Virus record (IMG/VR): IMGVR_UViG_3300011253_000424
Location: 1 to 31,129 of that record
Length of the DNA: 31,129 nucleotides
Strand: one strand, 5' to 3'
DNA from: a virus
The number at the start of each line of letters is the position of its first letter. The first letter of the stretch is position 1. Both the position numbers and the translations under genes were made by a program. Under the pieces are notes generated by a model, which searched no databases, was not told the origin of the DNA, and saw only the letters and a program-made list of their open reading frames with translations. Positions 1 to 31,129 of the stretch are shown here, piece by piece.

Positions 1-9
1 GAGACTAAA

Positions 10-174
10 ATGATTAAGAAATTTATTACAAGCAGACTAGAAGAACGCACATCATGGGATGGCGCAATGTTGGTTGCAGTAGGAGTGATTGTACTTATCG
101 CTGGCCCATTTGCAAACCTTGCCGCATATGCAGCAATCCTATATGGTGCATGGACTATTTGGAAATCTGAATAA
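10..174 (+). CDS. Small two-helix membrane protein, holin-like candidate
   Basis: A 54-residue protein starts at ATG 10 and stops at 172-174. It has a charged N-terminus (MIKKFITSRLEERTSWDG) followed by two closely spaced hydrophobic stretches, about residues 19-34 and 36-50. Its stop overlaps the next start as TAATG, so the two are translationally coupled. It lies three genes upstream of a spanin pair, which suggests a role in the membrane during lysis. Small proteins of this shape recur in marine T4-like phages as I recall, but I know of no proven function. A holin role is inference from size, topology and neighbourhood. Confidence 0.7.
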   Translation: MIKKFITSRLEERTSWDGAMLVAVGVIVLIAGPFANLAAYAAILYGAWTIWKSE

Positions 175-371
175 TGTTTAGTGGCAAGTGTAAGGAACAT
201 TTAGATGAAGTAGGAATGACAGGTAGACAGCACATGAGGCGTGCTATCAAAACTGCAATCTTGTTACAACTATGTGTGCCTGCACTTGTCATTCATAGTA
301 TTGCTCCACGATATTTTCCAAATACTGCGAGTGATGTTATAAAAAACATACTCAAAGAAAGAGATGAATAA
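174..371 (+). CDS. DUF6356-like small membrane protein
   Basis: This 65-residue protein has an N-terminal HLDEVGMT segment, a conserved-looking H about eight residues later, one hydrophobic helix (about residues 25-45) and an IHSIAPRYF stretch, then a short charged tail. The order HL-x-E-V-G-M-T / H / hydrophobic / H-x-x-P-x-x-F / T-x-S matches the small family I know as DUF6356, sometimes labelled a capsule biosynthesis protein in cyanophage genomes without proof. Both junctions are TAATG overlaps, so it belongs to one translational unit with the membrane protein before it and the spanin after it. Function unknown. Confidence 0.7.
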   Translation: MFSGKCKEHLDEVGMTGRQHMRRAIKTAILLQLCVPALVIHSIAPRYFPNTASDVIKNILKERDE

Positions 372-745
372 TGGCAAGAATATACATACTAATTTTTATC
401 CTAACCATCCTTGGTGGTATAGGTTACGGTGCATACTACATCTACAACGATACAATGCAACGCATGGCAGTACTGAGAGATAACAACGCAAAATTAGAGG
501 TTGCTCTTGACAGTAAAGATGCTGTAATTAAAGAACTACAAAATAATATGAAAAAACAGATTGAGTTATCAAATGAACTCAACACAAAACTTGCAGCCGC
601 AGAACAAGAAAACACAAAAATTAGAGACAAACTAGCAGAGGGTAATCTAGTTGCCGATAGTCTTGCAGACCCTAAAGTTATGGAACAGAAAATAAATGAA
701 GAAGTCAGTACTATATTTGGCTCCCTTAGTAATTCTACTAAGTAG
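371..745 (+). CDS. Inner-membrane spanin (Rz-like)
   Basis: A 124-residue type II membrane protein: one N-terminal transmembrane helix (about residues 4-24) and then a long, strongly charged coiled-coil ectodomain to the C-terminus. This is the shape of an i-spanin, which spans the periplasm and binds an outer-membrane lipoprotein partner to fuse the membranes at the end of lysis. The partner gene starts inside its 3' end in another frame (about 50 nt overlap), the classic Rz/Rz1 arrangement. Sequence identity to lambda Rz is not visible; the call rests on topology, coiled coil and gene nesting. Confidence 0.75.
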   Translation: MARIYILIFILTILGGIGYGAYYIYNDTMQRMAVLRDNNAKLEVALDSKDAVIKELQNNMKKQIELSNELNTKLAAAEQENTKIRDKLAEGNLVADSLADPKVMEQKINEEVSTIFGSLSNSTK

Positions 746-1076
746 TTGCTCTTGGAAACCAGAAAAAGAAATAGTAACGGTTGACAGAATTGTTAAACCG
801 ACAATTGCGATTGTACCAAAACCAAGACCTGTAGAATTTGATGAACTAAAGGTTAAGGTAATTACTGAAGCAAACGTGCAAGAAGTAATTGAAGAAATGA
901 AGACTAATCAAGGACAGTTTCTTGTTTATGCTCTTGATCCAATGACATTTAAAAACTTAGCAATTGGTATAGAAGAAATAAAACGATATATACAACAACA
1001 AAAAGATATAATCATCTATTATGAAAAGGCGGTAACAGATGAAAAAACAAGTACGATACCTGTCGGGGAGAACTGA
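696..1076 (+). CDS. Outer-membrane spanin lipoprotein (Rz1-like)
   Basis: A 126-residue protein whose first 18 residues are a signal peptide ending in a lipobox (LLSSC, Cys 18), so the mature protein should be a lipid-anchored outer-membrane protein. Residues 32-46 are rich in Pro, Lys and Arg, as in many o-spanins. Its ATG at 696 lies inside the i-spanin gene in another frame, and the overlap encodes the i-spanin C-terminus and this signal peptide at once. It is longer than lambda Rz1 and has a helical C-terminal region (about residues 55-112). Together with the preceding gene it should form the two-component spanin. Confidence 0.75.
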   Translation: MKKSVLYLAPLVILLSSCSWKPEKEIVTVDRIVKPTIAIVPKPRPVEFDELKVKVITEANVQEVIEEMKTNQGQFLVYALDPMTFKNLAIGIEEIKRYIQQQKDIIIYYEKAVTDEKTSTIPVGEN

Positions 1077-1077
1077 G

Positions 1078-1590
1078 ATGGCAAAATTTGATTCATTGAT
1101 GAAGGCAACATTTAATCCACCAAGAAATTGGACATTACTTGAAGAGTTAAAATTTTATTCAGATAATATTACTGAAGAACAAGCAAAGATGTTAAGAGAG
1201 TGTGAAGTTCAAGTGAGCACAAAGCGTAAGGCTCTGCCTTATATTATTACTGTACCAAAGGGTTATGTAACAGACATGGCGTCTGTACCAAGAGGTTGTT
1301 GGGCATTTATTGCACCATTTGATGTTGCAAGAGCAGCAGTTATTCACGACATTATGTATGAGAAAATCAATACACAATACAAAACAGTAAACGAATCTGC
1401 TGCAGCAGAAGATGGGCCTGCAACTAAAAAAGAAAGAGAAGCATATCGTAAGATTGCAGATGATACTTTCCTAGAAGGAATGAACGCATCTGAACCACCT
1501 GTTGCCGCATGGAAGAAATATGCAGCATACTATGCAGTAAGAGCATTTGGTCGTTGGGCAATCAATAGTAGTGCAAAAAGGGAAGTTTAG
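1078..1590 (+). CDS. DUF1353 family protein
   Basis: 170 residues from the ATG at 1078, which follows a strong GGGGAG ribosome site at 1065-1070. An upstream in-frame start at 1039 would add 13 residues but has a weaker site and overlaps the spanin gene. The core VPKGYVTDMASVPR, followed by AAVIHDIMYE and later a KIADDTFLEGM helix and a YYAVRAFGRWA C-terminus, matches DUF1353, a family common in phages and often found beside lysis genes. The conserved T-D-x-A-S and H-D pairs suggest a metal or catalytic site, but no activity is established as far as I know. Confidence 0.8.
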   Translation: MAKFDSLMKATFNPPRNWTLLEELKFYSDNITEEQAKMLRECEVQVSTKRKALPYIITVPKGYVTDMASVPRGCWAFIAPFDVARAAVIHDIMYEKINTQYKTVNESAAAEDGPATKKEREAYRKIADDTFLEGMNASEPPVAAWKKYAAYYAVRAFGRWAINSSAKREV

Positions 1591-1599
1591 GGTAAACAA

Positions 1600-1866
1600 A
1601 TGTGGTTTTGGGTCGTTAGTAGTATTGCAGGCAGTTTACTAGGTGCGGCCTCTACTGCATGGTTGAAGGATACAAAAGCTGGTGTTTGGGGATACAAGAA
1701 ATTTGAAAGTATCGCAAACTGGGCAAAAGATCGTTATGGTATAGATATCTTAGACAAAGAGGATATTGCTTGGAGAACAAAATTTCCAAGTGTCGCAAAG
1801 AAAGTGGACGAATTGGAACAAAGATTGCATGACCTAGAAGACCGTCATACTGATGACGGAAGATAG
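1600..1866 (+). CDS. Conserved marine-phage small protein with N-terminal helix and C-terminal coiled coil
   Basis: An 88-residue protein. Residues 1-20 form a hydrophobic, Gly/Ala-rich segment that could be a membrane anchor; residues 33-60 (YKKFESIANWAKDRYGIDIL) are amphipathic; residues 64-82 form a short heptad-like coiled coil. I have seen similar proteins in marine T4-like phages, always unnamed. It is the last gene of the first + strand block, and the late promoter of the next block begins 37 nt after its stop. Function unknown. Confidence 0.7.
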   Translation: MWFWVVSSIAGSLLGAASTAWLKDTKAGVWGYKKFESIANWAKDRYGIDILDKEDIAWRTKFPSVAKKVDELEQRLHDLEDRHTDDGR

Positions 1867-1893
1867 GGTCAAATTAAGTTGCTCGTCAAAACC

Positions 1894-1910
1894 TTGACTC
1901 TATATAAATA
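1894..1910 (+). promoter_or_regulatory. T4-type late promoter (TATAAATA)
   Basis: An exact TATAAATA lies at 1903-1910, 26 nt upstream of the ATG at 1936 and in the only sizeable gap of this block. This is the T4 late-promoter -10 element recognised by gp55-containing RNA polymerase, and a gp55-like gene is present in this window. A TTGACT at 1894-1899 is too close to act as a normal -35 box. It should drive the exported-protein block. Confidence 0.75.
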
Positions 1911-1935
1911 CTAATAGAACCTAGTCGGAGATATT

Positions 1936-2493
1936 ATGAACAAATTCATACTTGCCGTTTTTATTATAATGTCTACAGTGTCAGCGGCATATTCACAAAC
2001 AGTTGTTGAAACAACTACAAATTCAAAAAGTGATGTTGAAACAAAAGGACGGACGATTGTAATTAGTCCACCACCTTCTGCAATTTCACCAAGTGTTGGT
2101 TCATCTACTTCTGACCTTTGTATGGCAGGGGTATCTGGTGCAGTACAAACACAAATTCTTGGTGTGTCAACTGGTGAGATGGTGAGAGATCAAAACTGTG
2201 AACGTCTAAAGATTTCAAAAACATTATATGATATGGGTATGAAAGTAGCAGCAGTATCTGTTATGTGTCAAGACCCTAGAGTATTTCAAGCTATGATGAA
2301 TGCAGGAACGCCTTGTCCTATTGATGGTTTAATCGGTCAGCAAGCTAAAGATGCTTGGGAGAATCCAGAAAATGAACCACTCAGACCAGATACAAAATCT
2401 AGAGGAGGTTTAAACCTTGATCCAGAGAATCGTACCACTCTTATCGGTGGCGCTGTTGTCCTTGGTTTACTCGCCATTCTCTTGGGCGGATAG
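1936..2493 (+). CDS. Exported conserved phage protein with C-terminal membrane anchor
   Basis: 185 residues with a signal peptide (about 1-20, ending AAYSQ), a Ser/Thr/Pro-rich linker, a conserved-looking core (about residues 60-130; VQTQILGVSTGEMVRDQNCE and MGMKVAAVSVMCQDPRVFQ) with four Cys that could form disulfides, and a final Gly/Leu-rich hydrophobic segment (about 169-185). Similar unnamed proteins occur in marine T4-like phages as I recall. Good ribosome site (GGAG) before ATG 1936. It is the first gene after the late promoter, so it is probably a late product working in the envelope or virion. Function unknown. Confidence 0.75.
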   Translation: MNKFILAVFIIMSTVSAAYSQTVVETTTNSKSDVETKGRTIVISPPPSAISPSVGSSTSDLCMAGVSGAVQTQILGVSTGEMVRDQNCERLKISKTLYDMGMKVAAVSVMCQDPRVFQAMMNAGTPCPIDGLIGQQAKDAWENPENEPLRPDTKSRGGLNLDPENRTTLIGGAVVLGLLAILLGG

Positions 2494-3328
2494 TGTTTAC
2501 GGAACTACTAACAATGCAGCAGTAGGTGGTCCAAACTGGTCAATGGGAAGTGTTCTTCCTGATTACTCAGGACCAAATGTTTCATTACAAATCAATGGTT
2601 TAACATACTACTATGTCATTACTAAAGATGTAGAGTCTGATGCTACTGTTTATGTTCGAAATGAAGATACAGTAAATGGTGGATATATCTTTGAAGAGAT
2701 TGATGATTGGTCTGGTCTACCGGGAAACTCTATTCAAAAGTATTTTAGATTTCCCGGCAGTGATGCTGCACAATGGGGTGATGGTAGTATTAGTTTAGAA
2801 GGTGACGGCACTATTACTGATCCGTCTGTTATTTACTTGTATAGAATGGATATTGGTGAAGAAGACATTATATGCACTAATCCCCTAGCAAGTCCAGAAT
2901 GTCCCGGATATTTAGATGCTTTGTATAAATATTTGTCTACACTAGAAGATGTATCTGTAAATGATCCTTACTATGACGAATGGGTTCAAGCACAGTTACA
3001 ACAAGAAATAGAATTAGAAGACGAACAAGCGGAACAAGATGACGCAAAGCAAGAAGAAGAAGACGATTTAGAACGGAGATTGCAAGTTGATCCAGAAGTC
3101 GGCGGTTTGATAGATACTGATCTACAAGACCGTGTTCTGTATGAACTAGCTGCTCCCTTTGCTATTGAACCATATATTGTAGTAGACTATCCAGAAGTAT
3201 TGGTATATCAGGACACTCTACAAATTGAAGATACAACATTACCTGATAATAATCGAGCAATGAGACAACTAGCATCTGATGCTAAACATTATTCTATGGT
3301 ACGCTCTCAATATGATAGAGAACAATAA
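2417..3328 (+). CDS. Exported acidic protein, TTG start inside upstream gene
   Basis: 303 residues from a TTG at 2417, preceded by a near-perfect AGGAGG at 2403-2408 (8 nt spacing). Starting here gives a clean signal peptide (25 residues, ending FSWA before DSVYG), which any later start would lose. The first 77 nt overlap the upstream gene in another frame, so one DNA stretch encodes both a C-terminal membrane segment and a signal peptide. The body has a WSMGSVLPDYSGPNVSLQ stretch, a possible beta-rich half (to about residue 165), a very acidic Gln/Glu/Asp helix (about 188-220) and a C-terminal region with many Asp/Tyr. Function unknown; it may be a surface or virion protein. Confidence 0.75.
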   Translation: MIQRIVPLLSVALLSLVYSPFSWADSVYGTTNNAAVGGPNWSMGSVLPDYSGPNVSLQINGLTYYYVITKDVESDATVYVRNEDTVNGGYIFEEIDDWSGLPGNSIQKYFRFPGSDAAQWGDGSISLEGDGTITDPSVIYLYRMDIGEEDIICTNPLASPECPGYLDALYKYLSTLEDVSVNDPYYDEWVQAQLQQEIELEDEQAEQDDAKQEEEDDLERRLQVDPEVGGLIDTDLQDRVLYELAAPFAIEPYIVVDYPEVLVYQDTLQIEDTTLPDNNRAMRQLASDAKHYSMVRSQYDREQ

Positions 3329-3339
3329 TGGAGAAACAT

Positions 3340-3834
3340 ATGTTCAGAGTTATCTCGGCTGTTGCATTATTCGTAGCAGCACCTGCCTTTGCCGAAACGA
3401 TTCCAATTACAGGAAACGTAGCTTCAACCTGCTCTATTTACACTGACACTTCTGGTGTATATGGAGTGCCTTCGCCAGACGAACTTAGCACTATTCCTGC
3501 TGATGGAGGCATACATCCTGTCGTAAGATATGATGTAACTATTGCAGACTACTATGTTGCTAAAATCTCTTGGCCTAATCAATTTTCTACTTCGCCAAGT
3601 TTGACTGATGCTGTTAATTGGGATGGAGAAACTTCTGTATCTCAAACATCCAGTGCAGCACAGGCAGACTATGAAACCAATAAAGTAGAATATGAAAATG
3701 TAACAGAGTTTGATCTTACTGTTGCAGGTTCAGTTTGGTTTGAAGTAGAGTCTACAGTAACCTATGGATATGAGAAATCATTTCCCGGAGGCACATACGC
3801 TGCTAATATTACAGCAGAGTGTATTGCAACCTAA
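3340..3834 (+). CDS. Exported pilin/spore-coat-U-like beta protein
   Basis: 164 residues from the ATG at 3340, chosen because a GGAGA site (3330-3334) lies 5 nt before it; the in-frame ATG at 3328 forms a TAATG overlap and would add four residues. Signal peptide about residues 1-18 (ending APAFA). The mature part starts ITGNVASTCSIY and ends YAANITAECIAT: one Cys near each end with beta-rich sequence between, as in pilin-like and spore-coat-U domains where the two Cys form a disulfide. The next gene resembles a small Ig-like chaperone, which fits. This assignment is from pattern only. Confidence 0.65.
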   Translation: MFRVISAVALFVAAPAFAETIPITGNVASTCSIYTDTSGVYGVPSPDELSTIPADGGIHPVVRYDVTIADYYVAKISWPNQFSTSPSLTDAVNWDGETSVSQTSSAAQADYETNKVEYENVTEFDLTVAGSVWFEVESTVTYGYEKSFPGGTYAANITAECIAT

Positions 3835-4205
3835 TGAAATGGTGCATTGCAGCGGTAGTAGCATTATTTGCAGCTACTACCGCCACCGCTCACCAGTGGA
3901 CGCCGACTTATCCTAAATTTGAAAACTCTTTTGTTGAAGGTGTTGTGGTTACTACCATGAAACTGTTTAACAGAAGAGAAGACGTGCGTTTCTATGAAAT
4001 CAATGTGTATGATGAAGAATGGAATCCTATTAGGTTTGCAACTGCTACAAAGGTAGTTGAAATGAATTATCTAGAACAAAAAGATATTGAGATTTATGTT
4101 TTAGAAAGTGACTGTGACCAAATAGAATATATCTGCACAGTTTCAAAATTATTACTTGATGACACTGATAATGGCATTAACTCTAGAATATGTTCAAAGG
4201 TGTAG
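3834..4205 (+). CDS. Exported Ig-like protein, possible fimbrial-chaperone relative
   Basis: 123 residues from ATG 3834, which overlaps the previous stop as TAATG; an in-frame GTG at 3819 is less likely. Signal peptide about residues 1-20 (ends TTATA before HQW). The mature domain is only about 100 residues and reads like one beta sandwich: VVTTMKLFNRREDVRFYEINVYDEEWNPI followed by a charged helix or strand and two Cys-containing strands. The pattern of strands with N-R-x-x-x-V-x-F-Y-x-I-x-V resembles the first domain of pilus chaperones, but it lacks the second domain. Tentative. Confidence 0.65.
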   Translation: MKWCIAAVVALFAATTATAHQWTPTYPKFENSFVEGVVVTTMKLFNRREDVRFYEINVYDEEWNPIRFATATKVVEMNYLEQKDIEIYVLESDCDQIEYICTVSKLLLDDTDNGINSRICSKV

Positions 4206-4208
4206 TCA

Positions 4209-4637
4209 ATGATTAATTATGGATATGTCAGACTTTTCTTATTTGCACTTATAATGGTGCTACTTTATTCTACTGTTGCATTTGGACAATCTAGTTCATT
4301 AAACCTGTCTCTGCCTTCTACAGCAGGTAACTATCAGTCAGATAGTTTTAAAGCAGGTGACTTAGATTGTTCTAATGCAATTGGTTCCGCTACAAATTTA
4401 GAATTTGGCGTAACTGGCATTATTGGCAGAGGATACACTGATCCTCTTGATGGTTATGTTGACTCACGGGTCGGAGACGTTGGTGTTTTTGCCCGTATTG
4501 TTATTCCTTTAGGTCAGAAACCAAAGTCAAGAATTGACTGTAACAGACTTTATGAACTCGAACTGCGTAAGAAACAGTTGGAAGTGATGCGATTAGAGCA
4601 GGAGGTACAACAACTCCGTGCGTTACAATTCCAATAG
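4209..4637 (+). CDS. Exported protein with C-terminal coiled coil
   Basis: 142 residues with a hydrophobic signal segment (about residues 7-26, ending VAFGQ), a short Ser/Leu-rich stretch, a beta-like middle (LEFGVTGIIGRGYTDPLDGY, VGVFARIVIPLG) and a strongly charged coiled coil at the C-terminus (about 112-140, LYELELRKKQLEVMRLEQEV). Two Cys (near 54 and 110) could pair. The middle resembles an outer-membrane beta-hairpin region and the end an oligomerising helix. It follows the pilin/chaperone-like pair by 3 nt and is probably coexpressed. No family recognised. Confidence 0.65.
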   Translation: MINYGYVRLFLFALIMVLLYSTVAFGQSSSLNLSLPSTAGNYQSDSFKAGDLDCSNAIGSATNLEFGVTGIIGRGYTDPLDGYVDSRVGDVGVFARIVIPLGQKPKSRIDCNRLYELELRKKQLEVMRLEQEVQQLRALQFQ

Positions 4638-4649
4638 GAGAAAAACGAA

Positions 4650-5108
4650 GTGTACGAGTATAGAGCGAATTTAGTTAAAGTGGTTGATGGAGACACTGTA
4701 GATGTTGATATTGATCTAGGATTTGGAGTATGGCTGCGTGATGAACGTGTTCGTATTATGGGTATTGATACACCAGAGTCCAGAACCAGAGATAAAGTCG
4801 AAAAGTTATTCGGTCTTGCAGCAAAAGATCGTGTTAAGTCAATGTTAGAAAGTAATGTTATTCTTAAAACATTTGCTGCAAAAGACGGTGAAGATATGAA
4901 AGGCAAGTTTGGTAGAATTCTTGGAGACTTCTTTATTGAGTCTGAAGGTAAACTACTGACTGAAGTTATGATTGATGAAGGCCATGCGGTACCGTACCAC
5001 GGCCAAAGTAAAGATGATATTCATGCATTACACCTTTCTAATAGAGAAAGACTAGTAGCAAAAGGTGTAGTTATTTTAGAAGATATTTTAGATGAAGGAT
5101 TAAAGTAA
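4650..5108 (+). CDS. Thermonuclease-like (SNase family) nuclease
   Basis: 152 residues from a GTG at 4650 with AGGAG at 4636-4640. The SNase signature is complete: VVDGDTVDVDID near residue 10-20 (metal Asp), RVRIMGIDTPESR near 35-46 (catalytic Arg and Glu) and FGRILGDF near 90 (second catalytic Arg). No signal peptide, so it acts inside the infected cell or in the virion. SNase genes are common in marine T4-like phages, where degradation of host DNA is a reasonable role. It overlaps the next gene as TAATG. Confidence 0.85.
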   Translation: MYEYRANLVKVVDGDTVDVDIDLGFGVWLRDERVRIMGIDTPESRTRDKVEKLFGLAAKDRVKSMLESNVILKTFAAKDGEDMKGKFGRILGDFFIESEGKLLTEVMIDEGHAVPYHGQSKDDIHALHLSNRERLVAKGVVILEDILDEGLK

Positions 5109-5353
5109 TGGCTGAAGAACAAAAAGAAAATCAGGTGCAACAACAACCTATTGATATGCCTGAAGGTAAGATGGAGATTTCTCTTCGTGTATTAAGCAAT
5201 GAACTTATTGGAATTAAAATGTCTGTTGATGACATGAAGATGAAATGGGTTGTTATTGGCGTAGGTGCTATTGCACTTATGTTATGGGCAGCAGCATCAT
5301 TCGGTCCATCGCTTACATCGGCATTTGAAGGTGTAGGAGGCTTAGGTGGCTAA
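5108..5353 (+). CDS. Small single-pass membrane protein
   Basis: 81 residues: a charged, Gln-rich N-terminus (1-40) and one transmembrane helix (about 46-68, WVVIGVGAIALMLWAAASF), then a Gly-rich tail. It begins at the TAATG overlap with the nuclease gene and its last codons overlap the GTG of the next gene. It is the first of four small membrane proteins in a row (5108-6444), which may act as a complex or in lysis timing. No family recognised. Confidence 0.65.
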   Translation: MAEEQKENQVQQQPIDMPEGKMEISLRVLSNELIGIKMSVDDMKMKWVVIGVGAIALMLWAAASFGPSLTSAFEGVGGLGG

Positions 5354-5675
5354 AACGTTACAGAAAGACTCTATCTACAATCAATTTGATGAAGACGGTG
5401 ACGGTATTGTAACAGACGAAGAAATGGCAAAAGCAGAGCGAATGCTTCAAATCGAGAATGACGATAAGAAGCAAGATGCTCAAAGAGGTATGGCATGGTT
5501 TGCACTAGCAGGCATGCTTCTCTATCCTTTTGCTATTATTATTGCATCTATCATTGGGCAAGAGACCGCTTCTGGTCTGCTCAAGGATATTGCACCAACA
5601 TACTTTGTATCAGTAGCAGCAATCGTTGCTGCATTCTATGCAAAGGAAGGTCTTGAAGGTATGAAAAAGGACTAA
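5346..5675 (+). CDS. Membrane protein with an EF-hand calcium-binding loop
   Basis: 109 residues from GTG 5346, overlapping the previous gene by 8 nt. The N-terminus has a canonical EF-hand loop, DEDGDGIVTDEE (about residues 15-26; acidic at positions 1, 3, 5 and 12, Gly at 6), in the cytoplasm or periplasm, followed by a charged helix and two transmembrane helices (about 50-66 and 83-100). A single EF-hand joined to membrane helices is unusual for a phage protein. Calcium sensing of membrane state is possible but unproven. Confidence 0.7.
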   Translation: MAKTLQKDSIYNQFDEDGDGIVTDEEMAKAERMLQIENDDKKQDAQRGMAWFALAGMLLYPFAIIIASIIGQETASGLLKDIAPTYFVSVAAIVAAFYAKEGLEGMKKD

Positions 5676-5678
5676 CCA

Positions 5679-6167
5679 ATGGCTGAGATTGAATTCGCTG
5701 GGATCAAATTTAAAGGTGGTAAGATGGTAGCAGTTGCTATGGGTCTGTCTACATTAGTAGGTGGTCTCTATGGTGGCTTTGAAGTCTACAAAGACTATAT
5801 GGATATGAAAGAAATGATCCAAGAATATGTCGCACCTGATCTCAGCGGATTTCAAGAACAGATTTCTGTAATTGAACAGAAGATGGTTAGCACAGAAGAC
5901 TCAGTTATTCAAGCAACTGACTATGCTAGACAGATTAAAAACGATTTAAAAGATGATGTTACTCGTATTGAAACACTAGTAGATAGACTAGAAGATGATA
6001 TACGAGAAAGCGAAAAAGAAGTCAGAGAAATGGTAGATGAAGCAGATATTCGTTTTGATACCAAAAGGGATCAACTCTATGCTGATACTGACAGAAAGAT
6101 CAGAGACGTAGATGAAAGATTATCAGCTAAAATACAAGAAGCACTTGACAATCCTCTAGCGGATTGA
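5679..6167 (+). CDS. Membrane-anchored coiled-coil protein
   Basis: 162 residues. One transmembrane helix near the N-terminus (about residues 16-35, VAVAMGLSTLVGGLYGGF) and then about 120 residues of charged heptad-like helix (from about 45 to 155). Topologically spanin-like, but the true spanin pair seems to be at 371-1076 and no lipoprotein partner is nested here. It may be a structural rod or a partner of the neighbouring small membrane proteins. Ribosome site AAGGA lies before ATG 5679. Function unknown. Confidence 0.65.
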   Translation: MAEIEFAGIKFKGGKMVAVAMGLSTLVGGLYGGFEVYKDYMDMKEMIQEYVAPDLSGFQEQISVIEQKMVSTEDSVIQATDYARQIKNDLKDDVTRIETLVDRLEDDIRESEKEVREMVDEADIRFDTKRDQLYADTDRKIRDVDERLSAKIQEALDNPLAD

Positions 6168-6173
6168 TATGAT
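6145..6173 (+). promoter_or_regulatory. Candidate host-type promoter (TTGACA-17-TATGAT)
   Basis: TTGACA at 6145-6150 and TATGAT at 6168-6173 with a 17 nt spacer, overlapping the end of the upstream coiled-coil gene and 38 nt before the GTG at 6211. Only one mismatch from the bacterial housekeeping consensus. The overlapping GATAAATA (6171-6178) is one base from a late promoter, so this short gene could be read at two stages. Confidence 0.5.
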
Positions 6174-6210
6174 AAATAGTTCGCTATATTAATAAAAAAG
6201 GAGGATATAA

Positions 6211-6444
6211 GTGGATATTATTACTAATGTAAAGGGTTGGGTTGGCAAAATTGCTGAACTTGGCGTAAGTCTTCTTGCTCTTACAATCGTAGCAGAACTG
6301 CTTGGTCTCGGTTCTGTACCATTTATGCCAGAAGGCGTAAGTGTAATCACAAATGTTACAGGCGTAGTTGATGGACTTGGTTCATCTGGTCTTGTAGGAT
6401 TGCTTGCTGTTTGGGTCCTTTGGGCCATCTGGCAACGTCGATAA
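6211..6444 (+). CDS. Small hydrophobic membrane protein
   Basis: 77 residues from GTG 6211 with a strong GGAGG site (6201-6205). Two hydrophobic segments (about 13-34 and 57-75) separated by a Gly/Val-rich, weakly polar loop, ending in a basic tail (WQRR). It is the last gene before a strong terminator and may have its own promoter. It could be a holin or antiholin, but nothing in the sequence decides this. Confidence 0.6.
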   Translation: MDIITNVKGWVGKIAELGVSLLALTIVAELLGLGSVPFMPEGVSVITNVTGVVDGLGSSGLVGLLAVWVLWAIWQRR

Positions 6445-6463
6445 TTATTTCATAAGAATATTT

Positions 6464-6493
6464 AAGGGGGGCTATTTCAGTCCCCCTTTTTTT
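6464..6493 (+). terminator. Rho-independent terminator
   Basis: AAGGGGGG, a short loop, CCCCC and a run of seven T (6487-6493). It ends the long + strand block just after the gene at 6211-6444. The following synthetase gene therefore needs its own promoter or readthrough; I see no convincing promoter between 6494 and 6520. Confidence 0.85.
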
Positions 6494-6520
6494 GAACTTA
6501 ACTTTAACAGAGAGTAGCAA

Positions 6521-7336
6521 ATGACACAGTTAATTGATCCAACGAAATTTACAAATGCAGTAAGCAAATTAAGAACATTCTTTATGGACAAAGGTTTTGA
6601 AGAAGTTCATACACAAAACAGACTTAGCATTTTAGCAGCATGTGAAGACCCATTTAATGTTGCCACCTATAAATACGAAGGCCGTGTATGGCCATTGCCA
6701 CAGACAGGTCAGATGTGGTTAGAGCATGAATTGCTTACCAAGCCTTCTTCGAAAGGCTTTTTTTGTGTCTCAACTTCCTATAGACAAGAACCTAATGCTA
6801 TTCCGGGCAGACACGATACAATCTTTCCAATGTTTGAATTTGAAATGCCGGGTGATATTAATGACCTTGAAGCAATGGAACACGAACTGTGCGAGTATAT
6901 GGGATTTGGTGATATCACTGGTAAGACCTATGCTGAGTGGCAGAAAGAATATAATGTAGATGGTGAACTAGAAGACGAACACGAAAAGAAAATGTATCAA
7001 GAATACGGTTCTACAATGATCAAAGACTTCCCTGAGTTTACCTCACCGTTCTGGAACATGTCCAGATACGAAGATGGTGTAACATCCAAAAAGATTGACG
7101 TGATCTTAGGTGGTATGGAAACTATTGGTTCAGCAGAACGTTCTACAAATGTTAAACAGATGAGAGATACATTCCATACAATTGCAAATGGTGAGTATGC
7201 TAACTTACTGTTTGATTTGTTTGGTAGAGGACGTGTTGAAAAAGAATTGGAAGAGTTTCTAAAGTATGACTTCTTCCCTAGAGTTGGTGGTGGTATTGGC
7301 ATGACTCGTATGATTGCTGCACTCGACAAACTCTAA
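6521..7336 (+). CDS. Class II asparaginyl-tRNA synthetase-like catalytic core (possible AsnA/AS-AR-type asparagine synthetase)
   Basis: 271 residues: a complete class II aminoacyl-tRNA synthetase core and nothing else. Visible are a motif-1-like helix (about 18-30), an LPQTGQ amino-acid/tRNA-CCA pocket loop (59-64), motif 2 with YRQE (87-90) followed by a GRHDTIFPMFEFE strand, a GGMETIGSAERS segment (197-208) typical of the AsnRS/AspRS group, and motif 3 GGGIGMTRM (256-264) with the ATP-binding Arg. The N-terminal OB-fold anticodon-binding domain of AsnRS is absent. AsnRS cores lacking that domain are known in archaea as ammonia-dependent asparagine synthetases (AS-AR), and GGGIG near the end also recalls AsnA. 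A tRNA gene with an Asn-type anticodon starts 10 nt after its stop, so either aminoacylation of that tRNA or free asparagine synthesis is possible. Confidence 0.8.
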   Translation: MTQLIDPTKFTNAVSKLRTFFMDKGFEEVHTQNRLSILAACEDPFNVATYKYEGRVWPLPQTGQMWLEHELLTKPSSKGFFCVSTSYRQEPNAIPGRHDTIFPMFEFEMPGDINDLEAMEHELCEYMGFGDITGKTYAEWQKEYNVDGELEDEHEKKMYQEYGSTMIKDFPEFTSPFWNMSRYEDGVTSKKIDVILGGMETIGSAERSTNVKQMRDTFHTIANGEYANLLFDLFGRGRVEKELEEFLKYDFFPRVGGGIGMTRMIAALDKL

Positions 7337-7345
7337 AAAGAACAA

Positions 7346-7431
7346 TCCGGGGTGGTGAAATAGGTAAACACGCACGACCGTTTATCGTGTGCTTAATAGG
7401 CTTGAAGGTTCGATTCCTTCTCCCGGAGCCA
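7346..7431 (+). tRNA. Aberrant tRNA, class II body, apparent anticodon GUU (Asn-like), encoded CCA
   Basis: A full cloverleaf can be drawn: acceptor TCCGGGG/TCCCGGA (last pair G-U), D-stem GTG/CAC, anticodon stem CACGA/TCGTG, T-arm GAAGG-TTCGATT-CCTTC, G73 and encoded CCA. The variable region is 14 nt with a short GCT/GGC arm, and the D-loop reads like tRNA-Leu, yet T1-A72 and G73 are as in bacterial tRNA-Asn. The anticodon loop CCGTTTA puts GTT at 34-36, but position 33 is C and 37 is T, both against near-universal rules. It lies 10 nt after the synthetase-like gene and is probably cotranscribed with it. That it is a tRNA is firm; its identity and decoding ability are doubtful. Confidence 0.85.
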
Positions 7432-7434
7432 AAT

Positions 7435-7468
7435 AAAAAAGGGGAGTTTTTTGCTCCCCTTTCTTTTT
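7435..7468. terminator. Bidirectional terminator between convergent blocks
   Basis: A run of A, GGGGAG, a T-rich loop, CTCCCC and TTTCTTTTT. It works in both directions: for the synthetase/tRNA unit from the left and for the fibre genes from the right. Confidence 0.8.
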
Positions 7469-7474
7469 ACTTTT

Positions 7475-7813
7475 TTATACCCATACTCTATATGGTGTAG
7501 CAGGATTAACACCATATGCAGTATCAAGTGCTTCAGCATCTACTCTTCTTGCATCACCAACAATGCGAAGATTAACATGCCAGCCTGATTCAGCAGCCGT
7601 TTCAGGATATTCATTACCCTCAGAATCAGTAAGAGTAGCACCTGTTGGTTTGTAAATAGTGCCTATGATATCAAACGCATGACTTTCTGAATGCATAACC
7701 AAATATGCATCACCATCACTTGGCTGATAAAAGAAAGGTGCCAATGCAGTATTCATAGCAGCTTCATTTGTAAATTTAAAGTTAAAATCAGTTTTGATTA
7801 CTTCTTCTGACAT
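7475..7813 (-). CDS. Hypothetical protein downstream of tail-fibre gene
   Basis: 112 residues, mixed alpha/beta, no signal peptide or membrane helix. It begins with an acidic N-terminus (MSEEVIKTDFNFKF) and contains YLVMHSESHAFDIIGTIYKPTG and a final LDTAYGVNPATPYRVWV. It is the last gene of the fibre block, 31 nt after the fibre stop; small genes in this position often encode fibre-associated or fibre-assembly proteins, but I recognise no such family here. A ribosome site (AGGAG) lies about 11 nt upstream. Confidence 0.6.
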   Translation of the reverse strand: MSEEVIKTDFNFKFTNEAAMNTALAPFFYQPSDGDAYLVMHSESHAFDIIGTIYKPTGATLTDSEGNEYPETAAESGWHVNLRIVGDARRVDAEALDTAYGVNPATPYRVWV

Positions 7814-7844
7814 TAGCTGGTCAGCTCCTGTAGTTGTGCATTAG

Positions 7845-9662
7845 TTAGCTAGTCGCAGTTACCAAACCAGCATCACCAATATCCGCATCATATTGTACAA
7901 ACTGACGGATTGTTCCCATGAAGTCCGTAGCAATTTGCAAGTCGGACGCAGACAAATCTGGAAGTGCTGTTGGTGTTGCATTCTCAGTTAGTGCTGTTCC
8001 GTCTACAGCAGCGTTTGTAAACGTCGAGCCATGACGGGAGGCAATGTTAAACGAAACAAGAGTCCCCGCTGCAAGAACATTCGACCCAGTATTAACCAAA
8101 TCATAGACGTTGCTCTCAACCTGCTGGAATGAAATCCGACCAGAGCCGTAAGTAGAATGAGTATCGTAGTTAACACGGATTAAATTATTATTGTCTTTTT
8201 TCCAAATCCACAATTGATGCTGTAGAGATTGGTCCTCGTCAGCAAAAGTCATCCGGCCATCCATCTGGATCGAGACGGCAGAGTTATTCCAACCAAATGC
8301 TGCTGGAGGGACTACTAATGTTTGTGCTGCTCTTGTTGCAGTAGCGCCTGAAGTGGGAATGTGGGAAGATGCAGTTGGATTTTCTTCTAGTTGAGCACCC
8401 CACAGGAACACGCCAGAACTACCATCTCCGGTATAAGACTGACTAGCTCCATCAAAAATACCAATTAAGATTCTATCAGTAGTCCCAGCAGCAGCAGTCA
8501 CCCTGCAACGATACCAACCATTTCCAAAATTTTCTATTGATGAGGTAACTGTTCCACTCTCTGCTGCAACAGAACCTGACGATAAATCAAACCGAGCAAA
8601 ATTGCCGGTAACAGAACTGTTCCCAATCTCCATCGCTATCATACTGCGCTCAGCCGCCTTGGCAAATATCGAGTAAGTGTAGGTGTTTGTGTCTGTAAGA
8701 GTGGCAACGAAGTCAACTCTATGAGTTCCGCTGGCTGAGCTTTCAACACCCTTGCTTGCTGTCTGACTACCATCTGGAGCCACAGTCCCTGATACATTTT
8801 CTGATATCGTTGCCCGGACAGGTGACCAGTTGCTGTCAGGGATAGAGTCTGTGATCAAGTTGGTCCTTGCTTCAGACTCAATAAGCAGCCCCTCGTTGAC
8901 CCAAGCACTACCACTGTAAACATGATGACCAACCCGAGGCAAATACTTAGCGGCACCATTGGTTGGCACGTAGTACTCAAATCCTGTTGCAGCACCAGGG
9001 ACTTGACCCATACCGCCGAGGTCCGAGCGGAAGAGATGTGCGCCAAAAGCCTCGACAGTAAAACTATCATTCGTGCCATTAAGTATGCGAGGGAAGCGAG
9101 TGGTTGCAGAAGGGGTTTGTGTGATTACAAATCGCTGCCACTCAGTTGTAACAGTTACAGATTGATATTGTCCTGCATCAATGTTTCCTAAATTAACAGA
9201 TTGTGTACCAGAAGAAACACGCAAATATACACTATATTGAACTGCTGTTGAAGTAGATAGCCCAGCAGTAGTAAGTTGGACGTTATCATTATTTCCAGCA
9301 AGAGTGATTTGATATGCGTCAGTTTGACCCGTAGGAGAAGTAGCTCCTGCTGTAACTGTTGTCCCACTGGATGCAGTCCACTGCGAGAAGTCCTCCGAAT
9401 ACGTCACCAAATTGTGCGGAGCCCAGACGATGTTGCCCGAGGAGTTGACCATAGTGGAGTTACTGGTAGTGCTGTAAGTCAGCTTTGGGCTTGCTGCCGT
9501 AAAAGCATCAGCAAATAAGACAGGACCAACATCAGTAGCATACTTATTATCATCAAAGTCTAATGCTAGTCTAGGAAGTAGTCCACCTTCGCTGTATGGT
9601 CCTCTAACCAGACCATCAATGGAAGATAAACTTGACGTAACGGCTAAACCTAATGATAACAT
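7845..9662 (-). CDS. Tail fibre/spike protein with repeated carbohydrate-binding-like domains
   Basis: 605 residues. After an N-terminal segment (1-80) that probably docks on the spike base come at least two beta-sandwich domains of the kind found in phage head/tail spikes: one starting at NLVTYSEDFSQWT (about 83) and one at RTNLITDSIPDSNW (about 268) running to GIFDGASQSYTGDGSSG and GAQLEENPTASSHIPTSG. A third LamG-like region follows (about 450-590). Such modules bind surface sugars. The gene is visibly richer in G and C than its neighbours and its antisense strand has long open frames, hinting at recent acquisition. It should determine host recognition. Confidence 0.75.
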   Translation of the reverse strand: MLSLGLAVTSSLSSIDGLVRGPYSEGGLLPRLALDFDDNKYATDVGPVLFADAFTAASPKLTYSTTSNSTMVNSSGNIVWAPHNLVTYSEDFSQWTASSGTTVTAGATSPTGQTDAYQITLAGNNDNVQLTTAGLSTSTAVQYSVYLRVSSGTQSVNLGNIDAGQYQSVTVTTEWQRFVITQTPSATTRFPRILNGTNDSFTVEAFGAHLFRSDLGGMGQVPGAATGFEYYVPTNGAAKYLPRVGHHVYSGSAWVNEGLLIESEARTNLITDSIPDSNWSPVRATISENVSGTVAPDGSQTASKGVESSASGTHRVDFVATLTDTNTYTYSIFAKAAERSMIAMEIGNSSVTGNFARFDLSSGSVAAESGTVTSSIENFGNGWYRCRVTAAAGTTDRILIGIFDGASQSYTGDGSSGVFLWGAQLEENPTASSHIPTSGATATRAAQTLVVPPAAFGWNNSAVSIQMDGRMTFADEDQSLQHQLWIWKKDNNNLIRVNYDTHSTYGSGRISFQQVESNVYDLVNTGSNVLAAGTLVSFNIASRHGSTFTNAAVDGTALTENATPTALPDLSASDLQIATDFMGTIRQFVQYDADIGDAGLVTATS

Positions 9663-9665
9663 TTT

Positions 9666-9929
9666 TTACAGTAACCCAATAAGATTCGTTGCAGTTGTTC
9701 CAGTAGAGAAAATTCTTTTAGCTCTAATTGGTAAAATAGAACCTGCAATAACACCATTAAAAGTAACAGTACTACCATCAACAGTGGTAAGTTTGATATT
9801 ACCAGAACCACCAACATAAATTGATCTTGTAGATTTTGTTAAGTCGGTGCTATCGCTTCCTGTGATTGCAAATGCATCTTCAGCAGGTGACTCTAGGTGA
9901 GTCCTAAATTTATCGTATATATCTCCCAA
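9666..9929 (-). CDS. Spike base protein (RCAP_Rcc01079-like family)
   Basis: 87 residues that match the small family found in Rhodobacter gene transfer agents and alphaproteobacterial phages: an N-terminal helix with HLESPAEDAFAITGSD, then STRSIYVGGSGNIKLTT.DGSTVTF, an AGSILPIRAKRI strand and a final TGTTATNLIGLL. The family forms the base to which host-binding spikes attach. AGGAG lies 7 nt before the ATG, a late promoter is upstream, and the fibre gene follows after 3 nt, so base and fibre are made together. Confidence 0.85.
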   Translation of the reverse strand: MGDIYDKFRTHLESPAEDAFAITGSDSTDLTKSTRSIYVGGSGNIKLTTVDGSTVTFNGVIAGSILPIRAKRIFSTGTTATNLIGLL

Positions 9930-9961
9930 TGGTATTCTCCTAGGGTTAAATTAGATATTAT

Positions 9962-9969
9962 TATTTATA
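9962..9969 (-). promoter_or_regulatory. T4-type late promoter (TATAAATA) for spike genes
   Basis: An exact TATAAATA on the - strand, 32 nt upstream of the spike-base ATG (9929), in a non-coding gap. It should serve the structural unit 9929-7475 late in infection. Confidence 0.75.
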
Positions 9970-9992
9970 CATTTCACAAATACAGTTTTATA

Positions 9993-10022
9993 TAAAAAAA
10001 GAGAAGCTAACCATAGCTTCTC
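9993..10022 (-). terminator. Rho-independent terminator
   Basis: On the - strand: GAGAAGCTA, loop TGGT, TAGCTTCTC (9-bp perfect stem), then seven T. It ends the unit containing the gene at 10057-10293. Confidence 0.9.
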
Positions 10023-10056
10023 ACGGAACTATTTTTGGCGTTCAACCCAATATTAT

Positions 10057-10293
10057 TTAGATAATGTACCCAGGCTTGTTTGTGTCAATCAACAGAGAGT
10101 CGTCTTTTATAGGAGTTGGAGCAGTGTTGATATCAACTGACTTTTCAATCTGCTCATACATCTGATAGGTGAGACTAGACAACTGGTGCTTGTCATGGCT
10201 GGACATTTCAAGGCTAGCAATCATTACATCAATCACATCAAGTTGTGTATTAATCATTTCAAGTATGTTAACGTTATTGTTTTTAGTAATCAT
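10057..10293 (-). CDS. Small hypothetical protein
   Basis: 78 residues from the ATG at 10293 (a TTG at 10314 would add seven residues but has no ribosome site). Mostly helical, with alternating hydrophobic and polar residues (ILEMINTQLDVIDVMIASLEM) in the first half and a Pro-rich, disordered C-terminal tail ending PGYII. No family recognised. It stands alone between a terminator-promoter module (10326-10363) and its own terminator. Confidence 0.6.
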   Translation of the reverse strand: MITKNNNVNILEMINTQLDVIDVMIASLEMSSHDKHQLSSLTYQMYEQIEKSVDINTAPTPIKDDSLLIDTNKPGYII

Positions 10294-10325
10294 GATATGA
10301 ACCTTTCTGATCAACTTACATACTT

Positions 10326-10354
10326 AATATACTCATAAAAAAAGGGCCCGTCAA
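10326..10354 (-). promoter_or_regulatory. Host-type promoter embedded in a terminator (TTGACG-17-TATATT)
   Basis: On the - strand TTGACG (10354-10349), a 17 nt spacer containing the T-run of the terminator, and TATATT (10331-10326). The -35 hexamer sits in the loop of the hairpin that ends the upstream transcript. It drives the single gene 10293-10057. The same layout recurs at 19403-19436. Confidence 0.65.
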
Positions 10355-10363
10355 GACCCCTTT
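10340..10363 (-). terminator. Rho-independent terminator whose loop holds a -35 box
   Basis: On the - strand AAAGGG, a loop region with TTGACG, CCCTTT and a further T-run. It starts 2 nt after the stop of the small open frame at 10366 and ends the BMP-protein transcript. Confidence 0.75.
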
Positions 10364-10365
10364 CT

Positions 10366-10548
10366 TTACTTTTTACCAACTATTTTACAATCTACCATAA
10401 AGACCTGATATGTATCATCTGGTCCAGCAGAATCTCTTAATCTAGCGTATTTATTCATTGCTTCATAATAAGGAAGTCTAGTGGACACCGTAGTCGGAGG
10501 TGCCCACCAGTCTTTGTCATCATAATGAATGACTACATAGAGATTGAT
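10366..10548 (-). CDS. Hypothetical 60-residue protein lacking a standard start codon
   Basis: A coding-like frame of 61 codons, from the codon overlapping the BMP stop to TAA at 10366. The protein reads (I/M)NLYVVIHYDDKDWWAPP, then a helix (LPYYEAMNKYARLRD) and a beta strand (TYQVFMVDCKIVGKK), with natural composition. No ATG, GTG or TTG lies upstream in frame before a stop. The junction is TAATC, exactly where this genome often has the coupled TAATG, so the start is either ATC or a mutated or miscalled ATG. The terminator begins 2 nt after its stop, as expected for a real last gene. Function unknown. Confidence 0.5.
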   Translation of the reverse strand: MNLYVVIHYDDKDWWAPPTTVSTRLPYYEAMNKYARLRDSAGPDDTYQVFMVDCKIVGKK

Positions 10549-11651
10549 TAGTTCGGAAGAGATGCTTCAATACCTTGAATGTACCAGTCCATAGAAAGCA
10601 GGGTTGGCCAATCATCCAAGTTTGCTGCACCAGCAGCACACTCATCAGGAACAGAACCATCTTGCTTCAGCAGACCTTCACATGGAAATGCATGACGGTC
10701 ACCATTTGCTAGCGCTTGCTCAAGCATAAGTGCTTCAGTAACAAGTGTCTGACCCATAGCATCTACATTGTAACTTTCTAGAGCAACCATGCCTACTTCA
10801 CCACCTTGACCATCTTTGGTGAAACCCCACCAAGTATCACCACCAGTCCATGTGCCGTCCATTACCTGACCTACACGGTCAACATAGTAAGTATCCCAAT
10901 CATCTACAATAGAAACGAGATGCGCATTAGGACCAAAGGCAGACATATTAGATGCCTGACCAAATGCATAGACACCAGCATTCTCTGCTACTTGTACAGG
11001 TGCAGGAGAGTCAGTGTGCTGTACAATAATATCAGCACCTTCATCAATCAGTGCCTGTGCTGCACCAGCTTCCTTAGCAGGATCAAACCATGTATACAAC
11101 CAAATAATATCTACTTCAATATCAGGGTTATGTTTCTGTGCTTCCAACATGAATGCGTTAATACCACGCACTACTTCTGGAATAGGGAATGATGCAATAT
11201 AACCGACTTTATTAGTCTTAGTCATATTAGCAGCAATCATACCTTGGACTACACGACCTTCATAGAAGCGTGCAGAGAACGTAGACATATTGTCAGTGTC
11301 ACGAACATAACCAGTTGCGTGTTCAAATGCTACTTCTGGATAGTTGGCAGCAACTTCGTTAGTTGCATCCATATAACCAAAAGAGGTTGTAAAGATAATA
11401 TCATGACCAGTTTCGGCAAGCTGAGTGATTGCCTCTACTGCTTCTGGACCTTCTGGAACCATTTCTAGATAGGTAGTAGATACGTCAGGACCATAGGCTT
11501 CTTCTACAGCAAGACGACCAACATCATGTCGGTATGTCCAGCCAAGATCACCAATTGGACCTACATAAATGAAACCTACTTTGGTTTCAGCAAATGCAGC
11601 AGTAGCAGTTGCAATAGTGAGTGCTAGGGATGCTAGAATATTCTTAAGCAT
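10548..11651 (-). CDS. BMP-family periplasmic substrate-binding protein (nucleoside/purine type)
   Basis: 367 residues. Signal peptide about 1-21 (AAFAETK; no lipobox Cys). The mature protein is a type 1 periplasmic binding fold of the BMP/Med/PnrA family: KVGFIYVGPIGDLGWTYRHDVGR at the start, GHDIIFTTSFGYMDA, KVGYIASFPIPEVVRGINAF, and ADIIVQHTDSPAP with YAFGQASNM. Family members bind purine nucleosides or related ligands for an ABC importer. No permease or ATPase lies nearby, so it would have to feed a host transporter. It lies downstream of PiT-PstS but behind a terminator, so it is expressed separately. Phage copies of PstS are well known; a phage BMP protein is unusual to me. Confidence 0.85.
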   Translation of the reverse strand: MLKNILASLALTIATATAAFAETKVGFIYVGPIGDLGWTYRHDVGRLAVEEAYGPDVSTTYLEMVPEGPEAVEAITQLAETGHDIIFTTSFGYMDATNEVAANYPEVAFEHATGYVRDTDNMSTFSARFYEGRVVQGMIAANMTKTNKVGYIASFPIPEVVRGINAFMLEAQKHNPDIEVDIIWLYTWFDPAKEAGAAQALIDEGADIIVQHTDSPAPVQVAENAGVYAFGQASNMSAFGPNAHLVSIVDDWDTYYVDRVGQVMDGTWTGGDTWWGFTKDGQGGEVGMVALESYNVDAMGQTLVTEALMLEQALANGDRHAFPCEGLLKQDGSVPDECAAGAANLDDWPTLLSMDWYIQGIEASLPN

Positions 11652-11678
11652 GGTTTGCAGTTTCCTTGTTTTATATTT

Positions 11679-11710
11679 AAAAAAGAAAAGGGAGCCGAAG
11701 CTCCCCTTTC
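11679..11710 (-). terminator. Rho-independent terminator after pstS
   Basis: On the - strand GGGAGC-TTCG-GCTCCC followed by TTTTCTTTTTT. A perfect 6-bp stem with a stable tetraloop 11-42 nt after the pstS stop; it separates the phosphate genes from the BMP gene. A TATAAAAC further downstream is a possible weak late promoter for the BMP gene. Confidence 0.85.
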
Positions 11711-11720
11711 CGGTTATCCC

Positions 11721-12710
11721 TTAGAGGGATTCGAGCGCCTCATACATAGCGTCTTGGTCATCATCCCCACCGGGAATCAAACCTTCACCTACGAGAGAAC
11801 CATCAGGACCAGCCATAAGTACAAACTCTTCAGCGTACTCTGCCAGACCTTCAATTACTCCAATGTGATTATTCTTCACATAAAAGTAAAGAGAACGAGA
11901 GATTGGGTAATCGCCAGAGGCAATATTTTCAAACTCAGGTTCTACATCATTAATCACAGCACCTTTAATAAGGTCTGCGTTGTTCTGCAAAAAGGAGAAG
12001 CCGAAAATACCTACAGCCTGTGCATCTTGTGTAAGTTGCCCAATAATCAGATTATCATTTTCACCAGATTCAACGTATACACCATCAGCACGAACTTTTG
12101 CTGCCTTATATACGCTCTTAGAGCAACCAAGATGCTTCAGACCATCCTGTACTACCAGTTCCATGTATGCGTCACGGGTACCAGACGAAGATGGTGGTCC
12201 CAGAAGCATAATATCAAAATCTGGAAGTGCTGGATTGATATCAGACCACTTAGTGTATGGATTAGCAGTCATAGAAGTACAGTCCGCATTAGGAATTTCT
12301 TCAACAGTTGCCAAAGCCAACTCTTCAATGGTAAACGCAAGGTCTACACCATCAATAGAGTTAGAGATTACAATTCCGTCGTAGCCAATCATGAATTCAG
12401 TAAACTCTACACTGTTAGATGTGCAGGTTTCTGCTTCAGAGGATTTCATTGCACGGGATGCATTAGTAACGTCAGGTGTGGAAAGACCAGTACCCTGACA
12501 GAACAACTTCATGCCACCACCAGAGCCAGTAGACTCAATAATTGGGGTGTTGAAGCCGGAAGCTTCCCCAAACGTTTCAGCAACTTTAGAAGCGAATGGG
12601 TAAACGGTAGATGAACCAACGATGTTAATAGTGTTGGCACGATCTGCGACTGCGGCGGACGTGGCGATTAAACTCACGAACATTGCAATCATTACGTTAA
12701 ATGCTCTCAT
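11721..12710 (-). CDS. pstS: Phosphate-binding protein PstS
   Basis: 329 residues with a signal peptide (about 1-22, ending AAVADR). The phosphate-site loops are present: VGSSTVYPF (31-39), ESTGSGGGMKLF (about 59-70) and LLGPPSSSGTRDAYME (about 169-184), in the order of the alphaproteobacterial form. It captures phosphate in the periplasm for PstCAB. The phage has no PstCAB here, so it must supply the host permease, as inferred for cyanophage PstS. It lies 21 nt after the PiT gene with AAGGAG before the ATG, and should be cotranscribed with it. Confidence 0.92.
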   Translation of the reverse strand: MRAFNVMIAMFVSLIATSAAVADRANTINIVGSSTVYPFASKVAETFGEASGFNTPIIESTGSGGGMKLFCQGTGLSTPDVTNASRAMKSSEAETCTSNSVEFTEFMIGYDGIVISNSIDGVDLAFTIEELALATVEEIPNADCTSMTANPYTKWSDINPALPDFDIMLLGPPSSSGTRDAYMELVVQDGLKHLGCSKSVYKAAKVRADGVYVESGENDNLIIGQLTQDAQAVGIFGFSFLQNNADLIKGAVINDVEPEFENIASGDYPISRSLYFYVKNNHIGVIEGLAEYAEEFVLMAGPDGSLVGEGLIPGGDDDQDAMYEALESL

Positions 12711-12731
12711 CTTTTTCTCCTTTAAAGAACA

Positions 12732-13682
12732 TTATTGTGGTTGTAACAGTGTGTGAATCATAATCACAATACCAACAGAAGCAGCAAGTCCAATCATCAT
12801 CTTAAAGAAGTCCTTGCCCACAAGTGGGAAGACTGAACGGAACTTACGTTTTTGAGTAAAGCTTGCGATTGCTAATTCACGACCTGTTAACAGACCAATG
12901 AATACCCAAGTGGTAGACATTGGAATATCGTTCCACTCCTTAAAGACCCAGAGAATCAAGAAGTAGAATAAGTCAATGATAGTTGCAGAACGCACATACC
13001 GGGTATTGTGTTTCTCCAATACGACGGTTTGAATACGTCCACCATTTTCTCTGAACATCCAGTAAAGACCAGATACAAAAATAACAGAGATTGCGAACAT
13101 CATTTCAATCGGGACTTGACGTGGCAGGAACACCGCAATGTTTGCCATGTCGTGGCTGAGCCATGTATACCACAAGAATCCTGTAGTTACCCACTGAGCA
13201 ACAATCCAATATTTTTTGTGTTCATCCTTTACAGGATTAGACTCATCCAAGAGTTTACTAATAATAAACCAGATACCATAGGCAGAAACAGCAGCAATAG
13301 CATATCCCATAATCGACTTGACCAACATCTTTTCCAATACAAAGGTTGAAGCAAATGCAGATAGGACAAGAAACGATGTAGATACAGGAACACCAAATCT
13401 AGTCAGCACAAGAAGTACTGCTGGAGCTAATGCATGATACCACTGAATTTCTTGGAAGGGAATTTTGTTAAGTCGGCCGTAGGAGATATCACCTCCATTT
13501 GTATACCAACCAAACCAAATTGTAAAGAGTAGGACTGCTGACGCTGCGGCCCACATAATCATACGGTTTGTTTTTTGATTTGAGGCAATCCATGTTCCGA
13601 GCGTCTGAACAGAATCGTTAGCGATTACAGAGTAGGATGCGAGTAGAAAACCTACAATCATCCAGATTGAAATATAGTCCAT
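12732..13682 (-). CDS. PiT-family inorganic phosphate transporter
   Basis: 316 residues with about eight or nine transmembrane helices. Both halves carry the inverted PiT repeat: ANDSVQTLGT (21-30) and SHDMAN (176-181) correspond to the G-x-N-D-x-A-N signature, and GVPVSTSF (97-104) and DIPMSTTW (252-259) to P-V-S-T-T. It is somewhat shorter than typical PiT proteins but not visibly truncated. Family members co-import phosphate with H+ or Na+. In contrast to PstS it works alone, so the phage provides both a binding protein for the host ABC system and a complete secondary carrier. AAGGA precedes the ATG. Confidence 0.8.
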   Translation of the reverse strand: MDYISIWMIVGFLLASYSVIANDSVQTLGTWIASNQKTNRMIMWAAASAVLLFTIWFGWYTNGGDISYGRLNKIPFQEIQWYHALAPAVLLVLTRFGVPVSTSFLVLSAFASTFVLEKMLVKSIMGYAIAAVSAYGIWFIISKLLDESNPVKDEHKKYWIVAQWVTTGFLWYTWLSHDMANIAVFLPRQVPIEMMFAISVIFVSGLYWMFRENGGRIQTVVLEKHNTRYVRSATIIDLFYFLILWVFKEWNDIPMSTTWVFIGLLTGRELAIASFTQKRKFRSVFPLVGKDFFKMMIGLAASVGIVIMIHTLLQPQ

Positions 13683-13698
13683 TTTTTAATTCCTTTTT

Positions 13699-13716
13699 GT
13701 AGGTTATTATACCTAC
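13699..13716. promoter_or_regulatory. Palindrome enclosing a TATAAT box upstream of the PiT gene
   Basis: GTAGGT-TATTAT-ACCTAC is an exact 6-6-6 palindrome 17 nt before the PiT ATG. On the - strand its centre gives TATAAT (13711-13706). No convincing -35 box lies 17 nt away. It may be an operator-promoter for the phosphate genes or a processing site for the tmRNA 3' end. Confidence 0.4.
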
Positions 13717-13734
13717 GATGAAGGTGTTAGAGTT

Positions 13735-14020
13735 AAATGTTTCGGGTGGGGACCGAAGTCCCCTTCTGTTTCTAGGCTTCCCGAAATGAGCCCACAGTAC
13801 TTATGCTGCGAGAGCGTAAGCCTTAGGAGCAACGTAATTGTTTGCTTTTAGTTTAGTTTGGTCCTTACGAGACCACCCGGTTTGTCTCCACTCACTTCGT
13901 ATACCTGTCGATCCTATTTCGCCCCCATCAAAAATATACCTACCTTGATATACTTGTGGTGGAGGCGGTGGGTACTGCCCCCACGTCCAGCATATAGTCC
14001 GCTCGCTTCATCAACGAACA
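13735..14020 (-). ncRNA. ssrA: Circularly permuted two-piece tmRNA (alphaproteobacterial type)
   Basis: Read on the - strand. An acceptor piece ends at 13957 with CGCCTCC-A-CCA and a GTGGG/CCCAC T-arm (13971-13987). About 30 nt later the coding piece begins at 13926 with GGGGGCG, which pairs with CGCCTCC to form the acceptor stem, followed by GGATCGAC as in all tmRNAs. CAGGTATA then pairs with TATATGCTG of the acceptor piece (one bulge), forming helix P2. The tag frame runs 13845-13801: ANNYVAPKAYALAA then TAA, with the usual A-N start and LAA-type end. A GGGGAC-CGAA-GTCCCC hairpin inside a TTTCGGG/CCCGAAA stem closes the 3' side. It would rescue stalled ribosomes and tag proteins. The outer ends are approximate. 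Confidence 0.92.
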
Positions 14021-14024
14021 TCGT

Positions 14025-14032
14025 TATTTATC
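14025..14032 (-). promoter_or_regulatory. Late-promoter-like GATAAATA before the tmRNA
   Basis: One mismatch to TATAAATA on the - strand, overlapping the stop of the 25-codon frame and just upstream of the likely 5' end of the tmRNA acceptor piece. The same variant occurs at 6171-6178. Suggestive only. Confidence 0.3.
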
Positions 14033-14108
14033 ACATGTACTCGCTGACTAGAAGCCAGACAAAGAGTGCAACAAACATCAGCAATGCAATGCTGGCTAAT
14101 ACTATCAT
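14031..14108 (-). CDS. 25-residue membrane microprotein
   Basis: A 26-codon frame starts at an ATG overlapping the upstream stop (TGATG) and encodes MIVLASIALLMFVALF followed by VWLLVSEYM, one perfect transmembrane helix with a short polar end. The coupled start and the entirely hydrophobic content argue that it is real, though it is short enough to arise by chance. It lies directly upstream of the tmRNA acceptor piece. Confidence 0.45.
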   Translation of the reverse strand: MIVLASIALLMFVALFVWLLVSEYM

Positions 14109-14356
14109 CAATCTGTTGCCCTGTCAATATCTACAGCATACTCATCTACTTCTGTAACGTTAAAAAATGTTGATTCATATTGAACCAAATCATCATAGTT
14201 CTTTTCACTTACCATATAAGGTGAATGCTGCACCTCAAACTCGACCCGACTATGTATGCGTTCAGAAAGATACTCATCAGCTTCCCAACGAGTATCAAAA
14301 AATGCTACAGCAGGATTAGGGTCAAGATAATCCACAGATTCAGTAACTTTAAACAT
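14108..14356 (-). CDS. Small acidic hypothetical protein
   Basis: 82 residues from the ATG at 14356, which has AAGGA 6 nt upstream; a longer TTG start at 14374 is less likely. Acidic and Tyr-rich, with FDTRWEADEYLSERIHSRVEFEV in the middle, probably a single alpha/beta domain. No family recognised. First of a string of five tiny genes (15104-14031) resembling the clustered small early genes of T4-like phages, which often act on host functions. Confidence 0.6.
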   Translation of the reverse strand: MFKVTESVDYLDPNPAVAFFDTRWEADEYLSERIHSRVEFEVQHSPYMVSEKNYDDLVQYESTFFNVTEVDEYAVDIDRATD

Positions 14357-14386
14357 TTTCAATCCTTTCAACACGGAAGTCTTCGG

Positions 14387-14554
14387 TCAACCAACGTAGA
14401 TCATTAGTCTCAACTGACCGCAGTACAACAGTACCTCAAAAGTTCCGGGGCGCTTTTCAACAACAACCCACACGGCACCATGCTCTTGAATACGTTGCTT
14501 ACCTTTTTTGGTAATGCCTTTTAAATGAATTACTTCAGCATCTTCATCACTCAA
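14387..14554 (-). CDS. Small hypothetical protein
   Basis: About 55 residues if it starts at the TTG at 14554, which overlaps the previous stop; another TTG at 14572 would give 61. Neither has a good ribosome site, so coupling to the preceding gene is likely. The sequence VIHLKGITKKGKQRIQEHG followed by WVVVEKRPGTFEVLLY reads as helix then beta hairpin; the G-K-Q-R-I-x-E-H-G motif recurs in small marine phage proteins as I recall. Function unknown. Confidence 0.55.
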   Translation of the reverse strand: MSDEDAEVIHLKGITKKGKQRIQEHGAVWVVVEKRPGTFEVLLYCGQLRLMIYVG

Positions 14555-14705
14555 CCTCTGTAAAAAGTTCAACCTGTTTAATACTGAACTTAATGTCAGG
14601 ATTCATTTCTTCAAGAATCATCATCAGTTCAGCAGCGTTACCGGGGCAGGCTTCTTTATTGACAACTTTCATGTCAGTCATGTTCATTACCCAAAACTCA
14701 GTCAT
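14547..14705 (-). CDS. 52-residue hypothetical protein
   Basis: Starts at ATG 14705, four nt after the stop of the preceding 51-residue gene whose end (GAGGTG) supplies the ribosome site. Sequence MTEFWVMNMTDMKVVNKEAC, then a Glu/Met-rich helix (AAELMMILEEMNPDIKF) and a short strand. The upstream extension of this frame is simply the shadow of the neighbouring gene and is excluded. No family recognised. Confidence 0.55.
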   Translation of the reverse strand: MTEFWVMNMTDMKVVNKEACPGNAAELMMILEEMNPDIKFSIKQVELFTEVE

Positions 14706-14709
14706 CTTA

Positions 14710-14865
14710 CTACACCTCAATTTTTTCAAGAATATCTTGGAAATCTGCAAGCATACCTTCACAGGCAGCAACAGCACGATCACGCTCAACAGGGTCTTCA
14801 ATCTGCTGATACTTAGCAAGGTTTGCTTCACAAGCAGCAATGTAACTTTGAATCTGTTCAATCAT
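14710..14865 (-). CDS. 51-residue helical hypothetical protein
   Basis: Starts at ATG 14865 behind AGGAG and encodes MIEQIQSYIAACEANLAKY, then QQIEDPVERDRAVAACEGML and ADFQDILEKIEV. Two amphipathic helices, each with one Cys in an A-A-C-E-(A/G)-x-L repeat, so it may be a small helical hairpin made of two similar halves. No membrane segment or known family. Adjacent tiny genes suggest coexpression. Confidence 0.6.
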   Translation of the reverse strand: MIEQIQSYIAACEANLAKYQQIEDPVERDRAVAACEGMLADFQDILEKIEV

Positions 14866-14876
14866 AACAAGTCTCC

Positions 14877-15104
14877 TTACAGAATAGTGGACATTGCGCT
14901 ACCACCATATACAACAGTCATACGCTTGCTTTTCATCTTCTGCATGATAGCGTTTTTGGTGTAGGCAATTTCATCACCGTCATCATACTGAACAACAACA
15001 GTGGTGTCAACATCACCGGGGTAGGTAAATACATCAGTGATTACGCCAGTAACACCTACTGGCTTTGTGTTTACATACCAGACTTCCATACCGATGTTGA
15101 TCAT
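14877..15104 (-). CDS. Small beta-rich hypothetical protein
   Basis: 75 residues, with IGMEVWYVNTKPVGVTGVITDVFTYPG and VVVQYDDGDEIAYTKNAIM. Alternating strands with Gly turns suggest a small beta barrel of SH3 or Tudor-like size; the C-terminus is basic. AGAGAG precedes the ATG. Function unknown. Confidence 0.6.
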   Translation of the reverse strand: MINIGMEVWYVNTKPVGVTGVITDVFTYPGDVDTTVVVQYDDGDEIAYTKNAIMQKMKSKRMTVVYGGSAMSTIL

Positions 15105-15126
15105 TTGTTTTCTCTCTTTCTCTGTC

Positions 15127-15705
15127 TTACATATGTAATGTAGTATTCTGAGTAGAAGGAGTCAAGTACCAATTTGGACTTTTACGAGTTTTTGTCCACC
15201 GAGCAAACTTAGACTTTTCTTTGATATAGAAGTCACGATAAGCAAGCACAGTGTTCGGCTGCTTAAGATAATCATCCATGCACTGTGGCGGTGGCGTCCA
15301 GCCGCCGTTCATCTTCATAGACTTAGGAGGCAACTGAAGCAGCGGCGCAACTTTGATAGACGTTGCATGAACTTTACCGTGCCGATGAGTGTACTCATCA
15401 GACAATGCATTCAGCAAATCTTTAGCCCAGCCATAGTGTTCTACAGATTCACGAATCCAGATGTTAGATGGATGCTTGAGGTGCGCAACTTTGTACAAAG
15501 TCTGTTCTTTGTATTCGTCTGGGTGTACCCAGTACTTTACCATAGTCTTACCAGAAACAGATGGGCGTTTTGTTAGCTGACCATCTAGCACTCGGTGAGC
15601 AGTGGACAACATTTGTGCAGTTTCTAGGAGCATTTTGTGAACATGTTGATCACAGTGCATCTGCGCTGCTACAACTGGATCACGATCAAGGTAAAAGATA
15701 TTCAT
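15127..15705 (-). CDS. Conserved phage protein (HCDxH-KMLLETAQ family)
   Basis: 192 residues beginning MNIFYLDRDPVVAAQMHCDQHVHKML and continuing LETAQMLSTAHRVLDG. This N-terminus, with a C-D-x-H-x-x-K-M helix and E-T-A-Q-M-L-S, is a signature of a family seen in many phages and giant viruses. The middle has HPSNIWIRESVEHYGWAKDLL and the end YRDFYIKEKSKFARWTK with basic residues, suggesting nucleic-acid binding. I know of no established function. Its stop forms a TTACATATGTAA palindrome. Confidence 0.75.
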   Translation of the reverse strand: MNIFYLDRDPVVAAQMHCDQHVHKMLLETAQMLSTAHRVLDGQLTKRPSVSGKTMVKYWVHPDEYKEQTLYKVAHLKHPSNIWIRESVEHYGWAKDLLNALSDEYTHRHGKVHATSIKVAPLLQLPPKSMKMNGGWTPPPQCMDDYLKQPNTVLAYRDFYIKEKSKFARWTKTRKSPNWYLTPSTQNTTLHM

Positions 15706-15708
15706 GGC

Positions 15709-15879
15709 TCATTTCCGTTTTCTATTACGTTTATTACCATATCCTAATCTTTTCATAACGTCAAGTCTTTCTTCATCAGTATATTTGCGCCACTTAGCAA
15801 TCTCTTCTAGAGTGCGGCCACAACCCTGACATTTACCTTCATTTATTTTACATAAGGATACACAGGGTGTTAAGAACAT
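15709..15879 (-). CDS. DUF1289 small Cys-rich protein
   Basis: 56 residues from the ATG at 15879, which has AAGGAAG just upstream; a TTG at 15927 would add 16 residues across a hairpin and is unlikely. MFLTPCVSLCKINEGKCQGCGRTLEEIAKWRKYTDEE matches DUF1289: C-x3-C-x6-C-x2-C, a probable zinc or Fe-S knuckle, then E-I-A-x-W and a basic tail. The family is common in proteobacteria and marine phages, function unknown. It ends just upstream of the preceding gene (3 nt). Confidence 0.8.
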   Translation of the reverse strand: MFLTPCVSLCKINEGKCQGCGRTLEEIAKWRKYTDEERLDVMKRLGYGNKRNRKRK

Positions 15880-15904
15880 ATCTTCCTTCTTATAAAATGT
15901 ATAG

Positions 15905-16066
15905 GTGGGATTAAGGATTACCCACAATGGACCACTGGCAAACTCCTGTCTACTAGGTCCAAACCTACCTGCATCCGCTAAGACGGGTCGCTAAACCCCT
16001 TCGGTATTACCTTATCCGCATCTGCCACGGATTATTCAGTCACTATACTATTCCGACCGTCGTCGA
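15905..16066 (-). other. Structured non-coding stretch between tRNA-Leu and DUF1289
   Basis: About 195 nt without a convincing gene (15880-16075), visibly richer in G and C than the surroundings. On the - strand at least five short hairpins follow each other: CGAC/GTCG (16065-16054), TCCG/CGGA (16031-16015), GGGT/ACCC (15998-15985), TAGGT/ACCTA (15967-15954) and GTGGG/CCCAC (15925-15905). It could be an RNA processed from the tRNA transcript or a 5' leader controlling DUF1289. No known RNA family recognised. Confidence 0.4.
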
Positions 16067-16075
16067 AAACTAATT

Positions 16076-16161
16076 TGGTACTCCCTGCCAGACTTGAACT
16101 GGCACAGCCAAAGGCTAACAGATTTTAAGTCTGTCGTGTCTACCGTTTCCACCAAGGGAGC
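16076..16161 (-). tRNA. tRNA-Leu (UAA), encoded CCA
   Basis: A complete class II cloverleaf: acceptor GCTCCCT/AGGGAGT, D-arm GTG/CAC, anticodon stem ACAGA/TCTGT with loop CTTAAAA (anticodon TAA, normal T33 and A37), variable arm GCC/GGC, T-arm GCCAG-TTCAAGT-CTGGC, A73 and CCA. It reads UUA, a frequent Leu codon in this AT-rich genome. A consensus promoter lies 28 nt upstream. Confidence 0.95.
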
Positions 16162-16188
16162 TTATTCACACAAATCATCATATAAAAG

Positions 16189-16217
16189 AGTATACTTCCT
16201 ATGAGTGCTGGTGTCAA
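16189..16217 (-). promoter_or_regulatory. Consensus host-type promoter (TTGACA-17-TATACT)
   Basis: On the - strand TTGACA (16217-16212), exactly 17 nt, TATACT (16194-16189). It directs tRNA-Leu and probably the DUF1289 and small-gene string that follow. It lies in an 82 nt non-coding gap. Confidence 0.85.
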
Positions 16218-16243
16218 GAGAAAAGATTCTCCAGAAGATATTT

Positions 16244-16927
16244 TTAATGTCTATTTTTTGCATAAAAGAATGTTCCTAATGTAATACGTTTTTCAGATAT
16301 ATCTTTTTTAGCGCTGAAAGAGTGCCATGTAGTATTTGGTATTCCACAGAAAATAAATGCACTATTTTGTTTCCACTCAATTTTTTTAGTAGGACTATAA
16401 TAATCTAGTTTATTTGAATTATACAGCCAAGTTCCGTGGTTGTCTTCAGGAGATATAAATGTAATCAAACTCATCAGTTTAGTTGCAGCCTCTGGATGAA
16501 TAGGATAGATATAACCAGGCGATTGTATTTGAAGTCCTGATCTATACTTACCATACATATTTCCTAAGCTCAAGCTTCCATAAATATCTCTAAAGACATC
16601 ATCATGTTCTTTGATGAATAAATTATACTCAATTAAAATATCATATATACCAGCTTTGTGAAATATATATTTCACTTTATCTACATCATCTACATTTTTA
16701 ATATCATAGTCAGATTCATCTTTAGCAGGAATTCTTTTTTCACCTGCCAGCGCAGCTTTCATAGTATTAGATACATAATATCTTGTTTGTCTCTCAGAAT
16801 TAAAATATTTATTTGATATTTCAGTAATTTTCTTTTTAGCGCCCACTAAAGGTTTAAAAATATAATCAGGTAAAAAATCATCTATGACTACATGCGGCCA
16901 AGGGTCAGTATAATATTGAACATTCAT
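16244..16927 (-). CDS. 2-oxoglutarate/Fe(II) oxygenase-like protein
   Basis: 227 residues beginning YYTDPWPHVVIDDFLPD, a common opening of phage prolyl-hydroxylase-like oxygenases. The jelly-roll core has YPIHPEAATKLMSLITFIS (His then Glu two on, in place of the usual H-x-D), a TWLY strand, NSAFIFCGIPNTTWHSF with the distal His, and a final KRITLGTFF where Arg would hold 2-oxoglutarate. The substrate is unknown. It is coupled (TAATG) to the carbamoyltransferase gene, so both may decorate the same sugar, base or protein. Confidence 0.75.
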   Translation of the reverse strand: MNVQYYTDPWPHVVIDDFLPDYIFKPLVGAKKKITEISNKYFNSERQTRYYVSNTMKAALAGEKRIPAKDESDYDIKNVDDVDKVKYIFHKAGIYDILIEYNLFIKEHDDVFRDIYGSLSLGNMYGKYRSGLQIQSPGYIYPIHPEAATKLMSLITFISPEDNHGTWLYNSNKLDYYSPTKKIEWKQNSAFIFCGIPNTTWHSFSAKKDISEKRITLGTFFYAKNRH

Positions 16928-18462
16928 TAAAATACCCTCACGTTATATTTCTTTTCAAACTTATTTGCATCTTTTTCATCATTAACCATCGGTCGACCTT
17001 TAATGTTTAGTGATGTATTTAGCAACATAGGTACTCCTGTGCGTTCAAAATACTCTTCTAGAATAGGTCTAATGATTGATCTTGAGTTGGCAGGCACGGT
17101 CTGCACTCTTGAAGTTCCATCAACATGAATAACAGATTGTAGGTCATGCTTTGGCTTACAGACATATTGCATGTATCCATTTGTGTGCCCTTCAAACCAC
17201 TTATCAAACTCTTCTTCTAGAATCAGAGGACCAAATGGTCTAAAGTATTCTCTCTTCTTAATTGCATTTACAGTGTCTTTAATATCATAACGAACATCAC
17301 CAATCAGCGATCTATTACCTAGCGCTCTTGGTCCCCATTCAGCTTTACCATTTGCAATACCACAAACTTTATGCTCAAGAATGTAATCAACAACTTCTCT
17401 TGGATTAACTTCACGATCAATGTCATGCCCTAGATATGCATCAATCCAATTGATCTTAGTGCCGCCAAATTGATTACAATATTCCCATGCAGCACATCCT
17501 AATGAGTTACCTCCGTCTGTTGGATCAGAAGTGATCCACATATCATCAAACAAATCCCGTATCTTTGAATTTGCTAGAATATTCTGTGCGACTCCACCAG
17601 AGTAGCAAAGCTTTGATCCATACTGTCTTGCTATCTTTGCATAGTGCATGATTTTTTCTTCTGCCCATTTTTGCAGAGAAGCTGCCATATTTACTTTATT
17701 GAAATCGCCTAACTTTTTAAAATAAGGCTCACAAAAATTTCTTATATTACGTTCACCTAGCATAAGCACAGAAGTTTTTATATGAACATCTTGACTGAAT
17801 AGATCAGTATGTAATTTCTTTAAAAAATCATAATATTCAGGTTCACCATAGCAAGAAAGTCCCATGACTGTACCTTCTTCAAAAGGATGATATCCAACTC
17901 TTTCAGTAATTTCTGTGTAAAATTGTCCAATAGAATGACTGCTAGTTAAATGATTTTCAAATGTATTAGTGTCTTTATCATATGTGTATATATTGTTTGA
18001 TGTAAATGTATCTTTGCTTGCACCATCAAGACTCATAATCACAGTGTCTGCATAAGATTCCCAAGGTCTTGTATAAAATGCTGCTGCTGCATGTGATCTA
18101 TGATGATCTAAGCAAGTATCAATTGCCTTAAAGAAAAAGTCTGATCTATAAGATAAATCTCTAAACAATCCATAATTAGGTCTTTCATTATCAGGAAGCT
18201 GAGTCCAAAATGCTTTTGACATTTTTTTACTTTTTAAATGTTTACCACCAAGCCAAAACATTTCTTTGTGATCCATAAAAATATCTTCATAAAAGACTTT
18301 GGTGTCAGCATTCATGAATTTATCTAAGAGTGTTTTTGATAGATGTGTATGATGCTTGATTTTACAGTAACGCTCAGATGATGATGCAAAATCAATATTA
18401 CCATCATCGTCTATCAATGCTAAACTGGCATCATGTGCCATATTAACAATACCAGCAATCAT
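16927..18462 (-). CDS. Carbamoyltransferase (NodU/TobZ family)
   Basis: 511 residues. The N-terminal Kae1-like half contains AGIVNMAHDASLAL (1-16), the metal-binding DHHRSHAAAAF (His-x3-His, about 119-129), MSLDGASKD and GTVMGLSCYG, and SGGVAQNILAN. The C-terminal YrdC-like half has GKAEWGPRALGNRSLIGD (carbamoyl phosphate site) and GVPMLLNTSLNIKGRPM. It transfers a carbamoyl group from carbamoyl phosphate to a hydroxyl or amine of a sugar or nucleoside. Homologues are frequent in marine T4-like phages, where the substrate is unknown; modified DNA bases or surface sugars are both possible. Ribosome site AAGGGA upstream. Confidence 0.92.
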   Translation of the reverse strand: MIAGIVNMAHDASLALIDDDGNIDFASSSERYCKIKHHTHLSKTLLDKFMNADTKVFYEDIFMDHKEMFWLGGKHLKSKKMSKAFWTQLPDNERPNYGLFRDLSYRSDFFFKAIDTCLDHHRSHAAAAFYTRPWESYADTVIMSLDGASKDTFTSNNIYTYDKDTNTFENHLTSSHSIGQFYTEITERVGYHPFEEGTVMGLSCYGEPEYYDFLKKLHTDLFSQDVHIKTSVLMLGERNIRNFCEPYFKKLGDFNKVNMAASLQKWAEEKIMHYAKIARQYGSKLCYSGGVAQNILANSKIRDLFDDMWITSDPTDGGNSLGCAAWEYCNQFGGTKINWIDAYLGHDIDREVNPREVVDYILEHKVCGIANGKAEWGPRALGNRSLIGDVRYDIKDTVNAIKKREYFRPFGPLILEEEFDKWFEGHTNGYMQYVCKPKHDLQSVIHVDGTSRVQTVPANSRSIIRPILEEYFERTGVPMLLNTSLNIKGRPMVNDEKDANKFEKKYNVRVF

Positions 18463-18465
18463 ATA

Positions 18466-19395
18466 TTATCCCTTTAGAGCAAAGTTCAAAGCATGTTCCG
18501 CTTCTGACTCCATATTTCTGGCTTTGTAAATACTGCCACAATCAGCATCAATTTCTCTACACAACTCTACTATTTCCATAGAAGTTATAGGGTAGCTATC
18601 TTTGATAGCACTTGCAGCAATCGCCACCATTATTCTATATAGTCTAAAGAAGTTGCCACCGTTCTCAACACCAGCATTTGTAATATACTCTTTACCTAAT
18701 GTCTGTGGAAAAAACTTACAATCACGGTATGACTTCCATGTCACAACATTATCAAGCTGATTCTTACGATAGTTAATCACTTCTTTCTGAAGTGGCTTAG
18801 GCAGTGTCTCAATAAACTTTTTCTTACGAGAGTTTGCATGAGAAGGAAACTGCTGCATCAAACTAAACGGATTGATAAACTCACCGTCATTCTTGAAAAT
18901 AAAGTTGTCTGCATCAGGATACTGTGCAGGCACATAGTACATTCGACACAAATCTTTAGTCTGTGCGTCTACTACACCCAGAGCAAGATTGTTAATCGAA
19001 TGCCAAAACTCTTTAATGCGAGATGCTGGCACCATATCAGTCAAAGGAAAGACTACACGAAACTTTGGCTTATCTTTGCGAGATGATGCTGTAGAGTAGC
19101 AGACATAGTAGTATTGCTTCAGAGGTTCTAGAACTGCGTCAATAGTCCCAGTGAAATCATCAACATCAATGCAACACCAACTGCCCCAGCCAAGTACATT
19201 GTCGTTAGAGCGTGTTGTAGAGGATTTAAACACAGCAGGACTAATAAGAGGAGAAGAATCACGTCCACCTTTCTGACCTTTCTTTTTAGACAAAGTAAAG
19301 AGCAAAGACTCTAGCTCCGCAAAAGAGCTAAAGTCCATGCGACGGTGTGTCTTGTTATCAAATACGTTTTTGAATATAGATAGAGAATAATTCAT
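18466..19395 (-). CDS. Archaeo-eukaryotic-type primase/prim-pol-like protein
   Basis: 309 residues from the ATG at 19395 (an upstream TTG at 19431 would lie in the terminator hairpin). WGSWCCIDVDDFTG carries an h-D-h-D metal motif, YVCYSTASSRKDKPKFRVVFPLTD resembles the nucleotide-binding strand of AEP primases, and CRMYYVPAQYPDADNF is the typical third segment of phage and plasmid prim-pol domains. It may prime or patch DNA synthesis. The start lies only 7 nt after the -10 box, so the mRNA may have no leader. The following carbamoyltransferase gene is 3 nt away. Confidence 0.65.
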   Translation of the reverse strand: MNYSLSIFKNVFDNKTHRRMDFSSFAELESLLFTLSKKKGQKGGRDSSPLISPAVFKSSTTRSNDNVLGWGSWCCIDVDDFTGTIDAVLEPLKQYYYVCYSTASSRKDKPKFRVVFPLTDMVPASRIKEFWHSINNLALGVVDAQTKDLCRMYYVPAQYPDADNFIFKNDGEFINPFSLMQQFPSHANSRKKKFIETLPKPLQKEVINYRKNQLDNVVTWKSYRDCKFFPQTLGKEYITNAGVENGGNFFRLYRIMVAIAASAIKDSYPITSMEIVELCREIDADCGSIYKARNMESEAEHALNFALKG

Positions 19396-19402
19396 AGCAA
19401 AA

Positions 19403-19431
19403 TATATATCACAAAAAAAGAGGGCAGTCAA
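19403..19431 (-). promoter_or_regulatory. Host-type promoter embedded in a terminator (TTGACT-17-TATATA)
   Basis: On the - strand TTGACT (19431-19426) is exactly the loop of the kdsB terminator; a 17 nt spacer holds the other stem arm and the T-run, then TATATA (19408-19403). It drives the prim-pol, carbamoyltransferase and oxygenase genes. Confidence 0.7.
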
Positions 19432-19436
19432 GCCCT
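19412..19436 (-). terminator. Terminator of the kds operon, loop is a -35 box
   Basis: On the - strand GAGGGC-TTGACT-GCCCTC then TTTTTTT: 6-bp perfect stem, 6 nt loop. It starts immediately after the kdsB stop at 19437. Confidence 0.88.
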
Positions 19437-20261
19437 CTATCTAACATGGTGTAAAGATTTTTCTACAATCTCAATGTCTTCTGGATTATTCACTTCCCAG
19501 AAGTCAAAGTGCAGAGGTAGAAGTTTCATACAATGAACATGATATCCGTTCTCTACAAATCGCAACTGCTCAAGTCCTTCGGTGCGCTCTAATGCAGATT
19601 CTTCCATATGAGCATAGTCAAACAATGCAGTAGGCTTATAAGCATACATTCCAATATGATAGTACATTGGAATCTTTTCAGATGATGATCTGATGTTTGT
19701 CAAGTCAGCACCGTATGGAATCATCTCTTTAGAGAAGTAGATTGCACGATCATTTGAATCTGTGACTACTGTTGTGCCACCTGCTTTACCCTCTGCTCGA
19801 CAATCAAGAAATCTCTCTGCTGTCTCCATTGGCATACGAAATGCAGGAGTAATAATATCAAACGGCTTATCATGTGCTGCTAGTTGCTCATACTCTTCCA
19901 TCATCAGTTTAAAAACATAATCAGGAATGAGTGGTGAATCACCTTGTAGATTAATAACATAATCAAACTCTTGGCTAAACTCTTCACCATGCTTGTCAAT
20001 CAACTTAACCATAGCCTCAGCACAGCGCTCTGTTCCGTTCTTACAGTCTGGATCAGTCATAACATATTCTTGACCAATCTTAATACACAGATTAGCAATG
20101 TCCCGATTATCTGTAGCTACATAAACAGGAATTCCAGTGCGCTTACCTGTCTCGATAGTCTGTTCGAGTACTGTCTTATCACCCAGCTTCTCTAACATCT
20201 TTCCAGGAAATCGACTAGAGTTATACCGTGCTGGAATAATAATAATTGGTTTAAGTCTCAT
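19437..20261 (-). CDS. kdsB: CMP-KDO synthetase (3-deoxy-manno-octulosonate cytidylyltransferase)
   Basis: 274 residues of the KdsB family: IIIPARYNSSRFPGKML (nucleotide-binding N-terminus, 7-23), VINLQGDSPLIP (about 106-117; metal Asp), YYHIGMYAYKPTAL, ESALERTEGLEQLRFVENG and EVNNPEDIEIVEK. It activates KDO with CTP to CMP-KDO, the donor for LPS and some capsules. It begins at the TAATG overlap with kdsA, so the two are made together. The phosphatase KdsC and isomerase KdsD are not visible and would come from the host. Confidence 0.9.
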   Translation of the reverse strand: MRLKPIIIIPARYNSSRFPGKMLEKLGDKTVLEQTIETGKRTGIPVYVATDNRDIANLCIKIGQEYVMTDPDCKNGTERCAEAMVKLIDKHGEEFSQEFDYVINLQGDSPLIPDYVFKLMMEEYEQLAAHDKPFDIITPAFRMPMETAERFLDCRAEGKAGGTTVVTDSNDRAIYFSKEMIPYGADLTNIRSSSEKIPMYYHIGMYAYKPTALFDYAHMEESALERTEGLEQLRFVENGYHVHCMKLLPLHFDFWEVNNPEDIEIVEKSLHHVR

Positions 20262-21034
20262 TATCGTACTCCCATAATAACACCAATGTCATGCATAACT
20301 TGGATTTGCTTAATCACTTTTTCATACATTGCATAGGTGAGACTGTTAGGTCCATCTGAAGGTGCATTGTCAGGATCAGGATGCACTTCCATAAAGATGC
20401 CGTCTACATGCCCGGTAGCAACAGCGGCACGAACAAGAGCGGGTACATAATCCCGATTGCCACTAGAAACACTGCCAGAACCACCGGGTTTTTGTACAGA
20501 ATGAGTGGCATCAAAAATAATGGGAGCACGATAATTCTCATGCATATACTGAAGACCAGTAAAGTCATTGACAAGGGTATTATAGCCAAAAGAAGTGCCC
20601 CTTTCAGTAATCCAAACATTGTCATCTCCCACTTTACTAATAATGCCAGCTACGTCCCATGGCGCAAGGAACTGACCTTTCTTAACATTTACAATCTTAC
20701 CTGTGTTCTTTGCCGCCAGTAATAAGTCTGTCTGACGACAAAGAAAAGCAGGTATTTGTAGAACATCAACAACTTCTTTCATGATTGCTACCTGTCCAGT
20801 AGTATGAACATCTGTAACAACCTTACAACGAAGCTTACGCCTAATATCATCAAAGATAGGCATAGCACGTTCAACACCAATGCCTCTTTGACTATTTAGA
20901 GAGGTCCGATTAGCCTTATCAAAACTCGCTTTAAAATAAAACTCCATACCGTGATCTTCAGCAATGCGCTGACAGTATCTTGCGACTTCAAAAGAGTCTT
21001 CTTCTAGCTGACACGGACCTGCAATAATTTTCAT
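20261..21034 (-). CDS. kdsA: KDO-8-phosphate synthase
   Basis: 257 residues matching KdsA throughout: AGPCQLE (5-11), FYFKASFDKANRTS (32-45), RGIG, TDVHTTGQ, DVLQIPAFLCRQTDLLLAA, NVKKGQFLAPWD, ERGTSFGYNTLV, IIFDATHSVQKPGG and FMEVHPDPDNAPSDG. It condenses PEP with arabinose-5-phosphate. Slightly shorter than bacterial enzymes at the N-terminus, but with all active-site segments. TAATG overlaps couple it to the genes on both sides. Together with kdsB it should raise CMP-KDO in the infected cell. Confidence 0.93.
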   Translation of the reverse strand: MKIIAGPCQLEEDSFEVARYCQRIAEDHGMEFYFKASFDKANRTSLNSQRGIGVERAMPIFDDIRRKLRCKVVTDVHTTGQVAIMKEVVDVLQIPAFLCRQTDLLLAAKNTGKIVNVKKGQFLAPWDVAGIISKVGDDNVWITERGTSFGYNTLVNDFTGLQYMHENYRAPIIFDATHSVQKPGGSGSVSSGNRDYVPALVRAAVATGHVDGIFMEVHPDPDNAPSDGPNSLTYAMYEKVIKQIQVMHDIGVIMGVR

Positions 21035-21339
21035 TACATAAACTCACTTAAAGAGTGATCATTTGTTTGCCTACGCTGCTTGTTTTCAACAAGAACATCA
21101 GACAAAGTTTCTTTGTGGCGTTTGCGAGTAATGTTTTCATAATGATGATCAGCACAAATGTAGTGTCTGCGCCGCTTATCAAGACCGTAAAACTCTACAA
21201 GGTCTTTTGCCATCTTGCGAGGCGTCAATGGGCTGTAAAGCTGCAACTGTGCAGACTTGCGACAATTAGGCACAGAACACTTGTACGTCTCTTTGTGATA
21301 ATTAATCGCTTCTGTCTTACTCATAATTTTGAGAGTCAT
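21034..21339 (-). CDS. Small Cys/His protein, probable zinc-binding
   Basis: 101 residues from the ATG at 21339, which has GGAG 8 nt before it and starts just after the upstream stop; longer frames overlap that gene. YKCSVPNCRKSAQLQLYSP and later RRHYICADHHYENI give C-x5-C and C-x2-H-H pairs, consistent with one zinc knuckle. The rest is basic and helical. No named family. It sits between the nuclease-like gene and kdsA in a run of coupled starts. Confidence 0.65.
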   Translation of the reverse strand: MTLKIMSKTEAINYHKETYKCSVPNCRKSAQLQLYSPLTPRKMAKDLVEFYGLDKRRRHYICADHHYENITRKRHKETLSDVLVENKQRRQTNDHSLSEFM

Positions 21340-21340
21340 G

Positions 21341-21814
21341 TCACTTCTCCAAGTGTTTTTCATAGGTATTTTTGCTGTTACTAGTACCGTACTTCTCAGC
21401 AATTCGAATGTATTCATCATTGCTAATAGTATCTACAATATCACCATTCAGCTTATTGTACAAGTACATTGTTCGACCGTCCCGAGCATCTTTTGTGGTG
21501 ACCTTATCTTTTGACTTTGAGAAGTCCCAGATATGAATTACGCCACCATTGACACTGCTTGGCGATTCAACAAAGAAAAGCATATCAGCGTTTGAACATT
21601 TTTTATACTGACTTGGGTTAATCGAAAAGGAGTTTTCTTTATGCCAAGGCATCTGTGTTTTCACTTCACAGAATTTACCATCAACAACAAGGTCTTTTTT
21701 TGGATCATATTTATCATATGACATTTCTACTTTGTGACCTTGTGCTTCAAGATAACGCAGAACAAGACGTTCACCTAGCATACCAAGACTATCTCTTTTA
21801 TCATTAGCATTCAT
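21341..21814 (-). CDS. PD-(D/E)XK nuclease-like protein
   Basis: 157 residues. The pattern MLGERLVLRYLEAQGHKVEMSYDKYDPKKDLVVDGKFCEVKTQMP contains a helical Glu (GER), an Asp in KKDLVVDG and EVK, the E-x-K of the PD-(D/E)XK nuclease fold (about residues 40-54). Later residues form a typical core sheet (ADMLFFVESP, GVIHIWDFSK). It may be an endonuclease for host or branched DNA. Family beyond the fold is not decided. TAATG coupling with the upstream glycosyltransferase. Confidence 0.6.
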   Translation of the reverse strand: MNANDKRDSLGMLGERLVLRYLEAQGHKVEMSYDKYDPKKDLVVDGKFCEVKTQMPWHKENSFSINPSQYKKCSNADMLFFVESPSSVNGGVIHIWDFSKSKDKVTTKDARDGRTMYLYNKLNGDIVDTISNDEYIRIAEKYGTSNSKNTYEKHLEK

Positions 21815-22737
21815 TATACATATTCCTTTTTCAGTTTAACAAGTTTCATGCCATAGTTATTGACACCAGATGAAATAGTAACATCACCTCTCATCTTTAA
21901 TTTATTCTTCTTGAATGGACTATAATCAACATAGTGATGCCAGCGCCCATACTTCCATACAACTCTAGCAACATCTGGATGCATGTCAACCAGCATTTGT
22001 GATTTGTTGATAGTGCCTGTATGATTCATTGTGCCTTCACGCCATTGCTCTTTGTCTTGAACGCCTTCAGCATGATAAAACTCTTCAGTGTTACCTCCTT
22101 TCAAAGTTTGTGTAGCAGCTTTGCCTTGCAAGAATGCATTGAATTGTACAGTGCAATCACCGTCTTTCAATACACGCAAGCAGATATCAGTGTCCTCATT
22201 GTATCGTCCACGCCAGCGGTGCTTACAAGTATTCTCAATCAACAGACAAGAATAAATGCGAGTGTTCGCCACAAACGGTGGATATTTGTCACTGCGAGGT
22301 GCAATGAAAAAGCGATACTGAGGACCAGCAATAGGAACATTCTCATAGCGATCTACAAAATCTTCCATGACTTTGAAGCCGACGCCAGAATCTACACGAA
22401 TACGCTCATTCAGATGGTAACGGTAGAAGTCGGTGATATTATCATCTAATACCCAGTGACGTTTTGCACCCAGAGTTATTGAATGATCCCAGGACCAGTT
22501 CCTCGCACGGCCTGGGCCGTCTCCATGATTGCTAAACGGGGCAACTAGAAGTGTGACATACTCACGAATATTAAAGTTATCCAGAGCGGCCTCATAGTTC
22601 TTCAAATCTTGTGGCTCAATAACAATATAGTGAGGCACTTTTATTCGAGCAAGAGACCGAGAGGTAAACATAGATTCATGTCTACCTTTCGATACAATGT
22701 AAACTGGATACTGAGGATTAGTGTAATTAATCTTCAT
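21814..22737 (-). CDS. Glycosyltransferase of the TET-associated (TAGT-like) GT-A type
   Basis: 307 residues beginning PQYPVYIVSKGRHESMFTSRSL, then VPHYIVIEPQDLKNYEAAL, GDGPGRARNWSWDHSITLGAKRHWVLDDNITDFY (about 73-106) and later RGRYNEDTDICLRVLKDG. The order P-V-Y-I-x-S-K-G-R / V-E-x-x-D / G-x-G-x-A-R-N / H-W-x-x-D-D-N matches glycosyltransferases that phages encode near TET/JBP hydroxylases, thought to add sugars to modified DNA bases; DDN takes the role of the DxD metal motif. No TET-like gene is in this window. Substrate may be DNA or another acceptor. Confidence 0.75.
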   Translation of the reverse strand: MKINYTNPQYPVYIVSKGRHESMFTSRSLARIKVPHYIVIEPQDLKNYEAALDNFNIREYVTLLVAPFSNHGDGPGRARNWSWDHSITLGAKRHWVLDDNITDFYRYHLNERIRVDSGVGFKVMEDFVDRYENVPIAGPQYRFFIAPRSDKYPPFVANTRIYSCLLIENTCKHRWRGRYNEDTDICLRVLKDGDCTVQFNAFLQGKAATQTLKGGNTEEFYHAEGVQDKEQWREGTMNHTGTINKSQMLVDMHPDVARVVWKYGRWHHYVDYSPFKKNKLKMRGDVTISSGVNNYGMKLVKLKKEYV

Positions 22738-23074
22738 TGACTTCTTGATACCTCTTTAACATATTGTCATCTTTACCCAATTTAGGATACCAAGTAGACT
22801 TTGTTTTTGGTGTAAGAATTTGTTCAATCTTATTTGCAAACTCATCATAGTCTTCTTGATTGCGAAAATGGACATAGACAGTCTTATAAGGCTTTGTGTC
22901 GCTATGCTCATATTCTGGCATATCTTTCCAGTGCATACGCCAGTCATTAACTTTATCTGTGCCAAAAGAAGCATTCTCTTCGATAAAATCAGAAAGAGGA
23001 TTATGTTCTTCTTCTGTTTCGACACTCTTATCAATAAAGTTATCGTATTCAGTCGATTCTTTTACTTCAGTCAT
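22727..23074 (-). CDS. Conserved phage protein with a W-P-E...KTKSTWYP domain
   Basis: 115 residues. The acidic first third is probably disordered. Then WRMHWKDMPEYEHSDTKPYKTVYVHFRNQEDYDEFANKIEQILTPKTKSTWYPKLG, a short conserved domain that occurs in many phages, alone or next to ParB-like or methyltransferase domains. It reads as strand-helix-strand with a final T-K-S-x-W-Y-P. No function known to me. It starts by TAATG at the MazG-like stop and overlaps the glycosyltransferase start by 11 nt. Confidence 0.65.
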   Translation of the reverse strand: MTEVKESTEYDNFIDKSVETEEEHNPLSDFIEENASFGTDKVNDWRMHWKDMPEYEHSDTKPYKTVYVHFRNQEDYDEFANKIEQILTPKTKSTWYPKLGKDDNMLKRYQEVNED

Positions 23075-23460
23075 TAGGTACCGCTCACAATAATTTTCAA
23101 ATCAGGCTCACTGTAGTTAGGGCCTTTCATAATCTTACCATCTTCACGATAGATTGGTTTGCCGTCTTTGTCAAGCTTTGACATGTTACTGCGGTGAACT
23201 TCATTGAAACAAACATCAAGATTGATGCCAAATGCTGCACCTGCACCATAGACAACATAGAGAATATCAGTCAGCGCATCAGCAACTTCTACCAAGTCTT
23301 CATCAGCGATTGCTTCTTTCAGTTCATTCAACTCTTCTTCAATTAAGTCAACTCGCAAGTGAGTAGTTGTAGCATCAGGAAATTCTGCTTTGCGCTTCAC
23401 CTCTTGACCATAGGTGTTCATAAACTGAATTACTTTTTCAAAGTTAGTTACAGGGATCAT
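23074..23460 (-). CDS. MazG/HisE-like nucleotide pyrophosphohydrolase
   Basis: 128 residues. RVDLIEEELNELKEAIADEDLVEVADALTDILYVVYGAGAAFGINLD carries the all-alpha NTP-PPase motif E-x-x-E (in EEELNELKEAI) and E-x-x-D (EVADALTD), the Mg-binding set of the MazG/PRA-PH group; NMSK and a Gly-containing loop follow as in phage members. Substrate likely a nucleotide triphosphate or ppGpp-type nucleotide, not determined here. AGGAG before the ATG. Confidence 0.85.
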   Translation of the reverse strand: MIPVTNFEKVIQFMNTYGQEVKRKAEFPDATTTHLRVDLIEEELNELKEAIADEDLVEVADALTDILYVVYGAGAAFGINLDVCFNEVHRSNMSKLDKDGKPIYREDGKIMKGPNYSEPDLKIIVSGT

Positions 23461-23469
23461 TTTTTACTC

Positions 23470-23953
23470 CTATCTACCATAAAACATTGTTGGACCAACA
23501 TAGCTCGCATCAAAAAGATACCAGCAACAATTATCTTTACCTACAGATTTACTATCTTCAATCCATTTAACTCTACCAATACTCACAATCTTTTTTGCAA
23601 ATGACATATATTCAGCACTTTGCTTTGTATGCATCCAATCTGCATCAAAAAGCAACCAAGTAGGGATTTTCTTTTTGATTGCAAAATATTCAATAAAAGG
23701 ATGAAGAACTTTTCTATCCCAAGGAGGATTTGTAATGATATATTCTCCTTGTGGCTCTACATCTTTAAAGTCTTTTTGAATAATATCATCCCGCCTAGGT
23801 TCAATATCATATTTGTCTACTGCAATATGACCGAGACTTGCCAAGTGATCAACTAATCTTCCATCACCAGCACACGGTTCGAGGTTCTACCGCCGCAAAT
23901 GGTGTGGGGTAGAAGTCTCTAGGTTTTCTCTCGAAGTCTGAACGCTTACCCAT
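23470..23953 (-). pseudogene. DNA methyltransferase-like gene, frameshifted near its 5' end
   Basis: Two frames together make one recognisable protein. From ATG 23953 the first reads MGKRSDFERKPRDFYPTPFA and AVEP, then leaves frame and stops at 23864. In the other frame the sequence continues EPCAGDGRLVDHLASLGH, then YDIEPRRDDIIQ, EYIITNPPWDR and WLLFDADWMHTKQSAEYM. These are the SAM-binding E-P-C-A-G-D-G and catalytic N-P-P-W of a phage methyltransferase family. Related proteins have about ten more residues between VEP and EPCAG, so a short deletion that also shifted the frame is likely (or an assembly error). The ATG overlaps the gp46 stop. A restart at 23844 would lack motif I and probably be inactive. 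Confidence 0.7.
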
Positions 23954-25658
23954 TTGAAATATGACTAAAGTTTTTCACCTTCTCAAATTTGATTGTGCTT
24001 CTAAACTTGTCTGCGAGTGCATCCTGTTTATGACTAATCACAAATACATTCTCATCACCCAGTGTATTTAGAATCTTTAGGAACTCGTCTGTCCCTGTAC
24101 CGTCCAGAGAACTATCAAAGATTTCATCCAGTATCAACAGATTCGTGTTTGTGCTGTTCTTCATCTTTGCAACGGCTCTCCAAGTGAACAGCAGTGCAAG
24201 GTCAATACGCATCTTCTCACCTTCACTGAATGATGCATAAGAAAACTCATCACGATATCGTGACTTGATTGTTTCCTCAAAATTTTCATCCAGTGTGAAG
24301 TTTACATAGAACTCCATTGATGTAAGATAGGTGTTGATCAACTTGTTCATGATAGGAAGATACTGCTTGATAATCTTGGTCTTAATACCCTGATCAGTCA
24401 ACATTGCCCTTACCGCTTCACTATAAACTCTCGACTCACGCAACTTACTTTTCTCTTTAGTGACAGATTCAAATTCCTCTTCTAGAACTGTGACCTCTTC
24501 GTGGTCTTTTTTGTCAACATGTCCAGATTGCAGATGTTTTATTTCTGCATCTAAAGTTGCATTGAATTTCTGTAATTGGGACATAGAGCTATTTTCTTTT
24601 GCAATCTCAACATTGTTTGATTGTATGTTTTGACTAACTTCATTGATTATAGCAACCTTCGCCTTAGTTGCATTCAACTCATCTTGAAGGTCAGTCATTC
24701 CCCTCGACAACTTGTCAGCTTCATCCCTTTTCACATTGACCATATCAGATTTGAAAATCTCATCAATATGTTGTTTACATGTAGGACAGTCTTCATTTTT
24801 TTCAAAGAAACCAACAAGTCTACTGTGCGCCCTATGTTTTTCTTTGAGTTGGGATTGAATGTCTTTCAGCTTGGTGAACTTCTCTTCAATCTTCGAGGCG
24901 TTAGATATCTTCTCATGCATACAATCAATATCATCCTGAAGGTCAGCAATCTTTCGTTTCTTCTTGAATATTTCCTCTTCATTACCGCTAATCAAAGTTG
25001 TTTTTTCTTCGATCAACTTTCTTCGATTATCTTGAATGTCTTTGATGTACCTCTTCTTTAACACAAGTTTTTCTTTTGTGATAGATTCCTTATACTCCAA
25101 CTCTCTATAATCGGTTTCGATTGTTTTTAACTTCTGCTTGAGTATCATATTCATCAAGGAGAAAATCTGAATATCCAAAATCTCTTCAACGACTTCACGC
25201 CGATGTCTGGCTTTTAGTTGCATAAAAGGAATAAATGTAGATGAGCCAAGAATGACAACCTGTGTGAAACTACGATAGTTCAGTTTTAGGATTTGTTGCT
25301 CTAGGTATTTTTGGTAATCTCTCACATTGGCATCTTGATTGTACATCTTGCCACCAATATAAATCTCAAATACATTTGGCTTGATGCCACGAATAACTTT
25401 TATATCCTTACCACCAACGGTAAACTCAACCTCTACAAGACAATTAGACGCATTGACAGAGTTGAGAAGTTGTGGCTTGTTGATATTACGAAAGGGTTTA
25501 CCAAACAAACCAAAACACAATGCATCAAGAATAGTTGACTTACCAGCGCCATTTTCTCCGATAATCAATGTCGTAGAGTTTCTATCTAGTTGTATTTCAG
25601 TGAAGTTATTACCAGTTGATAAAAAGTTCTTCCACCTAACATAATTAAAATGAATCAA
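23946..25658 (-). CDS. 46: Recombination endonuclease subunit gp46 (SbcC/Rad50-like)
   Basis: 570 residues. Walker A GENGAGKST (34-42), a long coiled coil interrupted at mid-length by the zinc hook CPTCKQ (about residue 295), then FSEGEKMRIDLAL (signature) and LLILDEIFDSSLD (Walker B) near the end. With gp47 it resects DNA ends for recombination-dependent replication. The start is a TTG that overlaps the gp47 stop (TTGA), so the subunits are coupled. Confidence 0.95.
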   Translation of the reverse strand: MIHFNYVRWKNFLSTGNNFTEIQLDRNSTTLIIGENGAGKSTILDALCFGLFGKPFRNINKPQLLNSVNASNCLVEVEFTVGGKDIKVIRGIKPNVFEIYIGGKMYNQDANVRDYQKYLEQQILKLNYRSFTQVVILGSSTFIPFMQLKARHRREVVEEILDIQIFSLMNMILKQKLKTIETDYRELEYKESITKEKLVLKKRYIKDIQDNRRKLIEEKTTLISGNEEEIFKKKRKIADLQDDIDCMHEKISNASKIEEKFTKLKDIQSQLKEKHRAHSRLVGFFEKNEDCPTCKQHIDEIFKSDMVNVKRDEADKLSRGMTDLQDELNATKAKVAIINEVSQNIQSNNVEIAKENSSMSQLQKFNATLDAEIKHLQSGHVDKKDHEEVTVLEEEFESVTKEKSKLRESRVYSEAVRAMLTDQGIKTKIIKQYLPIMNKLINTYLTSMEFYVNFTLDENFEETIKSRYRDEFSYASFSEGEKMRIDLALLFTWRAVAKMKNSTNTNLLILDEIFDSSLDGTGTDEFLKILNTLGDENVFVISHKQDALADKFRSTIKFEKVKNFSHISNG

Positions 25659-26713
25659 ATCTCTAAATCCTGTGCTTCAATATATAATTCTCTTGTCGTA
25701 TTCTTGAGTCTATCTTTACTTAGGTCAATCGGTAGGTCATCAATATAGCGTTCAAGCAAGGTCATAGTGTCCTCGGTATTCTCAACAATATCATCAGAGA
25801 CATTGCTTGCATCCAACTCTGAGAAATCTTCAATAATCTTGACCTCATGACAATCAGCCTGTAACAACCTATCAACAAATTTATCGAACTGATAAAGGTC
25901 TTTCTTATTGACCACAACCAATTTCACATATTTATTTTTATACGCCGACATATCATGATTATCGTCAAAAATGGACACCGTATCATCATAGTAAATCTTA
26001 GAGTAAATAGTAAGAGGATTGACAATCCGTTCTAGCTCTCTCTTCTCTGTATCAAACACATGAAACCCTTTAGGATCATTCCAATCATTCCAGTAGATTT
26101 CATATGGTGTGCCAAGATAGAATATTTGACCGTCATCTGATTTGTGGTGATAATGACCACTCATCACCATATCAAATCTTTTAAATTCTTGTCTGTCCCA
26201 ACCATGATCCATGACTAAACCTCTCTGCATCTCAAAACCATTCAACTCTAAATGGCCCATGCAGATTTGAGCATCAGATGTTTGTAACATCTTCATCGTG
26301 TGAGACATATTCTCAGTATTAATCCAAGGAACAAATAGAATTCTACATCCATCAAACTCAACTTCAGTTGATTTCTCATAAACCGTAATATTGTTGTGTC
26401 TGCCGTCCACGAGTTCCTGTAGTGAGTTCACCTCGTTGGTATTCTTGTAGAAGGTGTCATGGTTTCCAACAAGCATATGAAAGTTTATGCCTTCAAACTT
26501 ATCAATAAACCGCTCACGGAAATCTTTCGCAATACGATAGGACACATATTTCCTTCTATCCATCACATCACCGAGATGAACAACATCGGTTATGTTGTGT
26601 TCCTTTAGATATGGGAAAAACTGGTTCTCATAAAACTCAAAAAAGTATTCGTTAAAGTTTTGATTGTCATTCCTAGCGCCGAAGTGAGTGTCGGTGATTA
26701 GAGCTACTTTCAA
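25655..26713 (-). CDS. 47: Recombination endonuclease subunit gp47 (SbcD/Mre11-like)
   Basis: 352 residues with the Mre11-type phosphoesterase motifs: ALITDTHFGARND (4-16), VHLGDVMDRRK (about 45-55), LVGNHDTF, CMGHLELNGFEM and MVMSGHYHHKSDD. Metal-dependent nuclease partner of gp46. Starts at TTG 26713, overlapping the gp55 stop (TTGA). The C-terminal third is acidic and binds gp46 in this family. Confidence 0.95.
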   Translation of the reverse strand: MKVALITDTHFGARNDNQNFNEYFFEFYENQFFPYLKEHNITDVVHLGDVMDRRKYVSYRIAKDFRERFIDKFEGINFHMLVGNHDTFYKNTNEVNSLQELVDGRHNNITVYEKSTEVEFDGCRILFVPWINTENMSHTMKMLQTSDAQICMGHLELNGFEMQRGLVMDHGWDRQEFKRFDMVMSGHYHHKSDDGQIFYLGTPYEIYWNDWNDPKGFHVFDTEKRELERIVNPLTIYSKIYYDDTVSIFDDNHDMSAYKNKYVKLVVVNKKDLYQFDKFVDRLLQADCHEVKIIEDFSELDASNVSDDIVENTEDTMTLLERYIDDLPIDLSKDRLKNTTRELYIEAQDLEI

Positions 26714-27249
26714 TCTTTTTTCTCCATGAAGACTTCTAGTCCTTTTTTCTTACCAGAGTCTTCTTTTTTCTTGGGTTTATAAACATCTTCCTCTGGCAAG
26801 AATGCAGCTAAGTCAATCCCCTCAACATGATAAACGCTATTATCACCTTCCATAGTTGTGAAAGAAGTATAAGCCTCTCTCTCAATCATTTTATTCTTTA
26901 CATGACTTTGCTTTTTCTCTTTTGCAATTCTTCTTAAAAATGCATAATAGATTATCTGAGTGAAGTATGCAAAAGGGTTTTTTGATTTTTCTGGATTGAA
27001 ATTTTTTACATATTGTAGACAATTCTCAATACCGTCTGAAATCATTTCATCTCTGTAAGTATAGTTTATGAAATTTGGTCTATATGATAAATGAGTTGCG
27101 ATTTTTAAAAAACACTCACCAATATAATTTGTAACAGGAGGAGACTGCTTTCCAGCATCTTCTGCGATAGCGCACTTCTCTCTCCACTCAATCATTGCTT
27201 GTAAAAAAACTTTGTTGTCTACATAATGAACACTTTTTTTCTTTGCCAT
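26710..27249 (-). CDS. 55: Late-transcription sigma factor gp55
   Basis: 179 residues, basic. YRDEMISDGIENCLQYVKNFNPEKSKNPFAYFTQIIYYAFLRRIAKEKKQ (about 67-115) corresponds to sigma region 2 as in T4 gp55, which recognises TATAAATA without a -35 box; exact TATAAATA elements precede late units here. The Lys-rich C-terminus is where T4 gp55 carries its sliding-clamp-binding tail; here it ends GLEVFMEKKD. Served by its own consensus promoter. First gene of the 55-47-46 string. Confidence 0.9.
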   Translation of the reverse strand: MAKKKSVHYVDNKVFLQAMIEWREKCAIAEDAGKQSPPVTNYIGECFLKIATHLSYRPNFINYTYRDEMISDGIENCLQYVKNFNPEKSKNPFAYFTQIIYYAFLRRIAKEKKQSHVKNKMIEREAYTSFTTMEGDNSVYHVEGIDLAAFLPEEDVYKPKKKEDSGKKKGLEVFMEKKD

Positions 27250-27272
27250 TTAAATCTCCAATCACATAATAA

Positions 27273-27301
27273 ATAATAAACAAATATATACATAATGTCA
27301 A
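27273..27301 (-). promoter_or_regulatory. Consensus host-type promoter for gene 55 (TTGACA-17-TATTAT)
   Basis: On the - strand TTGACA (27301-27296), 17 nt, TATTAT (27278-27273), 24 nt before the gp55 ATG at 27249. Its -35 box is one arm of a 9-bp inverted repeat (27296-27334). Confidence 0.8.
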
Positions 27302-27372
27302 TACCCATTTATTTCTTTCATTGGAGTATTGACAAGTAGTGAAAAACCGTGTACTTTAAGTATGTGCCTGGG

Positions 27373-27777
27373 TCAATGAATAAGTTTAGAACCTGTTTCG
27401 GTTCCTTCTAATAGTTCATCATACATATCTTCATCATCTGGGTCATCGTCATCTGGAGATAGAATATCTTCATTCTCCCAATCCTCATCTATTTTTCTAA
27501 TCACATGCTCATAGTATCTAGCTAATCCAGTTGATGCATCGGCGATTAGTATGCAATGACTTTTATTAATCTCAAAATATCTCTGCTCAGAAAAATGTTG
27601 CAACCATGGCTTGAGATTTAAGATTTCATTAATCTGTCCATCTGATCTTAATTTAGGAATTACATCCATTTTTAGTGGATTCGACACTTCATAATTGTCT
27701 ACTGTTTCACCACTTATTTCACAGATAATCATTTCATTGTTGGCAAACTTTAGAATCTTGTAATTTTCTAGATTCAT
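27373..27777 (-). CDS. Conserved acidic phage protein, N-terminal Sm/SH3-like barrel
   Basis: 134 residues. The first half (YKILKFANNEMIICEISGETVDNYEVSNPLKMDV) reads as a small beta barrel of the kind common in marine T4-like phages; the C-terminal third is extremely acidic (SPDDDDPDDEDMYDELLEG) and may mimic nucleic acid or bind a basic partner. It overlaps the UvsW stop (ATGA). Between UvsW and gp55, so a role in recombination or transcription is plausible but unproven. Confidence 0.7.
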   Translation of the reverse strand: MNLENYKILKFANNEMIICEISGETVDNYEVSNPLKMDVIPKLRSDGQINEILNLKPWLQHFSEQRYFEINKSHCILIADASTGLARYYEHVIRKIDEDWENEDILSPDDDDPDDEDMYDELLEGTETGSKLIH

Positions 27778-29261
27778 TTTAATTTTATCCTATCTATTTT
27801 ATAATCAAATTTTTGCTCACTATAGATATTTATGCGTTCTTTAAAATGTCTTAGGGTGAAATTGAGTTTAGAATCGATGGAGAGATCGTCGGAGATATCA
27901 AAGACTTTGAGACTTTGGCTTTTGTCTCCAAGGCGCAAGCCACGCCCAAGGGATTGGAGCACTCTGATTTTGCTTTTTGAGGGACTGGCGAACACGATGT
28001 TACTAATGTTCCTAATGTTAATACCAGTGCTAAAAGTGCCGTAACTGGCGACAATAATTGAATTTGTTTCATTTTCTACAATCTCTCTAATTTGTTCTCT
28101 AGTGTCTGTGTCTACTCCACCATACACAAAGAATACTTTTCTATCTTTGTATTTTTCTTCTATAATACTATATAGTGGTTTACCATGTTTCTCTACAAAC
28201 TGAAATAAACAGAGGGTATTACCAGTGCAATGGCCCACAAGATTGCTGAGAAATATATTCCTTTCAACCTTAGTGACGATGTATTCCAATTCTGATCCAT
28301 AGTCGAACTCCTTTACTATTTGCCTATCCTCATCGGGATATTTTAAAACTATACAATTAATTTTTAAATTTGATAGCGTTTTATTATCAATCAATTCTTT
28401 TGTTGTGACAACATATTTTGCTTTACCAAACAATCCTTCTAATACTAATCTATTCGTTTGAGTTCCATCCAATGTCCCTGTCAACCCAAAACGATATTTG
28501 CAAGTGTCAAGTTTTGTCATAACACCTGTCAAAGACTTTGCTTTGAACAGATGAGCTTCATCTCCAAACACCGCACCAAACTGTCTAAAGTATGGTCTTG
28601 GCATTCTGTGAATAGATTGCCAAGTTGATATGACAACATCTTTTTCAACTTTTTTATCATGACCTTGATATATTTTTTGACAGTATGTTCCAGAACTCCA
28701 ACCATAATCCTCAAAGTCTTTATACATCTGTTCGACAAGCGAAGTGGTTGGAACTAATATTAAAGTTTTCAGTTCCATCATTTGGTAGTATCGAACAAGA
28801 CAATATATTATTAATGACTTACCCGAAGCAGTAGGAGAAATAAGCAAAGAACGATCTGTGGCAATAGCATGGGCAATGGCATCAATTTGGTAATCTCGTA
28901 CTTTAATTCTTCGTCCATTGAGAGTGGGTCTAAGCCCTCGCACAAACCCTTGCACCACACTTCTGGCCACCGCTCTTTCACTTCTGAGTCCGTCTTCCAA
29001 TTCATAATATTCACCATTATTTTGTAAGTACTCTTCTATATAGGGAAGCAGTCCTCTGTATATTTCACCTGTGACAATATTGTATAATCGAATCTTACCA
29101 TCCCAAGTTTTATTCCTATATGCAGGCATATACTTGAAGCCTGGAACTTCAAAGGTAAAGAAATCATTCACCTCCGCTGCAAGTGATGGTTCAATATCTA
29201 TTATTTTTATGTAGACCTCATTCTTTTTAGATATACGCATTTTGTAATGTGTGAGGCTCAC
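27774..29261 (-). CDS. uvsW: UvsW-like SF2 helicase
   Basis: 495 residues. An N-terminal domain with FFTFEVPGFKYMPAYRNKTWDGKIRLYN as in T4 UvsW, then RDYQIDAIAHAI (Q-like motif), SPTASGKSLI (motif I), LVPTTSLVEQM (Ia), GDEAHLF (II), GLTGTLDG (III), and SLGRGLR (VI). UvsW unwinds branched DNA and R-loops and moves replication from origin to recombination mode. GTG at 29261 is preferred for its AGAGG site; an internal ATG at 29240 fits the family start nearly as well. Confidence 0.92.
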   Translation of the reverse strand: MSLTHYKMRISKKNEVYIKIIDIEPSLAAEVNDFFTFEVPGFKYMPAYRNKTWDGKIRLYNIVTGEIYRGLLPYIEEYLQNNGEYYELEDGLRSERAVARSVVQGFVRGLRPTLNGRRIKVRDYQIDAIAHAIATDRSLLISPTASGKSLIIYCLVRYYQMMELKTLILVPTTSLVEQMYKDFEDYGWSSGTYCQKIYQGHDKKVEKDVVISTWQSIHRMPRPYFRQFGAVFGDEAHLFKAKSLTGVMTKLDTCKYRFGLTGTLDGTQTNRLVLEGLFGKAKYVVTTKELIDNKTLSNLKINCIVLKYPDEDRQIVKEFDYGSELEYIVTKVERNIFLSNLVGHCTGNTLCLFQFVEKHGKPLYSIIEEKYKDRKVFFVYGGVDTDTREQIREIVENETNSIIVASYGTFSTGINIRNISNIVFASPSKSKIRVLQSLGRGLRLGDKSQSLKVFDISDDLSIDSKLNFTLRHFKERINIYSEQKFDYKIDRIKLK

Positions 29262-29814
29262 CGTAATGACCTCTTACCAATATGTTCCATGCAATACTTA
29301 TTCGTTCATTCGGAGTAGAAGGAACCCAATGCATCAACCATGATGGGAAAATAAATGATGTGTCAACAACAGAGTTAAACTGTATCATTCCAGAGTTGTC
29401 CCAGTTTGGTGTATTTCTTGGTTTTAAAATATTTGCGGCCGGTCTAGGATCAAAAAACTGTATTGGAGAGCCTCCCTTCAAATAGTATACACCAGACAAT
29501 GTATTATTAGAGTGTGTATGAGGTGGATGGGTTTGTCCCTCTTCTAATATATTACTCCACATATTAGTAATTTCAATTTTATCGAACTCGTATCCACCAT
29601 CTTCAAGTATTTTTTCTGTTACTACTTTAATATTATCAGAGAGTGGTCTAAAGTAAGAAATTTTATGTAAAGTGTCATCTTTTGCCTTCTTGTAATGCGT
29701 TTGATTTACCTTTTGAATATAACTTCTCATCATCATCTGGTCATGATCACTAATATTCATTTTAGCTTCATGAACAGAGGTAGGAAAACATTTCCAAGTT
29801 TTTACATTATCCAT
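29227..29814 (-). CDS. 2-oxoglutarate/Fe(II) oxygenase (TIGR02466-like)
   Basis: 195 residues from the ATG at 29814 (GGAG 9 nt upstream); another at 29829 is possible. HPPHTHSNNTLSGVYYLKGG supplies the first metal His and a nearby H-x-H, QFFDPR follows, then FPSWLMHWVPSTPNERISIAWNILVRG gives the distal His and the 2OG-binding Arg. This layout matches the small phage/bacterial putative 2OG-Fe(II) oxygenase family TIGR02466. Substrate unknown. It overlaps the preceding oxygenase gene by 13 nt and uvsW by 35 nt. Confidence 0.85.
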   Translation of the reverse strand: MDNVKTWKCFPTSVHEAKMNISDHDQMMMRSYIQKVNQTHYKKAKDDTLHKISYFRPLSDNIKVVTEKILEDGGYEFDKIEITNMWSNILEEGQTHPPHTHSNNTLSGVYYLKGGSPIQFFDPRPAANILKPRNTPNWDNSGMIQFNSVVDTSFIFPSWLMHWVPSTPNERISIAWNILVRGHYGEPHTLQNAYI

Positions 29815-30341
29815 GTTACGATACTCCATCTTTCACCATCAGTGACTTTTTTCACCTCATGTGGAAACATAAAATTAGACGGAAAAATTATTGCTGAACC
29901 TTTTTTTGTTACATACTCTTTATCAGCGACGATAAAGTGGCCACCCTTATAATCATCGTTTAAAAACAAGATCACTGAACATTGAGGGTAACCATATTGC
30001 TGACCGTGAGAATGGTGTATATTGTCAACATGGGGAGACATAAAACCACCAACACCATACCTATTAATACGAAAGTTAGTATGATGTATACAACTAAAAT
30101 TTTTATGCTCCTCTGCATAATTGTTTATTACCTTTAGCACTGACTTTTTTAAAATTGGATATGGACGATTTAACTCCTCAACCCAAACCTCATCCATCTT
30201 AACTCTTTCTTCACTATTCTTTATCACCCCACTATCATTTTCATACTTTGATGGACTCCAAGACCAAGGATATTTAAATACATCATCACATAAGTCATTT
30301 GAGATTATATTCTCATAATAACCAATCCACTTGTCTAGCAT
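29802..30341 (-). CDS. 2-oxoglutarate/Fe(II) oxygenase (prolyl-hydroxylase-like)
   Basis: 179 residues from the ATG at 30341, which overlaps the uvsY stop (TGATG) and has GGAGG 6 nt upstream. FRINRYGVGGFMSPHVDNIHHSHG contains the H-x-D metal pair, CSVILFLNDDYKGGHFIVAD the core strands, and FPSNFMFPHEVKKVTDGERWSIVTWIM the distal His and Arg. All key residues are present, so it should be active. Substrate unknown; related phage enzymes are common in marine T4-like genomes. Confidence 0.88.
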   Translation of the reverse strand: MLDKWIGYYENIISNDLCDDVFKYPWSWSPSKYENDSGVIKNSEERVKMDEVWVEELNRPYPILKKSVLKVINNYAEEHKNFSCIHHTNFRINRYGVGGFMSPHVDNIHHSHGQQYGYPQCSVILFLNDDYKGGHFIVADKEYVTKKGSAIIFPSNFMFPHEVKKVTDGERWSIVTWIM

Positions 30342-30775
30342 CAAAAACCTCCAGCCACAAATTTCTTCCAATCTTGAGCGTTACGAATATCCCATCCTCT
30401 GTTATCTATAGACTTTATCACACCATCTATAAACTCAACTATTGACTCATAGTATACAACCTTCTTCTCAAGTTCAATAATATCGTCATCAGAATTGATA
30501 TACATCTGAAGGTCAGTTTTCAGAACCTTCAAGTCAAATGGTTTGGCAGCATAAATTTTCGCATCGGACTTACCACCGTAATATTCCCACTTCTCTCGGT
30601 ATAATCGTTTGTGGTCAGCTTTACACTGAAACATGAGAAGTTTGTATTTGGTTTTATACTCTAACCATTTTGGTTTGATGATTTGATTTTTGTAGGATTG
30701 TTGGTGTAGGTCTTCATCATCTAATATAATAAGGTCTTCTTTGGCTTCCGCCTGCAACTCACTTAACTTATCCAT
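30341..30775 (-). CDS. uvsY: Recombination mediator UvsY
   Basis: 144 residues, close in length to T4 UvsY. LSELQAEAKEDLIIL opens as in UvsY; KPKWLEYKTKYKLLM, YREKWEYYGGKSDAKIY and the end SIDNRGWDIRNAQDWKKFVAGGF align with the T4 protein's KWL, YYSGRGD and SRGFAIKHIQDMRAFEAGK. UvsY loads the UvsX recombinase onto gp32-coated single-stranded DNA. GGAG before the ATG; uvsX is not in this window. Confidence 0.9.
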   Translation of the reverse strand: MDKLSELQAEAKEDLIILDDEDLHQQSYKNQIIKPKWLEYKTKYKLLMFQCKADHKRLYREKWEYYGGKSDAKIYAAKPFDLKVLKTDLQMYINSDDDIIELEKKVVYYESIVEFIDGVIKSIDNRGWDIRNAQDWKKFVAGGF

Positions 30776-30796
30776 TTATTCTCCATTATAATTTTC

Positions 30797-31129
30797 TTAT
30801 ACTGCTACGGCGCTTAAAGCACCACCATTAGCAACAACAATTCTATATTCTGTACCATCAGGTGATGTTAGTATTACTCCTGCTGAATTTCCTGTTCCTA
30901 CTTTTGCATCACCAGTAACAGTAACTCCTGTACTAGTAGTGGTAAATCTTTCAGTACCATTATGAAATATTTGCACAGCATTATTAACATTACATTCAAT
31001 ATACCTTTCACTACTATCCTCTCTTGCAAGTTTTATTACATCACCACGAATCCTTAAATCACCACCACTATTTTTCATAAAGGTATGAGAACCCCCATGC
31101 CATATCTCAAAATCTTTATTACTTCCAAA
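30797..31129 (-). CDS. Tail-fibre-like protein, 3' part only
   Basis: The frame is open to the right edge; 110 residues of the C-terminus are present. It reads FEIWHGGSHTFMKNSGGDLRIRGDVIKLAR, VQIFHNGTERFTTTSTGVTVTG and ILTSPDGTEYRIVVANGGAL. The H-x-G-S/T-x-x-F and T-T-S-T-G-V-x-V-T-G repeats are common in long phage fibre and tail proteins. The N-terminal part lies outside the window. Confidence 0.8.
   Translation of the reverse strand, partial: FGSNKDFEIWHGGSHTFMKNSGGDLRIRGDVIKLAREDSSERYIECNVNNAVQIFHNGTERFTTTSTGVTVTGDAKVGTGNSAGVILTSPDGTEYRIVVANGGALSAVAV

Follow-up and report, generated by a model that had tools for sequence, protein, structure and literature searches.

tmRNA rescues ribosomes that have stalled and adds a tag to the incomplete proteins on them, and the question raised by the locus described here is whether a phage carries a working one of its own and, if so, where it came from. 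The window -- the whole stretch of DNA analysed, an entire IMG/VR virus record of 31,129 bases, which is a fragment of a phage genome -- contains the T4 core genes for gp55, SbcC-like (gp46) and UvsW proteins, the gp55-like late sigma factor pointing to a T4-like phage with late transcription. The UvsW protein is 61% identical to that of Methylophilales phage Melnitz, its nearest cultured relative by this measure, and 53-54% identical to those of Pelagibacter phages Mosig and HTVC008M; to judge by its genes, the record is a T4-like marine phage fragment near Melnitz and the pelagimyophages. Phage genes flank the tmRNA on both sides. A blastn search of the tmRNA locus against cultured phages gave no match at E 1e-5, and at a looser E it matched Melnitz and alphaproteobacterial phages.

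A complete circularly permuted tmRNA gene is present on the minus strand. ARAGORN places a permuted tmRNA with the tag ANNYVAPKAYALAA at 13710-14050, and Rfam cmscan matches the locus with both RF04321 (tmRNA_permuted; 14019-13801, 112.5 bits against a cut-off of 47, E 1.9e-21) and RF01849 (alpha_tmRNA; 14066-13754, E 9.1e-24), the 91.2 bits of the latter lying above its cut-off of 50. These three calls bear out the first-pass annotation, which had proposed a phage-encoded, permuted two-piece tmRNA with a tag and had named the alpha-tmRNA model as a check, and the gene ends and split points that it gave are correct to within a few bases. The acceptor piece is encoded ahead of the coding piece, with an intervening sequence (IVS) between them (Table 1). 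Both of the pairings it had described are there: GGGGGCG (13926-13920) with CGCCTCC (13967-13961), then A and CCA (13959-13957), and CAG/GTATA with TATAT/CTG, which includes one bulged G. Its predicted split at 13957/13926 falls, judged from sequence, at the CCA end and the start of the G1 side. The resulting acceptor stem has 7 bp with the G3-U70 alanine signal, a discriminator A and an encoded CCA, and a T arm and a P2 stem linking both pieces are present as well. The tag frame (GCA...GCA TAA, 13845-13801) has an Ala resume codon and, as had been claimed for it, a hydrophobic LAA-type end and a stop codon. The single strand folds with z = -3.63, an equally stable fold being found in 1 of 200 shuffles.

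Table 1. Features of the tmRNA gene, its upstream region and the late sigma factor gene in the window.
Feature	Position	Strand	Remarks
Entire permuted tmRNA gene (acceptor piece, IVS, coding piece)	13740..14020	-	ARAGORN, Rfam
Acceptor piece	13957..14019	-	5' segment, P2 3' strand, T arm, acceptor 3' strand, A, CCA
P2 3' strand	13996-13988	-	
T arm	13984-13968	-	
Acceptor 3' strand CGCCTCC	13967-13961	-	followed by A
Encoded CCA	13959-13957	-	
Intervening sequence (IVS)	13927..13956	-	30 nt, AT-rich, without ORF
Coding-piece start	13913..13926	-	acceptor 5' strand GGGGGCG (G3 opposite U70) + AAATAGG
P2 5' strand CAGGTATAC	13899..13907	-	
Pre-tag hairpin GGTC-TCGTAAG-GACC	13860..13874	-	varies with compensation among same-tag relatives
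Tag reading frame ANNYVAPKAYALAA, stop TAA	13801..13845	-	ARAGORN
3' structured end	13740..13786	-	TTTCGGG / CCTAGAAACAGAA / hairpin / CCCGAAA
Hairpin GGGGAC-TTCG-GTCCCC	13763-13748	-	inside 3' structured end
GATAAATA	14025..14032	-	at site of relatives' -10 TATAAATA; putative promoter
Possible sigma70-type promoter TTGACA-N17-TAGTAT	14099..14127	-	consensus match only
Micro-ORF MIVLASIALLMFVALFVWLLVSEYM upstream of tmRNA	14031..14108	-	25 codons, hydrophobic; putatively coding
gp55-like late sigma factor	26710..27249	-	phrog_234, E 2.7e-64

The exact tag ANNYVAPKAYALAA is found in four other viral contigs (L122-L125), all with a standard acceptor stem and G3-U70 but in three further sequence versions: GGGCCAG/CTGGTCC, GGGGCAG/CTGCTCC and GGGGGTG/CACCTCC, beside GGGGGCG/CGCCTCC in the window. 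The pre-tag hairpin has compensatory versions in these relatives, GGTT/AACC and GATA/TATC; synonymous-only changes among them are not counted as evidence, since the set was found by its exact peptide. In 54 distinct phage sequences -- most of them collected by a downstream motif together with the TCCACCA end, with pairing not required, but the window and L122-L125 through a parser that required it, so that the set is partly selected for pairing -- 99.8% of acceptor and T-stem cells are paired and 8 of the 12 acceptor/T-stem pairs have changed on both sides, values reached by none of 500 shuffles. G3-U70 is kept in all 54, and the neighboring acceptor pairs and the T stem vary with compensation, which argues that the RNA is under selection. 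(Left out of this set were L010, L047 and L092, which the automatic cut had put in a shifted or wrong register.) Pairs drawn by RNAalifold between the 5' segment and the end of the tag are not claimed, since they are broken in L122 and L125. By eye, L122 and L125 have a common tRNA-like half and differing coding halves, while L122 and L124 have much of the coding half in common; the tRNA-like and mRNA-like halves therefore appear to have been exchanged between phages. The T loop of L122 and L125 is of the ordinary tRNA type (TTCGAAT-like) rather than the GGCRGTA usual in these tmRNAs.

These comparisons bear on whether the gene is in use. Were it a decaying passenger of host origin, a low model score would be expected, and its 91 bits with RF01849 do lie below the 143-313 bits of the main copies in 105 alphaproteobacterial genomes; we nonetheless consider this improbable, as every stem is intact and the relatives covary, the tag is encoded by an uninterrupted frame with an ALAA end, and related phages retain the gene in full together with its conserved promoter. 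It is similarly doubtful that the RNA is a decoy which competes with or blocks host trans-translation as mycobacteriophage DS6A is reported to do with its tag-less tmRNA-like gene (PMC11915505): inhibition of an endogenous tmRNA by a phage tmRNA has been reported (PMC11915505), but the tag frame and stop codon in the window are intact and of the usual form. That a piece of host chromosome was misassembled into a phage contig is scarcely credible, though tmRNAs of this type characterize a bacterial class, for the same tag and upstream micro-ORF recur with diverged flanks in separate viral contigs, none of the scanned genomes has the exact tag and phage genes lie on both sides, which already contradicts it. 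The locus is very likely a working, phage-borne two-piece tmRNA of alphaproteobacterial type.

Where such a gene came from is a separate matter. The first-pass annotation had derived it from an alphaproteobacterial host and read the host class from it. The alphaproteobacterial type stands, but the origin in such a host is not supported in that form: a search for the exact tag only, in the genomes of 84,980 species, gave no match, whereas four other viral contigs have it, and the RF01849 score is low. Recent transfer from an alphaproteobacterial host is likewise unsupported, the exact tag being in no scanned genome and the host T arms being different, although a host outside the sampled genomes may have been the donor. 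Among 95 parsed viral tmRNAs there are 38 different T arms, while a single one, CCGGGGGCGGTACCCGG, is found in 138 of 168 parsed bacterial tmRNAs, with 15 more one base away; the bacterial set is biased, most of it having come from the pattern TTKATGGGGGCGAAATAGGATCGAC and belonging to Rhizobiales, and includes one plain misparse (L302), though 40 bacterial regions drawn class-wide mostly agree with it. The median IVS of the parsed copies is 81 nt in viruses and 35 nt in bacteria. Melnitz, with the same type of tmRNA, infects OM43, a gammaproteobacterium (PMC9004378), so the tmRNA type alone is not an indicator of the host; the inference of an alphaproteobacterial host from it is weak and not safe, and we caution against reading host class in this way. 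From the presence of the tag in viral contigs but in none of the scanned genomes, the low RF01849 score and the Melnitz tmRNA, the gene has probably long been carried within a phage lineage. One alphaproteobacterial genome contains a second, diverged and phage-like tmRNA (L299, G100:C5:288409-289049; 72.8 bits) with the acceptor GGGCCGG/CCGGTCC and the parsed tag ANSTTANDNSPVAMAA, which is possibly a prophage or phage-derived copy.

The phage copies also have a common promoter, TTGAC-N17-TGGTATAAATA, that is absent from the host copies. Of 93 viral loci, 63 have its -10 motif, TATAAATA, 45-53 nt ahead of the T arm; none of 164 bacterial loci has it in the stretch tested. Aligned on this motif, TTGACA stands 17 nt upstream, 55 of the 63 matching it at 5-6 of 6 positions (no more than 4 in a control stretch), and TTGAC accompanies TATAAATA in 51 of 95 loci and plain TATAAT in 1. 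An early promoter named by the authors of the Melnitz study, who cite TATAAAT as the T4 late consensus, is consistent with this (PMC9004378). A purely T4-late reading of TATAAATA is ruled out by the TTGACA that most relatives have as a -35 box 17 nt upstream; by its motifs, the phage tmRNA promoter is at least a sigma70 promoter, and early and late use may both be possible, since the -10 is a fit to the T4 late consensus as well. In the window itself the promoter is less clear than in the relatives, GATAAATA having no -35 box that could be seen upstream, and this counts against the working-tmRNA reading. The sigma70-type match farther upstream lies in a region with as many promoter-consensus matches as shuffled sequence. 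The place of the relatives' -35 box is occupied in the window by the micro-ORF MIVLASIALLMFVALFVWLLVSEYM, whose stop overlaps GATAAATA and which is similar in L122, L124 (partial) and L125.

We infer the processing, charging, use of SmpB, timing and benefit of this tmRNA as follows. A single precursor would be transcribed from just upstream of 14020; host RNase P would cut it at 13927/13926 and 3' processing would take place at the encoded CCA, 13957, removing the 30-nt IVS; the acceptor and coding pieces so released would stay joined through the acceptor and P2 stems. Host AlaRS would charge the tmRNA through G3-U70, and together with host SmpB it would enter ribosomes stalled on broken messages, add (A)ANNYVAPKAYALAA and release the ribosome at TAA, the YALAA end presumably routing the tagged product to ClpXP-type proteases. 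No SmpB gene was found in the 31-kb window fragment, nor in any of 14 further phage records reaching up to 216 kb, including those of Melnitz and Mosig, which are complete; this implies a host partner, although the rest of this phage's genome may contain an SmpB gene. The likely benefit would be that ribosomes are kept free when messages are cut during infection, with the supply of tmRNA under phage promoters, and phage control of ribosome rescue by this route is plausible.

The window IVS is short and empty of any protein gene, but longer ones in the relatives are not. ATG frames longer than in 95% of dinucleotide shuffles are found in 26 of 42 viral loci with an IVS of at least 90 nt, not all of these loci being independent, as opposed to 0 of 12 bacterial loci. 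Small genes were first seen in the IVS of twelve loci (L004, L015, L018, L019, L021, L022, L046, L054, L055, L061, L063 and L088), and two protein families, A (L320-L399) and B (L400-L475), recur there. The search for family A gave 133 related viral stretches, of which 80 were kept; 65 of these have the gene inside a tmRNA IVS, and at least 3 more are cut by contig ends. The ORFs in those 65 take 40 distinct forms, and the tmRNAs that enclose them have 19 different tags and 12 T arms; 64 of the loci have a Shine-Dalgarno-like motif, and in 64 the stop codon ends exactly one base ahead of the acceptor strand. Differences in pairs more than 70% identical, pooled over non-independent pairs, number 2381, 1033 and 4455 at codon positions 1, 2 and 3, the concentration at position 3 being characteristic of a protein that is translated and under selection. 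Of 76 loci with family B, 50 have the gene in the IVS and most of the others have it elsewhere, and 35 of 51 parsed copies stop at a TAG inside the tRNA-like domain. To judge by these patterns, the nested genes are small conserved protein genes under purifying selection. Neither family has matches among cultured phages or PHROGs. The tmRNA database paper describes two cases of a further element in an IVS, one a tRNA gene and the other a repeat element, calling them unique or exceptional, and mentions no protein gene there (PMC11915505), nor was a description of protein genes nested in a tmRNA IVS found in the open-access literature searched. It seems likely that the IVS of permuted tmRNAs in marine phages is a regular home of conserved microprotein families, which would be translated from the precursor and have their ends at the tRNA-like domain or within it. 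On this view the window is an unoccupied allele of this gene site and same-tag L123, with a 45-codon frame in its IVS (shuffle p 0.025, weak alone), a candidate for an occupied one; cutting of the precursor would limit translation of the microprotein and so couple it to the tmRNA. The genes nested in the IVS are the most novel point to come from the relatives, and they merit a separate study.

Several other features of the window deserve mention in their own right. Downstream, at 10548-13682 (-), are three consecutive genes: one for a phosphate-permease-like membrane protein, assigned by reading of the sequence and without a Pfam match, and two for a PstS-like protein and a PnrA/BMP-like binding protein. 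The protein encoded at 10548-11651 in this region, taken as a guide to host class, has matches at E <= 1e-60 in 54 of 249 Pseudomonadota genomes, with a top identity of 58%, which does not point decisively to any one class. The gene at 6521-7336 (+) encodes the core of a class II synthetase (271 aa; phrog_29758) from the Asp/Asn/Lys group, and directly 3' of it, at 7346-7431 (+), is a tRNA with anticodon GUU, C at position 33 and a long type II variable arm that is unusual for an Asn (GUU) tRNA; the pair is also found in cyanophages P-SSM7 and P-SSM2. A manA RNA motif (RF01745, 63.1 bits) lies at 15895-16067 (-), adjoining a tRNA-Leu(taa) at 16076-16161 (-).

The window is a well-supported addition to the small list of phages with their own ribosome-rescue RNA, and the covariation indicates that such phage-borne RNAs are maintained. 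It also opens testable leads: the common phage promoter that joins a sigma70 -35 box to a -10, TATAAATA, also fitting the T4 late consensus; the strong diversification of T arms in phages as against their near-fixation in hosts; the exchange of tRNA-like and mRNA-like halves; and protein genes nested within a structural-RNA gene. The kind of RNA is already known in this phage group, to which the window adds another case, as a two-piece tmRNA of the alpha type has been published for Melnitz, and 53 two-piece forms, 50 of them from marine or aquatic phages, are among 133 unique phage tmRNA structures (PMC9004378); a 2025 tmRNA database has 79 phage sequences (PMC11915505). Like the window, Melnitz and Mosig (PMC9004378) are T4-like marine phages (Kyanoviridae in the records) with a permuted alpha-type tmRNA and no SmpB found. 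The Melnitz tag, ANDNYVPVDYALAA, also ends in YALAA, though the tags otherwise differ; its IVS is 142 nt rather than 30 nt, and its tmRNA is directly followed by a glutamine riboswitch, of which Rfam cmscan found none in the window. The gene neighbors differ from those in Melnitz and Mosig, the window having phosphate-uptake genes downstream. With the alphaproteobacterial permuted tmRNAs of RF01849 and RF04321 (Caulobacter type) it has in common the order of the pieces, the acceptor and T stems, G3-U70, the encoded CCA, P2, the Ala resume codon and a -LAA tag; it differs from them in a lower model score, in a tag that starts with ANNY rather than ANDN, and in a T arm of GTGGG-loop-CCCAC where the alphaproteobacterial hosts nearly always have CCGGG-loop-CCCGG and phage copies vary widely. 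The tag-less gene of DS6A is a phage-encoded tmRNA relative too, but it is without a coding sequence, whereas the coding piece in the window is intact.
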